DNA of 64,000 bases from positions 140,830 to 204,829 of the IMG/VR virus record IMGVR_UViG_3300024502_000010; one strand, given 5' to 3'. Of the stretch, positions 1 to 64,000 are shown piece after piece. The position numbers were made by a program, and so were the translations under genes. Numbering within the stretch: the first letter of the stretch is position 1; every line of letters starts with the position of its first letter. The notes under the pieces were generated by a model. The model had not been told where the DNA came from. It saw nothing but the letters and a program-made list of their open reading frames with translations, and did no database searches. The DNA comes from a virus.

Positions 1-493
1 CGCACATGTGCCCACCAGTAGGTGCAGAAAGAGAACCCCTATGGAGTATGCCAATAACAACGGGCTTCCCAGCGTCCAAACTTTTATCAATATCAGCAAA
101 AGATAGATTGTAACTAAAGTGTGACTTAACGCCATAACCTGCCAGAACCTTCGTCTGTACGGCATGGTCCGTTGTATCACCAATCGCAAATACTTTCTTG
201 ACGTATTCATCGTCACCTTTAATGCTTCCTGGCTTGAGGAACGCAAGACACATAGCGCACGATGAAGAGTTGCAAGTTCTATGTGCATCTCTGTAGTTAT
301 CTACTTGATTGAAATATGGAACGTTTAGAACCGCTGGTGTAGGGGGTTTGGTTCTAAAAATTCCAATCCAATCTGTCTCCGCATCGTCTAAAAATTGGGG
401 AGGAAGATTATCTTCTAACCACTGAACCGCTGCAACATGATTTGAATTGCTATCATCATAAAACTTAAAAAAGTTATGAAGATCTAGGGTCAT
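1..493 (-). CDS. C39-like cysteine peptidase, 3' part outside window
   Basis: The ATG is at 493 and the frame stays open to the window edge (at least 164 residues). It shows the two halves of a C39/papain-like peptidase: a Cys-centred block near residues 73-81 (CNSSSCAM, probable nucleophile Cys79) and, about 75 residues later, a GKPVVIGI strand followed by TGGH, where the His would complete the active site. A late promoter lies 26 bases upstream, so expression is probably late. Cell-wall or virion maturation would fit but is inference. It has no obvious transporter domain. Confidence 0.65.
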   Translation of the reverse strand, partial: MTLDLHNFFKFYDDSNSNHVAAVQWLEDNLPPQFLDDAETDWIGIFRTKPPTPAVLNVPYFNQVDNYRDAHRTCNSSSCAMCLAFLKPGSIKGDDEYVKKVFAIGDTTDHAVQTKVLAGYGVKSHFSYNLSFADIDKSLDAGKPVVIGILHRGSLSAPTGGHMC

Positions 494-518
494 GGATTAT
501 CTCTATAAACACTGAAGA

Positions 519-526
519 TATTTATA
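519..526 (-). promoter_or_regulatory. T4-type late promoter TATAAATA
   Basis: There is an exact TATAAATA on the minus strand, 26 bases before the ATG of the C39-like gene. In T4 this -10-only motif is recognised by RNA polymerase with gp55/gp33 and the gp45 clamp. It touches the T-tract of the preceding terminator. Confidence 0.7.
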
Positions 527-550
527 AAAAAAGCGCCTTTTTGGGCGCTT
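526..550 (-). terminator. Intrinsic terminator of the peroxiredoxin operon
   Basis: A 7-bp stem, AAGCGCC/GGCGCTT, has a short loop and is followed on the minus strand by a T-tract. It lies just past the peroxiredoxin stop codon and ends the hli-ferredoxin-hli-peroxiredoxin operon. Confidence 0.8.
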
Positions 551-558
551 GATTATCT

Positions 559-1086
559 TCAGGCAGTAACAGTTTCTCGAACCGTAGATTTTACATATTC
601 AAAAACATTTTCTGGAGTAGTCTCAACATAAGGATCTTCAGGGGCATTATCGCGCTGTCCTGGTTCAACAAACAGTTTCTCGATGATTCCGTTATCCACG
701 ACTGCAGCATAACGCCAAGAGCGATCACCGAAACCAAGGTTGGACTTACTAACAAGCATTCCCATAGAGCGTGTGAAATATGCATTTCCATCTGGAATGA
801 GTTTTACTTTCTCAATGTTCTGGTCTTGTGCCCAGGCATTCATCACAAACCCATCATTAACAGAGATGCAGTAAATAGCGTCGATGCCACTACCAATAAA
901 GTCGTCGTATTTCTCTTCGAATCCAGGTAGCTGATAGGCACTGCAAGTAGGAGTGAAAGCACCAGGCAGGCTAAAAATGACCACACGCTTTCCATTGAAT
1001 AGTTCTGCGGATGTACGATTTACAAACTCACTATTCTCACGGAATACAAATTGTACTTGTGGAACTTGATATTGCTCTTTACGCAT
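559..1086 (-). CDS. Peroxiredoxin (thioredoxin-fold, Prx5-like)
   Basis: This 175-residue protein reduces peroxides through a peroxidatic cysteine in the thioredoxin fold. The signature FSLPGAFTPTCSAYQLPGF (P-x3-T-x2-C) is near residues 41-59, and the downstream region RSWRYAAVVDNG fits Prx5-type enzymes. I start at the MRKEQ Met at 1086. The open frame runs 30 codons further upstream, but those codons overlap the hli gene and look unrelated. It is the last gene of the operon, 11 bases after hli, and probably protects infected cells from photosynthetic oxidative stress. Confidence 0.88.
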   Translation of the reverse strand: MRKEQYQVPQVQFVFRENSEFVNRTSAELFNGKRVVIFSLPGAFTPTCSAYQLPGFEEKYDDFIGSGIDAIYCISVNDGFVMNAWAQDQNIEKVKLIPDGNAYFTRSMGMLVSKSNLGFGDRSWRYAAVVDNGIIEKLFVEPGQRDNAPEDPYVETTPENVFEYVKSTVRETVTA

Positions 1087-1097
1087 TTTGACCTCTA

Positions 1098-1217
1098 TCA
1101 AAACACACCGGGGATAATTTGACCGGTAGTAAGATAAGAACCAGCGGCTGCAACAAAACCAATCATTGCAAACCAACCATTAATACGCTCAGCTTTTTCA
1201 GTAAAAAGATTTTTCAT
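1098..1217 (-). CDS. hli: High-light-inducible protein (39 aa)
   Basis: This single-helix chlorophyll-binding-type protein has the hallmark ExxNGWFAMIGF (residues 10-21), followed by a short hydrophobic helix. Cyanophage Hli proteins are thought to dissipate excess light energy and stabilise photosystems during infection. The ATG overlaps the stop of the upstream 92-aa gene (ATGA). Thirty-nine residues is normal for phage Hli proteins. Confidence 0.92.
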   Translation of the reverse strand: MKNLFTEKAERINGWFAMIGFVAAAGSYLTTGQIIPGVF

Positions 1218-1492
1218 TTGTTTTCTCCTTGATAAAGGTGGTGTTGTTTAAGTTCAGGATTTGGTTGTGAAGGAACAACTGGGTTCCTCGATTTGTTTTT
1301 AATTACGATGAAAGCATCGTTTTGGTAGGATACAGTTCCAAATGGTTTTGCCCATTTTGGATTTGCATTTGGACTGGTAGCAGTTCCTGTTACTGCTACT
1401 CCTCCAATCTCCACCGAGATTTCATCATCAGCATTCCACCCAAGTTCTTGAAGGGCAATTGCGAACTGCCCTAGCATACCAGCAGTGCTCAC
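1214..1492 (-). CDS. Conserved-looking hypothetical protein in the ferredoxin/hli operon
   Basis: I do not recognise this 92-residue soluble protein. The best start is GTG at 1492, which overlaps the ferredoxin stop (GTGA), with an ATG five codons later as alternative. It has an Ile/Val-rich first half ([14 protein letters not shown]) and a basic tail. Tight coupling on both sides (GTGA and ATGA overlaps) shows that it is translated with ferredoxin and hli. No signal peptide or membrane helix is visible. Confidence 0.7.
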
Positions 1493-1782
1493 AGATTCTC
1501 TTCCTGTTCAGTAAGAATTACACAATCACTTGTGGGATAAGCAACGCAAGTGAGAACCCAACCTTCTGCTTGTTGATCATCATCAAGGAACGATTGTTCT
1601 TCGTTGTCAACGGTGCCAGAAATGAGTTTGCCAGCACAGGCAGAGCAAGCGCCTGCCTTACACGATGAAGGGAGGTCAACACCTGCCTCTTCTGCTGCTT
1701 CAAGGATGTACTGGTCATCAGGACATTTGATAGTAGTTTCGGTGCCATCAGGGGATTGGAGAGTGACATTAAAAACGGTCAT
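1489..1782 (-). CDS. petF: Plant-type [2Fe-2S] ferredoxin
   Basis: This 97-residue electron carrier accepts electrons from photosystem I in cyanobacteria. The four cluster ligands are in the CxxxxCxxC...C pattern at Cys41, Cys46, Cys49 and Cys79. The start is the MTVFNV Met at 1782, which overlaps the stop of the upstream 28-aa gene (TAATG). Phage ferredoxins probably redirect photosynthetic electrons to phage-useful reductases; ribonucleotide reductase, encoded at 35-38 kb, is one candidate sink (inference). Confidence 0.93.
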
Positions 1783-1868
1783 TAGTAAGTCTCGCAAATT
1801 TTTTCAACGGATGCTGCCAGTAAAACAAAAAAGGCAACTGATGTTATTGTAAAGATAGTTGAAGTCAT
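1782..1868 (-). CDS. 28-aa single-helix membrane micro-protein
   Basis: A very short frame (ATG 1868, TAA 1784-1782) encodes a uniformly hydrophobic stretch (residues about 3-20, [15 protein letters not shown] type) followed by a charged tail, VEKICETY. Its stop overlaps the ferredoxin ATG as TAATG, and it sits 10 bases after hli, so coding is likely. Size and topology resemble small photosynthetic-complex subunits (PetN/PsbI class), but I cannot match it to any of them. Confidence 0.55.
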
Positions 1869-1877
1869 TGTCAAGTC

Positions 1878-2087
1878 TCAAACTACTCCAAAGAAGAGGT
1901 GCCCAGTGAGAGCATAAGAAATAGCGCCAGCAACAATGCCGACCATAGCCCAGCGTCCATTCATTTTCTCCGCTTTTTCTGCATAGGGTTCGATGCCATA
2001 ACGCTCAAGGTCTTCCTTGGTCATATACATCGCGGGTTCTTTGGCAAACATATTCATTTGCCCAAACTCGTTTTTTGTTACAGTCAT
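1878..2087 (-). CDS. hli: High-light-inducible protein (69 aa)
   Basis: The motif EKMNGRWAMVGIVAGAISYALTG spans residues about 40-62: the chlorophyll-binding ExxNGRxAMxG core plus one transmembrane helix. A 35-residue hydrophilic N-terminus precedes it. It is the first gene of the photosynthesis operon, directly behind a consensus sigma70 promoter at 2116-2144. Its role is expected to be photoprotection during infection. Confidence 0.93.
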   Translation of the reverse strand: MTVTKNEFGQMNMFAKEPAMYMTKEDLERYGIEPYAEKAEKMNGRWAMVGIVAGAISYALTGHLFFGVV

Positions 2088-2115
2088 TTTTCGTTTTATT
2101 ACGAATTGTTACACA

Positions 2116-2144
2116 ATTATATAGCAAAAATAAAGGGGTGTCAA
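2116..2144 (-). promoter_or_regulatory. Consensus sigma70 promoter overlapping a terminator
   Basis: TTGACA (2139-2144) and TATAAT (2116-2121) are separated by exactly 17 bases, a perfect consensus. The -35 lies in the loop and 3' arm of the pstS terminator. It drives hli-28aa-petF-92aa-hli-peroxiredoxin and should be active early with host polymerase. Confidence 0.85.
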
Positions 2145-2151
2145 GCACCCC
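2126..2151 (-). terminator. Intrinsic terminator after pstS
   Basis: The stem GGGGTG/CACCCC has a 5-base loop and is followed by TTTATTTTT on the minus strand, 33 bases after the pstS stop. It shares sequence with the next promoter. Confidence 0.8.
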
Positions 2152-2183
2152 TCGTAGTCATTTATACCTAGTTTTGTTAGGAA

Positions 2184-3146
2184 TTACTGACCAATACGCC
2201 CAACAGCAATGCGTGATTTGTTGAGAACCGAACCTGCAAGAGGAACATAACCCAAATCATCAGCAATCATCTGTGCTTTTGTGCTCAAAGCATAGTTCAG
2301 AGCAGCACGGATATCATCAGTCTTAGCACCATTACCTTTCTTATATGCAAGGATCCAAGTCAGAGTAGAAATTGGATATGCATTTGTTCCAGAGGGATTG
2401 GGATTTTCGCCAGCAAGGTTTGCATCCAGAGTAATGCTATTCAGAGCAGCAGCACCAGTCACAGCGGAAGGACCGACAAACTTACCTGCCTTGTTTTGAA
2501 TAACTGCTGCTTTAAGTTTGTTGGCACGAACAAATCCAGTATTCACATAACCAATAGCACCAGGAGTGTTTTTGATAGTACCAGAAACACCTTCGTTACC
2601 TTTTGAACCAACACCAGTAGGCCAATTAATAGACTTACCTACACCATAAGTCCAACCACCAAATGCTTCCAAAGAGTTGGTGAATGCAAAAGTAGTTCCA
2701 GAACCATCAGAACGATGAACAACTTTCATCGGACCAGCAGCACATCCGACTTGCTTCCAGTCTTTAATACGACCAGCAAAAATATCAACAGTTTGCTTTT
2801 GAGTGAGTTTCAGAGTGCAACTAGGATTGTTGTAAGCAACAGCAATCGTTCCACCAATCATAGGGATCTGGACAACACCACGCTTCACTTTTGCCGCTTC
2901 TGCGGGTTTGATGGGTTCGTCACTTGCTGCGAAATCAACCGTTCCCGCAAGGAATTGACGAACACCAGCACCAGAACCAACGGACTGATAATTAACCCTA
3001 CTCCCAGAAGTTCGTGCATAATCTTGGAACCATCGTTGATAAAGAGGTGCTGGGAAGGTGGCACCTGCACCGTTCAAAGTAGTCCCAGCAAATGCAGCAG
3101 CAGGAGCAAGAGCAAGACTAATAGAAATAAAGTTTTTGAGTTTCAT
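2184..3146 (-). CDS. pstS: Periplasmic phosphate-binding protein PstS
   Basis: This 320-residue substrate-binding protein of the PstSCAB phosphate importer has an N-terminal signal peptide (basic MKLKNF, hydrophobic core, AAAFAG cleavage region). The mature start LNGAGATFPAPLYQRW, the SGSGAGVRQF-like SVGSGAGVR loop and the RSDGSGTTFAF phosphate-binding loop are all typical of PstS. No pstCAB genes accompany it, so it presumably serves the host transporter. A Pho-box-like element upstream suggests that host PhoB controls it. Full length for the family. Confidence 0.95.
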   Translation of the reverse strand: MKLKNFISISLALAPAAAFAGTTLNGAGATFPAPLYQRWFQDYARTSGSRVNYQSVGSGAGVRQFLAGTVDFAASDEPIKPAEAAKVKRGVVQIPMIGGTIAVAYNNPSCTLKLTQKQTVDIFAGRIKDWKQVGCAAGPMKVVHRSDGSGTTFAFTNSLEAFGGWTYGVGKSINWPTGVGSKGNEGVSGTIKNTPGAIGYVNTGFVRANKLKAAVIQNKAGKFVGPSAVTGAAALNSITLDANLAGENPNPSGTNAYPISTLTWILAYKKGNGAKTDDIRAALNYALSTKAQMIADDLGYVPLAGSVLNKSRIAVGRIGQ

Positions 3147-3169
3147 AAAAAGTGAATAACTACAAAGAA

Positions 3170-3214
3170 ATTCTAAAGGAAATGAAAATTAAAGTCCACT
3201 AAGAGAAGGTTAAG
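3170..3214 (-). promoter_or_regulatory. Pho-box-like element with -10 upstream of pstS
   Basis: Three 8-base units on the minus strand, CTTAACCT (3207-3214), CTTAGTGG (3196-3203) and TTAATTTT (3185-3192), are spaced exactly 11 bases apart, the geometry of cyanobacterial Pho boxes (CTTAACCT-type direct repeats). A -10-like TAGAAT (3170-3175) follows 10 bases later with no good -35, as expected for a PhoB-activated promoter. The first unit is a strong match, the other two are weak. Confidence 0.5.
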
Positions 3215-3216
3215 GT

Positions 3217-4509
<1,293 letters not shown>

Positions 4510-4528
4510 TTATCACACTTTCAGTTTA

Positions 4529-6025
4529 TCAGAAAGTAAATTTGGTTTGGATTACACCACCAAAGTTGGAAGAAGCATCAGTGAATGCTTGGTTGTTAGA
4601 AGCATAGAACACTGCAGGAGTAATAGTAATGTTATCGCTTACACGATACTTGTAGAATACTTCCCACATCGTTGCATCCTCATCCAGTCCTTCTGCATTA
4701 CCAGGTTGACCCACAGCAAAACCTGCAGAATTACCCTTGGCAAGTACATCACTCCACTGAAGACCAGCATACCAAGTTTGAGAATCGGTAGCACCAGCAG
4801 GAGTTGCTGCACCTTCAGCATTCAGACTTACAGTGTTCCAACCATAACCAGCAGATACCGAGGGAACAATGCCAGACTTAGAGGGTTGCCAGTAAGCACT
4901 CAGAGCATAACCGTTGGAGGTTTGACCTGGAGCAAGAGCACCAGAAGCACCAGCAACACCATTAAAGGTGCGAACACGAGTGCCTTCAGTACCATAACGA
5001 TAACCGAATGCAATACCGTAGTTAGGAGCACGATAACCAATCTGTGCCAGAGTGTTCAGGGCACCCTTTTCGTTGAACTCACCTTTGGTGGAATCGCCAC
5101 CATTTTGAGCAACATAGTTCAGACCAGCAACAAAACCTTTCTTACCTTGTGACCACTGGGCACCAAAACCAGCACCAGTTGCCTTGTTATAGACGCCAGG
5201 AGCACCAGCAAGTTGGAAGAAGTCAAGAACTTCCGACTTATATGCAGTAGGAATCCAGGTCATTTCAGTGTTACGAACCAGAGCACCAGCAGTCAGAGTT
5301 ACACCCTTAGCAAGTGCAGGGAACTGATAGTAGAGACGGTCGAGAGTAACTGCATTTGCGGTACTCTCTGCCTTATCCAGTTTGAACAGAGAAGAAGAAG
5401 AACCGAAGGGTTGACTGGAGAAGTTGCCAGAACGCAGACGAGTGCGGAGCAGATCTTTACCAGTGAACGATGTGTCAAAGTTCAGGCGAAGATCATAGTT
5501 GAATGCAGTATTACCAACATTCGTACTTGCAGTTGAACCGGGAGTCCAAGCATTATCTACACCACCAAGAACAAAGTTTGCTTCACCGCGAAGTTTTGTG
5601 GTGGTAGAGAACTGAGTTGCTTCAAGAGCACCTACTTTGGTTTCCAAACTTGCAACCTTACCTTGAATAACAGTGAGTTCATCACGGAACTCATTAGCAA
5701 GACGCTTGAGTTCATCAGTATTTTCTGTTACGCGATCCAAGCAAGCATTCAGAAGTGCTGCTGCCTCATAGCGAGTCATTGCTTTGCCACCACTGAAGGT
5801 GCCATTTGGATAACCAGCAACGCAACCATAACGCTCTACAAGGTTGCTGAGTGCCTGATATGCCCAATCCGTAGGTTGAACATCAGACAGTTGTGAGACG
5901 CTTGTGACCTGCTCAGAGGTTGCATATTGGTTGACTGCTGCCATGTTAAGGTCTGCCGCATTCGCAGCAACAGGAGCAACCATTCCCAGAGCAACAGGTG
6001 CAAGCATCAGTTGTTTGAGTTTCAT
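4529..6025 (-). CDS. SLH-domain outer-membrane porin of cyanobacterial type
   Basis: This 498-residue protein has a signal peptide (cleavage near ANAAD, residue 24), an S-layer-homology domain (residues about 45-95, with DWAYQALSNLVERYGC and GYPNGTF), a coiled-coil linker (about 97-135) and a C-terminal OprB/SomA-like beta-barrel ending in a terminal Phe. Host picocyanobacterial porins have this order. A phage copy could change outer-membrane permeability or the receptor surface during infection (inference). It has its own strong promoter and terminator, so it is a self-contained acquired unit. Confidence 0.92.
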   Translation of the reverse strand: MKLKQLMLAPVALGMVAPVAANAADLNMAAVNQYATSEQVTSVSQLSDVQPTDWAYQALSNLVERYGCVAGYPNGTFSGGKAMTRYEAAALLNACLDRVTENTDELKRLANEFRDELTVIQGKVASLETKVGALEATQFSTTTKLRGEANFVLGGVDNAWTPGSTASTNVGNTAFNYDLRLNFDTSFTGKDLLRTRLRSGNFSSQPFGSSSSLFKLDKAESTANAVTLDRLYYQFPALAKGVTLTAGALVRNTEMTWIPTAYKSEVLDFFQLAGAPGVYNKATGAGFGAQWSQGKKGFVAGLNYVAQNGGDSTKGEFNEKGALNTLAQIGYRAPNYGIAFGYRYGTEGTRVRTFNGVAGASGALAPGQTSNGYALSAYWQPSKSGIVPSVSAGYGWNTVSLNAEGAATPAGATDSQTWYAGLQWSDVLAKGNSAGFAVGQPGNAEGLDEDATMWEVFYKYRVSDNITITPAVFYASNNQAFTDASSNFGGVIQTKFTF

Positions 6026-6057
6026 AAAATTATTTTTTATGTACTATAGGACAAATG

Positions 6058-6082
6058 TTAAGAATTACAACTGAATTCTTAA
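6058..6082 (-). repeat. Operator-like palindrome in the porin leader
   Basis: The perfect 8-bp inverted repeat TTAAGAAT/ATTCTTAA with a 9-base centre lies just downstream of the predicted transcription start and about 33 bases before the porin ATG. A further TTAAGAAT copy sits in the promoter spacer. It could be a repressor site or a leader hairpin. Confidence 0.45.
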
Positions 6083-6092
6083 GTACTTATTT

Positions 6093-6121
6093 AGTATAGA
6101 GAGATTCTTAAATTTTGTCAA
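6093..6121 (-). promoter_or_regulatory. Sigma70 promoter of the porin gene
   Basis: TTGACA (6116-6121) and TATACT (6093-6098) are separated by 17 bases. The -35 overlaps the stop codon of the glycosyltransferase gene upstream. The leader is about 60 bases long. Confidence 0.8.
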
Positions 6122-6930
6122 GTGTTTTGCTGAGAAGTAGAATTTTCGGTTATTCTCCCCAGATATGGATCATAATCCATGTATTCTTCTATTTTAATTT
6201 TAGAACCATTTTGCTCCCAAAATTCGGAGAGTGCAGTGTGATTTCCTTTATGAAAAATATCAACATGTTCCGGATGAATAGATGATCCAAGTTCAATTCT
6301 ATAAAAGAGAAGAGGAATTGAATATGTATTTCCAGAATTATAAATCAAATCATCCGCAACTGGACGAGGTTTGACTCCATTATCCAGTTTATATTTTTCT
6401 CCACGGACATGGAACTTCAATAACTTTTCTGCATGATGTCTATTAATAAGATAGCAAGCTGTTGAAAAGTCATTAACAAATCTCTTATGCAATCTAACAT
6501 GCAAATCACCAGTACAAATGATTGCGATTTGAACTACATCCCAATCATATGGAATATGTGCATAAAAATCTGACCAATTAAAATCCCAGTATTTCACCAA
6601 ATCAAGATTACAATCATCTTCCATGATGATTGCATATGGACTATCTGAGGTTTCATACCAATGCTTTATTGCCTTAAGGTGAGATGTAATACATCCAATC
6701 TCACCCGATGTCATATTTTCAGGATAGCGACCTATTATAATATCACTTAAGTCATCTTCACGACCATCGTATGCAGAGATGCGTGTATAATTTTCAACTT
6801 CCCAATATTTAAATTGGGACTCCATATATTCTCTCCTTTCTTGCTGTCCATCAAGATTAAGATAATAAATGGGTCCAATATTTTTTAGTTTGTATGCTGA
6901 TTTATTCTTATCCAATTTATTAAAATCCAT
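6118..6930 (-). CDS. Glycosyltransferase family 25
   Basis: The 270-residue GT25-type enzyme belongs to the family of LPS galactosyl/glucosyltransferases. Seen: YYLNLDGQQERREYMESQF (sugar-nucleotide-binding start), ISAYDGRE, SGEIGCITSHLKAIKHW and IMEDDCNL, where the acidic motif would bind the metal. Start ATG at 6930 overlaps the previous stop (TGATG). It is the last gene of the glycan cluster. Donor and acceptor are unknown. Confidence 0.85.
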   Translation of the reverse strand: MDFNKLDKNKSAYKLKNIGPIYYLNLDGQQERREYMESQFKYWEVENYTRISAYDGREDDLSDIIIGRYPENMTSGEIGCITSHLKAIKHWYETSDSPYAIIMEDDCNLDLVKYWDFNWSDFYAHIPYDWDVVQIAIICTGDLHVRLHKRFVNDFSTACYLINRHHAEKLLKFHVRGEKYKLDNGVKPRPVADDLIYNSGNTYSIPLLFYRIELGSSIHPEHVDIFHKGNHTALSEFWEQNGSKIKIEEYMDYDPYLGRITENSTSQQNT

Positions 6931-8084
6931 CACAAATCAATCCAGTATACCTCTTCATTGGGAATTCCATCAACCACAACTCTATCTCCATATTTTGATT
7001 CTAGGAAATCTTTTACTTGACCAAGAATTGCTTGATTGTCAAGTACATATACTTTATAACCCTCATCGAGAAGGTCTAAGCAAAGACGATACTGCTGACT
7101 CTCGGTAAGGATATCAGTTCCTTCTTTATATGAAATGTAATGAAAAGCAAATGGAATTTTATTCTCGTTCTTTTTGATAAAGTAGGTTTTCAAAAACTTT
7201 GCGTGTTCATTATTAAAGTCATCAGTTGTTTTTCCAAGGTTATATTCTAAACCAAGTTTTTTTGCATAAGCAGCAAAAGAACGATTGTCTCTTGGTAAGC
7301 ACGGACCACCAAATCCATATCCATATTTCAGATATTTACTACCAACTCTTGTATCAGAACCGATTGCTTTAAGAACATGATCAATTTCTTCTTCAAGACC
7401 AGCAAGAGACATGACTTCGCCAACCATATTTGCATAACTAATCTTGGTAGTTAAGAAACAATTGACTGCAAGTTTAACTAACTCTGCAGCAGTCGTTGAC
7501 ATAAAATAAATTCTTGGTTCTGTTACTTGAATTCTATTATAAATTTCTTCAATGAATGGGCGATACTGACCTTCGGGTCCACCAACAAGGACCATATCTG
7601 CATTCTGCAGGTCCTTAATAATATTTCCCTGAGCAATAAACTCAGGATTATAGTAAACATCTACGCCATAAGCATTGAGTTGGGATTGAAAATTATCACA
7701 ATCACCCGGATTAGTTGTACATCCAACTACAAAACATTTACCTTTAACTTCAATCCCAAGGTCTGGAGCATTTTGAATATCATTGATAACACCCCAAACA
7801 GCACTAACATCATAACTTCCGTCAGGAAGAGATGGCGTCGCTACCAGAGTATAAAGAACATCACACTCTCGGATAACATCATAGTTTCCAGTTTTAAATG
7901 TAATATTCTTTGCTTCAGAAAGAAGTTGCTGAACTTCTGGTTCGTGAGTATCAATGGTTCTTTGTAGAAGACCATTTACATAGTCTTCTCTAACATCAGA
8001 GGCTACAACCTCATAACCTGCTTTTTCTAAAAGAAGGGCAAAGCAAATACCAAGTCTACCTGCCCCAATAACTCCTACTTTCAT
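6930..8084 (-). CDS. UDP-glucose/GDP-mannose dehydrogenase family enzyme
   Basis: The 384-residue NAD-dependent sugar-nucleotide dehydrogenase oxidises C6 of UDP-hexose to a uronic acid. N-terminal Rossmann motif GVIGAGRLGICF, then NPEFIAQGN, KLAVNCFLTTKISYAN and the active-site region GYGFGGPCLPRDNRS with the catalytic Cys. The start at 8084 overlaps the methyltransferase stop (ATGA). The C-terminal domain is present. The product is probably an acidic sugar precursor for the surface glycan; substrate is not determinable here. Confidence 0.88.
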   Translation of the reverse strand: MKVGVIGAGRLGICFALLLEKAGYEVVASDVREDYVNGLLQRTIDTHEPEVQQLLSEAKNITFKTGNYDVIRECDVLYTLVATPSLPDGSYDVSAVWGVINDIQNAPDLGIEVKGKCFVVGCTTNPGDCDNFQSQLNAYGVDVYYNPEFIAQGNIIKDLQNADMVLVGGPEGQYRPFIEEIYNRIQVTEPRIYFMSTTAAELVKLAVNCFLTTKISYANMVGEVMSLAGLEEEIDHVLKAIGSDTRVGSKYLKYGYGFGGPCLPRDNRSFAAYAKKLGLEYNLGKTTDDFNNEHAKFLKTYFIKKNENKIPFAFHYISYKEGTDILTESQQYRLCLDLLDEGYKVYVLDNQAILGQVKDFLESKYGDRVVVDGIPNEEVYWIDL

Positions 8085-8854
8085 TTTAGTTTTGCTGTAA
8101 TAAGTAAATGCCAACCAAGATTTTTTTCAAGAACTCTAAACATTTCCGGAGGCATGGATTCAAACCAAGGTTGTCTCACATACTCACCATTCTTATAAGG
8201 TTCTATTTGATAGGGGAAGATATGATCCTGTTCAATTGATAGAACTTCATATCCATCCAACAAGTCTACCACATCTTGCTTAGTATATGTATTAGCGATT
8301 GGACAACCATACTGTGCTTCTGGTTGATCAAGACCAGACTCAATCATATAATTTTTCCAAGAGTCTTTTGCATAAAGCATAATCTTGAGAACACTATTCT
8401 CGTTCATATACTTTTTAATCTCAGAAATAATCTTTTCTGGGTGAGGACTATGATGAATTACCCCAAAAGAATAAACCAAATCATAAGTCTCTGCAGGGAC
8501 AAAGGTTGAAAGTTCTTCAGCGTTTCCAGAATAAAACTTTCCAGTCTGCTCAAATACTTCAAATCTTTGTTTAGCAAGTTCAAGACTTGATTCAGAAAGT
8601 TCTACTCCAGTATAATCTGCCCCATTAAGAGCAAAGTTCAAACCAACTGTAGCAAGACCACAACCAATCTCTAAAACTTTTTTACCTTCCCATTTGGAAA
8701 ATTCAGTGAAGTCAAGGATGTGAGGTTCAACAAAAAATTTCTTTCTTTCTACCTCATTAAAATATTCTTTAGTACCAACCTCTTTTGAAGAATGTCTGAC
8801 ATTGCAGGGACGATCATCCCAAAACTTTTTTACTTCGGTAATTGTTGCAGTCAT
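8081..8854 (-). CDS. Class I SAM-dependent methyltransferase
   Basis: The 257-residue Rossmann methyltransferase has motif I VLEIGCGLATVGLNFA, an acidic motif II (GVELSESSLELAK) and SFGVIHHSPHPEKII. It resembles small-molecule/sugar methyltransferases of the Methyltransf_11/25 group. It overlaps genes on both sides by 4 bases. In this cluster the likely target is a sugar or glycan end. Confidence 0.85.
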   Translation of the reverse strand: MTATITEVKKFWDDRPCNVRHSSKEVGTKEYFNEVERKKFFVEPHILDFTEFSKWEGKKVLEIGCGLATVGLNFALNGADYTGVELSESSLELAKQRFEVFEQTGKFYSGNAEELSTFVPAETYDLVYSFGVIHHSPHPEKIISEIKKYMNENSVLKIMLYAKDSWKNYMIESGLDQPEAQYGCPIANTYTKQDVVDLLDGYEVLSIEQDHIFPYQIEPYKNGEYVRQPWFESMPPEMFRVLEKNLGWHLLITAKLK

Positions 8855-9735
8855 AATGGAATATTGAAATTATAGTCTACTTTAATTGTTGACGGATAAG
8901 TGAAACACCAAAAATTATCTCTCACATAGGTCAAATCAGTTCTCATAAATGAAGCAATATATGAAAAAGCACTGTTTGCCATAATAAAGCAATCTGAGTA
9001 TATCATATGATATAAGTCACTGATTGGATGTTCATCTATATGAAGTTTAACTTCAAACATTTCTGTTGTTAGATTTACAAATTCTTCAAATGAATTAGTA
9101 AATCCCTGAGAGTAAATATGAAGAACTGTCTTCTTATTATAATATTTTTGTTTCAACCTGTCAATCAGATTCAAATATCTAGAGAAATCTCTCTCATAAT
9201 TATAAAGTTCCCTTTCGGTTGAAGAGGCATCAACATCTTTTGGATTTTCCGTCCTTATATGTAGGGCAATATTTACCTCATCATTATTGAAATATTTTTC
9301 TCCACTAAATCGCAAATTATTCTTTGCCTCTTTTACTAACTCTTCAGTAAAAATTATATCAGAATTCTGCTCACAGAAACACATCATGGGCCAAGTTGCA
9401 CCATGCTGAGGAAGTTCAATTAAAATTTCTTTGTTAGTATTTCTATTTTCTGCAATAAAATTTACAAGATTTTGATCAAAAGAAAAACCTCTAATTATTT
9501 CATCTGGATTTTTTAACTTAGGAAAATTAAAAAACTCTTCAAATGATTTGGACCAAGATTCACTGTCACCAGTATAATCAGTATACTCAAAGTGAGACAG
9601 GTCTTTAACTCCTGAAAAAGAAAACTCAACTCCAAAAAATTTGGAAACAAAACTGAGCATAATGGGGTACATCATCATAGCACCCGCACCCTCAGTTTTA
9701 TTTCCGTTCATGTCCAACGATAAGTGTAAAGACAT
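8851..9735 (-). CDS. Putative GT-B fucosyltransferase-like glycosyltransferase
   Basis: The 294-residue protein carries an HIRTENP block (residues about 155) that resembles the H-x-R donor-binding motif of fucosyltransferase folds, and MIYSDCFIMANSAFSYIASFM near the C-terminus, like the phosphate-binding end of GT11/GT23 proteins. Overall similarity is weak, so the family is tentative. It lies inside the glycan run, eight bases after nadE. Confidence 0.55.
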   Translation of the reverse strand: MSLHLSLDMNGNKTEGAGAMMMYPIMLSFVSKFFGVEFSFSGVKDLSHFEYTDYTGDSESWSKSFEEFFNFPKLKNPDEIIRGFSFDQNLVNFIAENRNTNKEILIELPQHGATWPMMCFCEQNSDIIFTEELVKEAKNNLRFSGEKYFNNDEVNIALHIRTENPKDVDASSTERELYNYERDFSRYLNLIDRLKQKYYNKKTVLHIYSQGFTNSFEEFVNLTTEMFEVKLHIDEHPISDLYHMIYSDCFIMANSAFSYIASFMRTDLTYVRDNFWCFTYPSTIKVDYNFNIPL

Positions 9736-9742
9736 ATAATAA

Positions 9743-10501
9743 TTACAGAGTAAAAGTTGGAATAGGAATCATTTTATGTTTGTTTTGAGTATTAAATCTT
9801 TGCAGAATCTTTACTGCACTGCCCGTCCCAAATTCCATTGCCTCTTCAAGTTCTGCGTAAGAAGCACCAATTTGAGATTCATCACTTCTACCATCTTCCC
9901 AAAGTCCATCAGTAGGAGGTGCAGAAATAATCCGTTCATCAACACCAAGATGTTCCCCCAACATCCAAACCTCAGTTTTATACAGGTCGGCAATAGGAGC
10001 AATATCTACTCCACCATCACCATACTTAGTATAGAATCCTACACCATAATCTTCAACCTTGTTCCCAGTACCAACTACAATACCACCAACACATCCAGCA
10101 ACTTGATACAAAGTAACCATACGAATGCGTGACTTTGTATTTGCATTTGCAAGATTATTCTTGGTAAACTCTCCTTCCCCTGTCCAGAAATCAAATGACT
10201 TCATAAGTTGATCGTATGTACCAGTCAAATCAATTCTAACTTTAGTTACATTATCATACTTATCTTCCAATACATTGGAATAAGAATCAGATAGTTCATC
10301 ATTTTTAAAAGATGAATGAAGAGGCATAGACAAAACATATGTTGGAAGTCCTGTCTCGGCACAGAGAGTAGAGACAACGGCAGAATCAATTCCACCAGAG
10401 ACTCCAACTACAAGAGATTTAATATTATTCTCAGAAGCATAATTTTGAATCCAAGAAACTATTTTATTTTTTAATTCTGAGTAATCATTAATACGGTTCA
10501 T
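9743..10501 (-). CDS. nadE: NAD+ synthetase (NadE-type N-type ATP pyrophosphatase)
   Basis: The 252-residue enzyme adenylates and amidates nicotinate adenine dinucleotide to NAD+. It has the PP-loop GVSGGIDSAVVS (residues about 33-44), NANTKSRIRMVTLYQ, VVGTGNKVEDYGVGFYTKYGDGGVDI and the SAPPTDGLW loop, all typical of ammonia-dependent NadE. No glutaminase domain is fused. It sits in the middle of glycan genes with a 4-base overlap to a GT11 gene, an odd place for cofactor synthesis; a role in amidating a sugar cannot be excluded. Confidence 0.87.
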   Translation of the reverse strand: MNRINDYSELKNKIVSWIQNYASENNIKSLVVGVSGGIDSAVVSTLCAETGLPTYVLSMPLHSSFKNDELSDSYSNVLEDKYDNVTKVRIDLTGTYDQLMKSFDFWTGEGEFTKNNLANANTKSRIRMVTLYQVAGCVGGIVVGTGNKVEDYGVGFYTKYGDGGVDIAPIADLYKTEVWMLGEHLGVDERIISAPPTDGLWEDGRSDESQIGASYAELEEAMEFGTGSAVKILQRFNTQNKHKMIPIPTFTL

Positions 10502-11355
10502 AACACAATCCAGTTTTCTACATAAAGGTCTTTAGTATCTTTATCGGCATAAGAAGGTCCAAACCAATTTTTAGGTGCAATGACCTTTTTATTTGGATTA
10601 GAAATTAACCAAGCACCCCACCAACTCATACTACTATTAGCAATAATAGCATGAGAACACAGAGACATCAAGCACAAATCGGAGTATGGAGTATAGGAAC
10701 CATCTGCATATTTTTCCTGTGGTTCAGAATGAAGAAAGCGATCACCAGAGAAAAACTCCTGTTCCTTTACCCATTCGGGAGAGTCGGAAAAAATAACAAC
10801 TGGTTGCTCATCATCAAACTCTGCTAATGCTTTTTCATAGTATTCAATTGTTTGTGGAGGATGTTGCGAAGAACACTGAGTATAACTCCACTTAAATCCA
10901 CGAGGGTCTGTAAGATTAGGATCACCTCTACGAACATGAAGCATAATCGGTTCTTGTCCTTCAAGGGAACTCATCATTTCTTTACATGGTCCAAGATGCT
11001 CATCGTGAAATGTAAAGTCTTTTCTAATTTCATCTGAAATATGTTTGAAATATTTTTCAGATTGAAAGAACCCGTGAATACTTACATCATTTGGGCAATT
11101 TTCAAAGAGTTCATCATCAAAGTGAAAGAACCTTTCCTGAACATATCCAAAATCATCTCTGACTGCTAAGTTTTCCTCCTTAACAGATTCTAACTTAAAA
11201 CACTGATGAAGACTGTAATTTTCAATACCGTTTCTGTTGAATGGGGGGATACACCAATTATATCCATGCTTGGCAGCAATACCTCTCACTGCTGCATATT
11301 CGAACATTTGATTTCCAAGTCTACCAAGATTTCCAATCTGATTAAATGCTAACAT
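10498..11355 (-). CDS. Glycosyltransferase family 11 (alpha-1,2-fucosyltransferase-like)
   Basis: The 285-residue GT11 enzyme has GNLGRLGNQMFEYAAVRGIAAK at the N-terminus, MLHVRRGDPN (H-x-R-R-x-D donor motif, about residue 138), VVIFSDSPEW and IIANSSMSWWGAWL near the end. It is clearly paralogous to the gene at 12902. It would transfer fucose or a similar deoxyhexose onto the glycan. Confidence 0.87.
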   Translation of the reverse strand: MLAFNQIGNLGRLGNQMFEYAAVRGIAAKHGYNWCIPPFNRNGIENYSLHQCFKLESVKEENLAVRDDFGYVQERFFHFDDELFENCPNDVSIHGFFQSEKYFKHISDEIRKDFTFHDEHLGPCKEMMSSLEGQEPIMLHVRRGDPNLTDPRGFKWSYTQCSSQHPPQTIEYYEKALAEFDDEQPVVIFSDSPEWVKEQEFFSGDRFLHSEPQEKYADGSYTPYSDLCLMSLCSHAIIANSSMSWWGAWLISNPNKKVIAPKNWFGPSYADKDTKDLYVENWIVL

Positions 11356-12157
11356 ATTTTTTAAGATAATTTTGCTTAGAATAATATTCTTTTAATTGCT
11401 CTTTATTCATAGTTTGAATTTTTTCCCACTCTTGCATATTTGATTGCATATGTGGATTACTAAACCAAGAATTTTCCCCTCGACTATGTTCTAAGTGATA
11501 AACATAATCAGTAATCCTACCTACATTATAATCTAAAGTAGTAAACCTGTAAAATCTTTCTTTATCTTCTGGTGCATATGCTTTGAAATTTTCATTTTCC
11601 ATCCCACCATCAATGTAGACTTTACGATTAAAGAACTGAACCCAACCAAAGTCAGAAGTATGAAGATTAGAATTCTTATCGAGCACTTGATAATCTTTTG
11701 TTTCTAAAAATTCAGAGACAATCTCATCAGTTGCTCTAACCTGATACTGATGCATTCCTTGTCCATAAGGATAGATTACATCGTGAGTATGATGAAGAAT
11801 AGATTGATATGCTTCATGATATGAATCTAAAGGAAGCAAAACATCACAGTCATAATTTACAACGATTTCTGTTTTGGATTCGGCAATCATTTCATTCAGA
11901 ACTCTTTGACGATGAAATAGAGGATCATCACTCTTCTCAAAGATATGGTTCACATTTATTTCAACATCCAAAATATCCTTGAGAATGGGAAGAGCATCCT
12001 TTTGAAAAACTGATTCTGAATCTACTTCTTTGATGGTGATATTAGTATCAAAATTTTCCAGAAGAAACGCCGTTGTTGTAATAACATTACGCAACCTATC
12101 TTGAGATTCAATCCGAATAGGAATAATAAATGTTGCTTCCTTTAAATCAATTTTCAT
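11342..12157 (-). CDS. GT-A fold glycosyltransferase (GT2-like)
   Basis: The 271-residue protein has FIIPIRIESQDRLRNV at the N-terminus and NYDCDVLLPLDSY (DxD-type metal site near residue 104), then LHTSDFGWVQFFNRKVY. The pattern fits GT2/galactosyltransferase-like GT-A enzymes. It overlaps the next gene by 14 bases. Confidence 0.72.
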   Translation of the reverse strand: MKIDLKEATFIIPIRIESQDRLRNVITTTAFLLENFDTNITIKEVDSESVFQKDALPILKDILDVEINVNHIFEKSDDPLFHRQRVLNEMIAESKTEIVVNYDCDVLLPLDSYHEAYQSILHHTHDVIYPYGQGMHQYQVRATDEIVSEFLETKDYQVLDKNSNLHTSDFGWVQFFNRKVYIDGGMENENFKAYAPEDKERFYRFTTLDYNVGRITDYVYHLEHSRGENSWFSNPHMQSNMQEWEKIQTMNKEQLKEYYSKQNYLKKYVSI

Positions 12158-12902
12158 CTGGATACTTCCTGTTCATGCAAAAATCTCTATGCTTATCCTG
12201 TATATAATGATATTCTTTGGTATTGATTAACCACCCACCTTCCGGATGTTCAATTGCAGCATCATATTGAGAGGTTTGTTGACTACTAATTCTATCATCA
12301 TGATCTCTATTTGCAACTAATGTATCTTCAATAATATGAGGCATACCATTTTCCCACCTCATGCGATGATAAAATTCTGTGTCTAAAAATAGTTTCAAAT
12401 TTTCATCAAAGTGTTGTTTAGAAGTATTCAAAAAAGAGACAACTGTTGGACTACTTAAAAGATTTCTTCCCTCCAACATATAGTCAGACCACTTTGGAGT
12501 TTTGTAATCATAAAATTGTTTGCCATCTTTAGTTCCACAGAATCCACTAAATGCCCACTTACAATTAGTTTGTTTATATTCTTGGTCTATTATTTCAAGA
12601 GCAGAATCGTTCACAAAAATATCATCAGAGAACATAATCTTAATTATCTCTCCCTCACACTCATCTAAAGCAATATTAATATTTTCGCAGGGAACTTTTC
12701 CTTCATACCTCACATACTTAAACTCAAAGTCATCAGAGTATTCTTGACAGACATTCAAGATATTATCATTTTTACTCTGGTCAGAAACAACAATTTCCAA
12801 ATCAAGAAGAGTTTGCCTCTTAATGGAATCAAGCAGTTCTCTCATCCATATTGAACCATTTTCTCCACGGTCATGGGCAGGAATAGCAATAGAAAATCTC
12901 AT
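12147..12902 (-). CDS. Glycosyltransferase family 2
   Basis: The 251-residue GT2 enzyme starts RFSIAIPAHDRGENG, with SIKRQTLLDLEIVVSDQS and the metal-binding IKIMFSDDIF (DD at about residue 94). The start ATG at 12902 overlaps the upstream stop (TGATG); an in-frame codon five residues upstream is less likely. Nucleotide-sugar donor unknown. Confidence 0.82.
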   Translation of the reverse strand: MRFSIAIPAHDRGENGSIWMRELLDSIKRQTLLDLEIVVSDQSKNDNILNVCQEYSDDFEFKYVRYEGKVPCENINIALDECEGEIIKIMFSDDIFVNDSALEIIDQEYKQTNCKWAFSGFCGTKDGKQFYDYKTPKWSDYMLEGRNLLSSPTVVSFLNTSKQHFDENLKLFLDTEFYHRMRWENGMPHIIEDTLVANRDHDDRISSQQTSQYDAAIEHPEGGWLINTKEYHYIQDKHRDFCMNRKYPDEN

Positions 12903-13702
12903 CAGATTCTCTCCCAACCATCAGGAACTAAATCTTTATCATCAACATCCGAACTTGGTCCAAACCAATTCTTGGGACAAATAACTTTTTCACTTTTAGC
13001 AAGCCAAGCACCCCACCAACTAAAAGTACTTGCAGCAATGATATGATATTGGCACATGGACATGAGGCACATATCATGAATATTATCACTTGATTCCGAA
13101 ATTAAAAATCTATCATCCTCAAACAAATTACTATTCTGACACCACTTTGGTTCATCGGAAAATACAATTACAGGAATATCTTGCGGAAGTTTAGAAAGTG
13201 CTTCAGCAAAATATTCATCTGTCTGAAGATAATGATAATCTTTTTTCTCCACTTGATCGGTTCTTCTTACATGCAAAGAAATTGCTTTACCTTCGGGAAC
13301 TACTTGATCGAATATTTCTTTGCAGGTATTCCAAACATCATCTCTCCAAGTAAAGTCTTGGCGAATTTCATTTTCAATGTGCCAGAAATATCTTTCGGAT
13401 TGAAAATATCCATAGAGATTAATATCATCAGGACATCTTTTCACAAGTTCTTTATCATATCCGAAAGAACTTTCTTGTTTGTATGGTGCTTTCAATAATC
13501 CAACATTTTTAAGTCCCGACATTTTAAATGCCATGAAAAGTTTATGTTGGTTTTCTTCATCATAAAACTCTTCATCGGTTCTTGGTCCATCAGGAATAAT
13601 AAAATCATATCCACGAGCAGCAGCGATACCCCTCGTTGATGCATATTGGAACATTTGATTCCCAAATCTCCCATTTTTACCTAAGTGATTATGTCCTATC
13701 AT
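12902..13702 (-). CDS. Glycosyltransferase family 11, second copy
   Basis: The 266-residue GT11 protein has NGRFGNQMFQYASTRGIAAARGYD, LHVRRTDQ and AASTFSWWGAWLAKSEKVICPKNWFGPS. Conserved blocks match the paralogue at 10498 nearly residue for residue, pointing to duplication inside the cluster. Start overlaps the upstream DUF5672-like stop by 4 bases. Confidence 0.87.
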   Translation of the reverse strand: MIGHNHLGKNGRFGNQMFQYASTRGIAAARGYDFIIPDGPRTDEEFYDEENQHKLFMAFKMSGLKNVGLLKAPYKQESSFGYDKELVKRCPDDINLYGYFQSERYFWHIENEIRQDFTWRDDVWNTCKEIFDQVVPEGKAISLHVRRTDQVEKKDYHYLQTDEYFAEALSKLPQDIPVIVFSDEPKWCQNSNLFEDDRFLISESSDNIHDMCLMSMCQYHIIAASTFSWWGAWLAKSEKVICPKNWFGPSSDVDDKDLVPDGWERI

Positions 13703-14403
13703 TCTAATACAACTCCTGGAGGCAATCTATAATGAAATCCGAAGGGAGTGATCCCTTCACACTCAGGAACTCTTGCTTCCTGAGAAAATTTAACAGCAAC
13801 TTCAACCGGAGCAAACTTACATCCTTGCTCAACAAATATGTGTCTGTTGTGTACACATATGTTTCCGTCCTCATGATAGTTAACAACTCCAGGGGGCATC
13901 CAATAGAAATCACTATTGTTTACCTCCCAAGGAACTTCAACTTTATTTGGAACATTTAGAAGTTTTTTACTTCTCAAAGAAAATCCACCATTACCAACTC
14001 GATGATGATTTCCAAAAGGATCAATATAAGAATCCTCAACATATTCCCAAGGAGCGCCTATGTAATCATATTCCAACCAACTATCATCCCACTTTTCGGG
14101 GAACAAAACAAATCCATCTGGTTGAACTAACAAACAGTGAGATGTTTCTATATGTTCACAAATTTTATAAATTACATAATAATTATAATCGTTGTAATTA
14201 TTAACTTCTATTGTAGGTTCTTCTAAGATAATTCCATCATTTTCAAGTTGATCTTTATGTTTTTCTATTTGCTCTTTTGTTGTTACTAATTTAACAGCAC
14301 CATAATTAATACCACTCATACTTGTATATAAAGCACGAAGGGTTTTATCAATTTCTCCAGTAGTGTCTATAGTAAACAGAGTTACATCAGGAAGATTAAT
14401 CAT
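13699..14403 (-). CDS. DUF5672-like putative glycosyltransferase
   Basis: The 234-residue protein has the DUF5672 layout: HCLLVQPDGFVLFPEKWDDSWLEYDYIGAPW in the middle, GNGGFSLRSKKLL, then a C-terminal FGFHYRLPPG. This family looks like GT-A enzymes. The QPDG motif would be the DxD equivalent. Function is inferred only from family resemblance and context. Confidence 0.72.
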   Translation of the reverse strand: MINLPDVTLFTIDTTGEIDKTLRALYTSMSGINYGAVKLVTTKEQIEKHKDQLENDGIILEEPTIEVNNYNDYNYYVIYKICEHIETSHCLLVQPDGFVLFPEKWDDSWLEYDYIGAPWEYVEDSYIDPFGNHHRVGNGGFSLRSKKLLNVPNKVEVPWEVNNSDFYWMPPGVVNYHEDGNICVHNRHIFVEQGCKFAPVEVAVKFSQEARVPECEGITPFGFHYRLPPGVVLE

Positions 14404-14421
14404 ATATTATTTTTATTATTC

Positions 14422-14961
14422 TCAACCAATCCAGAAACCAATCAGAGCATCAAAATTATGAGCAGGTCCATGGGTTTTATCCAACTTAAATCCAAGTTCT
14501 TCATAATCAGATTCGTACCAAGAACTCAGATGAGATTCATGAATATTACCATACATCTCACCTTGCTCATAAACACCATTTGGAGTTTGGATTATAATAA
14601 GAGAAAAATATTCTTTTGCTTCTTCCAAAAGTTTTTTAGAAGCATCCATCTCCAGATGCTCTGGACCATCAGACCAATATAAAATATTTTTATCTTTCTC
14701 TTCTTTGTTTACATACTGAGCGAAATTTTCAACAGAATCACATACTACAGTAGCATTATATTCTTCCTTCGGAAATGCATTAGCATTAGGTTCAAAAATT
14801 TCAATAAGAGTTATATTACAATTCCTCTCTTTAAAGAAATCATACTGCCACATATGAGAATCTGGTCTCCATCCAACAGTATAAACATTAGTATTTTGCT
14901 TCACACTATTAGTCAACTCTCTGGAATACTCTTCACGCATTCCATCCAAATAAAAATCCAT
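14422..14961 (-). CDS. Small methyltransferase-like protein
   Basis: The 179-residue protein has a Rossmann-like block ITLIEIFEPNANAFP, a central ILYWSDGPEHLEMDASKKLLEEA and IIIQTPNGVYEQGEMYGNIHESHLSSW. This recalls class I methyltransferases, but the usual glycine-rich motif I is not clear. It lies between DUF5672 and GT61 genes. Assignment is tentative. Confidence 0.5.
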   Translation of the reverse strand: MDFYLDGMREEYSRELTNSVKQNTNVYTVGWRPDSHMWQYDFFKERNCNITLIEIFEPNANAFPKEEYNATVVCDSVENFAQYVNKEEKDKNILYWSDGPEHLEMDASKKLLEEAKEYFSLIIIQTPNGVYEQGEMYGNIHESHLSSWYESDYEELGFKLDKTHGPAHNFDALIGFWIG

Positions 14962-14962
14962 T

Positions 14963-16036
14963 CTATTTCTCCAATAATCTTTGCAGTTTATTTATTTTTA
15001 CTAAAGCACCTTCGGACATATTAGTTCCGCGATTAGGAACTATAAAGTAATCCAATTCTATAGAGCTAGCAATATTATACAATGTATACATGCAATCTGT
15101 AAACACATACTCTATAAATTTTGTACCTTTAGGGCAGAATATTATATTATAATTTGCTCCGCCATGGCACCCAACTACAGTATGTGCATTTTTAAAAATA
15201 TCAAATGTTTCTTCAATCGTATAATTTGTGTCAATATAATCTATAAAATTCAAATCGTTTTTCTCTGCATATTGTTTCAAGTAATCAACAGTTTCTTCTT
15301 CATTAATAAAAATTCTTGAGGTTGCTGTTTTGTTTCTGTTCAGATAAATTAAATTTTTATTTTCAAATTTCTCATCTCTCAATATAAACTCATTAGCCTC
15401 TTGATAGAAAAAGTTATTCCACCAATAACAAGGCATATGATTATTACAATCAAGTAGATATAACTTGTTTGCTCTTGCTAAAATTTCAGCATACCTAAAT
15501 GGAGTATAATTTGGAACATAATATACTGGGTTTTTTAAATTTAATTTATTGAGAAAAAAGTCAGATATAGATTTCTTATTAACACCTTCATATAATAAAA
15601 TTGTTACATCAGGATTCTGTTCAAGAAATTCTCTTGCAAATGCGATAATGGGTAGAGCATCTTGAACAAAGTGTTGCCATATATAACCACCATAATTTAG
15701 AGCAGAGAATACTCGGTCAAACTCTAAGTCAACATATGATGGTTCTATATTTAAAGCTTCTACCCTACTTCCCTCACAATAATAAGTAAAGTTTTCAATA
15801 CCTATCATTCTAAAGTAGGAATTATCATATTCTTTCAATAAAAATTCATTAAATGGTAGTTTAAACTCTTCACCATCCCACAACTTGGGATAGTTTATTT
15901 CCCTCTCGCCCAAGAAAATCATTCCCGTACTCTTAGCATCACTAAGAGAAACTACATCTTCATCACTATCAACCTTGATTGGATATGAATAGTGCTTCTC
16001 TTTCTCGCTTAATACTTTTTCTTTAATGATTTTCAT
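14963..16036 (-). CDS. Glycosyltransferase family 61
   Basis: The 357-residue GT61 (DUF563) protein has GGYIWQHFVQDALPIIAFAREFL in the middle, and the typical C-terminal VVGCHGGANYNIIFCPKGTKFIEYV. GT61 includes xylosyl- and GlcNAc-transferases; the substrate is unknown here. It lies 1 base after the preceding stop region in a tight run. Confidence 0.82.
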   Translation of the reverse strand: MKIIKEKVLSEKEKHYSYPIKVDSDEDVVSLSDAKSTGMIFLGEREINYPKLWDGEEFKLPFNEFLLKEYDNSYFRMIGIENFTYYCEGSRVEALNIEPSYVDLEFDRVFSALNYGGYIWQHFVQDALPIIAFAREFLEQNPDVTILLYEGVNKKSISDFFLNKLNLKNPVYYVPNYTPFRYAEILARANKLYLLDCNNHMPCYWWNNFFYQEANEFILRDEKFENKNLIYLNRNKTATSRIFINEEETVDYLKQYAEKNDLNFIDYIDTNYTIEETFDIFKNAHTVVGCHGGANYNIIFCPKGTKFIEYVFTDCMYTLYNIASSIELDYFIVPNRGTNMSEGALVKINKLQRLLEK

Positions 16037-16039
16037 AGA

Positions 16040-16984
16040 TTATTTCACGTAATAATTATCCCGCTCTTCCTTACACACACTACCCGGATATAAATCTCCA
16101 TCAGTATCCAACCATAACCATCTTTCATCATTTACGATTCCATCTTCAGGTCTCCACCAACCATTAGAGCGAGACCAATCAAACCAATACTTAGGTGCAA
16201 TTACATTAATAAGTTCATTATTAGTCCAAACTGGCCAAAATGCAAAAGTAGATGCTGAAATAATAGCATACTTAGCAGTATTCAAAATACTATAATCAAT
16301 AGATACTGGACCACCAGGATAAATATACCAACTGATATTCTTTTGGTAAGGATCCTTTTCTTCAGAAATTGCAGATCCAACAATCTTAACACCAGGAACT
16401 AATTGACCAGCAAACTCTGGGTCATCAGTAATGATTACAAACTCAATATCTGGATTATTTTCTTTCATATGCTTCATAGCAAATCGATAATACTCAGCAG
16501 GTAGTACCGAATGCCCAGTTTTGTAGTCACCACCCCTAATTTGAATTACACAGATATTTTCCGAAGAATAGTCCCGGACTTTATATTTGTCGTCATAAGA
16601 TAACCAGTCACATATTTTATCTCGATAATCTTCAATATAAGACATCCTCTGGAAGTTACCATTAATATAAGTATTATCCTTTACTGTAAAGAAATTTTTA
16701 TCTGCTGCTCCAATTTCTCCAGGAGCAGTTTTATGATGGATGCTTTCTTCTTCATAATAATGTAAGATACCATCGGGAAGTTCTCTACAGTCATAAAAAT
16801 CAGATGCTTGTTCTACATTAAGAGAGATATCTTTTCCAAAATCAAAATTTAAAAATGGACCTCTCCAACCGGGTGAACTAATCGCATAATCATAACCCAA
16901 ACGATCAGCAAAGACACGACAACAAACCGCTCTCCAGATTTGGTTTCCCAAACCCGCGTGTTCATGAATACTTACTGCTAACAT
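16040..16984 (-). CDS. Distant GT11-like fucosyltransferase
   Basis: The 314-residue protein has AGLGNQIWRAVCCRVFADRLGYD at the start, VIQIRGGDYKTGH in the middle (replacing HVRRGD), FVIITDDPEFAG and AIISASTFAFWPVWT near the end. The layout matches GT11, but the donor motif has diverged. It is a third GT11-type protein in this cluster. Confidence 0.72.
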   Translation of the reverse strand: MLAVSIHEHAGLGNQIWRAVCCRVFADRLGYDYAISSPGWRGPFLNFDFGKDISLNVEQASDFYDCRELPDGILHYYEEESIHHKTAPGEIGAADKNFFTVKDNTYINGNFQRMSYIEDYRDKICDWLSYDDKYKVRDYSSENICVIQIRGGDYKTGHSVLPAEYYRFAMKHMKENNPDIEFVIITDDPEFAGQLVPGVKIVGSAISEEKDPYQKNISWYIYPGGPVSIDYSILNTAKYAIISASTFAFWPVWTNNELINVIAPKYWFDWSRSNGWWRPEDGIVNDERWLWLDTDGDLYPGSVCKEERDNYYVK

Positions 16985-16986
16985 AA

Positions 16987-17583
16987 TTATCTCCGATGAT
17001 ATTTGTTACTGTATTTTTTTCTCAAAATAGTAAGACCATTATTCCAAGGAAGTGTTGACCATTCCCAGAATTGTGGGTCAAGTTCTGCTACTGCTCTATA
17101 TGGACCACCACCAGCCCATTGACCATCTTTAAGTGTAAGATCAGAATGGTAGAATGGGTCAGTGCTTCCATACATCAAATCGTGCAAAAGAATAACACTT
17201 GTTGGACCAACTAATTCATCAAGAAGTTCTAACTGCTTTTTAACATGAGGATATGAATGCCAGTCATCGACATAAACAACATCTATTTTTTTATCCTTAG
17301 GCCAATCTTCAAGGAACTTGATACTATCTCCTTGATGAAATGTATAGTTGCCATTATTTGGTTTAAATTCTGACGGTGGATTAAGATCAACAGACCACAG
17401 ATGTCCGTTATTTAACTTTGCTGCTTCATATAAAGGTTCTGTGGTATGTCCTTCCCTAACACCAAGTTCAACATATGTAGAACCTTTAGATGCCAAAGCG
17501 ATTGAAAAAATTGTAATAATATGCCTATCAGAATCTAGGTTTCCGTTTAAAGCTTTATTACAAAAATCAGTTAGATACTTCAT
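16987..17583 (-). CDS. Class I methyltransferase (Methyltransf_24-like)
   Basis: The 198-residue protein has motif I STYVELGVREGHTTEPLYEAA, VDLNPPSEF, HQGDSIKFLEDW and VVYVDDWHSYPHVKKQL. The acidic-D and H pattern resembles cephalosporin-hydroxylase/O-methyltransferase-like proteins found in sugar clusters. Its start abuts the GT47-like gene. Confidence 0.72.
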   Translation of the reverse strand: MKYLTDFCNKALNGNLDSDRHIITIFSIALASKGSTYVELGVREGHTTEPLYEAAKLNNGHLWSVDLNPPSEFKPNNGNYTFHQGDSIKFLEDWPKDKKIDVVYVDDWHSYPHVKKQLELLDELVGPTSVILLHDLMYGSTDPFYHSDLTLKDGQWAGGGPYRAVAELDPQFWEWSTLPWNNGLTILRKKYSNKYHRR

Positions 17584-18516
17584 TTAATTCGTGTACTTAT
17601 TTACGATATTATCAAAAAATTTTGGAAGTGTCAATCCAGACAAATCCATTTTTTGAGCTTTTTGGAATAAATGATCGTTTTCTATTAATAGATTTTCATT
17701 TACTTCGGAGTATTTATCCACAAAAAGAACAGGGTAATCTGCAAATAAAGTTTCCAAATAAAGATGCCTCTTCATAATTGGAACTCTTCTCATATAAAGA
17801 ACTTCCCAATTACGATGACAATCAATAGCATTTCCTCTTGGGCATATCATAAATTTTGATTGACTAAGATTATAAAGAAACACAGAAAAAGAAACTCTAT
17901 TTTCATGTACCACTGCCCAAGATTTATTCCTGAACATTTCTTTTATTCCCTTCCTTTCTTCATTGGAAGATTCGTTGTGACTCACATATAAAAGTCCGGG
18001 AGGATTATTTGGAAGATTTTTTGAAGCGCCTTTAATTTCAGATACTCTCATATCATTAGGATTCATTGCTCTCTGCAGTCCATAAGGAGCTGGGATAACT
18101 TTTCCACCATTAGCAATAGCATTTACTGCAGAAATGCACAAAACATTATTGGGTATCAAGTCAAAGATATAATCATCAATGGGAGTATCCTCAAGATTTG
18201 TGAAAATAATAAAATTCATTTCAGGAAAATTTGAGCAAAGATTTAATAAATCACTCCTTTCCATTAATGAATTGACATATGGTCTATCAGAATCACTAAC
18301 CTCAACAATATGTCTTTTATATAAACGAATATTATCAATAAACAGAGTCATATAATCTCTGCTTTTTTTAATCTCAAATAATCTATTAACGAATTCAAGA
18401 TTCAATAAATTAGCATCTTTCATAAATGATGTAAAAATATTCCCCCATTGACCAGACTGGTCTCCGAAAGAATAATCACATAGTTTTGAAAGTGCTACAC
18501 CTTCAATCAATTCCAT
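17584..18516 (-). CDS. Exostosin/GT47-like glycosyltransferase
   Basis: The 310-residue protein has the C-terminal block KFMICPRGNAIDCHRNWEVLYMRRVPIM, characteristic of exostosin-like GT47 enzymes, preceded by LLYVSHNESSNEERKG. The N-terminal half is not diagnostic. It overlaps the GT17 gene by 10 bases. Confidence 0.65.
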   Translation of the reverse strand: MELIEGVALSKLCDYSFGDQSGQWGNIFTSFMKDANLLNLEFVNRLFEIKKSRDYMTLFIDNIRLYKRHIVEVSDSDRPYVNSLMERSDLLNLCSNFPEMNFIIFTNLEDTPIDDYIFDLIPNNVLCISAVNAIANGGKVIPAPYGLQRAMNPNDMRVSEIKGASKNLPNNPPGLLYVSHNESSNEERKGIKEMFRNKSWAVVHENRVSFSVFLYNLSQSKFMICPRGNAIDCHRNWEVLYMRRVPIMKRHLYLETLFADYPVLFVDKYSEVNENLLIENDHLFQKAQKMDLSGLTLPKFFDNIVNKYTN

Positions 18517-19361
18517 GGCGTAATAAATTCTGAATATTTTTCTTGATTATCTACAATGTACTGTGGAAATGATTCATCTATAGGAACAGGAAAATAATTT
18601 ACACCTCTACCCAAAGGGTCTTTCTTTTCACTGACTATATCTTCGGCATTCACTATTATTGAAGGTTGAGCATCGGCACCTGCGACCATTTTTTGTTTAT
18701 ATCTTTCCACACCACCAAAATAACTCCAATGCCATCCACCATCTTGAATTCGATAAGATTCATTCCACATACTATCTCTCAGTTTGTCTATAGAAAGATT
18801 TTTTATTTTTTTCCAAGTACAAATTCTTGAACCTCTCCAATTATCATGATAATGAGTATTAAGATTATAATAAAATGCTCTCTGCATTGCAACATATAAA
18901 TTATTAGGATTAAACCAATTTAGATTTTCTAAAATTAATGGATTTACAATTTCATCAGCATCACTTGTTATAACAATATCATCATCAGTCACTCCTGCTT
19001 TTTCAATCGAGACTGCAGTATAATTTCTTGCATACATATCCCTTTGATAGGGGAGAGGAATATCAATATATCTTTGTCCACAATTTGGATCAATGTCTTC
19101 ATATGCAGTATGAAATTTTTGTTTTTCTAAAAATGCAGTAAAATCCACAGGGATTTCATCCATTACATCATGAATAACCTTATCGTTAAATTTGGAAAAA
19201 CGTTCTTTGTTCTCCAAATAATAAAGAGGTTTTTCATCACCCATAGTAGTATATGGACATTCTGTTATAACAAAATAATCCACATAGTCATAAAGGAGAT
19301 TGAAACGTATTTCAAGTATCTCTAACTCATTAAAAAATCTAAAGGAATCAAATATTTTCAT
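18507..19361 (-). CDS. Glycosyltransferase family 17
   Basis: The 284-residue GT17 protein begins IFDSFRFFNELEILEIRFNLL and has YVDYFVITECPYTTMG, RDMYARNYTA and DIVITSDADEIVNP (DxD site about residue 130). The family includes beta-1,4-mannosyl-glycoprotein GlcNAc-transferases and is common in large viruses and cyanophages. It overlaps its neighbours at both ends. Confidence 0.82.
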   Translation of the reverse strand: MKIFDSFRFFNELEILEIRFNLLYDYVDYFVITECPYTTMGDEKPLYYLENKERFSKFNDKVIHDVMDEIPVDFTAFLEKQKFHTAYEDIDPNCGQRYIDIPLPYQRDMYARNYTAVSIEKAGVTDDDIVITSDADEIVNPLILENLNWFNPNNLYVAMQRAFYYNLNTHYHDNWRGSRICTWKKIKNLSIDKLRDSMWNESYRIQDGGWHWSYFGGVERYKQKMVAGADAQPSIIVNAEDIVSEKKDPLGRGVNYFPVPIDESFPQYIVDNQEKYSEFITPWN

Positions 19362-20019
19362 AAATTTTTTCTCTGGACAAATAGGTTATCATTCTTTCAT
19401 TTGGACTATAATCTTTAATAGAATAAGAATAATCATTTTCATTATCGGAAAAAACCATATTACAAAAATCTCTTAAGGCAGCGGTTACTTGTCCCATATC
19501 ACAATCATCGATTAAGATATTTTCTATTCCCAATTTTCCACAATTTACCAAATCGGAAATAGCACATTCGTAACTATGTCCACCATCTACCCATGCCATA
19601 TCAAATGGAATGTCATCTGGGTTGTCAAAAGAAGTTAAAGTTTCTAAAGAATCTCCGGGAAAAAAAGTAATAAAATTTTCACCATAAAGTTCATTAATTG
19701 CATCAACACAAAGTTGACTTTCCTCATTAATACCAAAAGTATAAACTTTTACTTCAGGTATTTCTTTTTTAACAACGTAAGAATAAAATCCCTTAAAAGT
19801 TCCAATTTCCAAGATATACTTTGGTTGAATCTTTTGCAAATATTTTTTATGAAATTTTAATTGGTGAACCATATTTTCAGCTGTTCTCCAATTAAATAAT
19901 CCACCTTCACTATGATCAAACATTCCTTCCAATTTGGAAAGAAATTCATAATCATATTCCAGCAGTTCCGATTTAGATTCAAAATCTTGTTTTGTAATTT
20001 CGATAGTTCTAGTTGTCAT
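19348..20019 (-). CDS. Class I O-methyltransferase-like protein
   Basis: The 223-residue protein has motif I KYILEIGTFKGFYSYVV (about residue 66), then DMAWVDGGHSYECAISDL and NILIDDCDMGQ. The D-GGH-Y and DD pattern resembles CmcI/Methyltransf_24 enzymes. Likely a sugar O-methyltransferase. It abuts the epimerase gene directly. Confidence 0.75.
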   Translation of the reverse strand: MTTRTIEITKQDFESKSELLEYDYEFLSKLEGMFDHSEGGLFNWRTAENMVHQLKFHKKYLQKIQPKYILEIGTFKGFYSYVVKKEIPEVKVYTFGINEESQLCVDAINELYGENFITFFPGDSLETLTSFDNPDDIPFDMAWVDGGHSYECAISDLVNCGKLGIENILIDDCDMGQVTAALRDFCNMVFSDNENDYSYSIKDYSPNERMITYLSREKIYENI

Positions 20020-21012
20020 TTAATTTCTCCAATAATCGTAAATGTCTTTAGTAACTTCATATTCCATACTCTTCACTTTTCTATTCGGTTGCTTCATAGC
20101 CCAGATAAACATACTTTCAATTAGTTCTTCAAGTTTTGTTTCATCCCTGAATTCTAACATACTTTTTGCTTTTGTATGATCACAATATGCGTGCTTAACT
20201 TCATGTCTTGGTTCACCATGTTCAATAGGAACTTCATATCCATATTTCTTACCAATCTTCTGTACGGTTTCAGCAACCTCATTCAAAGTAAAATGTTTAT
20301 CGGCACCAATATTAAAAATTTCTCCATCATATTCTGTAAGAAGTTTATCAAATGGTTCCATATAATATTTGATATCGGAGAAAGCACGAGTCTGTTCCCC
20401 ATCACCATAAACAAGAATTGGTTGACCATTCAAAGTTTTGCGAATGAAAATACCAATCACATTTCGATAACGGTCCCAAATGTTTTGGTAAATTCCAAGA
20501 ACATTATGAGGACGAACAATATTGTATCGAAGTCCAAACTGTTCGTGAGCTAATTTTAAATCACACTCGACAGCATACTTAGCAATACCATATGGGTCAA
20601 TTGGTTGAGGACGCTTATCTTCAGTGAATGGTGGTTCTTGCTCACCATAGACTGCCATACTAGAGGTGAAAATCATTTTAGTATCGTGCTTGATACATTC
20701 ATTAATTAAATTGGCAGAACAAATAAGATTGTTTCTATAGTTATAGTTTCGAATAAAAGGTGATAGTCCTTCAGCAGCATATGCAGCAAAATGCAAAAGG
20801 ACATCTGGTTTATGTTCTTCGAACAATTCAACTACTTTTTTTCTCCTTTCAAGATCAAATTTTGCAAATGTAAAATTTTCTGCCTTTGGAAGAAACGCTT
20901 TATATCCACCAGAAAGATCATCAATACCTATTACCTTATGACCGTTCGCTAAAAGATGTCGAGTATAATTGGACCCAAGGAGTCCCGCGCATCCAGTAAC
21001 AAATATCTTCAT
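20020..21012 (-). CDS. NAD-dependent sugar-nucleotide epimerase (GalE-like SDR)
   Basis: The 330-residue extended SDR has TGCAGLLGSNYTRHLL (nucleotide binding), HFAAYAAEGLS, a catalytic Ser block (IFTSSMAVYGEQ) and YGIAKYAVE (Y-x3-K). It resembles UDP-glucose 4-epimerases. It overlaps the next SDR gene by 4 bases. Exact substrate cannot be read from sequence. Confidence 0.85.
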   Translation of the reverse strand: MKIFVTGCAGLLGSNYTRHLLANGHKVIGIDDLSGGYKAFLPKAENFTFAKFDLERRKKVVELFEEHKPDVLLHFAAYAAEGLSPFIRNYNYRNNLICSANLINECIKHDTKMIFTSSMAVYGEQEPPFTEDKRPQPIDPYGIAKYAVECDLKLAHEQFGLRYNIVRPHNVLGIYQNIWDRYRNVIGIFIRKTLNGQPILVYGDGEQTRAFSDIKYYMEPFDKLLTEYDGEIFNIGADKHFTLNEVAETVQKIGKKYGYEVPIEHGEPRHEVKHAYCDHTKAKSMLEFRDETKLEELIESMFIWAMKQPNRKVKSMEYEVTKDIYDYWRN

Positions 21013-21860
21013 AGATAATCTCCTTTCATTGCTTCAAATACTTTAGCAATACCTTGATCAATTGTGGTTTTAGGGGTCCACCATTTCATCAAATAGGTAT
21101 CTGGTCTATTTCTTTTATCCATCTGTACACTATCTTTTTGATCAGATGGTTGAACTTTTACATCATACTTTCCGATCAAATTAAATTGTCCACAAATAAT
21201 ACTTGCAATGTCAATGATTTTTGTTGACTTAAAGCTTGTAATATGAAGATTATCTTCTGAGGTAAATTCATTATAGTTTTCCATAATTGCCTCAAGTGCT
21301 TCGCAGCAGTCTTCAGCATATAGAAACTCCCGTTCTTCCTGACCATCAGTAAGCATATCAATTGCACCAGTCTCAAATCCTTTACGGATGAAGTCTGTGA
21401 TAACATGTGCTTTGTCATGGTCCTTTTCGATACCATATACATTCCAGAACTTAACAATAAGTCCATTAAGAGATTTGGTATAAAGTTCTCCAACATTTTT
21501 GAGTACCCCATATGGAGAGTAACTCATGTTGCTCATTTGAGATGATGCAAATACAAATCTCTTATTATACTTTTTAAGAAGTCCAAATGCATTTGCCATC
21601 AAGCGAGCGTTATTATCAATGAACTGGAAAGTATGTTGATACTTCTTCAGGTAACGAGACCCACCAACATCAAATGCAAGAAAGAATACAAAGTCTGCAG
21701 TCTCAATTGCATTCTCAAGATATTGATTCGGTATCACAGTCATATCATGATTGGGTGTTTCCACCTTATCAAAGTCAATAACAGTATGACCTTTTTCTCG
21801 AAGATACTCCGAAAGGTAGGCACCAATTTGCCCACTGGAACCAAGAATAGTAATTTTCAT
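21009..21860 (-). CDS. NAD-dependent epimerase/dehydratase (SDR)
   Basis: The 283-residue SDR has ILGSSGQIGAYLSEYLREKGH, VFASSQMSNM (catalytic Ser region) and YGVLKNVGE (Y-x3-K), with NVYGIEKDHDKAHVITDF. It is shorter than typical GalE and probably acts on a different nucleotide sugar. Confidence 0.82.
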   Translation of the reverse strand: MKITILGSSGQIGAYLSEYLREKGHTVIDFDKVETPNHDMTVIPNQYLENAIETADFVFFLAFDVGGSRYLKKYQHTFQFIDNNARLMANAFGLLKKYNKRFVFASSQMSNMSYSPYGVLKNVGELYTKSLNGLIVKFWNVYGIEKDHDKAHVITDFIRKGFETGAIDMLTDGQEEREFLYAEDCCEALEAIMENYNEFTSEDNLHITSFKSTKIIDIASIICGQFNLIGKYDVKVQPSDQKDSVQMDKRNRPDTYLMKWWTPKTTIDQGIAKVFEAMKGDYL

Positions 21861-22600
21861 TCTACATCAACCATAACTTCATGAGATTCAAATGTATAAT
21901 CATCCGAATACTTATCTATGTCTTCTATTAGAGTGTTCATATATCGCGTATCTTCAACCATCATATCTCTTGTCGGTTGAAGAATCATCTGATATTTTTT
22001 AAAATTATTTTCTACCAAATATTCATCTAACTCACCACCAGTATTTGCATTTTCATAGTCATCAGATTCATCATATTCAGAATCAATGAAGACGACATTT
22101 TTAATGTGGTCACCAAGACTCTTAATAACATTAAGATCGTTACCCTGCGTGTCAGTTTTTAAGACTTCTACTACATCATAATCAATATTATCCAATATAG
22201 ACTTTAAAGAAATGACATCCACATTATACACATTTTCTGTAGAATTCTCAAACCTACCCTTTGGTTTGAGTAGTGAAGAACATCCTGGATTATTTGGCCA
22301 AACATCCCAACCAAATCCATAAAATTCTTTTGTAGTTGGTTCTTCAACATTATCAATTGCAGCTTCGATAAGATAGAATCTATCTCCACCTCTTGTTCTA
22401 ACTAAAAGTTCCTTTAGGGAAGAACAATTTTCTGGGTGGGGTTCAATACCAATAACAAAAACATCATCAATAAAATTAATCCATCGTTTAGATCTTCCCA
22501 TATCACAGGAAAGACCCACATCAATTCTAAGTTTTAGTCCAGATTTAAGTTTTTGATTAATATAATCAAAGTCGATATCCAAATCATTCTTTACTGTCAC
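21857..22600 (-). CDS. FkbM-family methyltransferase
   Basis: The 247-residue protein fits FkbM methyltransferases: RIDVGLSCDMGRSKRWIN, VIGIEPHPENCSSLKELL and VVEVLKTDTQGNDLNVIKSLG (the D-x-Q-G-x-D motif). Members O-methylate sugars. Overlaps the epimerases on both sides (4 and 17 bases). Confidence 0.82.
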   Translation of the reverse strand: MTVKNDLDIDFDYINQKLKSGLKLRIDVGLSCDMGRSKRWINFIDDVFVIGIEPHPENCSSLKELLVRTRGGDRFYLIEAAIDNVEEPTTKEFYGFGWDVWPNNPGCSSLLKPKGRFENSTENVYNVDVISLKSILDNIDYDVVEVLKTDTQGNDLNVIKSLGDHIKNVVFIDSEYDESDDYENANTGGELDEYLVENNFKKYQMILQPTRDMMVEDTRYMNTLIEDIDKYSDDYTFESHEVMVDVE

Positions 22601-23696
22601 CTTTCACCTCTTCCACCTTTTTCATTTGCGTATTAATCCACTCATAAGTCTTGCGGATACCTTCTTCCAGAGTCTGTGAATAATCCCAACCAAGTTTTTC
22701 GCGAATCAAATCATTATTTGAATTGCGTCCACGAACTCCAAGAGGACCATCAATATGATTCTTCTCTACGACTTTACCTGCAACTTTAGCAGCAGTATCT
22801 ACGAGTTGATTAATGGTTACCATTTCTTCGGAACCAATATTAACAGGTCCGATGAAATCACTATTCATCATTCTGCGGGTTGCTTCGATGCATTCATCAA
22901 TATACAGGAAGGAACGAGTTTGTAGCCCGTCTCCCCACACCTCGATGGTTCCACCTTCCTCTGAAAGGTAGGCAACTTTACGACAGATTGCTGCGGGTGC
23001 TTTTTCTCTACCACCAGTCCAGGTTCCTTCAGGTCCAAAGATATTATGATACCTAGCAACCCGCACAGGAATACCATAGTTGCGGTGATAAGCGAAGAAG
23101 AGTCTCTCTGAGAAGAGTTTTTCCCAACCATACTCGGAATCTGGGTTAGCAGGATAAGCGGACTCTTCACGACAATCGGGATTGTCTGGATCTAATTGAT
23201 TATGTTCTGGATACATACAAGCAGATCCAGAATAGAAAATTTTAGTTTTATAATCTAATACTGGGCGAACACAAGCGGTGCCATTATCAACACCATCAAA
23301 AGTTTCATTCAATTGACGCTGTGCTTCAAGAACATTTAAGTTGATGGTTGCAGAGTTGTGCATAATATCAGCATCATTTTCTCCAGTGAAAACAAATCCT
23401 GCACCGCCCATATCAGCAGCGAACTGATAGATTTCATGGAAGGGTAGAATATATCGATAAGGAACTGAGTTATAAAAGTTTCCTTGCTCTCCTTTAAATT
23501 CAAGAACACGGCGAACAAAGTTCATATCCCTCAGGTCTCCCTGAATGAATTCATCTGCTTCAGAAATTGAAAATTCTGGATACTTGAGGTCTACACCACG
23601 CACCCAATAACCTTCAGACTTTAATCTTCTTACCATATGACTTCCAATAAAGCCACCAGCACCTAACACAAGTGCCGTTTTCTTGTACTCACTCAT
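22584..23696 (-). CDS. GDP-mannose 3,5-epimerase-like SDR
   Basis: The 370-residue SDR has LVLGAGGFIGSHMVRRLKSEGY, QFAADMGGAGFVFT (typical of GDP-mannose 3,5-epimerase), FYSGSACMYPE and YGWEKLFSERL. The start is the MSEYKK Met at 23696; 46 upstream codons in the open frame run through a terminator and are not likely to be translated. First gene of the 17.6-kb glycan cluster. Confidence 0.87.
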   Translation of the reverse strand: MSEYKKTALVLGAGGFIGSHMVRRLKSEGYWVRGVDLKYPEFSISEADEFIQGDLRDMNFVRRVLEFKGEQGNFYNSVPYRYILPFHEIYQFAADMGGAGFVFTGENDADIMHNSATINLNVLEAQRQLNETFDGVDNGTACVRPVLDYKTKIFYSGSACMYPEHNQLDPDNPDCREESAYPANPDSEYGWEKLFSERLFFAYHRNYGIPVRVARYHNIFGPEGTWTGGREKAPAAICRKVAYLSEEGGTIEVWGDGLQTRSFLYIDECIEATRRMMNSDFIGPVNIGSEEMVTINQLVDTAAKVAGKVVEKNHIDGPLGVRGRNSNNDLIREKLGWDYSQTLEEGIRKTYEWINTQMKKVEEVKGDSKE

Positions 23697-23729
23697 AGAC
23701 CAATAAATTTCTCTTAGTATATAGTATAC

Positions 23730-23758
23730 AAAAAAAGAGGAGTTTATGCAACTCCTCT
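23730..23758 (-). terminator. Intrinsic terminator upstream of the glycan cluster
   Basis: The stem AGAGGAGT/ACTCCTCT has a 7-base loop and a T-tract of seven on the minus strand. It separates the 24-28 kb small-gene block from the glycan cluster. Confidence 0.82.
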
Positions 23759-23895
23759 TATGTAACTCAGGCTCGCCACTTGCCCTTTGACTGGAGGCAA
23801 GAAACCAGGCGGGAGAGAGTCCCATCCGCACCAATTGCCCTTGAGAGAGGCAATAAACTCATAATAGGGTCATTTTGACTCCACCAGTATAAGTT
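23759..23895 (-). other. Structured gap with two look-alike hairpins and a weak 31-aa ORF
   Basis: The gap holds two related stem-loops on the minus strand, CTTGCC/GGCAAG (about 23778-23800) and ATTGCC/GGCAAT (about 23833-23853). A 31-codon frame (23767-23862, MSLLPLSRAIG...) spans both but has no supporting context. I cannot assign a function; a structured leader or degraded gene is possible. Confidence 0.3.
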
Positions 23896-24132
23896 TTAAG
23901 TCGTTCCAGGACTAAAGAAAAGTTGGGTTAACTTTGATATCTCGGTAATACCAAAGAATGCACATAAGAATAGTACATCCCAAAGTTTAAGTTTAATAGC
24001 AAAGGGTACTGTGAGTAATCCTCCAACAACCTTTATCATTAAACCATATTTAAATTCTCCCCATAGCATAGTTTGATAACCAATTATGAGGAGAATGTTT
24101 CCAATCCAACGAAGTAGATCAGATTTTGCCAT
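23896..24132 (-). CDS. Small membrane protein (about two to three helices)
   Basis: The 78-residue protein is mostly hydrophobic (WIGNILLIIGYQTML, IKVVGGLLTVPFAIKL, WDVLFLCAFFGIT), so it is probably an inner-membrane protein. I do not recognise a family. It follows the oxygenase gene after 28 bases. Confidence 0.7.
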   Translation of the reverse strand: MAKSDLLRWIGNILLIIGYQTMLWGEFKYGLMIKVVGGLLTVPFAIKLKLWDVLFLCAFFGITEISKLTQLFFSPGTT

Positions 24133-24160
24133 AAGGGGTTGCTCCCGACCAGTGCGCTTT

Positions 24161-24817
24161 TTAAGTCATCCCGGGACTTTCACCCATCATTGGACCATGC
24201 ATATACTTGAGATTAAAAGTCATAACATATCTATCAAAATCAGAATTGCTTTCTTCTGTTTTGTGATTTACCCATCCAGGAAAGATTACAAGTTCATTTG
24301 TTTTAACAGGAACTTCAATCCAAGGATACTGATATTTTACTTGTTTAGAGAAAGCAGATTCTACGACATCATTTGCCCTATGATATTCTAATGGATCTCT
24401 TATCAAGAGATTTCCACTATTTGGTGGACAATGAAGGTAAGAACTAACAACAATATCAACAAATTGATGCTTGTGTTCTACAGTTCTTCCCCCTTTAGAA
24501 TGACGATTAATCCAAGAATTTGCTACTTCAATTGGTTGATTGGAGAGACCAAATTCTTTGAGAATGTAAGGCATATTTGCATTCAAAAATTGAATGTATT
24601 TCCTATTCTCTGTCCAAGTATGAGGTTGCCCATTGATATTATGTATAACAGTAGATGTTGCTTCTCCTTTTTCTAAGGGTACTTGTTCTTTTTGATTTTT
24701 AGAATAGTCTACTGTCTCATCCGCTTTTGCTTTTAGACTATATTCGAAATTAAAATCGTAATAAAGTTTAATAGCTACTTCGGAACAAATTTTTATTCGT
24801 TCAATATGATTTAACAT
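24161..24817 (-). CDS. 2OG-Fe(II) oxygenase
   Basis: The 218-residue protein fits the non-heme 2-oxoglutarate dioxygenases that are frequent in cyanophages. Seen: VEHKHQFVDIVVSSYLHCP (H-x-[D/Q] iron motif), the beta strand GNLLIRDPL, LVIFPGWVNHKTEESNSDFDRYVMTFN (distal His and the 2OG-binding Arg). The substrate is unknown; protein or nucleic-acid hydroxylation are both possible. Confidence 0.85.
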   Translation of the reverse strand: MLNHIERIKICSEVAIKLYYDFNFEYSLKAKADETVDYSKNQKEQVPLEKGEATSTVIHNINGQPHTWTENRKYIQFLNANMPYILKEFGLSNQPIEVANSWINRHSKGGRTVEHKHQFVDIVVSSYLHCPPNSGNLLIRDPLEYHRANDVVESAFSKQVKYQYPWIEVPVKTNELVIFPGWVNHKTEESNSDFDRYVMTFNLKYMHGPMMGESPGMT

Positions 24818-24822
24818 TTTAA

Positions 24823-25071
24823 TTAATCTTCATCGTCTTTCACATAACAAGGAACACGGTCTGGGTCCAACCATTTAGCATATTCAATATCCTCCATTGC
24901 AGTAGAGCATTGTAGAACATTATCAAAAAGATAAATGTCATTCCAGCGTTTGGTGTACTCATTTTGTTTTTGGAGACGGTAATCGGGTTTACCGTTAATC
25001 TCAAGAATACCAACTTCTACGAAGCGATATCCTTCTCGTTCCAAAAGAACCTTAGGAAGTCGTGTTGTCAT
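24823..25071 (-). CDS. Hypothetical protein (82 aa)
   Basis: I do not recognise this soluble, charged 82-residue protein (GYRFVEVGILEINGKPDYRLQKQNEYTKRW). Its start overlaps the stop of the upstream gene by 4 bases and it ends 5 bases before the oxygenase gene, so it belongs to that operon. Confidence 0.65.
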   Translation of the reverse strand: MTTRLPKVLLEREGYRFVEVGILEINGKPDYRLQKQNEYTKRWNDIYLFDNVLQCSTAMEDIEYAKWLDPDRVPCYVKDDED

Positions 25072-25283
25072 GCAACTTCAACGGATTCAAGATCAGCAAG
25101 AACATATTCCATAAGCATCTCATAATCATCCAGTGGATCACCAGAGAATACTACACCCTCATTCTCATAAAAACGACGAACCTTTTTATAGAGTTTAGGA
25201 TTCTTTACATCAAGGTAGAAGTCACCGTTTGCTGCACCACGAAGGGTTTGAACGTCTTTCTTGAATTTTGCTGTGAGAGTCAT
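25068..25283 (-). CDS. Hypothetical protein (71 aa)
   Basis: This small acidic 71-residue protein (KLYKKVRRFYENEGVVFSGDPLDDYEMLMEYVLADLE) has no motif I recognise. It is the first gene after a sigma70 promoter (25306-25335) that directly follows tRNA-Met. Confidence 0.65.
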   Translation of the reverse strand: MTLTAKFKKDVQTLRGAANGDFYLDVKNPKLYKKVRRFYENEGVVFSGDPLDDYEMLMEYVLADLESVEVA

Positions 25284-25305
25284 TGTTTTGAATGTTGACC
25301 TTAGT

Positions 25306-25335
25306 ATTATAAGGGTTTGACAGGTAATCTGTCAA
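25306..25335 (-). promoter_or_regulatory. Sigma70 promoter with palindrome at the -35
   Basis: TTGACA (25330-25335) and TATAAT (25306-25311) have an 18-base spacer. A perfect 7-bp inverted repeat, TTGACAG/CTGTCAA (25317-25335), covers the -35, so an operator or attenuating hairpin is possible. It starts one base after the tRNA-Met 3' end. Confidence 0.75.
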
Positions 25336-25336
25336 G

Positions 25337-25409
25337 TGCTCCTTGCGTGGATCGAACACGCCTCAGGCGAATTATGAGTTCGCTGCATTCACCAGATTGC
25401 TAAAGGAGC
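25337..25409 (-). tRNA. tRNA-Met (CAT)
   Basis: It has acceptor GCTCCTT/AAGGAGC, T8, D stem GCA/TGC, anticodon stem GCGAA/TTCGC with loop CTCATAA (CAT), and a T arm with loop TTCGATC; discriminator A. No encoded CCA. It could also be a CAT tRNA modified to read AUA (Ile). Confidence 0.88.
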
Positions 25410-25413
25410 AAGG

Positions 25414-25501
25414 TACGAGTGGGTGGATTCGAACCACCTCAAAGCCGCTAATCTGGCGGAAAGAGTTTATAAGACTCCTCTGACTACCAAGTCTCACTCG
25501 C
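25414..25501 (-). tRNA. Atypical class II tRNA (Leu-like body, anticodon folds as TAT)
   Basis: Acceptor GCGAGTG pairs with CACTCGT (one G-T), T arm AGGTGG/CCACC with loop TTCGAAT is normal and there is a long variable arm (CCGCC/GGCGG type), so this is a class II molecule. The D arm is shortened, position 8 is A, and the anticodon stem GGAGT/ACTCT leaves loop CTTATAA, which reads TAT (Ile), not a Leu or Ser anticodon. May be a decaying tRNA-Leu. Confidence 0.6.
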
Positions 25502-25506
25502 TTAAA

Positions 25507-25544
25507 TTCAGGTCTATTATAGAGGACCTGAAACTCTGTGTCAA
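25507..25544 (-). promoter_or_regulatory. Perfect sigma70 promoter with the -10 inside a palindrome
   Basis: TTGACA (25539-25544), 17 bases, TATAAT (25516-25521). The 8-bp inverted repeat TTCAGGTC/GACCTGAA (25507-25514 and 25525-25532) has the -10 in its centre, an arrangement expected for a repressor operator. Drives the class II tRNA and tRNA-Met. The -35 overlaps the stop of the Phd-like gene. Confidence 0.82.
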
Positions 25545-25771
25545 CAACCTTCTTCGTGGTCGGTATGTATTCGTATCACATCGTCGTCCACTTTAGATTC
25601 TACTGCAAACTTTATGGTTTCGTTGTATGGAACTATCACTGCGTTTCTTTCTCCGTCAGTAATGACAAATGATTCACCATTTTCTACTCTTTCTATTAGG
25701 TTGTCAAAATCTTCTTGAAACTCTTGAACTGTAAACTTTTGGAGATCTGAAAGTTCTGGATACATTTTCAT
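25541..25771 (-). CDS. Phd/YefM-like antitoxin-fold protein, no toxin partner seen
   Basis: The 76-residue protein has the Phd pattern: FTVQEFQEDFDNLIERVENGESFVITDGERNAVIVPY, as in antitoxins that bind DNA with the N-terminal domain. There is no adjacent toxin gene. The gene ends in a promoter with a strong palindrome, which could be its operator (inference), and follows tRNA-Pro. It could regulate phage genes or neutralise a host toxin. Confidence 0.7.
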   Translation of the reverse strand: MKMYPELSDLQKFTVQEFQEDFDNLIERVENGESFVITDGERNAVIVPYNETIKFAVESKVDDDVIRIHTDHEEGC

Positions 25772-25789
25772 AAAGTGAAGTTTTATGAG

Positions 25790-25865
25790 TCCGGATATTC
25801 AGATTTGAACTGAAATTATTCCTGCTCCCAAAGCAGGTGCCATGACCAAGTTAGGCGATATCCGG
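25790..25865 (-). tRNA. tRNA-Pro (TGG)
   Basis: Acceptor CCGGATA/TATCCGG, T8, D stem GCC/GGC, anticodon stem CCTGC/GCAGG with loop TTTGGGA, T stem TTCAG/CTGAA with loop TTCAAAT, discriminator A. 76 bases. Confidence 0.92.
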
Positions 25866-25887
25866 TTATTTGTTTTTATGTATAAAC

Positions 25888-25916
25888 ATAATACCAGCGA
25901 ATGGTACGATTGTCAA
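25888..25916 (-). promoter_or_regulatory. Sigma70 promoter upstream of tRNA-Pro
   Basis: TTGACA (25911-25916), 17 bases, TATTAT (25888-25893). A short inverted repeat TACCA/TGGTA (25892-25896, 25902-25906) lies in the spacer. It drives tRNA-Pro and the Phd-like gene. Confidence 0.72.
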
Positions 25917-25978
25917 CCCACATCCACAAAGAAAAAGAAAGAAAGGACTTGCTGCTAGGGTTTCAACCAAGTGGAAAA

Positions 25979-26206
25979 TCATCTTCCTCTCCAGTTCTTG
26001 TATTCATAATACATGTATTGGTCTGCTTCGTCAAGCCCCTGTAAAGGAGCTTGACAATCCCAATATGACCATTCAATACAGAACTGTTTAATATGTATAT
26101 CATTAGAAGCAGTTTTTACTCCATACATTCTTGAAAAGGCAGACATTGCAAACCAATATCTCTGCCTAATGTGCGGTTCCATTTCCCTTATAGTCTTTGG
26201 AGTCAT
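25979..26206 (-). CDS. Hypothetical protein (75 aa)
   Basis: I use the MTPKTI start at 26206. The soluble protein is rich in aromatic residues (HIRQRYWFAMSAFSRMYGVKTASN, QYMYYEYKNWRGR). No family recognised. It overlaps the 39-aa gene upstream by 41 bases, in a different frame. Confidence 0.55.
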   Translation of the reverse strand: MTPKTIREMEPHIRQRYWFAMSAFSRMYGVKTASNDIHIKQFCIEWSYWDCQAPLQGLDEADQYMYYEYKNWRGR

Positions 26207-26285
26207 AGTATCCGCCTCTTGTTCCGAAATAGAGTGTAGATAATACAAATGGAATAGCAACAAAAATAAGTGCTTTACCTAACAT
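26166..26285 (-). CDS. 39-aa membrane micro-protein
   Basis: ATG 26285, stop 26166. An N-terminal hydrophobic helix (ALIFVAIPFVLSTLYF) is followed by a polar Tyr/Gly-rich tail. Its ATG lies inside the end of gnd, and its 3' end overlaps the next gene by 41 bases. Hydrophobicity and the tight junction support coding, but both overlaps leave doubt. Confidence 0.45.
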   Translation of the reverse strand: MLGKALIFVAIPFVLSTLYFGTRGGYYDSKDYKGNGTAH

Positions 26286-27309
26286 GATGACCACCAAACA
26301 TATAACGCATTCCGTTCAGGATTTTTGCTCCAAATGATCCGAGATTGCGTGAGTTAAATCTTTCAAATAGTGCCGTAGTAATAACAGGAGCGGGAACCCC
26401 CAAGTCCACAGCGGCAGAAACAGTCCAACGACCCTCACCGCTATCGGATACTCCTCCAGAGAAGCGTTTAAGGCTACCATCCCTGCGTAGCACATCAGCA
26501 GTAAGATCGAGTAACCAACTACCAACCACGCTACCGCGACGCCATAACTCAGCCACCTCAGCAACATCAATGTCGTAACAATAACTTTCTGGGTCTGCCA
26601 TAGGAGCAACTTCAGCATCTCCTTCTTTGACATACTGTGCTCCGTTATTTGCGTTCTTTAAGATATTAAATCCTTCAGCATATGCCTGCATCATTCCATA
26701 TTCAATTCCATTGTGAACCATCTTCACAAAATGTCCAGCACCAGGACCACCACAATGTAACCAACCAAACTCAGCAGAAGTTACATCCGAGTCATACTGA
26801 GTCCTGGGGGCAGCGTTGATTCCTGGGGCAAGGGCATCAAAAATCCTCGCACAAGTGGCGACCGCAGTATTTCCGCCACCAACCATAAGACAGTATCCAC
26901 GATCCAAACCATAAACACCGCCGCTAGTACCACAATCAATATATTGGATACCAAGTTTTGCCAGACGCTCTGCTCTTTTCCGACTGTCTTTAAAATTGCT
27001 ATTGCCATGATCAATAATAATATCTCCTTCACCACAATATCGTAGTAACTCATTGATCGTTTCCTCTACTGTTTCGGATGGAACAACCATTTGAAAAATA
27101 CCTGGTTGTTGTCTACCGTTTTTATTTTGTTTAACTACTTTAACAAGGCTTTCAATATCAGTCGTAATTCCATTAACAAATCCCTTTTCAAAAGCTTCGT
27201 TTGCTTTCTCATAATTTCTTCTATATCCCCAAACCTCTATACCCGATTTCATCATGCGGCGAGACATACCTTCGCCCATTCTTCCTAAACCGATTAATCC
27301 TACTTTCAT
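26275..27309 (-). CDS. gnd: 6-phosphogluconate dehydrogenase (decarboxylating, short form)
   Basis: This 344-residue enzyme makes ribulose 5-phosphate and NADPH in the pentose phosphate pathway. Rossmann motif GLIGLGRMGEGMSRRM, substrate motifs DHGNSNFKDS, IDCGTSGGVYG, and HCGGPGAGHFVKMVHNGIEYGMMQ with the catalytic Lys. The length fits the shorter NAD/NADP bacterial family used in cyanophages, where it feeds nucleotide synthesis. Start ATG 27309 overlaps the micro-gene stop. Confidence 0.94.
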   Translation of the reverse strand: MKVGLIGLGRMGEGMSRRMMKSGIEVWGYRRNYEKANEAFEKGFVNGITTDIESLVKVVKQNKNGRQQPGIFQMVVPSETVEETINELLRYCGEGDIIIDHGNSNFKDSRKRAERLAKLGIQYIDCGTSGGVYGLDRGYCLMVGGGNTAVATCARIFDALAPGINAAPRTQYDSDVTSAEFGWLHCGGPGAGHFVKMVHNGIEYGMMQAYAEGFNILKNANNGAQYVKEGDAEVAPMADPESYCYDIDVAEVAELWRRGSVVGSWLLDLTADVLRRDGSLKRFSGGVSDSGEGRWTVSAAVDLGVPAPVITTALFERFNSRNLGSFGAKILNGMRYMFGGHHVR

Positions 27310-27401
27310 AAAACCTCTGGATATGCGTGCGTAAGTCCCCAATATATAAAAAGTCCAATTGAACCAAACAAAGTCATTGAAGTGAATATTAACCTAATCA
27401 T
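27306..27401 (-). CDS. 31-aa membrane micro-protein upstream of gnd
   Basis: ATG 27401 lies in the end of the 96-aa gene (8-base overlap) and the TGA overlaps the gnd ATG. The peptide is one predicted helix (LIFTSMTLFGSIGLFIYWG) with a short tail. Overlap at both ends supports coding and coupling to gnd. Confidence 0.5.
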   Translation of the reverse strand: MIRLIFTSMTLFGSIGLFIYWGLTHAYPEVL

Positions 27402-27684
27402 CTTCTTCGTCCTCATAGGTAGATGGTTCTTCAAAGAGTTCATCCATTTTTTGTTGTATAATTCTTTGTTGCAGTTCTTGCAAGTCTTCTTCGGTGAATT
27501 TAACCACTAGTAAAGGATCTCCTGCTTTAACGTCGTTTAATTCTGGATGTTTTACTTTTGGACTTTTAGAATACCCATGATGAGCATTCATAATCATCCA
27601 ACCCTGCACGAACATTGTAAGTGCAATCACCACAAGAACAAACCAAGGAACCAAGAAAATCAGTTCAGAGTGATTTTGAGCCAT
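27394..27684 (-). CDS. Membrane-anchored hypothetical protein (96 aa)
   Basis: One N-terminal transmembrane helix (LIFLVPWFVLVVIALTMFVQGWMIM) is followed by a cytoplasmic-looking tail that ends in an acidic cluster (EDEEDD). Family not recognised. It overlaps the next membrane protein gene by 25 bases. Confidence 0.68.
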   Translation of the reverse strand: MAQNHSELIFLVPWFVLVVIALTMFVQGWMIMNAHHGYSKSPKVKHPELNDVKAGDPLLVVKFTEEDLQELQQRIIQQKMDELFEEPSTYEDEEDD

Positions 27685-27863
27685 GGAAGCAACGGAGGAA
27701 TTACCCCTACAAGTCTCAAAAGTCCTTCAGCAAATAAAGCAAGAACCACCCAACCGACGCACATACTAATGATAGAAGCATTACGGTTGTGTCGTCGTAT
27801 TGCTGCATCGATCATCTCCTGAACTTCAGAACGTGTAATAAATTCGTCTTGTTCGTGCATCAT
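27660..27863 (-). CDS. Tail-anchored hypothetical protein (67 aa)
   Basis: The N-terminal half is an amphipathic helix (RSEVQEMIDAAIRRHNRNA), and the C-terminal half a transmembrane segment (ISMCVGWVVLALFAEGLLRLVGVI). The ATG overlaps the previous stop (ATGATG/TGA). Family unknown. Confidence 0.65.
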   Translation of the reverse strand: MMHEQDEFITRSEVQEMIDAAIRRHNRNASIISMCVGWVVLALFAEGLLRLVGVIPPLLPWLKITLN

Positions 27864-28009
27864 TTCTCGTCTCCAAGAAACTTTGCGAGAGGATCTTTTC
27901 GGGTTTTTAAAATCTCACATGCTCGATAATAAAACATATTATTAGTGTTGCCAGAGGCTTCAAAAGTTGCCTTGATCTTCACCCAATTATCATAGGTGTG
28001 CTGATCCAT
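27860..28009 (-). CDS. 49-aa soluble hypothetical protein
   Basis: ATG 28009 to TGA 27860, too short for standard ORF cut-offs. It encodes a basic helical protein (YDNWVKIKATFEASG, YYRACEILKTRKDPLAKFLGDEK). Its stop overlaps the ATG of the next gene, and AT-rich promoter-like sequence (TTGACT, TATAAT) lies just upstream at 28030-28070, though the spacing (21) is not ideal. Confidence 0.55.
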   Translation of the reverse strand: MDQHTYDNWVKIKATFEASGNTNNMFYYRACEILKTRKDPLAKFLGDEK

Positions 28010-28124
28010 AGGTTTGTCCCTGTGATACTATTATATACTAATCACAGACATTTCAAAGTCAATTTTTTGTGTTCATATCGTAACACTGTTGAAGAAAATA
28101 TTAAATTTGTAACTTAACTTAAAA

Positions 28125-28209
28125 CGGAAAGGGTGGGATTCGAACCCACGGATGCTTTCACATCGCTAGTTTTCAAGACTAGAGCCTTCAACCACTCGAC
28201 CACCTTTCC
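28125..28209 (-). tRNA. tRNA-Ser (TGA)
   Basis: Acceptor GGAAAGG/CCTTTCC, class II variable arm, anticodon stem CTAGT/ACTAG with loop CTTGAAA (TGA), T stem GTGGG/CCCAC with loop TTCGAAT, discriminator G. 85 bases. Confidence 0.92.
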
Positions 28210-28214
28210 AGTGG

Positions 28215-28231
28215 GAGGTTCAACGAACCTC
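28215..28231 (-). repeat. Hairpin over a stop codon, before tRNA-Ser
   Basis: The perfect 7-bp stem GAGGTTC/GAACCTC with a 3-base loop contains the stop of the 28220 gene. With no T-tract, it may be an RNase processing signal between the mRNA and tRNA-Ser. Confidence 0.5.
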
Positions 28232-28471
28232 AAAATCCAAACGCTTTACTTTGCGTTGGCGTCTTGCCTCTTGCCAGGCAATATCTTGTGAAGTCAGAAC
28301 ATTTGATTTTTGTTCTTTCTGAATAGAGTTTAACATAACAATACGAGATAAGTCAAGTGCTGAAATCTTATCTCCACGAATTGTTGCCATATTAGGACAA
28401 CCACAGGTCACTGTTTTTGAATGATGTCCTGTTATTTCTCTATTACAATCTTTGCATCTTATTGAAATCAT
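28220..28471 (-). CDS. Small zinc-ribbon-like hypothetical protein
   Basis: The 83-residue protein starts MISIRCKDCNREITGHHSKTVTCGCPN, with CxxC and CxC pairs that could bind zinc. The C-terminal half is helical and basic. No family recognised. The stop lies in a hairpin before tRNA-Ser. Confidence 0.6.
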   Translation of the reverse strand: MISIRCKDCNREITGHHSKTVTCGCPNMATIRGDKISALDLSRIVMLNSIQKEQKSNVLTSQDIAWQEARRQRKVKRLDFEVR

Positions 28472-28486
28472 TATTCTTCATCCTAA

Positions 28487-28921
28487 TCATTGCAGGTGTG
28501 CTCTCAACTGCCAAACAAACTTACCATGAGATTCCATCAAATCTTGAACTAAATTTGCTGTAGCATATGACTTTTGATTTTCAGACTCTTCCGAAATTTC
28601 TCCCATCAATTCACAAAACTTGGTATTGTTATCAAGAAGTTCTTGAAGCATTTCTTTTGCTCCGGTTGAACTTGCTGCCTCTTTGATTTGAGTTACCTCA
28701 AGCATTCTTGAGAGAGAACTGAGAGGTTTTACATTCAGATAACGCATATGTTCTGAGAGACGATCAATCTCTTCAAACATAGTCTCATACTGACCACCAA
28801 AGAGTTGATGTAGTTGAGTGAAATCTTCACCTACAACATTCCAGTGAAATGCCCAAGTTTTATGGAATAAAACAAAAAGCGATGACTGTGCATCACTCAA
28901 GAGTTTATAAAGTTTTTCCAT
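28487..28921 (-). CDS. dps: Dps/ferritin-like protein
   Basis: The 144-residue four-helix protein has the Dps layout: FHKTWAFHWNVVGEDFTQLHQLFGGQYETMFEEIDRLSEHMRYL, with the His, Asp and Glu ferroxidase positions, and a C-terminal KSYATANLVQDLMESHGKFVWQLRAHL helix. Dps proteins oxidise Fe(II) with peroxide and some coat DNA. The start at 28921 is preceded by a late-promoter-like CATAAATA at 28938-28945, suggesting late expression. Confidence 0.85.
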   Translation of the reverse strand: MEKLYKLLSDAQSSLFVLFHKTWAFHWNVVGEDFTQLHQLFGGQYETMFEEIDRLSEHMRYLNVKPLSSLSRMLEVTQIKEAASSTGAKEMLQELLDNNTKFCELMGEISEESENQKSYATANLVQDLMESHGKFVWQLRAHLQ

Positions 28922-28937
28922 TATACTCTTTTTGAAA

Positions 28938-28945
28938 TATTTATG
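28938..28945 (-). promoter_or_regulatory. Late-promoter variant CATAAATA before dps
   Basis: CATAAATA (7/8 match to TATAAATA) lies 17 bases before the dps ATG. Confidence 0.45.
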
Positions 28946-28972
28946 CAAATGGGAGCAGAGGGATTCATTTTT

Positions 28973-29509
28973 TTACTTATTCATACAAAACTTAGGATGT
29001 TGCTTGTCCTTACTGTAACGTCCACCGTTACTCTTTTGGGGTGGTAAAGTTTTTTGTGCGTGGCAGTTGGGACAGACCACTTGTAGATTTTCAGGGGCGT
29101 GGTTGAAAGGGTCGTCGTCTATGTGGTCCACCTCAAGGCAGGTTCGTCCGGTATGAATGTTTGTTCCAGACCAACCACAAAGGGAACACTTACCCCCACT
29201 CGCTTCTAATAAGTAAGCACGAACACCGCTGGGAACATAACCCTGCCCTGTATGGTTCAGTTCTCCTACTTTCCACTTATCTATTGTCCATTGTCTCTTG
29301 GCTGCAGCACTACACTTGTTAGAACAGAACTTGCCAGTAGAACTCTTTTTCTTATAGTCAAACTCTACACTGCAGTAATTACAGATGGCGGTGTCCCAAC
29401 CAGTTCTTTTCCTCTTAGGAGACTTCTTATTATTATAGGTTACAGAACACGAACGGGAGCAGAACTTAGGTTTATCGTTCTCACACCCGCAGTTTAAACA
29501 AGTAGTCAT
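28973..29509 (-). CDS. HNH endonuclease with zinc-finger N-terminus
   Basis: The 178-residue protein has two or three Cys-rich finger blocks (CLNCGCENDKPKFCSRSC, CNYCSVEFDYKKKSSTGKFC, CSLCGWSG), then the HNH core LEVDHIDDDPFNHAPENLQVVCPNCHAQKT. This is the architecture of free-standing phage homing endonucleases. It is preceded by a late promoter in the loop of a hairpin (29518-29552). Confidence 0.9.
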   Translation of the reverse strand: MTTCLNCGCENDKPKFCSRSCSVTYNNKKSPKRKRTGWDTAICNYCSVEFDYKKKSSTGKFCSNKCSAAAKRQWTIDKWKVGELNHTGQGYVPSGVRAYLLEASGGKCSLCGWSGTNIHTGRTCLEVDHIDDDPFNHAPENLQVVCPNCHAQKTLPPQKSNGGRYSKDKQHPKFCMNK

Positions 29510-29517
29510 AATAGAAC

Positions 29518-29552
29518 CGAATACCTTTTATTATTTATAACACAAGTATTCG
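29518..29552 (-). promoter_or_regulatory. Late promoter in the loop of an inverted repeat (HNH gene)
   Basis: The exact late promoter TATAAATA (29532-29539) is flanked by CGAATACTT (29544-29552) and AGGTATTCG (29518-29526), which pair over 9 bp with one G-U. The 3' arm ends nine bases before the ATG. Read-through transcripts would fold over the initiation region, while late transcripts would start inside the loop and lack the 5' arm. Confidence 0.65.
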
Positions 29553-29563
29553 TTTTAGTAAAG

Positions 29564-29635
29564 TGCCCGAAGAGGGACTTGAACCCCCAACATTTTCGGT
29601 GTAAACGAAACGCTCTGCCTTTGAGCTATTCGGGC
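29564..29635 (-). tRNA. tRNA-Val (TAC)
   Basis: Acceptor GCCCGAA/TTCGGGC, anticodon stem TTTCG/CGAAA with loop TTTACAC, T arm with loop TTCAAGT, discriminator A. 72 bases. Confidence 0.92.
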
Positions 29636-29638
29636 AAG

Positions 29639-29711
29639 CTCCCATCGTAGGTACTGCCCCTACCAATCTCTGATTAACAGTCAGGCCCGTTCGCTTGCTC
29701 GGTCGATGGGA
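29639..29711 (-). tRNA. tRNA-Asn (GTT), unusual T-loop
   Basis: Acceptor TCCCATC/GATGGGA, D stem CCG/CGG, anticodon loop CTGTTAA (GTT), T stem GTAGG/CCTAC but T-loop GGCAGTA instead of the normal TTCRANY. Discriminator G. The T-loop departure makes function less certain. Confidence 0.72.
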
Positions 29712-29716
29712 ATAAA

Positions 29717-29785
29717 GGAAGTTACTGGACTTACACCAGTTCAAAGGGCATTGTCTGCTTGTCTCGATTCTTTGACTTAACTTCC
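29717..29785 (-). other. tRNA-like molecule without a recognisable anticodon arm
   Basis: The 69-base element has a perfect acceptor-like stem GGAAGTT/AACTTCC, a D-like stem GTC/GAC and a T-like arm ACTGG/CCAGT with loop TGTAAGT, but the middle (AAGCAGACAATGCCCTTTGA) cannot form a standard anticodon arm. It sits between tRNA-Asn and tRNA-Gly. It may be a decayed tRNA or a stable RNA. Confidence 0.5.
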
Positions 29786-29825
29786 TTTGGCGTCTTTCTA
29801 TGCTATCTGCATAACGACTACCAAG

Positions 29826-29897
29826 AGCGAAAGACGAGATTCGAACTCGCAACAACCTGCTTGGAAGGCAGGGACTCTACCGTTGAGTTACTTTCGC
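29826..29897 (-). tRNA. tRNA-Gly (TCC)
   Basis: Acceptor GCGAAAG/CTTTCGC, anticodon stem CCTGC/GCAGG with loop CTTCCAA, T arm GCGAG/CTCGT with loop TTCGAAT, discriminator T. 72 bases. Confidence 0.92.
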
Positions 29898-29906
29898 AAT
29901 GAGACA

Positions 29907-29935
29907 ATCATAAACTATTTAAGTTTGATTGTCAA
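29907..29935 (-). promoter_or_regulatory. Sigma70 promoter inside the tRNA array
   Basis: TTGACA (29930-29935), 17 bases, TATGAT (29907-29912), starting one base after tRNA-Leu. Drives tRNA-Gly, the tRNA-like element, tRNA-Asn and tRNA-Val. Confidence 0.75.
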
Positions 29936-29936
29936 G

Positions 29937-30019
29937 TGCTCCAGAGAAGATTTGAACTTCCACGCTTTTTAAGGCGGCGGATTCTAAGTCCGCTGTGTCT
30001 ACCGTTCCACCACTGAAGC
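29937..30019 (-). tRNA. tRNA-Leu (TAG)
   Basis: Acceptor GCTTCAG/CTGGAGC (one G-T), class II variable arm, anticodon stem GCGGA/TCCGC with loop CTTAGAA (TAG), T-loop TTCAAAT, discriminator A. 83 bases. Confidence 0.9.
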
Positions 30020-30023
30020 AGAT

Positions 30024-30100
30024 GGAGTAAGCGTAATATACCTCATAAGGATATAACAGAGGCTTACCCTCTATCACTTTTATGTATGGAGATAAACTCC
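30024..30100 (-). ncRNA. Structured 77-base element between tRNA-Leu and tRNA-Arg
   Basis: The ends pair as GGAGT/ACTCC; inside is a hairpin AGAGG-GTAAG-CCTCT, whose loop can also pair with GCTTAC near the 3' end, and a hairpin ATATCC/GG(T)ATAT. It is tRNA-sized but does not fold as a tRNA. T4's tRNA cluster also encodes two stable RNAs of unknown function, so an analogue is possible. Confidence 0.4.
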
Positions 30101-30102
30101 AA

Positions 30103-30175
30103 CAGGCACAGAGGGACTCGAACCCCCAATCGTCATCTTAGAAGGATGTTGCATTATCCATTATGCTATGTGCCC
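30103..30175 (-). tRNA. tRNA-Arg (TCT)
   Basis: Acceptor GGGCACA/TGTGCCT (G1-T72), D arm TAGC...GATAATGC, anticodon stem CATC/GATG with loop CTTCTAA, T-loop TTCGAGT, discriminator G. 73 bases. Confidence 0.9.
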
Positions 30176-30180
30176 ATAAA

Positions 30181-30225
30181 GTAGGTTCCTATCGCCGCCA
30201 TTCCTGAACCTACCGAAGGGGAATG
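30181..30225 (-). ncRNA. Predicted H-type pseudoknot RNA in the tRNA array
   Basis: In minus-strand order: CATTCC (30225-30220), GTAGGTTC (30213-30206), GGAATG (30204-30199), GAACCTAC (30188-30181). Stem 1 is CATTCC/GGAATG (6 bp), stem 2 GTAGGTTC/GAACCTAC (8 bp), and the order a-b-a'-b' makes an H-type pseudoknot with loops of 6, 1 and 10 bases. It lies between a sigma70 promoter and tRNA-Arg. Confidence 0.5.
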
Positions 30226-30250
30226 CCGCAGTTGATTTCTCAACTCTTAT

Positions 30251-30279
30251 ATTGTACCAGTTGTTTGGAAACTGGTCAA
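30251..30279 (-). promoter_or_regulatory. Sigma70 promoter with palindromic spacer, after tRNA-Ile
   Basis: TTGACC (30274-30279), 17 bases, TACAAT (30251-30256). The spacer holds the inverted repeat CCAGTT/AACTGG. It starts one base after the tRNA-Ile 3' end and would transcribe the pseudoknot and tRNA-Arg. Confidence 0.7.
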
Positions 30280-30280
30280 G

Positions 30281-30352
30281 TGGGAAATGGTGGATTTGAA
30301 CCACCGACCTCTGCGTTATCAGCACATTGCTCTACCACTGAGCTAATCTCCC
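30281..30352 (-). tRNA. tRNA-Ile (GAT)
   Basis: Acceptor GGGAGAT/ATTTCCC (one mismatch-like G-T), D arm TAGCTCAGTGGTAGAGCA, anticodon loop CTGATAA (GAT), T stem GGTGG/CCACC with loop TTCAAAT, discriminator A. 72 bases. Confidence 0.88.
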
Positions 30353-30355
30353 TGG

Positions 30356-30444
30356 CGGAAGTGGTTGGATTCGAACCAACGGATGCACTTAGGTACATCG
30401 GCGGATTAGCAATCCACTGCATTAGACCTCTCTGCCACACTTCC
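30356..30444 (-). tRNA. tRNA-Ser (GCT)
   Basis: Acceptor GGAAGTG/CACTTCC, class II variable arm, anticodon stem GTGGA/TCCGC with loop TTGCTAA (GCT), T stem GTTGG/CCAAC, discriminator G. 89 bases. Confidence 0.92.
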
Positions 30445-30446
30445 AA

Positions 30447-30518
30447 TAGTCCCTACGGGAATCGAACCCGTGTCTACACCGTGAAAGGGTGGTGTCCTAA
30501 CCGCTAGACGAAGGGACC
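30447..30518 (-). tRNA. tRNA-Glu (TTC)
   Basis: Acceptor GGTCCCT/AGGGACT (G1-T72), T8, anticodon stem CACC/GGTG with loop CTTTCAC (TTC), T stem ACGGG/CCCGT with loop TTCGATT, discriminator A. 72 bases. Confidence 0.9.
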
Positions 30519-30521
30519 AGG

Positions 30522-30603
30522 TGGGCAGGGAGGGATTTGAACCCCCGTAGGCAGAGCCAGCGGATTTACAGTCCGCCTCCATTAACCACTCGGACACCTA
30601 CCC
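30522..30603 (-). tRNA. tRNA-Tyr (GTA)
   Basis: Acceptor GGGTAGG/CCTGCCC (one G-T), class II variable arm, anticodon stem GCGGA/TCCGC with loop CTGTAAA, T-loop TTCAAAT, discriminator A. First tRNA of the main array. 82 bases. Confidence 0.92.
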
Positions 30604-30612
30604 GACTTTTCT

Positions 30613-30642
30613 ATTATATAGGTTCTTTGGGGCAACTGTCAA
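30613..30642 (-). promoter_or_regulatory. Sigma70 promoter of the main tRNA array
   Basis: TTGACA (30637-30642), 18 bases, TATAAT (30613-30618), inside the last codons of the lipoprotein gene. Predicted start about three bases before tRNA-Tyr. Confidence 0.8.
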
Positions 30643-31018
30643 CCCATGGAGCGCATAGTCTCATCTCCCCACCAAGTAATCGTTGAGCCTCAGAGTTATC
30701 TGGAGCTTTCTCAATCAACCTGGGCAAAGGTACTCTAGGTGGATCTGAGTCTCTTGTCAAGTCCTCATAATCACGAATTGCTTTATCCACATCACGCTCA
30801 ACTCTCCTACCAACCACAGCAGGGTCCTGAAGCAGCACATCGTTGATTACGGTGCCTGGGAACAGAGATCTCTGAACCTCGTCTAGAAGGTCCCAGAGGC
30901 GCTCCTGAGGCGCTCCTGTGCATTGGGAGAGGGTTGCTACGATACCACTGAGTATGACGCTTATAAGGATTATCTGCTTCTTATCAGGTTTCTTCTTTCC
31001 GAAGTTAAAATTGAACAT
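30614..31018 (-). CDS. Putative lipoprotein / membrane-anchored protein
   Basis: The 134-residue protein has a basic N-terminus (FGKKKPDKKQ), a hydrophobic stretch (IILISVILSGIVATLSQC) ending in a lipobox-like LSQC, and a hydrophilic domain with four further Cys/Pro-rich positions near the end. Lipid attachment at Cys33 is plausible but not certain. It lies next to a basic late protein; a role in lysis (spanin-like) is speculation. Family not recognised. Confidence 0.6.
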   Translation of the reverse strand: MFNFNFGKKKPDKKQIILISVILSGIVATLSQCTGAPQERLWDLLDEVQRSLFPGTVINDVLLQDPAVVGRRVERDVDKAIRDYEDLTRDSDPPRVPLPRLIEKAPDNSEAQRLLGGEMRLCAPWVDSCPKEPI

Positions 31019-31049
31019 AAAAAAAGAGGAGTAGCAACCGCTCTCCTCT
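31019..31049 (-). terminator. Intrinsic terminator after the basic 400-aa protein gene
   Basis: Stem AGAGGAG/CTCCTCT with an 11-base loop and a T-tract on the minus strand, immediately before the ATG of the lipoprotein gene. A late-promoter variant AATAAATA lies just upstream of the hairpin (31049-31056). Confidence 0.7.
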
Positions 31050-31054
31050 ATTTA

Positions 31055-32257
31055 TTATTTTTGTCTAGCTCTTTGAAGGGCTCTCATAAGAGCACCAGAT
31101 CTAGTCGTTGATTTTTCAGTATTACTAGAATTTTTTTCACGATTTTCTCTACTTGGAATTACTCTCCTATTATCAGAAGAATCACCCGGATGAATTGCTT
31201 GAAATCTTGATTTTGTTGTTTCACTTCTTCTATTTGGTTGTGCTTGAATATGATCTACATCATGCTTTTGCCCTGTTTCCTGAGACTTACTTTTTGCCTC
31301 ATCTCTTTGAGACTTTTTCCTTCCCCTTTCAATTCTTAATGCTCTATTCGCATTTTTTTTACAATCACCCGGATGCAAATTTCTTTTACAATGATCTTCC
31401 AACTCTTTATGACTAATCGCTTTTAGATTTTCTTTTCTCCTTTCATCTTGGTCTTTTCTTTTTTCTTTGGATTCTAGTCCCCAATATGGAGTTTCTGCAG
31501 TTTGTCTATTTTTTAATCTATAAGCATTTGGATTTTCTTGTGATTGTCGAATTTTCTCAGCATCTTCTCTAGAACGGATTCTAGTATATTTTCTTGCTTC
31601 TAAAATAATATAACACTCATATATAAACTCACTAAAAGTTTTTCCATTAAAGGAATCACTCAACTTCGCCATCTGAACACCAGTCTTGGGATTTCTTTCT
31701 CCCATTCCTAGTTTCTTATAAATTCTACCTCTTTGTTCTGCACCTTCCTCACCACTTCTACTCTTTTTACCCTTAGACTTAGCAGAATCAATAGCAGTAG
31801 GAGTATTTGTAGCAACTCCTTTCTTTGACTTCATAGTATCTTTTACGCCTTTGAGAGCACCAACAAATTGTCTTGCTCTTTGTCCGGGATCTTTTACTTT
31901 AGATTTTGGAGAACCAACAGTGATATCATGAACTGGAGAATCTTTCTTAGCACCAGTTTTACCAAACTGTTTTTTTAATTCTTTACTCTGTGGCTTATCA
32001 CCCTCTCTATGTTGCTTTCTTGCAGTATGAGCAGCATAATCTCCAGGAGACTTATGAGTTCTTACCCAAACAGGAACATCTTTTCCACTCTTTTCTACTT
32101 TTGGATCTTGAATGGGACCTTTTTTCCTAAACCCCGCACGAGAAACATCTTTTCTCGCGGCACCTTCTGATCCACGCATATTCATAGTTCCGGAAGGTCT
32201 AACTTTTTTCCCTACCATCAAAGTCCTTTCATCAAGGATTTCTTCTTGAAACTGCAT
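31055..32257 (-). CDS. Very basic, low-complexity protein (400 aa), possible HNH-like tail
   Basis: It is rich in Lys, Arg, Ser and Gln over its whole length, with few hydrophobic segments. An internal block KTFSEFIYECYIILEA (about residue 205) resembles the MKTFxEFxxE N-terminus of other proteins here. The last third has CKRNLHPGDCKKNANRAL and KHDVDHIQAQPN...IHPGDSSDNRRVI, which resembles an HNH nuclease core (DH...N). A DNA-associated virion protein or nuclease are both possible. Late-type promoter upstream. Confidence 0.6.
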   Translation of the reverse strand: MQFQEEILDERTLMVGKKVRPSGTMNMRGSEGAARKDVSRAGFRKKGPIQDPKVEKSGKDVPVWVRTHKSPGDYAAHTARKQHREGDKPQSKELKKQFGKTGAKKDSPVHDITVGSPKSKVKDPGQRARQFVGALKGVKDTMKSKKGVATNTPTAIDSAKSKGKKSRSGEEGAEQRGRIYKKLGMGERNPKTGVQMAKLSDSFNGKTFSEFIYECYIILEARKYTRIRSREDAEKIRQSQENPNAYRLKNRQTAETPYWGLESKEKRKDQDERRKENLKAISHKELEDHCKRNLHPGDCKKNANRALRIERGRKKSQRDEAKSKSQETGQKHDVDHIQAQPNRRSETTKSRFQAIHPGDSSDNRRVIPSRENREKNSSNTEKSTTRSGALMRALQRARQK

Positions 32258-32272
32258 CTTTATAAGTACTTT

Positions 32273-32932
32273 TTAGGTATTTATGAAAACTCTACCATAC
32301 CAAAAACCACTTGGAACTTCATCAATAGAGTTTATGTATTTGTTTTCATTTCCATTTGTAATCCACTTTTTACCATAACAAGGATTTTTCTCACCAAGTT
32401 TTGCCTCAATATGTTTTCTTTTTGTTTCTGGATTTTGATGAGATTTGAGTGCTGCCTGTCTATGGTTCTCAACTACTTCTGGACGATTGTGTGCTTTCTT
32501 TCCAACTCTACTTTTTAGTTTTCTCATTTCTGGATTACTCAAAGTTCTAATCAAGTTTTTTCTTGCTTTCTCTTTGAGTTTTGGATTACTCATAGGATTG
32601 TATTCTGTTTTCATCAACTCACTTCTTTTCTTGTTTGCTTCTTCACCAGCACCTTTATTACAATAAAATCCAGTAGAAGTTTGTTTTGCCCTATTAGCAA
32701 AGTGTGGATTTTTATCTACTTCATAAAAATCGTGGAGAGCACATTCTGCTTCAAGTGCTTCTTCAACACTCCCAAAAGTTTCTAATATTATTTTTTGAGT
32801 TGGATTGAAAGTTTTATCTTTGAAACTTCCAAAATAACTTACATCTTCTTCTGGAAGACATTTACATTCTCTTTTTCCAATATAACCTCTTCCATATTCC
32901 TCATAGGAATAATACACATAAAAGTGTTTCAT
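32273..32932 (-). CDS. GIY-YIG homing endonuclease with NUMOD3-like repeats
   Basis: The 219-residue protein has FYVYYSYEEYGRGYIGKRECKC (GIY-YIG core with catalytic Tyr/Arg), EALEAECALHDFYEV (the catalytic Glu region) and a DNA-binding C-terminus of NUMOD3-type blocks (NPMSNPKLKEKARKN, SNPEMRKLKSRVG, HQNPETKRKHIEAKLGEKNPCYGKKW). It is the Seg type of T4-like free-standing endonuclease. Leader has a hairpin-enclosed late promoter. Confidence 0.92.
   Translation of the reverse strand: MKHFYVYYSYEEYGRGYIGKRECKCLPEEDVSYFGSFKDKTFNPTQKIILETFGSVEEALEAECALHDFYEVDKNPHFANRAKQTSTGFYCNKGAGEEANKKRSELMKTEYNPMSNPKLKEKARKNLIRTLSNPEMRKLKSRVGKKAHNRPEVVENHRQAALKSHQNPETKRKHIEAKLGEKNPCYGKKWITNGNENKYINSIDEVPSGFWYGRVFINT
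32278..32285 (-). promoter_or_regulatory. Late-promoter variant CATAAATA
   Basis: CATAAATA lies 20 bases before the ATG of the 400-aa basic protein and inside the 3' end of the GIY-YIG gene. Confidence 0.45.
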
Positions 32933-32941
32933 ACTACTCTA

Positions 32942-33016
32942 ACTTGCTGACATTACTATTTATACAAGAAAGGAGTGCCGAAGCACTCCAATCCCACCTG
33001 AAAAGTGTCAGCAAGT
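32942..33016 (-). promoter_or_regulatory. Terminator plus late promoter enclosed by an inverted repeat (GIY-YIG gene)
   Basis: ACTTGCTGACA (minus strand, 33016-33006) and TGTCAGCAAGT (32952-32942) form a perfect 11-bp repeat. Between them are a UUCG-loop terminator, GGAGTGC/GCACTCC (32972-32989), and the exact late promoter TATAAATA (32957-32964). The 3' arm ends ten bases before the ATG. Same layout as at 29518 and 54716. Confidence 0.7.
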
Positions 33017-33029
33017 CAGGTAAAGTTAT

Positions 33030-33683
33030 TTAGACATCAGCAAGAACCAATCGTTTAGCATAGTCATAAGCATATTGTGTTCTTGCTCCATGGTGTCCCC
33101 ATCCAATCCATTCGTAGGCATAATTCATATACCTATCAATAGATTTTCCAGAAACTTTCATTCTGTTTTCAATACTCTTCCATTGTGGTTCAGTAGTAAT
33201 ATACCGAAGTTGAGTATCAGCAGTAGAAGGATTACCTCCTATTTTTTTAGCAAAAGCACCCAGTCCATAATAACGAGAAGCAGAAGTAAATTGTATCAAA
33301 CCATAACCTCTTCCACAATTATAGTATGAGGTTCTACTACCACCTTCACAAATGTTAGGCACGAATGTTGATTCCTGTCTAATATTGCCCATGATGGTAG
33401 CAAGGGCGTTTCTGTCTCTAATACCACGATCCTGGAAAAATGCCAGGGTAGCATTCTCATGTTCATTACACCCTTTACAAATTAGTCTTTTCTCTTTTGG
33501 CTTTGGTGGTGCAACCTCTAGGATTGCTGTCTTCTCGGGTTCAAACTCTTTAATAATAGAATAAGGTTTTTCATCCACTGGGGGAGGAGGACCTTGCAGT
33601 TTATAACTAGAGAAAGGCAGTGATGCCGTATTGGTTGTAACCATTGCTAAAAGAGGAACGGCTACAGTAAAGAAGTTTAGCAT
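33030..33683 (-). CDS. Tail-lysozyme-domain protein with N-terminal membrane anchor
   Basis: The 217-residue protein starts at MLNFF (33683). Residues about 2-20 form a signal anchor; a Pro/Lys linker follows (PPPPVDEKP); the C-terminal 130 residues match the phage tail lysozyme fold (NATLAFFQDRGIRDRNALATIMGNIRQES, GYGLIQFTSASRY, WKSIENRM). Catalytic Glu is probably in the IRQES motif. Peptidoglycan cleavage at entry or lysis is expected. Confidence 0.83.
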   Translation of the reverse strand: MLNFFTVAVPLLAMVTTNTASLPFSSYKLQGPPPPVDEKPYSIIKEFEPEKTAILEVAPPKPKEKRLICKGCNEHENATLAFFQDRGIRDRNALATIMGNIRQESTFVPNICEGGSRTSYYNCGRGYGLIQFTSASRYYGLGAFAKKIGGNPSTADTQLRYITTEPQWKSIENRMKVSGKSIDRYMNYAYEWIGWGHHGARTQYAYDYAKRLVLADV

Positions 33684-33780
33684 TAAAATTAATTGAACTC
33701 TACATCCGTATAGAAAGGGGGTACACCCTTTTCTCAAAGGGCACTTTCCACGGCTCTAATTGTCACTCAAAGTCTCATTA

Positions 33781-33806
33781 CAAGAAAACCCACCTTATGG
33801 TGGGTT
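33781..33806 (-). terminator. Intrinsic terminator
   Basis: Stem AACCCACC/GGTGGGTT with loop ATAA, followed by a weak T-run (TTCTTG) on the minus strand. It ends the nrd-distal small-gene operon before the lysozyme gene. Confidence 0.65.
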
Positions 33807-33837
33807 ATAAACATTATAAGTTTTTATTTAGAATCTG

Positions 33838-34020
33838 TCAAGATTCCACTTCTTCAGAAGTTTCTTTGGATTCTGGCTCTGGCAAAGTAACTCCAATTTG
33901 TGTTAGATACTCAATAGCTCCTTGAACTTTCCAAAAAAGTTCTCTGTTTTGATTAATTTCTGATTCAAGTTTAACTCTTTGTTCTAAAAGTTGTTGTAGA
34001 TGTTGCTGCTGTTCTGTCAT
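33838..34020 (-). CDS. Small coiled-coil protein (60 aa)
   Basis: A Gln/Glu/Leu-rich helix (EQQQHLQQLLEQRVKLESEINQNRELFWKVQGAIEYL) forms a coiled coil, with an acidic tail. The start is MTEQQQ at 34020. No family recognised. Confidence 0.6.
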   Translation of the reverse strand: MTEQQQHLQQLLEQRVKLESEINQNRELFWKVQGAIEYLTQIGVTLPEPESKETSEEVES

Positions 34021-34050
34021 TTTTTTTCTCAAATTTTATTAAAAGTTTAT

Positions 34051-34227
34051 TTAGTAATCTTCAGGTTCTAGAGAGACAATCTCAAGTTCATCATCTTCCG
34101 GTTCAATCCACTCATAAAACTCAGCAAGAATTGCGCGTGCATCCTCTTTAGGAATGCTCATATCAGCGGCACGGTCAAGAGACCATGACCTAACATGAGC
34201 AACAATATCTTCAGTCGTTGCGTTCAT
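34051..34227 (-). CDS. Small acidic hypothetical protein (58 aa)
   Basis: I choose the MNATTED start at 34227. The protein is helical and acidic (EDIVAHVRSWSLDRAADMSIPKEDARAILAEFYEWIEPEDDELE). The 59 codons upstream overlap the nuclease-like gene and are probably not used. Function unknown. Confidence 0.55.
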   Translation of the reverse strand: MNATTEDIVAHVRSWSLDRAADMSIPKEDARAILAEFYEWIEPEDDELEIVSLEPEDY

Positions 34228-34654
34228 AATAGTCCTTTCGGAAGTACCTGTTGAGGATGTTGCTATTGTAGTATCTGGGCACTCCACTGTCAAGGGATTC
34301 TGTGAGAACATTGTTGAAGAAGAGTTGCCTTGTTTCTTCAAAGTTTGTTTTGCCCTTTGTTTTATGTAATGATAAAATAGTGCGCGTAAAATTCTCCCTA
34401 CCATATTTCTCTATATCTTCTTTGAGTTCTGGACATGAACCATAGTATTTTTTCCAATCAGATTCTGCCTTAACCTTTCTAGATTTTCCTCTCGGTGTGC
34501 GGAAGCTCCAGAAATATTTTCGACCAATATAGTCACGATTAGTTTTGTTGCAATGAATATGATATACGAAACCAAAATAATCCTGAATATCACTCGAACC
34601 AAATTCTTTTCCATTGTAGGTCCAAGGATTCTCATAGTCAATATCTGTACTCAT
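34211..34654 (-). CDS. GIY-YIG-like putative endonuclease
   Basis: The 147-residue protein starts MSTDID (ATG 34654; further upstream frame begins only with TTG). FGFVYHIHCNKTNRDYIGRKYFWSFRTPRGKSRKVKAESDWKKYYGS resembles the Y-x-(9-12)-YIG-R/K core of GIY-YIG nucleases, with EKYGRENFTRTIL following. No late-promoter hairpin is present, unlike the three other endonuclease genes. Family assignment is moderate. Confidence 0.6.
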   Translation of the reverse strand: MSTDIDYENPWTYNGKEFGSSDIQDYFGFVYHIHCNKTNRDYIGRKYFWSFRTPRGKSRKVKAESDWKKYYGSCPELKEDIEKYGRENFTRTILSLHKTKGKTNFEETRQLFFNNVLTESLDSGVPRYYNSNILNRYFRKDYYERND

Positions 34655-34799
34655 CAATAATATCAAGAACTTCGTTCAGATATTTATGAGCAAGTCCTTT
34701 CATATCCATTTCGGGTCTAATATGATCTTTATAAAGATTGTCTTTTAATTTCAAAACACGAACTTTAATTTCATCTTTAGTCAGTTGATTTTTAGACAT
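34638..34799 (-). CDS. 53-aa helical hypothetical protein
   Basis: ATG 34799 to TGA 34638. Charged helical protein (KNQLTKDEIKVRVLKLKDNLYKDHIRPEM, KYLNEVLDIIDEYRY). Overlaps the next gene by 17 bases and follows a terminator, so it heads a small operon. No family recognised. Confidence 0.55.
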   Translation of the reverse strand: MSKNQLTKDEIKVRVLKLKDNLYKDHIRPEMDMKGLAHKYLNEVLDIIDEYRY

Positions 34800-34825
34800 A
34801 AAAAAGGGGAAGGATAACTTCCCCT
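34800..34825 (-). terminator. Intrinsic terminator after the nrd operon
   Basis: Stem GGGGAAG/CTTCCCC with a 5-base loop and a T-tract of six on the minus strand. Confidence 0.85.
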
Positions 34826-34837
34826 ATCTATATGAGA

Positions 34838-34987
34838 TTAAGTATTCTCACCTAACCATTCTTTGCAAAAGTCATAATCTCCAAACATAAACTCATCACA
34901 TTCTGCTGCTTCTTTGTATGCGTTCAGAATTTCCTGTTCACACCATTCATCATAATTGGAATCCTGCGAAAGTATTTTTGGTAACAT
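34838..34987 (-). CDS. 49-aa acidic protein overlapping the nrdB 3' end
   Basis: ATG 34987 lies within nrdB (38-base overlap, different frame), stop at 34838. Peptide (SQDSNYDEWCEQEILNAYKEAAECDEFMFGDYDFCKEWLGENT) is acidic with three Cys. It lies between nrdB and the terminator. Coding is likely from the open frame and position; function unknown. Confidence 0.5.
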   Translation of the reverse strand: MLPKILSQDSNYDEWCEQEILNAYKEAAECDEFMFGDYDFCKEWLGENT

Positions 34988-36140
34988 CTTGTTTGATTCC
35001 GCCGACTACATAACTCTCGACTTCCGTTTCCTGGGGAGCAACCTGGAGACCTTTAGAGGAAATCCAGTGCTGTGTCCAAGGAAGTGGATTATTGTTTGCT
35101 GAAATATCGTATTGGGGTTTTAGTCCAATTGCTTTAAGTCTTCTATTTGCTACCCATTCAACATATTGTTGAAGAAGTTTGTCGTTTAATCCAATCATGC
35201 TGCCATCTTTGAACAGATAATCTGCCCATTTCTTCTCTTCGTTTACAGCACGATCAAACATCTTATAAGTCCATTCCTCTTCTTCTTTCATAATCTTTTG
35301 CATTTCTGGATCATCACCTTCTCTCCACTTATTCAGAATGTTCTGAGTAAGTGCTAAGTGTTGGTTTTCATCTCTTGCGATAAGAGAGATGATTTTAGCA
35401 GATCCTTCCATAAGCTTAAGTTCACCAAAGGCGAAACTACAAGCAAAACTAACGTAGAAGCGAATACCTTCAAGAATATTAACGTTTGCGACTGCTCTGT
35501 ACAGTTTTCGTTTGACATCATTGAGATTTTCCCTTGCGTATGTGACTCCTTCAAGTTGTTGCTTCCAAGTTTCGGAAGTACCATAATTCTGTGCAGATTG
35601 AATAAAGTCATCATAAGACTCTGTGACGCTCTTAGCACGTTCCAGAATACGCTCATCACCAATAATAGTATCAAACACCTCAGATGGGTCTGAATATACG
35701 TTCTTGATAATGTAAGTGTATGAGCGACTATGGATCATCTCCATAAATCCCCACACTTCCATACATGCTTCTAACTCAGGGAGTGAGCAGTATGGAATGA
35801 ATGCCATACCAGGACCACGACCCTGAACAGAATCAAGCATAATCTGATACTTCAGGTTAGAAGTATAAATGTGCTTCTGTTCAGGGCGAAGTGTTTGATA
35901 ATCTCCACGATCCTTCTGGAGAGACACCTCTTCGGGTCTCCAGAAGTATCCAAGTTGCTGAGTGGTTAGTTTATCAAAAATAGGATATTTGTATGAATCG
36001 TATCTTTGAACCCCAAGTGGTTTACCAAAAAACATTGGTTGTTTTTTGGTGTCAACTTTTTCAGTATTAAAAACAGTCATTCCTTTAATATTTGTTTGAG
36101 GTTCTTCTGTTGAAGAAATTTTAAACTGCACAGGATTCAC
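34950..36140 (-). CDS. nrdB: Ribonucleotide reductase class Ia, beta subunit
   Basis: The 396-residue R2 protein houses the di-iron tyrosyl radical. Seen: LELEACMEVWGFMEMIHSRSYTYI (E/E-x2-H iron ligands), the ARENLNDVKRKLYRAV helix, EGIRFYVSFACSFAF and IARDENQHLALTQ. The GTG start at 36140 follows a strong Shine-Dalgarno (GAGGAGGG) inside nrdA's end; an ATG 20 codons later is the alternative. It makes dNTPs with NrdA. Confidence 0.95.
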   Translation of the reverse strand: MNPVQFKISSTEEPQTNIKGMTVFNTEKVDTKKQPMFFGKPLGVQRYDSYKYPIFDKLTTQQLGYFWRPEEVSLQKDRGDYQTLRPEQKHIYTSNLKYQIMLDSVQGRGPGMAFIPYCSLPELEACMEVWGFMEMIHSRSYTYIIKNVYSDPSEVFDTIIGDERILERAKSVTESYDDFIQSAQNYGTSETWKQQLEGVTYARENLNDVKRKLYRAVANVNILEGIRFYVSFACSFAFGELKLMEGSAKIISLIARDENQHLALTQNILNKWREGDDPEMQKIMKEEEEWTYKMFDRAVNEEKKWADYLFKDGSMIGLNDKLLQQYVEWVANRRLKAIGLKPQYDISANNNPLPWTQHWISSKGLQVAPQETEVESYVVGGIKQDVTKNTFAGFQL

Positions 36141-38418
36141 ACTCTCCCTCCTCTACTGAACTTAACTCACTTAACAAATCTTGAAGATTGGGTTTCTCTT
36201 CTACTACCTCATCAGTTTTAATATCATAAGTGTTTTGGTAGTAAGAAGTCTTCCACCCGTACTTGTATGTAGTCAAAAAGTCTTGTGCCATCACGGACAC
36301 TGGGACTTCATTATCCGTATAATTCTCCGGGTTATAGGACCAGTTGCCTGAGATTGCTTGGTCAAAGAATTTTTGCATCACAGCAACAATATTAATATAA
36401 CCACGGTTACTAGGCATATCCCAAAGAAGCGTATACGCATTCTTGAGGGTATGATACTGTGGAACAATCTGTTTGAGTGGTCCCTTTTTACTTTTCTTAA
36501 CGGACAAGAATCCGCGAGGAGGTTCAATTCCATTGGTTGCATTTGACACAACGGAACTGCTCTCCGAAGGCATTTGTGCGGACAGTGTTGAGTGCCTGAG
36601 ACCGTGTTCCAAGATGGATGCTCTAAGAGTTTCCCAATCATGCTGAAGTTGAACAGAAGAAATTTCATCTACATCTTTTTTGTAAGTATCAATTGGAAGA
36701 ATTCCATCAGCATACTTAGTGCGACCAAAGTATTCGCAATATCCTTTTTCTTTAGCAAGTTGATTAGATGCTTTTAGAAGATAATACTGGAATGATTCGG
36801 ATAAACCATGAACTGCATCCCATGCTTCTTGGGAATCATAATTAAACCCAAGTTTTGCCAAATAGTGCGCTAACCCTATAAACCCTATACCAAGAGAACG
36901 ACGCGCCTTGGTGGCGATTTCTGCCGCATCCACGGGGTAATTTTGATAATCAATCAACTCATCCAAACCGCGAACAGAAAGGTCACAAAGTTCTTCAAGT
37001 TCTTCATCAGACTTTACCTTTCCAACATTAATTGCAGAAAGAATGCAAAGTGCAATCTCACCCATCTTGTCATCAATATGCTGAAGAGGGTCTGTTGGAA
37101 GAGTAATCTCTTGACAAAGATTACTCATATTAACTTTGTCTTTAAAAGAAGAATGAGAATTGCAGTGGTCAATATTCATAATGTAGACTCGACCCGTCTC
37201 TGCGCGTTCTTTAAGAAGGCTAAGGATGAGTTCTTGTGCTTTAATAGTTTTTTTCGCAATGGACGGATCTTTTTCATATTGTACGTAGAGAGAATCAAAC
37301 TCAGGGAGTCCAAAGCTATCATAAAGTCCAGGGACATCATGTGGAGAGAAAAGCGTGATCTCACCGTCTTGAATAAATCTTTCATAGAACAACTTGCTAA
37401 TTTGAATGGAGTAATCAAGTTTGCGGACACGATTATCTTCCGTTCCCTTGTTATTCTTAAGGACTAAAATATCTTCTATTTCTTGGTGCCAGATTGGGAA
37501 GTGGACTGTCGCGGATCCACCTCGTATGCCATTCTGCGTGCAACATCTGACAGTTGCTTCAAACTTCTTGAGAAATGGTACAACACCCGTGTGTTGAACT
37601 TCTCCCCCTCTGATTTTGCTGTTGATGCCACGGATCCTACCAGCGTTGATGCCGATTCCCGCCCTCTGTGCAACGTATCGACCAATAGCCATATCACTGC
37701 TAAAGATAGAATCGAGGGTGTCATCAACATCAACAAGAACACAACTAGCAAATTGTCGAAGTGGCGTTCTAACTCCTGCCATGATGGGAGTTGGGATGTT
37801 GATTTTGTGTTTGGAGATTGCGTCATAATACCTCTTTACATATGACATTCTAGTTTCTTTTGGATACTCAGCAAAGATAGTCAAAGCAATCATCATATAC
37901 ATGAACTGCGGAGTTTCATATACTCCACCGCCGCTTCTATCTTGCACAAGGTACTTATCAACGACTTGACGTAAACCCGCATAAGTGAAGAGATAGTCGC
38001 GGTCATGATCAATATATGAATCAGCCCTATCAATCTCTTCTTTCGAGTACTTATTGAAAATGTCATTATCATAAACTTCATGATTAACACATTGGTAAAT
38101 GTGTTGCTCTAGAGTTGGGAGTTCTTTCATCTTTCCATAAAGTTGCTTACGAACAGCAAACAAAAGAAGACGAGCAGCAACATACTGATAATTTGGATGA
38201 TCCAAATCAATCAAGTCACTAGCAGAGCGAATCAAAATTTCCTGAATCTCCCCCGTAGTAATACCATCATAAAATTGAATGCCAGAAGTCATTTCAACTT
38301 GACTCGCAGATACACCTGCAAGACCCTTACATGCCTCTTCGACCATCAAATGCATCTTGTCTAAGTCAAGAGACTCAATTCGACCATCACGCTTTTTAAC
38401 CTTTGTACCGTTGCTCAT
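36121..38418 (-). CDS. nrdA: Ribonucleotide reductase class Ia, alpha subunit
   Basis: The 765-residue R1 protein has an ATP-cone N-terminus (KVKKRDGRIESLDLDKMH), substrate-site Cys in ASCVLVDVDD, radical-site NMSNLCQEI region, SAQMPSESSSVVSNATNGIEPP, and a C-terminal redox pair CESCAV. It reduces ribonucleoside diphosphates. Overlaps nrdB by 20 bases and gp61 by 4. Operon promoter at 39408. Confidence 0.96.
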   Translation of the reverse strand: MSNGTKVKKRDGRIESLDLDKMHLMVEEACKGLAGVSASQVEMTSGIQFYDGITTGEIQEILIRSASDLIDLDHPNYQYVAARLLLFAVRKQLYGKMKELPTLEQHIYQCVNHEVYDNDIFNKYSKEEIDRADSYIDHDRDYLFTYAGLRQVVDKYLVQDRSGGGVYETPQFMYMMIALTIFAEYPKETRMSYVKRYYDAISKHKINIPTPIMAGVRTPLRQFASCVLVDVDDTLDSIFSSDMAIGRYVAQRAGIGINAGRIRGINSKIRGGEVQHTGVVPFLKKFEATVRCCTQNGIRGGSATVHFPIWHQEIEDILVLKNNKGTEDNRVRKLDYSIQISKLFYERFIQDGEITLFSPHDVPGLYDSFGLPEFDSLYVQYEKDPSIAKKTIKAQELILSLLKERAETGRVYIMNIDHCNSHSSFKDKVNMSNLCQEITLPTDPLQHIDDKMGEIALCILSAINVGKVKSDEELEELCDLSVRGLDELIDYQNYPVDAAEIATKARRSLGIGFIGLAHYLAKLGFNYDSQEAWDAVHGLSESFQYYLLKASNQLAKEKGYCEYFGRTKYADGILPIDTYKKDVDEISSVQLQHDWETLRASILEHGLRHSTLSAQMPSESSSVVSNATNGIEPPRGFLSVKKSKKGPLKQIVPQYHTLKNAYTLLWDMPSNRGYINIVAVMQKFFDQAISGNWSYNPENYTDNEVPVSVMAQDFLTTYKYGWKTSYYQNTYDIKTDEVVEEKPNLQDLLSELSSVEEGECESCAV

Positions 38419-39383
38419 ATTTTCTTCCAGGTAGTAAATTTAAGTTTTGCTTCTAATCCAGAGTAAGTATTTGATTCTATCACAGACTGAACATCTAGTC
38501 CAGATAAAACCATATCATTAATATCTTTTTCTTTTATTCTTGAGGGCCAGATGACAACTTTTTGTCCACTACTAATAACTCTGGAGATTCTAGAGTGGAT
38601 TTCTGCATTACGTGGTTCGTTATCGTATATCCAAACACAATCGCGAATATTCCACTTAGTAATATCACCGTCAGCTCCGCAAAGAGCAATCGAGTTGCGA
38701 ATGAAAGTTGAGTCGAATGGACCTTCGGTGATGTAGACAGTTTCACTTTTTTGGACTTCATCGAGACCATAGATTTTTGGTGCGTCATCGTTAAGCATTA
38801 CTGTAATGTATTTTACCTTGCTGGGACCAAGTGCTCTTCCCTGAAACCCGACTAGATTATTTTGATAGAACAAAGGAATGATAATCCTTGGTTCATCTTT
38901 ATCTGTGCTGTCGAATGTTTGGTGAAGAGAGTTAGTCCACTCCTTAAATTTTTCGGCGTAATAATAGTTATCTGGATTTAATTTTCTACTTTCCAAATAA
39001 CTCTTTGCGTCAGTATTTGCTGATGCTTTAGGTAGATTTAATTTTGGTTTGAACTTAGGTGCCTCAAATTTAAATACTGGTTCTTCTACAGTAAAGTTTT
39101 TTCCAGTATGACCTTCCTTAAACTTTTCAAATGTATATTGTTTGTATATTGCAGTATCAATTTGTTTTAAAAAGTTATTAAAGGATATATTGAGACCGCA
39201 ATTGTGACATTTAAAATTTGTATTATTTTTTACCTGATACAAATATCCCCTTGCTTTATTCTTATTCTTTTGAGAATCTCCACAAATAGGACAACGAAAA
39301 TTATAAAGGTTGTGCTTTACCTTTTTAAATTTTTGAAATCTGGAAGAAATCAAATTGATGTATTTAACATCAACAAAATCCAT
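38415..39383 (-). CDS. 61: DNA primase (T4 gp61-like, DnaG type)
   Basis: The 322-residue primase has an N-terminal zinc ribbon (CPICGDSQ...CHNCG, residues about 31-64) and a TOPRIM domain (VYITEGPFDSTFI with catalytic Glu; VWIYDNEPRN; KEKDINDMVLSG). Works with the gp41 helicase (48 kb) in lagging-strand priming. First gene of gp61-nrdA-nrdB. Confidence 0.9.
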   Translation of the reverse strand: MDFVDVKYINLISSRFQKFKKVKHNLYNFRCPICGDSQKNKNKARGYLYQVKNNTNFKCHNCGLNISFNNFLKQIDTAIYKQYTFEKFKEGHTGKNFTVEEPVFKFEAPKFKPKLNLPKASANTDAKSYLESRKLNPDNYYYAEKFKEWTNSLHQTFDSTDKDEPRIIIPLFYQNNLVGFQGRALGPSKVKYITVMLNDDAPKIYGLDEVQKSETVYITEGPFDSTFIRNSIALCGADGDITKWNIRDCVWIYDNEPRNAEIHSRISRVISSGQKVVIWPSRIKEKDINDMVLSGLDVQSVIESNTYSGLEAKLKFTTWKKI

Positions 39384-39407
39384 GACAATACACTTAGGAG
39401 TCTACTT

Positions 39408-39435
39408 ATTCTACCAGATTATTGAGTCTTGTCAA
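39408..39435 (-). promoter_or_regulatory. Sigma70 promoter of the gp61-nrdAB operon
   Basis: TTGACA (39430-39435), 16 bases, TAGAAT (39408-39413), about 25 bases before the gp61 ATG. Host-type early promoter. Confidence 0.75.
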
Positions 39436-39440
39436 TACAC

Positions 39441-39474
39441 AAAACGGTTATGAGAGCGGTCCATTTTATAACCG
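39441..39474 (-). terminator. Intrinsic terminator before the gp61 promoter
   Basis: CGGTTAT/ATAACCG pair over 7 bp with a 16-base loop and are followed by TTTTG on the minus strand; the long loop makes it a moderate case. The 75-base gap to the upstream gene shows nothing else. Confidence 0.55.
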
Positions 39475-39549
39475 AATTTGTTATTTTTTGGAGAGAATAA
39501 ATCGTCGTCTTATTTTTAGTTTTCACTGGCATCTTGTGCCAACACTCAA

Positions 39550-39897
39550 TTATTTATTTCTTACTTGTTCTGTTAGAGAATTTACTGAAGAAGTTATAAA
39601 ATCTGTTACAACTGGAACAAATAATAAAGCAACAGCAACTATACCTGCTGCCATCCATTTAAATCTAGAAAGTTCGTCTACTTTTACTTCCAACTTACCC
39701 ATTTTCTCATTGATATCTTCATCACTTCTGACACAGTTAAAAATTCTTTCGTCATGTACCGCAAGCATCTTACAAATGTTTTGATTAGTTTCACTCAAAG
39801 TTTGGATGGCAGCATCTACACGCTCAACCATTTCCTCATGGATTTTTACTCTTTCTTCAAGAACTGCAACCTTGATCTTTGAGTCTTGTCCAAACAT
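39550..39897 (-). CDS. Coiled-coil protein with C-terminal membrane helix
   Basis: The 115-residue protein has an extended coiled coil (residues about 10-80, KVAVLEERVKIHEEMVERVDAAIQTL) and a transmembrane helix (WMAAGIVAVALLFVPVVTDFI, about 82-102). This hemolysin-XhlA-like layout occurs near phage lysis genes, but family is not sure. Confidence 0.65.
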   Translation of the reverse strand: MFGQDSKIKVAVLEERVKIHEEMVERVDAAIQTLSETNQNICKMLAVHDERIFNCVRSDEDINEKMGKLEVKVDELSRFKWMAAGIVAVALLFVPVVTDFITSSVNSLTEQVRNK

Positions 39898-39901
39898 TAG
39901 T

Positions 39902-40117
39902 TTACTGCGATGGTTTGTTTTTCATCCAGCGTTTGCGGGATCCCACTCCTAAAGATGCATATTTTTTTCTTCTCGTTAAACCCATAACAGGATCAAAACC
40001 AGCAGTTGGACCTTTTGGTTCAGCAGATGCACTAAACCCAGGAGCACCAGCAGAAGAACCAGTTACCATCTGCTCTCTAACTATTTGAATTATCCAGTCC
40101 AATTTCTTCTTTTCCAT
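39902..40117 (-). CDS. Small basic hypothetical protein (71 aa)
   Basis: Gly/Ala/Ser/Pro-rich middle (SSAGAPGFSASAEPKGPTAGFD) and a basic end (RRKKYASLGVGSRKRWMKNK). Overlaps the upstream gene by 41 bases and ends 5 bases before the next. Likely a virion-associated small protein (context only). Confidence 0.55.
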   Translation of the reverse strand: MEKKKLDWIIQIVREQMVTGSSAGAPGFSASAEPKGPTAGFDPVMGLTRRKKYASLGVGSRKRWMKNKPSQ

Positions 40118-40490
40118 TGTAGATTTTATAGAGTTCAGAGAGGCAGTTTATGTCAACTTGAATATCATGTATATAACATTTTGGATATTCGGGTAACCTA
40201 TTAAGAAAAATAATGAAGGTTTTCATGGCAGACCACAACTCTCTTTCTATTTTATAGAAAAGCATTGGAGTTGCTGCCTCCCCAAAAATATTATAAAGAA
40301 TAATAAAATGATTAAGAAGAAGGTGAGTTTTTAACTGACCAGTATTCTTATATCGTTTCAATAATCTTTTAATATATTTGAAATGATTTAAATCCTTTTC
40401 AAAATCTTCTTTGGTTACTGCTTGAGGATTTTCATAATGTTTAATAGCGAATAATATAAAATTATCCTCATTCAACTCATTAAAAATCAT
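40077..40490 (-). CDS. Conserved T4-type hypothetical protein (137 aa)
   Basis: The helical, Leu/Tyr/Phe-rich protein (FILFAIKHYENPQAVTKEDFEKDLNHFKYIKRLLKRY, LLLNHFIILYNIFGEAATPMLFYKI) looks like the DUF7207-type small proteins of T4-like and other phages. I know of no function. It follows the structural gene after 3 bases. Confidence 0.65.
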   Translation of the reverse strand: MIFNELNEDNFILFAIKHYENPQAVTKEDFEKDLNHFKYIKRLLKRYKNTGQLKTHLLLNHFIILYNIFGEAATPMLFYKIERELWSAMKTFIIFLNRLPEYPKCYIHDIQVDINCLSELYKIYNGKEEIGLDNSNS

Positions 40491-40493
40491 AGA

Positions 40494-41246
40494 TTATAGA
40501 GCAGGTGGATAATTTGTATTTCCAGTAGTAATTCCAGACATTGCAACAAGAACTTCCTTCCTAACTCTCAGATTACCTTCACTATCTTTATATGTCGTAA
40601 TACCGACCCAACCACCATGAGTTAACTCATAGCGAGTTGCTGATGCCGCAGTAACAACAGTTCCATTAGCACCAATAACAGCAGTCTCACGACCACCAGT
40701 TACCCTTGAGAAAGTAACTAAGTTTCCAGCAGTAATTGCAGTTGCGATGGTTGATGCAAGAGAAACTGAAGTTGATCCAACAGATGCGACAACCTTAGAA
40801 ACAGCTCCACTGGCAAGAGTATCTCCAGCAACAACACCAGCAACACTATTAACTAAAACTATATCAGTTCCAACACCTGCAGTATAAGTTGCGGATGTCT
40901 TAAGGAAGGTATAGTTTTCAGTTACTGACCCAGTTGACTGATTTAAATGACTATCTAAAACTGCATACTTAGGCGATTCGCTAATTTCAAATGCAACTCC
41001 AGAAATAGCAGACCCATTTAATCCTGCAGTTGATGCAATAGAAAGACTCGTCGTACTTGCAATACCAACAATTACAGCATCACCGTAGTGAACACCAAAT
41101 GCAGTACCAAATCTAATCACATCTCCAGTTGCAGCAGCACCTACTTGACCAAATGTAGTTCCACTGCCAGTTACAGTAAGGGTTGCATAATCAAGAGATA
41201 CTGTACCACCAGATCCTTTAGCATCATTATTTCCCCAGAGTGCCAT
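40494..41246 (-). CDS. Virion structural protein (Gly/Ser/Thr/Val-rich beta protein)
   Basis: The 250-residue protein has the low-complexity beta-rich composition of phage surface or decoration proteins (TVSLDYATLTVTGSGTTFGQVG, SVSLASTIATAITAGNLVTF). The start MALWGNNDAKGSGGTVSL is of a type seen in cyanophage structural genes, by my memory. An exact late promoter and terminator lie upstream. Location in the virion is not known. Confidence 0.7.
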   Translation of the reverse strand: MALWGNNDAKGSGGTVSLDYATLTVTGSGTTFGQVGAAATGDVIRFGTAFGVHYGDAVIVGIASTTSLSIASTAGLNGSAISGVAFEISESPKYAVLDSHLNQSTGSVTENYTFLKTSATYTAGVGTDIVLVNSVAGVVAGDTLASGAVSKVVASVGSTSVSLASTIATAITAGNLVTFSRVTGGRETAVIGANGTVVTAASATRYELTHGGWVGITTYKDSEGNLRVRKEVLVAMSGITTGNTNYPPAL

Positions 41247-41279
41247 GTTCTTTCTTCCGTAAAGTTATTTGCTAAAAAT

Positions 41280-41287
41280 TATTTATA
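41280..41287 (-). promoter_or_regulatory. Late promoter TATAAATA of the structural gene
   Basis: Exact TATAAATA, 33 bases before the ATG at 41246. It begins where the preceding terminator's T-tract ends. Confidence 0.75.
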
Positions 41288-41314
41288 AAAAAAAGAGACC
41301 TTACTTTTGGTCTC
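41288..41314 (-). terminator. Intrinsic terminator fused to a late promoter
   Basis: Stem GAGACC/GGTCTC with an 8-base loop and eight T on the minus strand, leading directly into TATAAATA. The 5' arm lies within the end of the 54-aa gene. Confidence 0.8.
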
Positions 41315-41465
41315 CCTTATGTAAAACAACTCTCAAAAAATTAGTTGTTAAATCAAGCAATCCATTCTCCTCAAATCTTTTTGTTTTTGCCAACCACTCG
41401 GATGTAGTTAGTAATAGACCAAGAATAATGGTTACTCCCCAGTTAGTTACAAGGCAGGTAATCAT
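41301..41465 (-). CDS. 54-aa membrane protein, possible holin-like
   Basis: ATG 41465 overlaps the previous stop (ATGA). One transmembrane segment (NWGVTIILGLLLTTSEWLA) followed by a basic tail with LTTNFLRVVLHKGDQK. Class III holins or tail-membrane proteins can look like this, but there is no specific evidence. Confidence 0.55.
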   Translation of the reverse strand: MITCLVTNWGVTIILGLLLTTSEWLAKTKRFEENGLLDLTTNFLRVVLHKGDQK

Positions 41466-41635
41466 GCTTGTGGTGTAAAGAGTTTATCCTTTACTAAATC
41501 ATAAACGACATTATCAATACTGTTATCGGTGCTATCAACATACTTTTTAAGTAGGTCAAGAACAAGACCTTTAACAGCTGGATGAGTTGCAATCTGAATA
41601 AGAAGTGGTTTTACCACTGCTACTACTGCGCCCAT
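41462..41635 (-). CDS. 57-aa helical protein coupled to the membrane protein
   Basis: ATG 41635 to TGA 41462. Hydrophobic-amphipathic sequence (AVVAVVKPLLIQIATHPAVKGLVLDLLKKYVDSTDNSIDNVVYDLVKDKLF). Translationally coupled to the 54-aa gene. Function unknown. Confidence 0.6.
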   Translation of the reverse strand: MGAVVAVVKPLLIQIATHPAVKGLVLDLLKKYVDSTDNSIDNVVYDLVKDKLFTPQA

Positions 41636-41689
41636 AATGTCCTCCGTAAAAGAGTATCCAAAGATATTTAGGATTTTTATATAACAGAT

Positions 41690-43990
41690 TCACTTCATAT
41701 ATTTTTGCATTTCTGGATTATCTCTATAGTTAATCCTTCTATCATACTTATTTGCGACATCTGCAACATTTCCTAAAAGAGGAACTCCCTTGAGACCTTT
41801 AGCAAGTGCTGCAGATGCAGTTTGTGGTTTAGATTTAGCAGTAGCAGGTTTTGCTACTGGTTTTGCTGCAGGAGGTTTCTTATCTGGAGTTACGCCAACA
41901 GTAGTTTGACCACCACGTTCTTTACCCAAAAGTTGATTCATAGATTGTTTATTTGGTTTAATCTGTGAACCAGAACCAACTCTTTGATTATGTCTATTTA
42001 CATCGGACTGAGAAACTCCTGGTTTAAAACTTCCAGGAACTGTCTTACCAAAAACTTTCTGAACCGTTCCAGCCTGTGTAAATTTTGATCCAGAATTATA
42101 TCCTGCTTGAGTTTTTCCAGCAACAACTCTACCAGTTCCTAAGAATTCGTTAATATTTTGCTCTGCGATTTTCTTTGCCATTTTAGTAGCAGTCGCATAC
42201 ATTACTTCTTTACCGCGACCAGGATATCTCTTCTCAAAGTCTCCTGCCTTGGACTTCATTGACTTAACGATTCTTTCCTTTTCTTTAGTCTCCGCAGAGG
42301 TTAGGGTTTTTTCATCAATTATGTTTCCATCAGGTTCGTAATGAGCAACCATTGTAGAAGGCTTTTTCTTTAAACTTGCCTGAGGTAGATTTAACCCCGG
42401 TGTTGGACGAGGAACATCTCCAGGAATTCCCCCTTCCCATGCACCAGATCCACCTGTTTTTTGTGCATCTTTTCTATACCACTGCCCACCAGCAGTTCTA
42501 CCATATTTATTAGGAGCATACTCAGCTTCATCAATATGCACTTCCTCACTTCTTACACTTGCAAGAAGATCATCTAACTTAGACTTTCTTTTTGGTTTTG
42601 CTTTTGGTTTTGTCTTTTCTTTAGCATCAATTTTTGCTTTTACTTCAGCAGGTGATGGAGATCCTTTTCTTGCTTTTTTAGCTGGTCTCCCCTCTTCTTT
42701 TTTGGGAGGAGTTGTTGCACTTCCTTCCCATGGGTCAGCGGGTTTTTCTGCTTTCTTAGGTGCTGCCGTTGGTTTTGGTGCCTCTTTTTGTGCTTTTGAT
42801 TTTGAAGGTTTGCCACCTTCAATCTTACGAGCAACATTTCTTGCTCCTCTTGATACCGACCTTGCGGCTTTTGCAAGACCTCTCTTCAATTTTGAACCAA
42901 TTCTCGAAAGAAGACCTGGTTTTTTATCTTCTCCATCTGAAGTTGATTTACCACTACCAGAATCTGAAGTAGTTGAAGTTCCTGAAGTTGTAGTTGATGA
43001 TGAAGAAGATCCACTTCTACCTCTCTCATAACCTTTTCTTGCTGCAGAACCCAGTGCTCTTGCTCCTCTTACTGCAGCACCAGCTGCATATCCAAGTCCA
43101 CCAGCAATTGCTTTACCAACTTTCTTTACAGCACCTTTGACTTTTTGAAGTCTATCACTCTTAATATCAGTGTCGTGACCATAAGTAACTTTTGCCTCAT
43201 TTAAAAGTGCAGAAGAAATTTCAAGAGATTCAAGTAACTCATTTTCAATATCATTGATATCATATCCTTCTTCAATACACTCATAGAAAAATTCTTGGAC
43301 AACTTCTTCAATTAAAGAATCTGACAGTAGGAAAATTTCCATGTCTGACATTTCATCAAGAACTCCATTGAAATCTTCAATCTCATTCATTTCAAGAAGA
43401 GTTCCACCAAGTTCTTCAATTTTTTCCCCAAGATCAAGTTTTGGATTGATGTCAACTTTATTGTTAACTTCCTTTTCAACTACTCTTGGTTCTTTACCTT
43501 CACCTTTAATCTTATCTGCAACTTCAATTAAATCATCTCTCCAATTTGAAAAACTCTCTTTTCTAACGCCAATTGCTTTTCCACGAACTTTTCTACGATG
43601 CTTCAGATATTCATCAGACTTATCTACATCACCATCATTGTCAATATCCGAATCTTCTTTTCCTACAGGATCAAGTGCTTCTTTTTGGGTTGCAATTGCT
43701 TTACCAATTGCTTTACGACGCTTATGGAGGTACTTATCTGACTTATCTACATCACCATCATTGTCAATATCCGAATCTTCTTTTCCTACAGGATCAAGTG
43801 CTTCTTTTATTTTTTTCTTATCTCTCATTGCCTTTGCTTTAGCAAGAGTTCTTTCTCTTGCAGCATCCTGCTCAGACTTAGGAATAGCAGTCACTGCACC
43901 AAGTCTCTCGGCGGGTTTACCGGGAACCGCAGATTCGACAACCTGCTCCAAATAAAGTTTGGAGATATCTTTTAAATTATTGGAGTTCAT
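41690..43990 (-). CDS. Large basic low-complexity virion-type protein with EF-hand-like repeats
   Basis: The 766-residue protein has an N-terminal LKDISKLYLEQVVESA helix resembling other late proteins here, two tandem dockerin-like calcium loops, DSDIDNDGDVDKSD (residues about 67-80 and 108-121), an acidic helical region, a long Ser/Lys/Arg/Pro-rich segment (about 300-480) and a Gly/Lys/Gln-rich end. A virion internal or neck-associated protein is likely. The 3' domain is not recognised. Late-promoter variant CATAAATA 34 bases upstream (44024-44031). Confidence 0.65.
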   Translation of the reverse strand: MNSNNLKDISKLYLEQVVESAVPGKPAERLGAVTAIPKSEQDAARERTLAKAKAMRDKKKIKEALDPVGKEDSDIDNDGDVDKSDKYLHKRRKAIGKAIATQKEALDPVGKEDSDIDNDGDVDKSDEYLKHRRKVRGKAIGVRKESFSNWRDDLIEVADKIKGEGKEPRVVEKEVNNKVDINPKLDLGEKIEELGGTLLEMNEIEDFNGVLDEMSDMEIFLLSDSLIEEVVQEFFYECIEEGYDINDIENELLESLEISSALLNEAKVTYGHDTDIKSDRLQKVKGAVKKVGKAIAGGLGYAAGAAVRGARALGSAARKGYERGRSGSSSSSTTTSGTSTTSDSGSGKSTSDGEDKKPGLLSRIGSKLKRGLAKAARSVSRGARNVARKIEGGKPSKSKAQKEAPKPTAAPKKAEKPADPWEGSATTPPKKEEGRPAKKARKGSPSPAEVKAKIDAKEKTKPKAKPKRKSKLDDLLASVRSEEVHIDEAEYAPNKYGRTAGGQWYRKDAQKTGGSGAWEGGIPGDVPRPTPGLNLPQASLKKKPSTMVAHYEPDGNIIDEKTLTSAETKEKERIVKSMKSKAGDFEKRYPGRGKEVMYATATKMAKKIAEQNINEFLGTGRVVAGKTQAGYNSGSKFTQAGTVQKVFGKTVPGSFKPGVSQSDVNRHNQRVGSGSQIKPNKQSMNQLLGKERGGQTTVGVTPDKKPPAAKPVAKPATAKSKPQTASAALAKGLKGVPLLGNVADVANKYDRRINYRDNPEMQKYMK
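43617..43808 (-). repeat. 69-bp perfect direct repeat coding the calcium-loop motif
   Basis: Bases 43617-43685 and 43740-43808 are identical, offset 123 bases (41 codons). They encode the EALDPVGKEDSDIDNDGDVDKS block twice. Identity at synonymous sites points to a recent duplication. Confidence 0.85.
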
Positions 43991-43991
43991 C

Positions 43992-45290
43992 TTAAAAAGT
44001 ACTTGCTTTTTTTGCTTTATACTTATTTATGAAATTGATACCATAAGCCTTGCCACCCTTCTGCAAATATTGTTTATTAGTTCCCACTGCACCGGGAGTT
44101 TTTGATGCATAATGCTTAAATGCCCCCAATGTACCAACAAGAGTATTTGGATGCTTTTCGTCTCTCATTGGACTATCCATTTGAACTTCGGTATATTCCA
44201 TCACATCTTTAATCCAAGACTTAAACATATAACCCTCTTCAGTCACACAGATTAAATGATTGGTTCCCCTACGCATTACTTCACCAATCAAACCAGTATT
44301 AAGGTTTTGAACTTTATCACCGATTCTGAAAATTTTACCTCTCACATAATTCTCACGAAGATTTCTCATATCATACTTTGGAGCAATCTCCCATAAAGCA
44401 AAACTTTCCTTTTTGATTGCTGACTTTTTAACACCCATTCCCTGACGAACAGCATTGAATAAACCTTGAGTTTCTGCATCATCAAGAGACTTTGGAGTGC
44501 CTCTTCTAAAAGATTTAAAATCGCCATCAATAACTGCCTTTCTCATCTTCGATGCCGACATTCCCTCAACACCCTCAGCATCAGCATCACGAACACCAGC
44601 AGAGATTACCCTAATTTGATCAAAGGTATAAAGTTCTCCATTATACTTTTGTGCCAGATTTTCAAACTCTGCTTGCCTATCTGAACCAACAACAATATTG
44701 ACATTAGTATACCCGTCTTCATTAGCGGTAATGAGAACATTAAAAATTGTCTTCATTTCCTTATCATTAATAATGTTCTCCTCGAACTCAGGGAACATTT
44801 TCTTCATATAAGAAACTTTACTATCAGGGTCTAAAGGATTCTTCTTTGGATCTTGAGACCTTGAAGGATAAATCTTAATATCTCCACCGGCAGAAATTCT
44901 CTTTGCTGACTTGAGAAGTTTTTCGTGCCCCACTGTTGGTGGATTGAAGCGACCAAATACAACAGTGAGTGGTGGAAGTTCTTCTGCAGGTTGCTCTTCG
45001 GGTTCTTGTCCTGGTGCTGCTTGAGGTTGTGGTGCAGGTTCTTGTGCTGTAGCGATTGGTTGAGGAGATGGTGCTTGTGCTGCTTGAGGTGCTTGTGTCT
45101 CTGGTTGTTTTGCACCTTTTGCTTGGCGACCATCAATATATTTAAGTTTCCCCTTCTCCGTTCTCGCAATGACTTTACCGGAACGGTCAATCCATCCACC
45201 ATGACCATCACCAACCAATCCAAGTTTTTTCGCTTGCATCGCTGCTTGCGATTGTGTTGCCTCAGACAAAAACTGAAAGAAATTTTTCAT
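43992..45290 (-). CDS. Nucleotidyltransferase-domain protein with capsid-targeting-like N-terminus
   Basis: The 432-residue protein has MKNFFQFLSEATQSQAAMQAKKLGLVGDGHGGWIDRSGKV at the N-terminus (a late-protein leader), a Pro/Gln/Ala linker (about 65-105), then a cytidylyl/NMN-adenylyl-transferase domain: VVFGRFNPPTVGHEKLLKSA (the H/T-x-G-H site), VVGSDRQAEFE and GMSASKMRKAVIDGDF (ISSTxxR-like site). A 100-residue C-terminal domain follows. Substrate is NMN, CTP-linked or other; undetermined. Confidence 0.78.
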   Translation of the reverse strand: MKNFFQFLSEATQSQAAMQAKKLGLVGDGHGGWIDRSGKVIARTEKGKLKYIDGRQAKGAKQPETQAPQAAQAPSPQPIATAQEPAPQPQAAPGQEPEEQPAEELPPLTVVFGRFNPPTVGHEKLLKSAKRISAGGDIKIYPSRSQDPKKNPLDPDSKVSYMKKMFPEFEENIINDKEMKTIFNVLITANEDGYTNVNIVVGSDRQAEFENLAQKYNGELYTFDQIRVISAGVRDADAEGVEGMSASKMRKAVIDGDFKSFRRGTPKSLDDAETQGLFNAVRQGMGVKKSAIKKESFALWEIAPKYDMRNLRENYVRGKIFRIGDKVQNLNTGLIGEVMRRGTNHLICVTEEGYMFKSWIKDVMEYTEVQMDSPMRDEKHPNTLVGTLGAFKHYASKTPGAVGTNKQYLQKGGKAYGINFINKYKAKKASTF

Positions 45291-45330
45291 CAATGTATTT
45301 TAACGCACTTACCTGTCTTTTAGTTATTTA

Positions 45331-46020
45331 TTACTTTGCATATTGTGCAAGTAAAAAATCAACTCCTTTATCAATATCATACTTTGATTTTGGTGGTTTA
45401 TTTGTGATTTGCAATGCGGTTGTAAATCTATAATTATAGATTGTTCCACTCCCACCTCTTTTCAACCTCAATCTAATTCTCAAACCAGGATTAAATTGAG
45501 GAACTGGAAGACCGGCAGGGTTTGCTGCCATATAATATAATCCATATCCACCAATTTGAATATAATAAGTTTGTTTAGAACCATAGTAACCCCATAAAGC
45601 ACTTGATTTAATTGGTAAAAATGCATCAGTAAATCTCGCATAGTCAGATTTTACCATATCATCAGTCATTGCTTTATTATCAATGATTCCTTTATTTGGT
45701 GGTCCTTTAGGTCCCCATTGCTTATTTGCAAAATTTTCAATGCCAACAGTTCTCATTAAATTTCTAAGTTCTTCAGCTGCGGCAGTTTTTGCTCCACCAA
45801 GAACCCATCTTCCATTCTGATATTCTAAGGTTCCTTGACCATAATCGGCTTTCAAATCAAGTTTTACTTCAAGTTTATATGGTTTTTTATTATATAAAAA
45901 CATTGCGTCTGGTGCATTAGAATCAGAACCTGCTGGAGTAAATCCCGGAGGCACTAATTTTTTAGACAACAATTTTCTATGAATTTTACCTTCGTAGATA
46001 AACCCCTGTTCGCCAGCCAT
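45331..46020 (-). CDS. Putative PD-(D/E)XK nuclease-like protein
   Basis: The 229-residue protein has the PDAMFLYNKKPYKLEVKLDLK block (residues about 37-57): P-D then E-x-K at the expected spacing for a PD-(D/E)XK active site, preceded by a basic helix. The rest is beta-rich. It lies beside late basic proteins and tRNA-Ala, with AATAAATA 22 bases upstream (46042-46049). Fold assignment is tentative. Confidence 0.6.
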   Translation of the reverse strand: MAGEQGFIYEGKIHRKLLSKKLVPPGFTPAGSDSNAPDAMFLYNKKPYKLEVKLDLKADYGQGTLEYQNGRWVLGGAKTAAAEELRNLMRTVGIENFANKQWGPKGPPNKGIIDNKAMTDDMVKSDYARFTDAFLPIKSSALWGYYGSKQTYYIQIGGYGLYYMAANPAGLPVPQFNPGLRIRLRLKRGGSGTIYNYRFTTALQITNKPPKSKYDIDKGVDFLLAQYAK

Positions 46021-46057
46021 TTATACAAATACTCTTTCAAGTATTTATTATTCTGTA

Positions 46058-46129
46058 TGGAGTGTAAGGAAATCGAATCCTTATTGCTGGAATGCAAATC
46101 CAGAGTAATAACCGTTATACGAACACCCC
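46058..46129 (-). tRNA. tRNA-Ala (TGC)
   Basis: Acceptor GGGGTGT/ACACTCC (one G-T), T8, D stem GTA/TAC, anticodon stem CTGGA/TCCAG with loop TTTGCAT, T stem AAGGA/TCCTT with loop TTCGATT, discriminator A. Isolated from the array, with its own promoter. 72 bases. Confidence 0.9.
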
Positions 46130-46139
46130 GTGTTTAGAT

Positions 46140-46168
46140 ATTATAAAACCCCTCAACTGAAAAGTCAA
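46140..46168 (-). promoter_or_regulatory. Sigma70 promoter of tRNA-Ala embedded in a terminator
   Basis: TTGACT (46163-46168), 17 bases, TATAAT (46140-46145), predicted start about four bases before the tRNA. The -35 is in the loop and the spacer in the 3' arm of the terminator at 46147-46174. Confidence 0.78.
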
Positions 46169-46174
46169 GGGGTT
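46147..46174 (-). terminator. Intrinsic terminator after the Ala/Pro/Lys-repeat protein gene
   Basis: Stem AACCCCT/AGGGGTT with 14-base loop and TTTT on the minus strand, 24 bases past the stop at 46198. Confidence 0.75.
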
Positions 46175-46197
46175 AGAGCAACCTTCCGACTTATTTA

Positions 46198-47403
46198 TCA
46201 GTCGTGCTCACCCATTGCTTTTTGCTTACGGAGTTTCTTAGGATTCTTAGTAATTCCACCAGGACCCTCTGAAGGATAATCGTGGTCGGCACGAGTTCCT
46301 ACACCGTGAGCAGAACCTGCTCTTGCTCTTTCTCTATCATCGGCAGTTAGACCCTTTCTTGGAGAACCATAAGCATCCTTTCTGTTGGCAGGATTGGTTC
46401 TCCTTTGCATTGCTTTTAAGAATGGCTTTCTCTTTGCAGTCATCTTGGTTTTTAATGCTGCACTATATGCTTTTGGAGTTTCGCCGTATGAACCTTCTGC
46501 TTCAGAAATAATTTCAGATCTCCACTCTTCACTCATATTTGCCATAATAGCGATTGCTGCCTCTTCAGTTTCAGCATATCCTTCATCGAGCAAATATCCT
46601 TTTACAATATCGAACATATCAAATCCAGAAACAATACTTCCTGGCTTTTTGGAACCAGTTGCCTTATTTACTGGAGCAGGGGCTGCTGCTGGGGTTGGTT
46701 TTAGTGCTGCAACGGCACCACTCTTTACAATAGCATCAGCTTTTGCTTTTTGTTGATCTGGAGCATTACCAGTTTGATATCCAAATGTCTTTTGCATTAA
46801 AGGATTTGGAGTTTTTGGTTTGATTGATTCTGGACCTGCTGCCTTTGTTCCAGGAGCTGGTTTTGCTGCAGCGGTTGGTGCTGGTTTTGTTGCAGGAGCA
46901 GTTGGCGCTGGTTTTGCTGCTGCTGGTCTTGCTGCTGGGGTTGCTGCTGGTCTTGCTGCTGCTGGTCTTGCTGCTGCTGGTTTTGCTGCTGGTTTTGCTG
47001 CTGGTTTTGCTGCTGGTTTTGCTGCAGGGGGTTTTGCTGCTTGCTTTTGGAGATATTCACCAGTTGTAGAGACTCTTCTGTTTGCCTCAACACCACTCAT
47101 TCCAGTTTTCATTAATTTTTGAACTTTTGCTTTACCACCACCAGCAGAAAATGCAGTCATTACAGGTGCTTGTGGTTTTGCTGCAGGTGCAGGTTTTCCA
47201 CCCATCTGTGTTGATGTGGGAATTTCGCTCAAATATGCCTCATACATCTCTTCCCAAGTATACTCACTCAGGTCATAACCTTCTTCAATAAGAGAATTGA
47301 CCCAGTTCTCAAATTCTTGCTGCTCTTTAATCTCTTGGCGGAGTTCCTCATCATAAACTGCTTGATATGCAAGAGCTGCCTCTCTAAAAATTTTAGAATC
47401 CAT
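46198..47403 (-). CDS. Histone-H1-like Ala/Pro/Lys-repeat protein with shared late-protein module
   Basis: The 401-residue protein has an acidic helical N-terminus (residues 1-65), an Ala-Lys-Pro repeat region (about 125-185) like histone H1 tails, the module FDMFDIVKGYLLDEGYAETEEAAIAIMANMSEEWRSEII (about 263-301), and a basic end with NPKKLRKQKAMGE. The module and the NPKKLRKQ motif recur in the gene at 54807. Exact late promoter upstream. Probably packaged in the virion or DNA-binding. Confidence 0.72.
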   Translation of the reverse strand: MDSKIFREAALAYQAVYDEELRQEIKEQQEFENWVNSLIEEGYDLSEYTWEEMYEAYLSEIPTSTQMGGKPAPAAKPQAPVMTAFSAGGGKAKVQKLMKTGMSGVEANRRVSTTGEYLQKQAAKPPAAKPAAKPAAKPAAKPAAARPAAARPAATPAARPAAAKPAPTAPATKPAPTAAAKPAPGTKAAGPESIKPKTPNPLMQKTFGYQTGNAPDQQKAKADAIVKSGAVAALKPTPAAAPAPVNKATGSKKPGSIVSGFDMFDIVKGYLLDEGYAETEEAAIAIMANMSEEWRSEIISEAEGSYGETPKAYSAALKTKMTAKRKPFLKAMQRRTNPANRKDAYGSPRKGLTADDRERARAGSAHGVGTRADHDYPSEGPGGITKNPKKLRKQKAMGEHD

Positions 47404-47424
47404 TTTTACAAATACTTTTTTAGT

Positions 47425-47432
47425 TATTTATA
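47425..47432 (-). promoter_or_regulatory. Late promoter TATAAATA
   Basis: Exact TATAAATA, 21 bases before the ATG at 47403, directly after a terminator T-tract. Confidence 0.75.
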
Positions 47433-47452
47433 AAAAAAGACCCCGAAGGGTC
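47433..47452 (-). terminator. Intrinsic terminator with UUCG loop, fused to a late promoter
   Basis: Stem GACCC/GGGTC with loop TTCG-type and seven T on the minus strand, running into TATAAATA. It ends the mazG/replication operon. Confidence 0.8.
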
Positions 47453-47636
47453 AAACACCAAGAACGGCAGCAATATTATCATCCAGTTGTTGAATAACTC
47501 CACGAATATCAGAGACGCGAGGAGGAACACTTACTTCATCATAAGTATATCCTTTTTGTGCGTCAAACAAAACTTGACGAACTGCTGCTGCTGTACGAGC
47601 ATCCATTTTAATTGCTACTTGTTTTTCTTTAGTCAC
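47451..47636 (-). CDS. 61-aa hypothetical protein after mazG
   Basis: The GTG start at 47636 overlaps the mazG stop (GTGA). Small mixed protein (VAIKMDARTAAAVRQVLFDAQKGYTYDEVSVPPRVSDIRGVIQQLDDNIA). Function unknown; coupled to mazG. Confidence 0.6.
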   Translation of the reverse strand: MTKEKQVAIKMDARTAAAVRQVLFDAQKGYTYDEVSVPPRVSDIRGVIQQLDDNIAAVLGV

Positions 47637-48046
47637 AGGTCTCCCTCCTTACGATTTTCAGAACGATAAACATCAAATGCTCCTTCAGGATAACGAGCAC
47701 TCAGTTTTTCATAGTTCATCTTAAGAATTTCTTCGAAGTTAGTATCGAGTGCCATAAATGCTTGAGACAGATACCAACAGATATCTCCAAGTTCACGCTT
47801 CAAGTGAAAGGCATTCTCTTCATTGTATGGTTTACCTTGAAGGATGATTTTTTTTACAACCTCAGTAAACTCCCCCGCTTCAGCACTCATACCAAGAGCA
47901 GCAGTAAGAAGACGCGGAACATCAGCATCATTAGTTGCTTCAAGTTCAGTCATACGAGCAAGTAGTTGAGCAAAATCACTGCTTGCTGGACTTGTAGTTT
48001 GACGAACGAATTCAATATATTTGTTTGTATCAATAACTTGAGTCAT
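47633..48046 (-). CDS. mazG: MazG-like nucleotide pyrophosphohydrolase
   Basis: The 137-residue enzyme has the MazG-fold signature LGMSAEAGEFTEVVKKI ... HLKRELGDICWYLSQAFM (E-x2-E and E-x2-D metal sites). MazG hydrolyses (d)NTPs or ppGpp-like nucleotides; in cyanophages it has been proposed to alter the host stringent response. Start MTQVID at 48046, just inside the gp41 end. Confidence 0.9.
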   Translation of the reverse strand: MTQVIDTNKYIEFVRQTTSPASSDFAQLLARMTELEATNDADVPRLLTAALGMSAEAGEFTEVVKKIILQGKPYNEENAFHLKRELGDICWYLSQAFMALDTNFEEILKMNYEKLSARYPEGAFDVYRSENRKEGDL

Positions 48047-48047
48047 A

Positions 48048-49424
48048 TTAGAATTTAAATCCTTCAAATGATTTTTTAGGTTTTCTTTCTTCATAATCAT
48101 ACTCTTCATCCTTTCCATTGTCAAGGATATCTTGTTGAGCAGATTGTTCGCAATCATAAAGACGCATTTTAGCACGGTCAATACCAATCACAAATCTTTT
48201 ATGAATGGTAGGATCATTATAACGATTCTTAAGTTGTTTTACAAGAATCTGTCCAAGACCTTCAAGTTCTTCGGTAGAAATCAACGCAAACATTAAGTCA
48301 GCAGTTGCAGGAAGACCAAAACTCTCAGAAGTATCGGTCAGTTCCACATCAGAAGAACCATAACCAGAACGAGTAGTCTGTGTAGCACTAACAATAGGAA
48401 CATTAAACTCTACAGCAAGACCACGAAGTTCTTCTGCAATTGCCTTTACAAAGGTATAAGAGTTGATATTACTATTGCCCTTATACCTTGAAGATGAACA
48501 AATGTTCAGATAGTCAATGAAAATAATATCTGGTTTAAATGATTTCTTAAGTGCAAGTTCATTTAAGAGAGACTTGAAGTGCCCAGCATGTGCAGAAGCA
48601 GTTGGATACTCTTTAATGATTAGAGTTCCTTGAGTTTTCTTTGCAAGATTCGTGACCTTGTTCTCAAACATTTGCTTGGGGAGGTCTACAATATCTTGAA
48701 TAGGGACATTCAGGAGGTTTGCGTCAATTCTTTCAGCAATGCGTTCTTCTGCCATTTCCAACGTAATGTACAGAACGTTCCTCCCTTGGAGCAAGACGGA
48801 GCTAGCCACATGGCACATGAATAGAGACTTGCCGACGCCCGTACCAGCAAGAGCGATGTTAAGAGTTTTGTTAGGGAGACCACCTTTCGTGATTTTATTA
48901 AAGTATTCAAGATCAAATTCAATTTTATCCTCCTTTTTATGATAAGATTCGTAGCGTTGTTCATAATCCTGAAGATAATCGTGCCCTACATGATTATCAA
49001 AACTTACAGCAAGAGCATCAGAAAGAATAGAAGGAATACTATCACGATTCTTCTTTTCATCATTTCCATCAGCAATATGAATAGATTCCATAAGTGCCAA
49101 ATAAATGGCACGATCCCGACACCACTTTTCAGTTGTGTCAACTAACCAATTAAACTCTGTAGGAACATCTTCAAGACAGGAAATGATTTGTGCAATTTCC
49201 TTAAAAGATTGCTCATTTATATCTGTTCTTTTTTCTACTTCAATACATAGAACTTCTTTTGTTGCTGGTTGATTATATTCTTGAACAAAAGAAAGAATTT
49301 CTTCAAATACAATCTTTTGATTACTATCTTCAAAATATTCTGATTTAATGAAAGGTATTACTTTTCTAATAAACTGCTCATTGTGTAAAAGGTTTCTAAG
49401 AATTAGAAACTCAACTTTCTCCAT
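48048..49424 (-). CDS. 41: Replicative DNA helicase (T4 gp41, DnaB family)
   Basis: The 458-residue hexameric helicase has a N-terminal helical domain and a RecA-like core: Walker [14 protein letters not shown] (about residue 194), Walker [14 protein letters not shown], then [11 protein letters not shown]. Moves 5'-3' on the lagging strand with gp61. Overlaps uvsX by 14 bases. Confidence 0.95.
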
Positions 49425-50418
49425 AACTGAATTCCTTGCGTGCGATTTCGTCCAACTGTTGCATTACTTCTTCGGTGAAATATACTTCAGGTTCTTTTAG
49501 AATCTGTTTAGCATAAATTTTCTTACCATCAATCTCATAGCGACCCGCTACATTCTTCCAGAGTCCACCAATCTCACCAAGTTCCAAAAGACCATAGTAA
49601 CGATCAAGACCGCGCTCATCATAATACAGACGGACTTCAACATCTTTGTTCTCCTTACTCAAACGCGACTTAGCAGTCTTAGCTTTGATAATATTGCCGA
49701 CCACTTCTGTTCCATCCTTTTCTTTCTTTTTGCTGAGATAAATGATTGAAGACGCTGCGTATTTGAGTCCGCTGCCTCCACCCATTTCTTTAGTTGGTAC
49801 GTAAGCTCCGATAACATCATAAGTGTGATTTGTTACTATCATTGGAATTTTTGCTTGACCTAGTTTTAAGGTAAGCATACGAAATGCACCTTTGATTAGT
49901 TGTGATTTAGTCATATCACGAACTTCTTTATCATTCAATGCATCATTAATCTCTTTGCTGGTAGAAAGCATTCCCAAAGAGTCTAGCACAAACATGCAAG
50001 GATTGCGCTCTCCTTCAGGTTTTTTCATGTACATATCTACTGCTTTGAGTGCCGTTCCACGAAACTCTTCAACAGTGACAACATTAACAACCACAAGACG
50101 AGAAGTATCAATTCCACGGGATTCTAGAAGAGATTTAGTTATAGCAGCTTCAGTATCAAAGTAGAGGCAATAACCATCGGGATTATTATCCAAAAAATTC
50201 TTAACAACGGCGAGACTGAAGAAAGTCTTTCCAGTAGAAGACTCTCCAGCAATAGCAGTAATCTTATTGCCAGATACACCACCAAATATGCTACCTGAAA
50301 CCAGTGCATTAAAAATGTACGAACCTGTGTCAACATACTTTTCAGTTTCATCAATATCCGAAGCAAGTTGTGTGTACTCACCACCGATTTCTTTTACAAT
50401 GTCTTTAAGAAAATCCAT
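49411..50418 (-). CDS. uvsX: Recombinase UvsX (RecA-like)
   Basis: The 335-residue ATPase has Walker [14 protein letters not shown], Walker [13 protein letters not shown] and the loop [11 protein letters not shown] of T4 UvsX. It drives strand invasion for recombination-dependent replication. Its ATG overlaps the gp43 stop (TAATG). Confidence 0.95.
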
Positions 50419-52913
50419 TAGGCAAAAAATAATTCAAGGTTTACTGTTTTTTCAACGCTCCACCCAATTGCATCAAGAATGATTTTGAGTGGCTCTAGAA
50501 ATGCTTTCTCAAATTGTAGTTCATAGTCTATGTATTTGTCAAGATTAAGTTCCTTTGGAAATTCCTGAATGAAAGAAATAATATTTTCATGAATACTATT
50601 AGGTTTCTTCAGATAGATAAACTTAATTTTTTCCCCATTTTGGATAAGTGAATACTTATTTGTAAGTTTATTTTGTTTAATGTAATGATTAAAGAGAAGT
50701 GCTCCACGAATATGAATTGGAGTTCCCTTGATATAAATTTGAGACGAAGACTGATACTTAACTACATCAGAGGCAGAGCGAGGGAATGAAATTTGCTCTG
50801 GTGGGAGGTTTTTAAATTCTTTGCGAGCATTCTCAATAAAATCAATTACTTCATCTTCTGTTCCACTCATCATAAGTTTTAATGCATCCTTAATCATTTT
50901 GCGACAAGGAGCTGGAGTAGAAGATTTAACAGCTTCAATACCCATCATTTTCAGTTTAGGTTCTTCATAGCGAACACCCTCACTATCCCAAACGTTAAGA
51001 ATGTATCGTTTCTTAGCGGTCCAAATTCCACGGTCTGCAATGTTCTCCCGCTTCATTTGCATTTTTTGATCATATGCATTTACATAGTCCGCCAGTTCTT
51101 GGTAAGAACTTTCAATATATTTTTCAAGTTCCAACGAAGCGACCTTATCAAGGAACGAAACAACGCTTTCAGTAGTTTTCTCTCTTCCTTTGAATACAGT
51201 TTCAACCAAAGGACCCATATTAAGATAAATGGAATCAGTATCTGAAGCAATAACATAATCTACATTATCTGTTTTAAGAATTTTATTGAGGTAAGAATTC
51301 ATTTTACCTTCAATCCAACGAATAGAAACCTGACCACTTAAAGTAATTGCTTCAGCATTTTCAAGTTTGTAATAACGGAAATACTGATTACCAATCGCAC
51401 CATAAGCAGAGTTCAAAGAAATCTTCTTTGCCATCTGAATATTATTACAACGAGCAATCTCTTTTACAAGTTCCTTGTTCTTAGTCTTCTCATATTCTTT
51501 TTTCGCTTCAATCATTTTCTTCTTGAAGATTACTCGGTCTTGATACATTTTTTCCATTAGTTCAGGAAGAAATCCACGAACGTCTTTGCGGAACATTGCA
51601 CCATTTGCACATACTGCATAATCTTTATAGAGTTCAAAACTGATTTCTTGATTCAGAATTTTATCAACAGTTGCTGTGGGATGCCTTTCATCCACCAGAG
51701 TTTCTGGTGAGATGTTATATTGCATAATCAAGTGTGGATAAAGTGAATTAAGGTCAAAGTTTACAACCCAATCATACTTTCCAGGAATTGGTTCTTTTAC
51801 ATAAGCACCAGCATACTTTTCATTTTTTTGCGTTTTATTTCTTGGCGGAATTACAATGTTTCTTTTCTTAAGATAATTGTAGATGATGTTGTCCCACATC
51901 CGAACTTGATAGAACACATCGGCATAATTTACTTTGGCATCATATGCCATCGTAAGTGCCAACTCAATCAGTTTCATCTTATCTTCTAAACGGTCAACAA
52001 GTTCTACGTCAACGATGTTGTACTCAATAAATTTCTGCCAACCTTGGGTATAGAAATCTTTGAAGGTATCAAACTCAGAGTGGTCAAGTTTCTTCTGACC
52101 AAGTTCTACCTCAGCAATATAATCAAGACGATATGATTCCTGTGCCTTATAAGTAAACTTCTTATAAAGATCAAGATAGTCAAGTTGAGTCATTCCACCC
52201 ACATCAAATGTGGTGTGTTTGCGTCCATTAATAAACACTTCACCTTCTGTGACAAGTCCCCAATTAGAAAAACGTTTCATCAGTTTTTCGCCAAGAACAC
52301 GATTCAGACGCTTGCAGATATAAGGAATATCATATAATTGAATATTCCAACCAGTCACAACATCTGGAACATCAATCATCCAATAATTAATAAAATTATT
52401 GAGAAGTTCATATTCAGATGGGCAGTGATGATACGTTAAGTCACTACGATTATGCTTGAAAGGTCGAACCCCCCAAGTAATAATTTTTTTAGTTGTATAA
52501 TCTTGAATTGTAATTGCAAGGATTTCTTCGGAACAAGATTCTACATCAGGGAATCCCTGCTCCGAAGCAACCTCAATGTCCAGAGTTACAAGTTTAATTT
52601 TATTGATATCAAACTTAATTTCATCCTCCGAATATTTTTCAGAGATGTATTGATAGATATATCGATCATTTCCATAGATCTCAAATCCATCAACTTCATC
52701 ATATTTTTTATAGAACTCTCGACAGTCCTTTACTGTTCCAGGATTAATTGGTTCTACCGATTCTCCACTTAATGTTCTATACTTAGAATCTTTTTTAGTT
52801 TTTACAAAGAGAGTTGGAAAGAACTCATCTCTTGTCTCAAATCTTTTACCATTTTCTACTCCACGAACCAAAAACTGATTTCCAATCAATTGAACATTAG
52901 TGTAAAATCTCAT
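50418..52913 (-). CDS. 43: DNA polymerase (T4 gp43, family B)
   Basis: The 831-residue enzyme has exonuclease motifs ([40 protein letters not shown]) and polymerase motifs A ([16 protein letters not shown]), B ([15 protein letters not shown]) and C ([11 protein letters not shown]). Full length, no intein seen. The C-terminus is where the gp45 clamp binds in T4. Confidence 0.97.
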
Positions 52914-53176
52914 TCTTTAATCAAGTCCTCATATTTTTCAAGTAGAGTTGGAGTTGGATCAACAAGTGTTAGAATCTTATCCGAACTCATCATAAACGAA
53001 TCTTGTTTTGTATATCCCATCAAAAAAGGTTCTAAAACTTTCTGAGAACCATCTCTTATTAAGAAAGGTTTGATAAGTTTACAATCAGGTTCTCCAATAT
53101 CAGCGCCTACTTCTTCAATCTGACTTATCAGAATTTGATTGTTCAGTAGAACTATTACTTTGGTTATCGTTTCCAT
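52910..53176 (-). CDS. Sm-like small protein, copy 1 (88 aa)
   Basis: Pattern VIVLLNNQILISQIEEV...KLIKPFLI...FLMGYTKQDSFMMSSDKILTLVDPTPTLLEKYEDLI follows the strand order of the Sm/LSm-like proteins at 53115 and 57268. Start 53176 lies inside the upstream gene (62-base overlap). Resemblance between copies is by eye. Confidence 0.5.
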   Translation of the reverse strand: METITKVIVLLNNQILISQIEEVGADIGEPDCKLIKPFLIRDGSQKVLEPFLMGYTKQDSFMMSSDKILTLVDPTPTLLEKYEDLIKE

Positions 53177-53510
53177 AGTTTATAACATCGTTTAAATACA
53201 TATCTTTCAGTTTATCACTTGGATTGACCATAGTGACCACCCATTCCTTTGTTAAAGGAATAACACTATCTTTAGATAGTGGCATCCACGGGAATAAGGT
53301 AACTCTAAAAGAAGCTTTTGAAGGGTCTTCTTTCATTTCCTCTTCATCAAACTTTTCTGGAACATTTGATGGGGGTGTCATTTTAACAACGCATGGTTTA
53401 TTCAAGAAATATCCAACCATAACTGGATTTTCTTCGTCACCAACTACCATTTCTTTTACATCTGCAATCAAGTCTTCACCAGACTTAAGCAACATTAGTC
53501 TTACAGTCAT
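53115..53510 (-). CDS. Sm-like small protein, copy 2 (131 aa)
   Basis: Begins VRLMLLKSGEDLIADVKEMV...GYFLNKPCVVKM, then FRVTLFPWMPLSKDSVIPLTKEWVVTMVNPSDKLKDMYLN, with a disordered Asn/Ser/Asp tail. Shares the K-x-G-E-x-x-I-A-x-V start with the 57268 protein. Sm-like proteins of cyanophage origin have been structurally described (from memory). RNA binding unproven. Own sigma70 promoter. Confidence 0.6.
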   Translation of the reverse strand: MTVRLMLLKSGEDLIADVKEMVVGDEENPVMVGYFLNKPCVVKMTPPSNVPEKFDEEEMKEDPSKASFRVTLFPWMPLSKDSVIPLTKEWVVTMVNPSDKLKDMYLNDVINYGNDNQSNSSTEQSNSDKSD

Positions 53511-53531
53511 TTTTACTCCATACCTCTTACT

Positions 53532-53560
53532 ATTGTAGCAACAAAAAAAGGAGGAGTCAA
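53532..53560 (-). promoter_or_regulatory. Sigma70 promoter overlapping a terminator
   Basis: TTGACT (53555-53560), 17 bases, TACAAT (53532-53537). The -35 is in the stem of the terminator at 53543-53584. Drives Sm-like genes, gp43, uvsX, gp41 and mazG. Confidence 0.75.
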
Positions 53561-53584
53561 CCTGGATTTTGCCAGGTGCTCCTC
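53543..53584 (-). terminator. Two-tier intrinsic terminator
   Basis: Inner hairpin CCTGG/CCAGG and outer stem GAGGAG/CTCCTC, then seven T on the minus strand, after the 53-aa gene. Confidence 0.8.
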
Positions 53585-53607
53585 GCGCCGACGATATTCA
53601 ATACTAT

Positions 53608-53769
53608 TTATTCCCCACCGTCACCATCTCCATTACCACCAGCACTTGAACGACTTCTTACAGGAACTGCTTTTCCTTTTGGAACTTGCTTTTGTTTTCC
53701 TTGAGAATAAACAGTATGTGGGATTGCTCCCTTATATGCAATTGTTTTGAACTCGTCAAAAGATTTCAT
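53608..53769 (-). CDS. 53-aa basic protein with capsid-targeting-like N-terminus
   Basis: ATG 53769 to TAA 53608. The peptide starts MKSFDEFKTIAYKGA, close to the T4 internal-protein leader MKTYQEFIAE, followed by a short basic stretch (GKQKQVPKGKAVPVRSRSS) and a Gly/Asp-rich end. It lies 14 bases after hsp20. Confidence 0.55.
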   Translation of the reverse strand: MKSFDEFKTIAYKGAIPHTVYSQGKQKQVPKGKAVPVRSRSSAGGNGDGDGGE

Positions 53770-53783
53770 TTTTTTATTTTTAT

Positions 53784-54218
53784 TTAGAGATAATCCTTTC
53801 GTGCATGGTGCTCAGGAACAATCTTACCAAGAACAACGGTTAGCAATCCATCCTCGAATAGAACTTCTTTAATGGTTGTATCATCTGATAATGTCCATGC
53901 TCTCTTGAAAGATCGTTGAGCCAATCCCTTATGGATGTAGTTGGTATCGGACTCCCTATCTTCCTTCTGTCCTTCGACAAAAAGTTTTCCATACTCCGTG
54001 TATACATGTACTTCCTCCTTCTTAAATCCGGCAAGTGCAAGTTCGAGTCGTGATTCTACATTACTAACTTGAACAAGGTTATATGGGGGGTAATTAGAAG
54101 TTGTTTCATGAAGATTAAATAGACGATCAAAATATTCATCCATTCCAATACTATTGCGGTTAATCCTTTCCAATAGGGCAGGAAGATCCGACGCGGTATA
54201 TCGCATGAGGTTAGTCAT
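53784..54218 (-). CDS. hsp20: Small heat-shock protein Hsp20
   Basis: The 144-residue chaperone has an alpha-crystallin domain: YPPYNLVQVSNVESRLELALAGFKKEEVHVYTEYGKLFVEGQKE ... AQRSFKRAWTLSDDTTIKEVLFEDGLLTVVL. T4-like cyanophage core gene, likely aiding folding of phage proteins. Confidence 0.93.
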   Translation of the reverse strand: MTNLMRYTASDLPALLERINRNSIGMDEYFDRLFNLHETTSNYPPYNLVQVSNVESRLELALAGFKKEEVHVYTEYGKLFVEGQKEDRESDTNYIHKGLAQRSFKRAWTLSDDTTIKEVLFEDGLLTVVLGKIVPEHHARKDYL

Positions 54219-54302
54219 TATAGTAGCTCCTTTGAAAGCGAGGTTTGATTTTGTGATCCCAATAAGGCGATCATTAATAATTTATAACAGTTTTTATTAT
54301 TT

Positions 54303-54710
54303 TTAAAGTGTGGTTTCTACTACATTATTCTTAACTGGTCTTCCAAATGTTCCAGGAGGAAACTTCATACCTTTGTTCCAAGCAGGTTTCCCCTTCATAG
54401 ACATACCGGTTTTCTGTCTTGACGCTTTATCTCTTTTTGATCCAGAAGTACCTTCACCACCATCGGTTTTATTAACCAATACACCACCACTATCTTTTTT
54501 ACCCCAAAACTTTATGAGTGCTATTTCCAAAGATAATGCTTCTTGTTCTGTTAAGTTTTCTTTTATTCTTACTATTCTATCTCTATCAGGAGGTCGTTGA
54601 GCTAATCCTAACTTTCTTTTATTTGTGTCTCTAAATCCAGAACCTTTCCCAATGTAGTAAGGAGAATATCTATCTTCACGCAAATAAGCGTAAACGTAAT
54701 ACCTTTCCAT
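54303..54710 (-). CDS. GIY-YIG homing-type endonuclease (135 aa)
   Basis: RYYVYAYLREDRYSPYYIGKGSGFRDTN has the GIY-YIG core; EALSLEIALIKFWGKKDSGG has the catalytic Glu region; a short NUMOD-like basic tail (KTGMSMKGKPAWNKGMKFPPGTFGR) follows. Free-standing nuclease between hsp20 and a virion-type gene. Late promoter is enclosed in a 14-bp inverted repeat. Confidence 0.9.
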   Translation of the reverse strand: MERYYVYAYLREDRYSPYYIGKGSGFRDTNKRKLGLAQRPPDRDRIVRIKENLTEQEALSLEIALIKFWGKKDSGGVLVNKTDGGEGTSGSKRDKASRQKTGMSMKGKPAWNKGMKFPPGTFGRPVKNNVVETTL

Positions 54711-54715
54711 CTGCT

Positions 54716-54794
54716 TTGTTTGTGGTTATAGTTATTTATAAAAGAAAAGGAGCATTTCTGCCCCCAATCCTTTGCTTGAATAACCACAAACAAG
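54716..54794 (-). promoter_or_regulatory. Late promoter enclosed by a 14-bp inverted repeat (GIY-YIG gene)
   Basis: TTGTTTGTGGTTAT-type arm (minus strand 54793-54780) pairs with ATAACCACAAACAA (54729-54716), which ends five bases before the ATG. The exact TATAAATA (54733-54740) lies between, its expected start point (about 54727) already inside the 3' arm. Late RNA could not form the hairpin; read-through RNA could. Confidence 0.75.
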
Positions 54795-54806
54795 CACTAA
54801 TATTTA

Positions 54807-55355
54807 TCAACCAATAATACTCTCTCTCCACTCTTCGCTCATATTCACCATAATTGCTTCTGCTGCTTCTGGTGTTTCAGCATATCCTTCATCAAGTAAG
54901 TGTGAGAGGATAATATCGTAAAGGTCAAAGTTTTCTCCAATCTCACCCATCGCTTGTTGCTTACGAAGTTTCTTAGGATTTTTGGTTACTGTTCCAGAAC
55001 CTTCTGTATGTTTTTTATATTTTGGATCATAAGGAGAAAGTCGTCTAGATCTTGTTGCTGCTGCTTCTCTGTTTCTGTCTCTATCCGATTGAGTCATTCC
55101 AGTTCTCATATGCCCACCAGCACCAAAAGTACCTCCCCCCTTATGTCCAAGAGATTGATGTCGTTTTATAGTTTCTGGTTCTTCTTCTCTTGATCGTGCT
55201 TTATTTTTAAGTTTCCTATACATCTCCTGTCTTTCGGGAGTTTGTCCCTTTTTTTGCCTTTCAAGTTTTGCTGCTCTATCAGCAACATCTCCTGAGGCAC
55301 CCTCAACAACTTCCATATATGCTTCTTGAAGACTACGAAATTCTTGCGCGTCCAT
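54807..55355 (-). CDS. Basic late protein sharing modules with the 46-kb repeat protein
   Basis: The 182-residue protein begins MDAQEFRSLQEAYMEVVEGAS, then a basic, Arg/Lys/Gln-rich middle, NPKKLRKQQAMGE (about residue 125) and the module FDLYDIILSHLLDEGYAETPEAAEAIMVNMSEEWRESII at the C-terminus. The last two occur, in the opposite order, in the gene at 46198. Exact late promoter. Probably virion-associated. Confidence 0.68.
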   Translation of the reverse strand: MDAQEFRSLQEAYMEVVEGASGDVADRAAKLERQKKGQTPERQEMYRKLKNKARSREEEPETIKRHQSLGHKGGGTFGAGGHMRTGMTQSDRDRNREAAATRSRRLSPYDPKYKKHTEGSGTVTKNPKKLRKQQAMGEIGENFDLYDIILSHLLDEGYAETPEAAEAIMVNMSEEWRESIIG

Positions 55356-55375
55356 TTTTAATAATACTTTTTAGG

Positions 55376-55383
55376 TATTTATA
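55376..55383 (-). promoter_or_regulatory. Late promoter TATAAATA
   Basis: Exact TATAAATA, 20 bases before the ATG at 55355. Confidence 0.75.
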
Positions 55384-55397
55384 AAATACAAGAAACG

Positions 55398-55434
55398 AAA
55401 AAAAGAGGTATCGGCAAAACCGAACCTCTTTTTA
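55398..55434 (-). terminator. Intrinsic terminator after regA
   Basis: Stem AAAGAGGT-x-CGG / CCG-xx-ACCTCTTT with a short loop and seven T on the minus strand (A-rich on the other side too, so it may act both ways). A second hairpin AGTGCC/GGCACT (about 55456-55477) lies before it. Confidence 0.8.
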
Positions 55435-55481
55435 GGGTGTTCCGACTTTTGTAGAGTGCCGCACGAATGGCACACTACTAT

Positions 55482-55919
55482 TTATTCGGTTTCTACTGCT
55501 TTTCCTTTCTTACCAATATTATACTTCTGTTCTAAAATCCAATCTCCCTTATCCTTATAAGCAAGGACTTTGATTTGATTCAGGGGAGCAATATCATTTA
55601 CAGAATCTGGTTTAATAACTGTAATTAGACCCCAATCAGCAAGAAGACGGACGATTCTATTTCTTCTCTGCACATCATTAACAGTAAGATTGGCATGTTT
55701 ACCATCAAGAGCAAATAATTCTTTAAAGTGAACAATATAATACCTACCTTGCTTATGTAAAATATGGCAAGACTGATAGAGTTTTTTCTCCTTACGTGAA
55801 GCAACTCCGATACGGGTCAGGGTTTCACGAACTTTAAGGAAGTCGTCAGGTTCATTAAGAATTACTTCTACCATTTGGTCCTGAGACCATTCAACAGTAG
55901 GTTCTACCGTAGTAGTCAT
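55482..55919 (-). CDS. regA: Translational repressor RegA
   Basis: The 145-residue mRNA-binding repressor shows the T4 RegA pattern: VEVILNEPDDFLKVRETLTRIGVASRKEKKLYQSCHILHKQGRYYIVHFKELFALDGK, NDVQRRNRIVRLLADWGLI. In T4 it represses early mRNAs, including those of the clamp loader. Overlaps gp62 by 4 bases. Confidence 0.92.
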   Translation of the reverse strand: MTTTVEPTVEWSQDQMVEVILNEPDDFLKVRETLTRIGVASRKEKKLYQSCHILHKQGRYYIVHFKELFALDGKHANLTVNDVQRRNRIVRLLADWGLITVIKPDSVNDIAPLNQIKVLAYKDKGDWILEQKYNIGKKGKAVETE

Positions 55920-56284
55920 TTTTTTCCTCCAATATCAAGTCGTTTTTTGATGAAAGTTAGTTGTTCTTTTGTCAGGATTTTCAGTGCTTGAGATGCTTTT
56001 TCATTACTATAACCATAGTATTGTTTAACACATTCTAAGTCTGTAACCTTATCCTTTCGGAGCCAGGGAGAAAATCTCTTCTTTTTCCTCAAACTATTTA
56101 GATAAAACGAATATTGCATATCCTTGGAAAGATGATGATGCATATTCATTTCATTAGAAAAAAGAACACAATCAATGTGACCAGATAAACACCTATTAAT
56201 AATAAAAGGTGGATATGAACTAATATCTTCGGATAAATCTTCTTTTGTAAAATTAATTGAGTTGAGCCAATCTTTGAGTTCCAT
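55916..56284 (-). CDS. 62: Clamp-loader small subunit (gp62)
   Basis: The 122-residue protein has MELKDWLNSINFTKEDLSED and YPPFIINRCLSGHIDCVLFSNEMNMHHHLSKDMQYSFYLNSLRKKKRFSPW, the conserved gp62 core. It completes the gp44/62 clamp loader. Start MELKD at 56284, within the dam 3' end (32-base overlap). Confidence 0.88.
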   Translation of the reverse strand: MELKDWLNSINFTKEDLSEDISSYPPFIINRCLSGHIDCVLFSNEMNMHHHLSKDMQYSFYLNSLRKKKRFSPWLRKDKVTDLECVKQYYGYSNEKASQALKILTKEQLTFIKKRLDIGGKK

Positions 56285-57104
56285 AATTAAATAGCAGCAA
56301 TTCTTTTCTATCTTTTTGCTCTCGCATATATTCACCAACAGAACGCATCGTATAAGTCAAATCAAACTCGGCAGCGTTCCAATCTTTAAATCGGTCTTTT
56401 ACGAGTTGGTCTGAGTTATAACTAATCAATTGATGCATATTAACACGAAAATCACAATCAGCAGCAAACTTATCATGATCGAATCCTTTGTGCATTGATC
56501 CCTTACGCCCATAGAGATTATCCTTAATATCATAAGGAGGATCGAGATACACAAAAGCAGTAGTGTCTCCATCCAAAAGATAATCGTATGAATAGTTAGT
56601 TATACGCCAATGCTTAATTATCTTAGAATACTCAGGCAGTTTTTCAATCCCACGCAAACTGAAGTTGTTGTTGGATGCCTGTGGTGAAAATGATGAACTC
56701 TCCGTGAGACCACTGAAACTACACTTATTGACAACATAGAAAGCCACAGCACGATCAATGCTTGGCAAATCCTTGTCATTTACTTGCTCCTTTGCTTTAA
56801 GAAAAAGTTCTTTTGCCAGGACCGGAGTATTATTTGTCGTCTTAAGATCTACAAGTTTATCTTTAATATCCACCCCAAACATCTGGAGTTGTTGCCAGAA
56901 GTTTACAAGAGGTTCATATAAATCATTCACCCAAATATCTAGGTTAGGATACTTCTTTGTGATATAAATCGCAACACTTCCACCACCAAGAAATGGTTCA
57001 CGGAACTCACGATAATCACGAAGGTCTGGAAAGTATGGTCCCATCTTTTCACATGCGCGGGATTTACCACCAGGATATCTTAGAGGTGTTTTAAGAGATT
57101 TCAT
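56253..57104 (-). CDS. dam: DNA adenine methyltransferase (Dam-like)
   Basis: The 283-residue D12-class enzyme has TPLRYPGGKSRA, FREPFLGGGSVAIYI (SAM site), VNDLYEPLVNFW and the catalytic FVYLDPPYDI. GATC-type N6-adenine methylation is probable but specificity is not readable. Uniquely placed between clamp-loader genes gp62 and gp44. Confidence 0.93.
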   Translation of the reverse strand: MKSLKTPLRYPGGKSRACEKMGPYFPDLRDYREFREPFLGGGSVAIYITKKYPNLDIWVNDLYEPLVNFWQQLQMFGVDIKDKLVDLKTTNNTPVLAKELFLKAKEQVNDKDLPSIDRAVAFYVVNKCSFSGLTESSSFSPQASNNNFSLRGIEKLPEYSKIIKHWRITNYSYDYLLDGDTTAFVYLDPPYDIKDNLYGRKGSMHKGFDHDKFAADCDFRVNMHQLISYNSDQLVKDRFKDWNAAEFDLTYTMRSVGEYMREQKDRKELLLFNYGTQRLAQLN

Positions 57105-57265
57105 TCTACAATACACCTCACAGATATTTGAGTTGTTTTAGTTGCTTCTGCCATCTCACGATATCCAGATCCAACATAAATTTGACCCCCAACTACAGCA
57201 ACTGCCATAGCACCCCAAAAGATGTAATACCATTTAGATTTTACTTGATGTTGCTTATTTTCCAT
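57101..57265 (-). CDS. 54-aa single-pass membrane protein
   Basis: ATG 57265 to TGA 57101, overlapping the dam ATG. A basic N-terminus and one helix (WYYIFWGAMAVAVVGGQIYVG) precede a soluble tail ending CIVE. Follows the Sm-like gene after 2 bases. Unknown function. Confidence 0.6.
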   Translation of the reverse strand: MENKQHQVKSKWYYIFWGAMAVAVVGGQIYVGSGYREMAEATKTTQISVRCIVE

Positions 57266-57267
57266 TT

Positions 57268-57561
57268 TCACAACACCAATTTTTTCTCGTCTGGAGTAAT
57301 GAGTTTACTTCCATAAATCTCATTATATTTTTTCTTAACTCCAGAATCAACTTCTGCAATATAGACAATATGATTCCTAGAAACAATAAGTTCAGGATTA
57401 TCTTTATCAATAACTGTAGCCCAAGGAGCAAATCCAACGCTTTGTCCTGTAGGAAGAACTACTAGACCATTCTTTACGGTTACAAAGCTATCATCTTCAG
57501 AAATAACTTCTGCGATGATTTCTTCGCCAGTTAAAATACGAAACAGTTTTACATTAATCAT
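57268..57561 (-). CDS. Sm-like small protein, copy 3 (97 aa)
   Basis: NVKLFRILTGEEIIAEVISEDDSFVTVKNGLVVLPTGQSVGFAPWATVIDKDNPELIVSRNHIVYIAEV fits the five-strand Sm barrel. Shares the K-L-x-x-x-TGEEIIAEV opening with the 53115 protein. Overlaps gp44 by 4 bases. Confidence 0.62.
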   Translation of the reverse strand: MINVKLFRILTGEEIIAEVISEDDSFVTVKNGLVVLPTGQSVGFAPWATVIDKDNPELIVSRNHIVYIAEVDSGVKKKYNEIYGSKLITPDEKKLVL

Positions 57562-58502
57562 TTGAATTCACACTCCACCATAATTTCAGTAAGGGCAGCA
57601 AGAAGATTTATTTCCTGGTCAGCAACGAACGCACATTGGTATTGATACTTAGCAATAACAAGAACGGCAGCAGGGATAGATGCGGGAACAAGGCAATCGT
57701 AAGCGGCGTCATAAACCCTGCGAAGAAGACTAGAAGCATCGTTGTCCAGGTTGGAGACCACCCACTTTCTGACTTCAGGAAAGTTTTTATCTTTGAGGTT
57801 TTTAATAAGTTCATTTACAGAGATGTCTGAGAAAGATGCAAGAATGCCCGAGTCAATTTTTCCTCCTGTAGAATACCTCTGGCATTCGTTGAGGACCCTA
57901 CGAAAATCTGGGAAGTGTTTTGTAACCAATTCTGCAACGACTTTTTCATCATACTCAATCCTTTCAGAATCCAAGATTGATTGAAGTCGTTGAAAGAAAC
58001 TTCCCGCAAGTTGAACTCTTTGCTTCCCTTTGATGGTGAAGTCGATGACGGCACATCGGGAGTGAAGAGGTTCGATAATCTTGTTCTTGTAGTTACAGGT
58101 GAAGATGAATCGACAGTTGTTATAAAATGCCTCAATATTCGCCCGTAGTAGGAGTTGAACATCGTTGCCCGTGTTGTCAGCTTCGTCAATGATGATGACT
58201 TTGTGTTTAGAAGATCCCGTAAGTGAGACGGTCGAAGCGAAGTTTTTCGCTTGGTTCCGTACAGTATCCAGGAAACGCCCTTCGTCGGATCCGTTGATGA
58301 CATAATAGTCTGCCCCCAATTCATTACATAATGCTTTTGCGATGGTGGTTTTACCAATACCAGGAGGTCCTGCTAGAAGGAGATTAGGAATCTCACCTTT
58401 TGCCACAAACTCCTTAAATGTTTTTTTAGTTTCATCAGGAAGAATACAATCCTCAATTACTTGAGGACGGTATCGTTCCACGAAAAGGAAATCACTGCTC
58501 AT
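57558..58502 (-). CDS. 44: Clamp-loader large subunit (gp44,  AAA+)
   Basis: The 314-residue ATPase has Walker A LAGPPGIGKTTIAKAL, Walker B VIIIDEADNTGN, sensor 1 RFIFTCNYKNKI and the SRC arginine-finger motif (HSRCAVIDF). Loads gp45. Start MSSDF at 58502. Confidence 0.95.
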   Translation of the reverse strand: MSSDFLFVERYRPQVIEDCILPDETKKTFKEFVAKGEIPNLLLAGPPGIGKTTIAKALCNELGADYYVINGSDEGRFLDTVRNQAKNFASTVSLTGSSKHKVIIIDEADNTGNDVQLLLRANIEAFYNNCRFIFTCNYKNKIIEPLHSRCAVIDFTIKGKQRVQLAGSFFQRLQSILDSERIEYDEKVVAELVTKHFPDFRRVLNECQRYSTGGKIDSGILASFSDISVNELIKNLKDKNFPEVRKWVVSNLDNDASSLLRRVYDAAYDCLVPASIPAAVLVIAKYQYQCAFVADQEINLLAALTEIMVECEFK

Positions 58503-58504
58503 AA

Positions 58505-59017
58505 TTAAATCCACGAAGGTCGTCTTTCGGGCATACGAAGATAGTTATCAGCAACCCAAGGTTTGGATGCAATATATCTTTTGTATGCTTCAAATGTATC
58601 AATGGTGTCGTCAAACTTCCATTCCTCAGGCATAGCACGAGCAAATGGAGTCACCTCCGTAATCTTACCCTTGGGAAACAAATAGTATGCATCCACAAGG
58701 GTTTTATAACAGGAGTGAGTTTTATTATACCGCAGGCAGTATTCATCAGACAAGTTCAATCCCCACTTGATTAACCAGTAGGCATTATGGATACTCTCCA
58801 TAGCCCACTTTGTGCAGGGGTGATTGCGGAATGCTCCTTTCTCGGTCTTGTAGGGGGTTCCATCTGCCTTAGGGAGGGTGCCATACCCATATCCCCACTT
58901 ATCAGATGCCACGATAGAAAGCATCTGACAACACTCTAATGGCATCTTAACAATATGTTTATCGGGGAGACAGATAGCACTTTCAGCAGGCCATGGTGAT
59001 GTAACAAATATATTCAT
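58505..59017 (-). CDS. Conserved phage protein, possible pyrimidine-dimer glycosylase relative
   Basis: The 170-residue protein begins MNIFVTSPWPAESAICLPDKHIVKMPLECCQML, then RNHPCTKWAMESIHNAYWLIKW and a C-terminal FEAYKRYIASKPW...RRPSW. This layout occurs in many phages and is sometimes annotated as a DenV-like glycosylase; I consider that tentative. It lies between gp44 and the HExxH protein. Confidence 0.6.
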   Translation of the reverse strand: MNIFVTSPWPAESAICLPDKHIVKMPLECCQMLSIVASDKWGYGYGTLPKADGTPYKTEKGAFRNHPCTKWAMESIHNAYWLIKWGLNLSDEYCLRYNKTHSCYKTLVDAYYLFPKGKITEVTPFARAMPEEWKFDDTIDTFEAYKRYIASKPWVADNYLRMPERRPSWI

Positions 59018-59019
59018 AA

Positions 59020-59436
59020 TCAAAAACAATACTTTTGAAGTACGTAATTCACTTTATCTGGTTTATCTTCCATCCAGAATGCTTCATGTTCCATTTGTTC
59101 GGAAGCATTAGATAATCCAACAGATTTTTGAACATCTTGAAGTTTTTCTGGCAAAAGTGACATATCTTTTAATGAAATATAAAATGGTTTATAACCATTA
59201 CACATATGGGCAATATGTGTTGCTTCATGATAAACCGTTTCATTTACATAATGTTTTAGATCATAACCACCTTCTTTAATATTTTTGGTGCAAATAACCA
59301 ATTTATCAAAGTCACTATAACCAAAATAATTTTTATCTCTACAATATCCAATATTTTCTTTAACTGGATAACCTGCTTTGATTACATTATTAATAATTTT
59401 ATTGGCAGTAGGTGTGAGATAAAGAAGAAATTCCAT
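59020..59436 (-). CDS. Putative zinc metallopeptidase (HExxH) in the replication operon
   Basis: The 138-residue protein has VNETVYHEATHIAHMC (HExxH, residues about 70-75) and a downstream EQMEHEAFWMED that may supply a third ligand. Start MEF at 59436 overlaps the gp45 stop. Small size suggests a minimal protease, or an inactive fold. Location between gp45 and gp44 is odd. Confidence 0.58.
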   Translation of the reverse strand: MEFLLYLTPTANKIINNVIKAGYPVKENIGYCRDKNYFGYSDFDKLVICTKNIKEGGYDLKHYVNETVYHEATHIAHMCNGYKPFYISLKDMSLLPEKLQDVQKSVGLSNASEQMEHEAFWMEDKPDKVNYVLQKYCF

Positions 59437-60101
59437 CAACCAAAAGTAGAATCGGGTTCCAAAGCAATATAATAGGTCACATCAAATCCAGTATTCTTGA
59501 ATCGTGACAAAAGTTTGGAAGAAATTACAACTTCATAAGCACCAGGAATAATCTTGATGTTTTCTACCTTAAAGTTGAATGTGAACACTTCATCAGTTTC
59601 ACCAACAACAACAGAAAAATCATTGGAGGTATCGTTCTTCTTATCACGAACAACCAGTTTCACCACACCTGCTTCGCCAACCACAGACAAGTCAGGAAGT
59701 TGATACACAGCAGCAGCTTTAAGGAGTTTATCAAGTTCCTTGGTATCAAGAATGAAACAAACATCTTCGGAAGGAAGAGAAATAGATTTATCGGGAGGAG
59801 TAACGATTACATTAGGGTCTGCAAAGAAATACTTAGAACGAGACCGACCTTCCTTAATAACTACATAACCATCATTCTGGAAATCAAGTTCAGCATTCTG
59901 ATGAAGATTGAGACCATTCAGAAATTGATTGAGATCGTAGATACCAAAATCTTTGGGAAGTTCTTCTTCGATTGTTGCTTCCGCGAGAATATTCTTCATT
60001 ACAGAAATAGTACGAAGATTATTTCCTTCTTTAAACAGAATAGACTGGTTAATAGAAGAGAAGTTCTTGAGGAGCGTGAGAGTTTTATCAGAGAGTTTCA
60101 T
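59436..60101 (-). CDS. 45: Sliding clamp (gp45)
   Basis: The 221-residue processivity factor shows gp45 features: MKLSDKTLTLLKNFSSINQSILFKEGN, ATIEEELPKDFGIYDLNQFLNGL, DKSISLPSEDVCFILD. Trimeric clamp for gp43 and, in T4, the activator of late promoters, which links it to the TATAAATA sites in this window. Confidence 0.94.
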   Translation of the reverse strand: MKLSDKTLTLLKNFSSINQSILFKEGNNLRTISVMKNILAEATIEEELPKDFGIYDLNQFLNGLNLHQNAELDFQNDGYVVIKEGRSRSKYFFADPNVIVTPPDKSISLPSEDVCFILDTKELDKLLKAAAVYQLPDLSVVGEAGVVKLVVRDKKNDTSNDFSVVVGETDEVFTFNFKVENIKIIPGAYEVVISSKLLSRFKNTGFDVTYYIALEPDSTFG

Positions 60102-60106
60102 AATAA

Positions 60107-60514
60107 TCAGCGAAATTCAGAGAGACCGTTATCTTTACGAGTGTAGTGTCCATCAAAGTGGAGCAGAAGCATAGCATAGTGAATCACTTTAAGCAAATCA
60201 CGCTTATTGCGTCCATCCTTGTCACCGTAGCGACTACCATACTTAATGATGTTTGCTTGACAGAACCCAGCAGCAAGTTCTTTTGCTGCCATTAGGTCAA
60301 TTGTCTGAACATCTTTGTAATCTTGTTCATGACCACAGTAGTGACTACCATAAGTGCTGGTTACATAGTCTTGAATATCTTTCAGAATTTTATCTTCATT
60401 GTATTTCCAAAGATGATTAGTAGGTTCGTTCATATTCAAATGCTTTTTTGTGAGTTCAATAATATCTTCACCATCTCTATAAAGAGTGAAGTTGTTGTAA
60501 GGATACTTGTCCAT
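60107..60514 (-). CDS. DUF3310-like protein
   Basis: The 135-residue protein has HYCGHEQDYKDVQTIDLMAAKELAAGFCQANIIKYGSRYGDKDGRNKRDLLKVIHYAMLLLHF, the DUF3310 / nucleotide-kinase-like block seen in many phages. Start MDKYPY at 60514. Function unknown. Confidence 0.75.
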   Translation of the reverse strand: MDKYPYNNFTLYRDGEDIIELTKKHLNMNEPTNHLWKYNEDKILKDIQDYVTSTYGSHYCGHEQDYKDVQTIDLMAAKELAAGFCQANIIKYGSRYGDKDGRNKRDLLKVIHYAMLLLHFDGHYTRKDNGLSEFR

Positions 60515-60520
60515 AATTAA

Positions 60521-60547
60521 GAAAAGGGAAGGCACAATTACCTTCCC
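60521..60547 (-). terminator. Intrinsic terminator after cobS
   Basis: Stem GGGAAGG/CCTTCCC with an 8-base loop and TTTTC on the minus strand. Confidence 0.75.
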
Positions 60548-60555
60548 CAATTATA

Positions 60556-61659
60556 TCAAACAGACTGGTATGTGTCAATGGACTCTTCAACAGGCATCTG
60601 GAAGTCAGCATCCACTTTGTCATAAAGTTCAAGGAATGCTTGCTTGGTTTCATCATCAAAGCGGTTCACACACACTTGGATTGCCTTTGCCTTGTCTTGG
60701 AAGATGCTGTAAGCACGGATGATGTGAACCAGACGGCGGGTGCTGATGATTTCCTCAATACCACCATCGTAGAAGGTCTTGCGGATGATATCTGCCCAGT
60801 CAACCAGGCGCTTGCAGAAATCACGGTCTTCCACGCCAAGGTCCAGAGCGATGCCTTCCAGAATCTTCTGCTCAGTAGCAGGAGCAGGGTAGGACTGCTC
60901 AAAGGTCACAGGGAAACGCTCTAGGAACGCTTCGTTGAGCACATTGGTGCCAATGAAACGTCCGTCATCAGAACCCTTACCCTTAGTATTAGCGGTGGCA
61001 ATCACATTAAAACCAGCGGCAGGTTTTACCCAGCGACCAATCTTTTTCAGGAAAACACCTTTACCTTCGAGAATAGATTGCAAACAAAGAATCTTGTTAG
61101 AAGCAAGGTCAATCTCATCCAACAGAAGAATAGCACCACGCTCAAGTGCTTCAATCACGGGACCGTTGTGCCAAGCAGTATTCCCATCAACAAGACGGAA
61201 ACCCCCAATAAGATCGTCTTCATCAGTCTCAATAGTGATATTGACGCGAATCAGTTCACGCTTAAGTTGAGCACACGCTTGCTCAACAGAGAACGTTTTA
61301 CCGTTACCCGAAAGACCCGTAATAAACGTAGGATAAAAGAGACGGGACTGAATAATTTTTTTAACATCAGCAAAGTTACCAAACTTGACGAAGGTATCAT
61401 CTTTATCGGGAATAAGGTTTTGTTCCACAGCAGGAATCGCAGCAGGTGCTTGGAAAGTGCGTTCAATTTCTTTTACTTTTTGTTGCGTAACTTCAAGATT
61501 CCATTTACCACGACCCACTTTAAATTGGTCAAGTTTTTTTGTAACAGTTTGATAGTTAGCATCGTTCAGATTACACCAAGCACGAATATCAGCACCAGTG
61601 ATAGTGCTACCATACAGGTTTTGAAGAGAAGTGCGGATGTAGTCAGAGGAGAGTGCCAT
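60556..61659 (-). CDS. cobS: CobS-like AAA+ ATPase (MoxR type)
   Basis: The 367-residue AAA+ protein has Walker A ITGLSGNGKTFSVEQA, Walker B GAILLLDEIDLAS, sensor 1 VIATANTKGKG and R-finger region LERFPVTF. It is a T4-like cyanophage core gene named for CobS of the cobalt chelatase, but here pairs with a VWA protein at 62616, as MoxR-VWA chaperone systems do. Start MALSSD at 61659. Confidence 0.9.
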   Translation of the reverse strand: MALSSDYIRTSLQNLYGSTITGADIRAWCNLNDANYQTVTKKLDQFKVGRGKWNLEVTQQKVKEIERTFQAPAAIPAVEQNLIPDKDDTFVKFGNFADVKKIIQSRLFYPTFITGLSGNGKTFSVEQACAQLKRELIRVNITIETDEDDLIGGFRLVDGNTAWHNGPVIEALERGAILLLDEIDLASNKILCLQSILEGKGVFLKKIGRWVKPAAGFNVIATANTKGKGSDDGRFIGTNVLNEAFLERFPVTFEQSYPAPATEQKILEGIALDLGVEDRDFCKRLVDWADIIRKTFYDGGIEEIISTRRLVHIIRAYSIFQDKAKAIQVCVNRFDDETKQAFLELYDKVDADFQMPVEESIDTYQSV

Positions 61660-61694
61660 TTGTTTGCTTTGTTTCAACATAGTCATTATAGACC

Positions 61695-61718
61695 AAAAAG
61701 GGGTCCTCTTGGGACCCC
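61695..61718 (-). terminator. Intrinsic terminator between the 61-aa gene and cobS
   Basis: Stem GGGGTCC/GGACCCC with a 5-base loop and TTTTT on the minus strand. Confidence 0.85.
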
Positions 61719-61723
61719 AGTGG

Positions 61724-61909
61724 TCAGTTCTCCAATTGGTTCTTGAGTTCTTTGAGATACTCTTCGCTGGCAATATGTCCAGTATATCCTGGATAGTATT
61801 TATTAACTAAAGAAGGAATACCAATAGCAGTTGTGCTGCTATTGCATTTAATCCATACTTCTTTAGTATCATATTTTACTACATGTTCAAATGGAAATTT
61901 AGTTTTCAT
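61724..61909 (-). CDS. Hypothetical protein (61 aa)
   Basis: Start at 61909 overlaps the previous stop (ATGA). The protein (KFPFEHVVKYDTKEVWIKCNSSTTAIGIPSLVNKYYPGYTGHIASEEYLKELKN) is mixed and unrecognised. Confidence 0.6.
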   Translation of the reverse strand: MKTKFPFEHVVKYDTKEVWIKCNSSTTAIGIPSLVNKYYPGYTGHIASEEYLKELKNQLEN

Positions 61910-62619
61910 TTTTTATTTCGTTCTTCTTGTTTACGCTTTGCAAATTGCATATAAGTTTCACCTGGTTTTAGGCGATTACTATAATCTTGTTTTGTTTGTG
62001 CAGATGTATTTTGACCTCTGTTTTCTCGAGCTCTCATCTTGTTGCCAGCGCCACTAATAGCAGCATCTTTTTTGGGATCTGGATGCCACCAGTCACCCGC
62101 CTCACTCATATTCTGTTCATAAGTAAATGTCTTGTTTTTAACTTTAGTATCAAACTCACCAGTTCTACCTGGATTCATTTTACCGACTTTAACACGCTTA
62201 CCCTCTCCTGGCCAAGACTTATTAGTTCCCACCAGTTGAGCAGAACCCTTTGGTTTTTTTTGAATTAAGACAGAATCTTGATTATATTTTTTACCAAGTT
62301 TAGTGATTGCTTTTTTGAACTTTTTCTTACCCATTTTACCAGAAGAAACTACATGTGATTTCTCACCTACTTTTTTTTCTTGAGGAGTTCCTGGGTTTTC
62401 AGTATATCTACCAGATACCTTAGTAGGTCCTGGAAGACCAGCACCTCTAATATCTTTCTCCAATTGTTTTGAACGCGCTTTATTTTCTTTCTTTGATTTA
62501 TCGCCTCTTTGGGCAGACATAATTGCCATACCACCTTTTTCTGATTTTGAGCGAACTCTATTCAAAGATGTTTCTTGAATAGAGTAACACTCTACCACAA
62601 ATTCTTGGAATGTTTTCAT
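61906..62619 (-). CDS. Basic virion-type protein with T4 internal-protein-like leader
   Basis: The 237-residue protein starts MKTFQEFVVECYSIQETS, nearly the T4 internal-protein capsid-targeting start MKTYQEFIAE, followed by a strongly basic body (KSEKGG, KENKARSKQLEKD, KMGKKKFKKAITKLGKKYNQD). It may be cleaved after VVE by a prohead protease and packaged (inference). It lies between the VWA protein and cobS operon. Confidence 0.65.
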   Translation of the reverse strand: MKTFQEFVVECYSIQETSLNRVRSKSEKGGMAIMSAQRGDKSKKENKARSKQLEKDIRGAGLPGPTKVSGRYTENPGTPQEKKVGEKSHVVSSGKMGKKKFKKAITKLGKKYNQDSVLIQKKPKGSAQLVGTNKSWPGEGKRVKVGKMNPGRTGEFDTKVKNKTFTYEQNMSEAGDWWHPDPKKDAAISGAGNKMRARENRGQNTSAQTKQDYSNRLKPGETYMQFAKRKQEERNKK

Positions 62620-64000
62620 GCTACCAAAGAAATAAATTCTCCTAATACTTTTTTATTTAGTTTTTTAGTCTTCAAAGATTTCACAAAAGCAGATTTGATT
62701 TGAGATTTGGTTGCATCTTCAGCAATTTCAAATTCAGTATCTTGAGAAAGTGCGGTTGCAGACATTCCAAAGTATGCATCATATCCAGAGTTAGTAATAG
62801 TGAAACTCTTCAGTTTTTTCCAATCACTCAGGATTTTATCATACACCTTACCATCATTGATAGAGTGATAAAGACCAATAAACCGACTTGCATTGCGACT
62901 TTCAAGAACACGAATACCAATAAAGTTTGTATTAGAAAACTTATCTTTCAAGTTCCTGAGAAGAGCATCAGTAAACTCATGATAACCATATCCAATCTTA
63001 TAGGTAGTTCCAAGTTTGCGGTCACGCAGGAAGGTTAGTTCTGGATTAATATATCCAGTTCCAAGAAATGGTTTCTTTTCCCACTGGCGTTTGACTTCTT
63101 TGTGATAAACAAGTTGATTTGCCTCACCATCAGTCAAAACAATACACTGCACCTTCTGAAGTTTATTTTCTTTTTGAAACTTAGGAAGAATTTGGTTAAG
63201 AGTAATCAGTGCCTCATTTAGAGGAGTTCCAGAAAGACAAAGACGACTCGGATAGGTATAAGAAGAACTATAAGTCCTACCAAAACAATAAGCAAGACGC
63301 CAAATGTTGAGCATTTGATTCTCAAGAACTTTACCAGAAACTTTACTAGTAAGAATGTTCATCATCGAGAAAGTTTCATCTACAACCAGAAGACCATCTT
63401 TCTTTTGATAATGTGGAGTACGGTCTGCAGCGAGATAACGATCATTCTCATAATCATACTCACCGCGACGCCACTCACTAGTAAAAGCATAAACCTCAAA
63501 AGGAATGGAAACTTTCTTACAAAACCAAACAATGTTAAAGAGTTGTTTACAAGTATCAAGCATCACATCGCACATAGAACCACTCCAGTCCAACACAAAT
63601 ACCAGACCATGATTTTTGCCATCAGGAATCACAGATACTTTCTTGAACAAGTCTTCATTGTACTTGTAAGTATGAAGACGAGTTGTATCGAGAATACCAG
63701 TGCGAGCAGTTGATGCACGAGCATACTGGTCTGCTGCCTTACGGCACTCAAATTCTTTTACAAGGTAATTGACTTCTTTTTGGGCAGAAGACTTGAACTT
63801 CTTGAACTCAGTATCAGATTCTTTATAAAGATTTACTGGAGTATATCCCTTTTCTTGTGCGTGTTCATTATGAATTTTTTGTTGATGAGCAAAAGAATCA
63901 TCAATATCTTTATGAACTTCAGAGTTCTTACCAATAACAGTATCAAGATTTACTTGAGGAACCTCAATATAAACATTTTCATATCCATCGTTACCCACAA
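62616..64000 (-). CDS. CobT-like VWA-domain protein, 5' part outside window
   Basis: At least 461 residues; the first possible codon in the window (GTG 63998) is unlikely to be the real start. A coiled region (FAHQQKIHNEHAQEKGYT) precedes the VWA domain: VFVLDWSGSMCDVM (MIDAS D-x-S-x-S), LCLSGTPLNEAL (T site) and CIVLTDGEANQ. Partner of the cobS-like ATPase; metal-chelatase or chaperone-like. Confidence 0.88.
   Translation of the reverse strand, partial: VGNDGYENVYIEVPQVNLDTVIGKNSEVHKDIDDSFAHQQKIHNEHAQEKGYTPVNLYKESDTEFKKFKSSAQKEVNYLVKEFECRKAADQYARASTARTGILDTTRLHTYKYNEDLFKKVSVIPDGKNHGLVFVLDWSGSMCDVMLDTCKQLFNIVWFCKKVSIPFEVYAFTSEWRRGEYDYENDRYLAADRTPHYQKKDGLLVVDETFSMMNILTSKVSGKVLENQMLNIWRLAYCFGRTYSSSYTYPSRLCLSGTPLNEALITLNQILPKFQKENKLQKVQCIVLTDGEANQLVYHKEVKRQWEKKPFLGTGYINPELTFLRDRKLGTTYKIGYGYHEFTDALLRNLKDKFSNTNFIGIRVLESRNASRFIGLYHSINDGKVYDKILSDWKKLKSFTITNSGYDAYFGMSATALSQDTEFEIAEDATKSQIKSAFVKSLKTKKLNKKVLGEFISLVA

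Follow-up and report, generated by a model that had tools for sequence, protein, structure and literature searches.

A conserved leader cassette with a predicted antisense small RNA precedes homing-endonuclease genes in T4-like cyanophages

Cyanophages, one of the main virus groups of oceans and lakes, carry homing-endonuclease genes. To our knowledge, it is understood for just a handful of genes of T4 how free-standing homing endonucleases spare the phage that carries them. The leader of one such gene raised this question for us: why should a late promoter sit inside a long inverted repeat that ends next to the start codon? The leader lies in a stretch of 64,000 nucleotides (the window), positions 140830-204829 of a 204,829-bp IMG/VR virus record. 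The regA/hsp20/clamp-loader region of the window matches T4-like cyanomyoviruses. All RNA starts and ends given here are predictions from the geometry of T4 late promoters, in which roughly one helical turn separates the TATA box from the start (PMC2988020).

Build of the leader at 54.7 kb and its relatives in the window

We found an exact TATAAATA on the minus strand, bracketed at 54716-54793 by the two perfectly matching arms of a 14-bp inverted repeat. A sequence-only reading had proposed this repeat, with a 3' arm that ends five bases before the ATG and a late start within that arm. All of this held up. The ATG is at 54710, the 3' arm ends 5 nt upstream of it, and T4 geometry places the mRNA start at ~54727, inside the arm. 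The repeat is far beyond chance. Among the seven exact copies of TATAAATA in the window, the bracketing repeats scored 23.0 at 54.7 kb, 22.8 at 32964 and 13.8 for the third, and a detector of the whole architecture found no match on either strand of 20 Markov-simulated windows. Chance origin of the repeat is excluded by these windows together with a pattern scan blind to arms and genes and with covariation (both below).

The locus contains more than a promoter in a repeat. In order, all on the minus strand, it has a late-type box, P1 (ATAAATA, 54807-54801), which overlaps the TGA stop of an upstream ORF (54807-55355) and is a candidate promoter with a predicted RNA start at ~54795; a small hairpin (GCTTG...CAAGC, 54795-54774), whose base coincides with that start and whose loop holds most of the 5' arm (TTGTTTGTGGTTAT, 54793-54780); an intrinsic terminator recognized by sequence and fold (GGGGGCAGAAATGCTCCT plus a T-run, 54765-54741), the stem of which co-varies in homologues; the late promoter box P2 (TATAAATA, 54740-54733); and a short leader with the 3' arm (ATAACCACAAACAA, 54729-54716), followed by the ATG. 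A putative 55-nt RNA (54795-54741) would thus consist of a 5' hairpin, a terminator hairpin and a T-run, and the predicted mRNA leader is complementary to it. The terminator between the arms, the small hairpin around the 5' arm and the second late box had not been mentioned by the sequence-only reading. Because the 5' arm is also part of the smaller hairpin, there are two competing folds: the small hairpin plus the terminator, or the long outer stem.

The gene downstream (54303-54710, minus strand) encodes 135 amino acids and appears from its sequence to be a GIY-YIG-type homing endonuclease. It has the motif YVY...YYIGKG and matches the homing endonucleases of PHROG 314 (4.7e-05); its Pfam match is below the cut-off.

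The same kind of leader had been said to recur at two other, unrelated endonuclease genes, at 29518 and 32942. The full cassette is present at one of the two places. At 32942 we found the same cassette, again on the minus strand, with P1 (CTAAATA, 33027-33033; predicted start 33021), a predicted 57-nt small RNA (32965-33021), a 5' arm (33019-33006), a small hairpin (ACCTGA...TCAGGT), a terminator (32989-32965), P2 (TATAAATA, 32957-32964; predicted start 32951) and a leader with the 3' arm TGTCAGCAAGTTAG (32939-32952). Its 219-aa gene (32273-32932, minus strand) also encodes a GIY-YIG/NUMOD3-type endonuclease (PHROG 314 homing endonuclease, 4.9e-12; the NUMOD3 match is just under the Pfam cut-off), so it is not unrelated in kind to the gene at 54.7 kb. 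In contrast, the locus at 29518 is of a different type. It is a short, simple hairpin in the style of I-TevI (CGAATACTT/AGGTATTCG, 29518-29552, minus strand) with TATAAATA in the loop (29539-29532) and with neither a terminator nor P1. It precedes a 178-aa HNH endonuclease gene (28973-29509, minus strand; Pfam HNH above cut-off and a PHROG HNH match), and the hairpin is kept with compensation in homologues, among them L284 with a compensatory change.

Two other features of the window were seen in passing. A wcaG RNA, a cis-regulatory RNA known from cyanophages, is at 23765-23862 on the minus strand (Rfam RF01761, 102.9 bits). An ORF at 34211-34666 (minus strand) has a GIY-YIG-like stretch, VYHIHCNKTNRDYIGRKYFW, and is possibly another nuclease-like gene.

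Spread of the cassette and its upstream junction

We searched for the cassette with a pattern that ignores the arms and the downstream gene: a box, a CCTGA/TCAGG hairpin and a second box. At least 120 stretches matched, and all but about seven of those listed had matching arms at near-fixed spacing. Among these listed matches the next gene was nearly always an endonuclease, of GIY-YIG groups, HNH groups or NUMOD types. The detector of the whole architecture, which requires TAAATA with any preceding base and does not require CCTGA, found the two cassettes in the window and a third in the same genome at ~73.2 kb. In the cultured isolate S-SRM01 it found six cassettes, with P2 boxes at 18022, 48504, 51315, 56027, 62478 and 192487, all before endonuclease genes. 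The isolates MA01 and B23 also carry the cassette, and in S-CREM2 matching arms are visible by eye where the detector made no call. MA01 and S-CREM2 have the gene at the same place, before the DNA primase gene, with different arms. In total we collected at least 150 distinct cassettes. The upstream box is A/CTAAATA, and the downstream box is TATAAATA in 139 of 150. The cassette is absent before the cyanophage endonuclease genes L249, L252, L253 and F-CphI of S-PM2. The best explanation of this distribution is that the cassette travels with the free-standing homing-endonuclease genes of T4-like cyanophages.

Two viral contigs (L132 and L190) keep P1, the hairpins, the terminator, P2 and the arms intact and have lost the endonuclease gene; the start codon is gone or the ORF is reduced to a short remnant. 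It is possible that these cassettes are relics or that they provide immunity by RNA alone.

Other leader layouts came up in the same searches. Before GIY-YIG genes at S-SRM01 77663 (L254) and Sf-CH5 156271 (L251:2001) there is a third layout, in which long perfect arms enclose TATAAATA, the 3' arm abuts the ATG and the terminator is missing. Simple hairpins of the I-TevI style with ATAAATA in the loop (L094-L106; S-SRM01 ~33047, 126148 and 142276) precede GIY-YIG, HNH and endonuclease VII-like genes. In G000 (~44.36 kb; L235:5360, minus strand), ATAAATA is enclosed by a near-perfect hairpin of 23 bp, and the 59-aa ORF that follows does not resemble an endonuclease. GIY-YIG-type genes at S-SRM01 62515, B23 41542, Sf-CH5 156271 and S-CREM2 129354 were deposited as translation initiation factor 2/UvrC; these labels are likely misannotations.

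We found that P1 is at a fixed position. In 40 of 41 distinct leaders with a nested terminator, found through protein homology, the box is exactly 7 nt from the 5' arm. Between P1 and the hairpin the spacer sequence is poorly conserved, whereas conservation is strong across the hairpin, beginning at the predicted start; that comparison was conditioned on the box, and the spacing in 40 of 41 is the unconditioned evidence. In S-SRM01, CTAAATA is found before 5 of 39 structural genes yet occurs only 21 times on that genome strand. That is, it behaves as a late box in this phage.

The stop codon of the preceding gene (TAA or TGA) is frequently within P1 or directly next to it, as at 54807 and 33030 in the window. 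We compared 51 distinct loci that have the same upstream gene. Forty-four have no cassette, six have one, and in the remaining locus (L292) the cassette is cut by the contig end. At the 44 cassette-free loci, the TGA or TAA stop is followed by the locus's own intergenic sequence, mostly a terminator, and there is no TAAATA at the stop. At the six occupied loci, the upstream stop is the TAA of P1; between them these loci show two different arms, and their endonucleases are of three start types. We had considered that P1 might be a pre-existing phage promoter beside which the unit inserted, and rejected this on the evidence of the cassette-free loci, although all six occupied sites have the same junction and could stem from a single insertion event. 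For the gene at 33 kb there are related sites with and without the cassette. We compared S-SKS1 as an empty site for an S-SRM01 cassette, but it was so diverged that it contributed little.

Pairing of the arms as RNA

The sequence-only reading had staked its proposal on conservation of the repeat, with covariation, in related phages. We found strong covariation. Homologues of the 54.7-kb and 33-kb proteins gave 25 and 80 loci in viral contigs. In many of their leaders every part of the build is retained and the two arms vary in concert: TTGCTGACA, TTGGTGACA, TTGTGTGGTA, CGGGTGACA, GGGTCGCA, GTGTCGGCA and TGAACCGCAA each occur with their complement. In 26 leaders of one leader family, 96.4% of the cells of the outer stem were paired, and changes on both sides were present in 11 of 15 pairs (61 such cells). 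The alignment contained a 27th row as well, a single stray base entered in error. None of 500 shuffles of these leaders matched the observed pairing or covariation score, and at most one of 500 matched any measure. Pairing fell to 43% or less when the arms were slid, and RNAalifold recovered the outer stem unprompted. The 3' arm begins 3-5 nt past the P2 box in the homologous leaders. The small 5' hairpin is also conserved as a structure: in 38 cassettes that lack a literal CCTGA/TCAGG stem the stems vary widely, and 95% have the hairpin, versus 21% of shuffles.

The mismatches indicate which molecule pairs. Among interior single mismatches in the arms, 72 were G.U and none were A.C, although many of the G.U cases are at one position and the 72 are not independent events. 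This asymmetry shows that pairing is in RNA of the gene strand. It also bears on the notion that the repeat acts as DNA, either as an operator or cruciform bound by the endonuclease, much as in I-TevI autorepression, or as the ends of a mobile unit. I-TevI does bind an operator over its own late promoter (PMC2988022), and the cassette does go with mobile genes and fills sites that are empty in relatives. However, G.U is tolerated where A.C does not occur, the repeat does not bracket the gene, and the arms vary a great deal in a single protein family yet are found in common at unrelated endonucleases. On the asymmetry we reject a cruciform or operator as the main role, and we regard any DNA-level reading as largely refuted and very improbable.

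No two arms within one genome were fully identical in 22 records with multiple cassettes. Matches of a 7-nt core were as frequent as expected by chance (2 of 42 versus 2.6 expected), so we do not claim selection for different arms within a genome.

A candidate antisense RNA and how it compares with known systems

Covariation by itself is predicted equally by pairing in cis and in trans. Our preferred model, which we consider probable, is that a small antisense RNA from the same strand represses the endonuclease message, with sequestration in cis of read-through RNA as a second layer. P1 would start an RNA at the base of the hairpin that presents the 5' arm as a loop, and transcription would stop 55-57 nt on, at the intrinsic terminator. 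P2 (TATAAATA), directly after the terminator, would drive the endonuclease mRNA, whose 17-24-nt leader would begin at the 3' arm. The short RNA would accumulate and act in trans: it would pair with the leader, from the predicted start of the mRNA as far as the ribosome-binding region, and repress translation. RNA that reads through the terminator would be silenced in cis by pairing of the same arms.

The main rival is the logic of I-TevI acting in cis only. The arms would hide the start only in read-through RNA from upstream, and late RNA from TATAAATA, which lacks the 5' arm, would be translated; the terminator would merely cut read-through further, and P1 and the small hairpin would have no separate role. 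This has precedents in the leader hairpins of T4 I-TevI, I-TevII, I-TevIII and segB and of Aeh1 mobE (PMC2988022). The predicted late start is where the 3' arm begins, simple hairpins are known at 29518 and in L094-L106, and the RNAalifold fold is the outer stem. But the cis-only logic accounts neither for the fixed P1 box nor for the conservation of a small hairpin in competition with the outer stem, and the terminator would remove most of the RNA on which it acts. We think it unlikely as the whole account. Given the conserved terminator, the hairpin around the 5' arm and the constant distance of P1 from that hairpin, we favour a separate small RNA and not only a hairpin in cis.

We compared predicted duplexes between short RNAs and leaders. 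With whole short RNAs, the own leader was best in 26 of 62, a comparison blurred by GC-rich terminators; because of this we repeated it with the 5' part only. Cognate duplexes were then at -21.9 +/- 2.3 kcal/mol versus -9.4 +/- 3.3 kcal/mol for non-cognate ones, and in 52 of the 61 arm classes no leader scored better than the own one. The cognate duplex was best for all six cassettes of S-SRM01. It might be that the short RNA is real and that pairing activates or protects the mRNA, or that its main targets are elsewhere, for example transcripts of other phages. The sign of the effect is not fixed by sequence. However, the pairing spans the whole leader to the ribosome-binding region, which is normally repressive, and the 205-kb genome has no further perfect match to either the 54-kb or the 33-kb arm. 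We consider these alternatives improbable.

The nearest kin of the cassette are the leaders of T4 I-TevI, I-TevII, I-TevIII and segB and of Aeh1 mobE. The sequence-only reading invoked I-TevI, and part of that comparison stands: there is a homing-endonuclease gene with a late promoter box inside an inverted repeat, a 3' arm beside the start codon, a start region that would be hidden in longer RNA, and compensatory pairing at the level of RNA. As reviewed, the T4-type cases have one hairpin each, which is true of 29518 and not of 54.7 and 32.9 kb. In the cassette the loop also contains a terminator, another hairpin competes with the stem, and there is a further late box; together these parts would form a separate RNA unit.

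A non-coding RNA tied to a cyanophage homing endonuclease is known, namely CfrI of S-PM2, an antisense RNA linked to F-CphI (PMC2984593; AJ630128). CfrI is ~225 nt long and overlaps both psbA and the F-CphI gene from the opposite strand, whereas the cassette RNA would be on the same strand. At F-CphI itself the terminator and TATAAATA are present and the arms are absent. Besides CfrI, we found no other cyanophage antisense RNA at a homing endonuclease in the literature searched.

Type I toxin-antitoxin systems also have a short structured RNA beside a potentially harmful gene that pairs with the 5' region of the mRNA. Their RNAs are usually encoded on the opposite strand or in a divergent unit. 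In the cassette, the RNA would come from the same strand directly upstream, it would owe its complementarity to an inverted repeat, and a phage late-type box precedes each of the two units. The features of an antisense regulator, that is, a promoter of its own, a terminator and complementarity to the leader of its target, are recognizable as sequence.

Rfam covariance models gave no match up to E = 1 to the cassettes or the hairpin at the three loci in the window. We found no description of the cassette in the open-access literature; subscription papers were mostly outside that search, so this is weak evidence. We suggest, tentatively and with slightly less than even confidence, that the cassettes make up an undescribed family of phage small RNAs, with about 60 anti-leaders, encoded on the same strand upstream of the genes and restraining several endonuclease folds in trans. 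Cassettes without an endonuclease (L132 and L190) may persist because their RNA silences incoming endonucleases, a form of RNA-based immunity to homing.

In cyanophages, one portable RNA cassette precedes many endonuclease genes of several folds, and it flags endonuclease genes that have escaped annotation. Should the short RNA act in trans, selfish genes would be seen to restrain themselves in a new way, numerous repressors with their matching leaders would be ready to hand, and RNA immunity between phages that infect together might rest on such cassettes.
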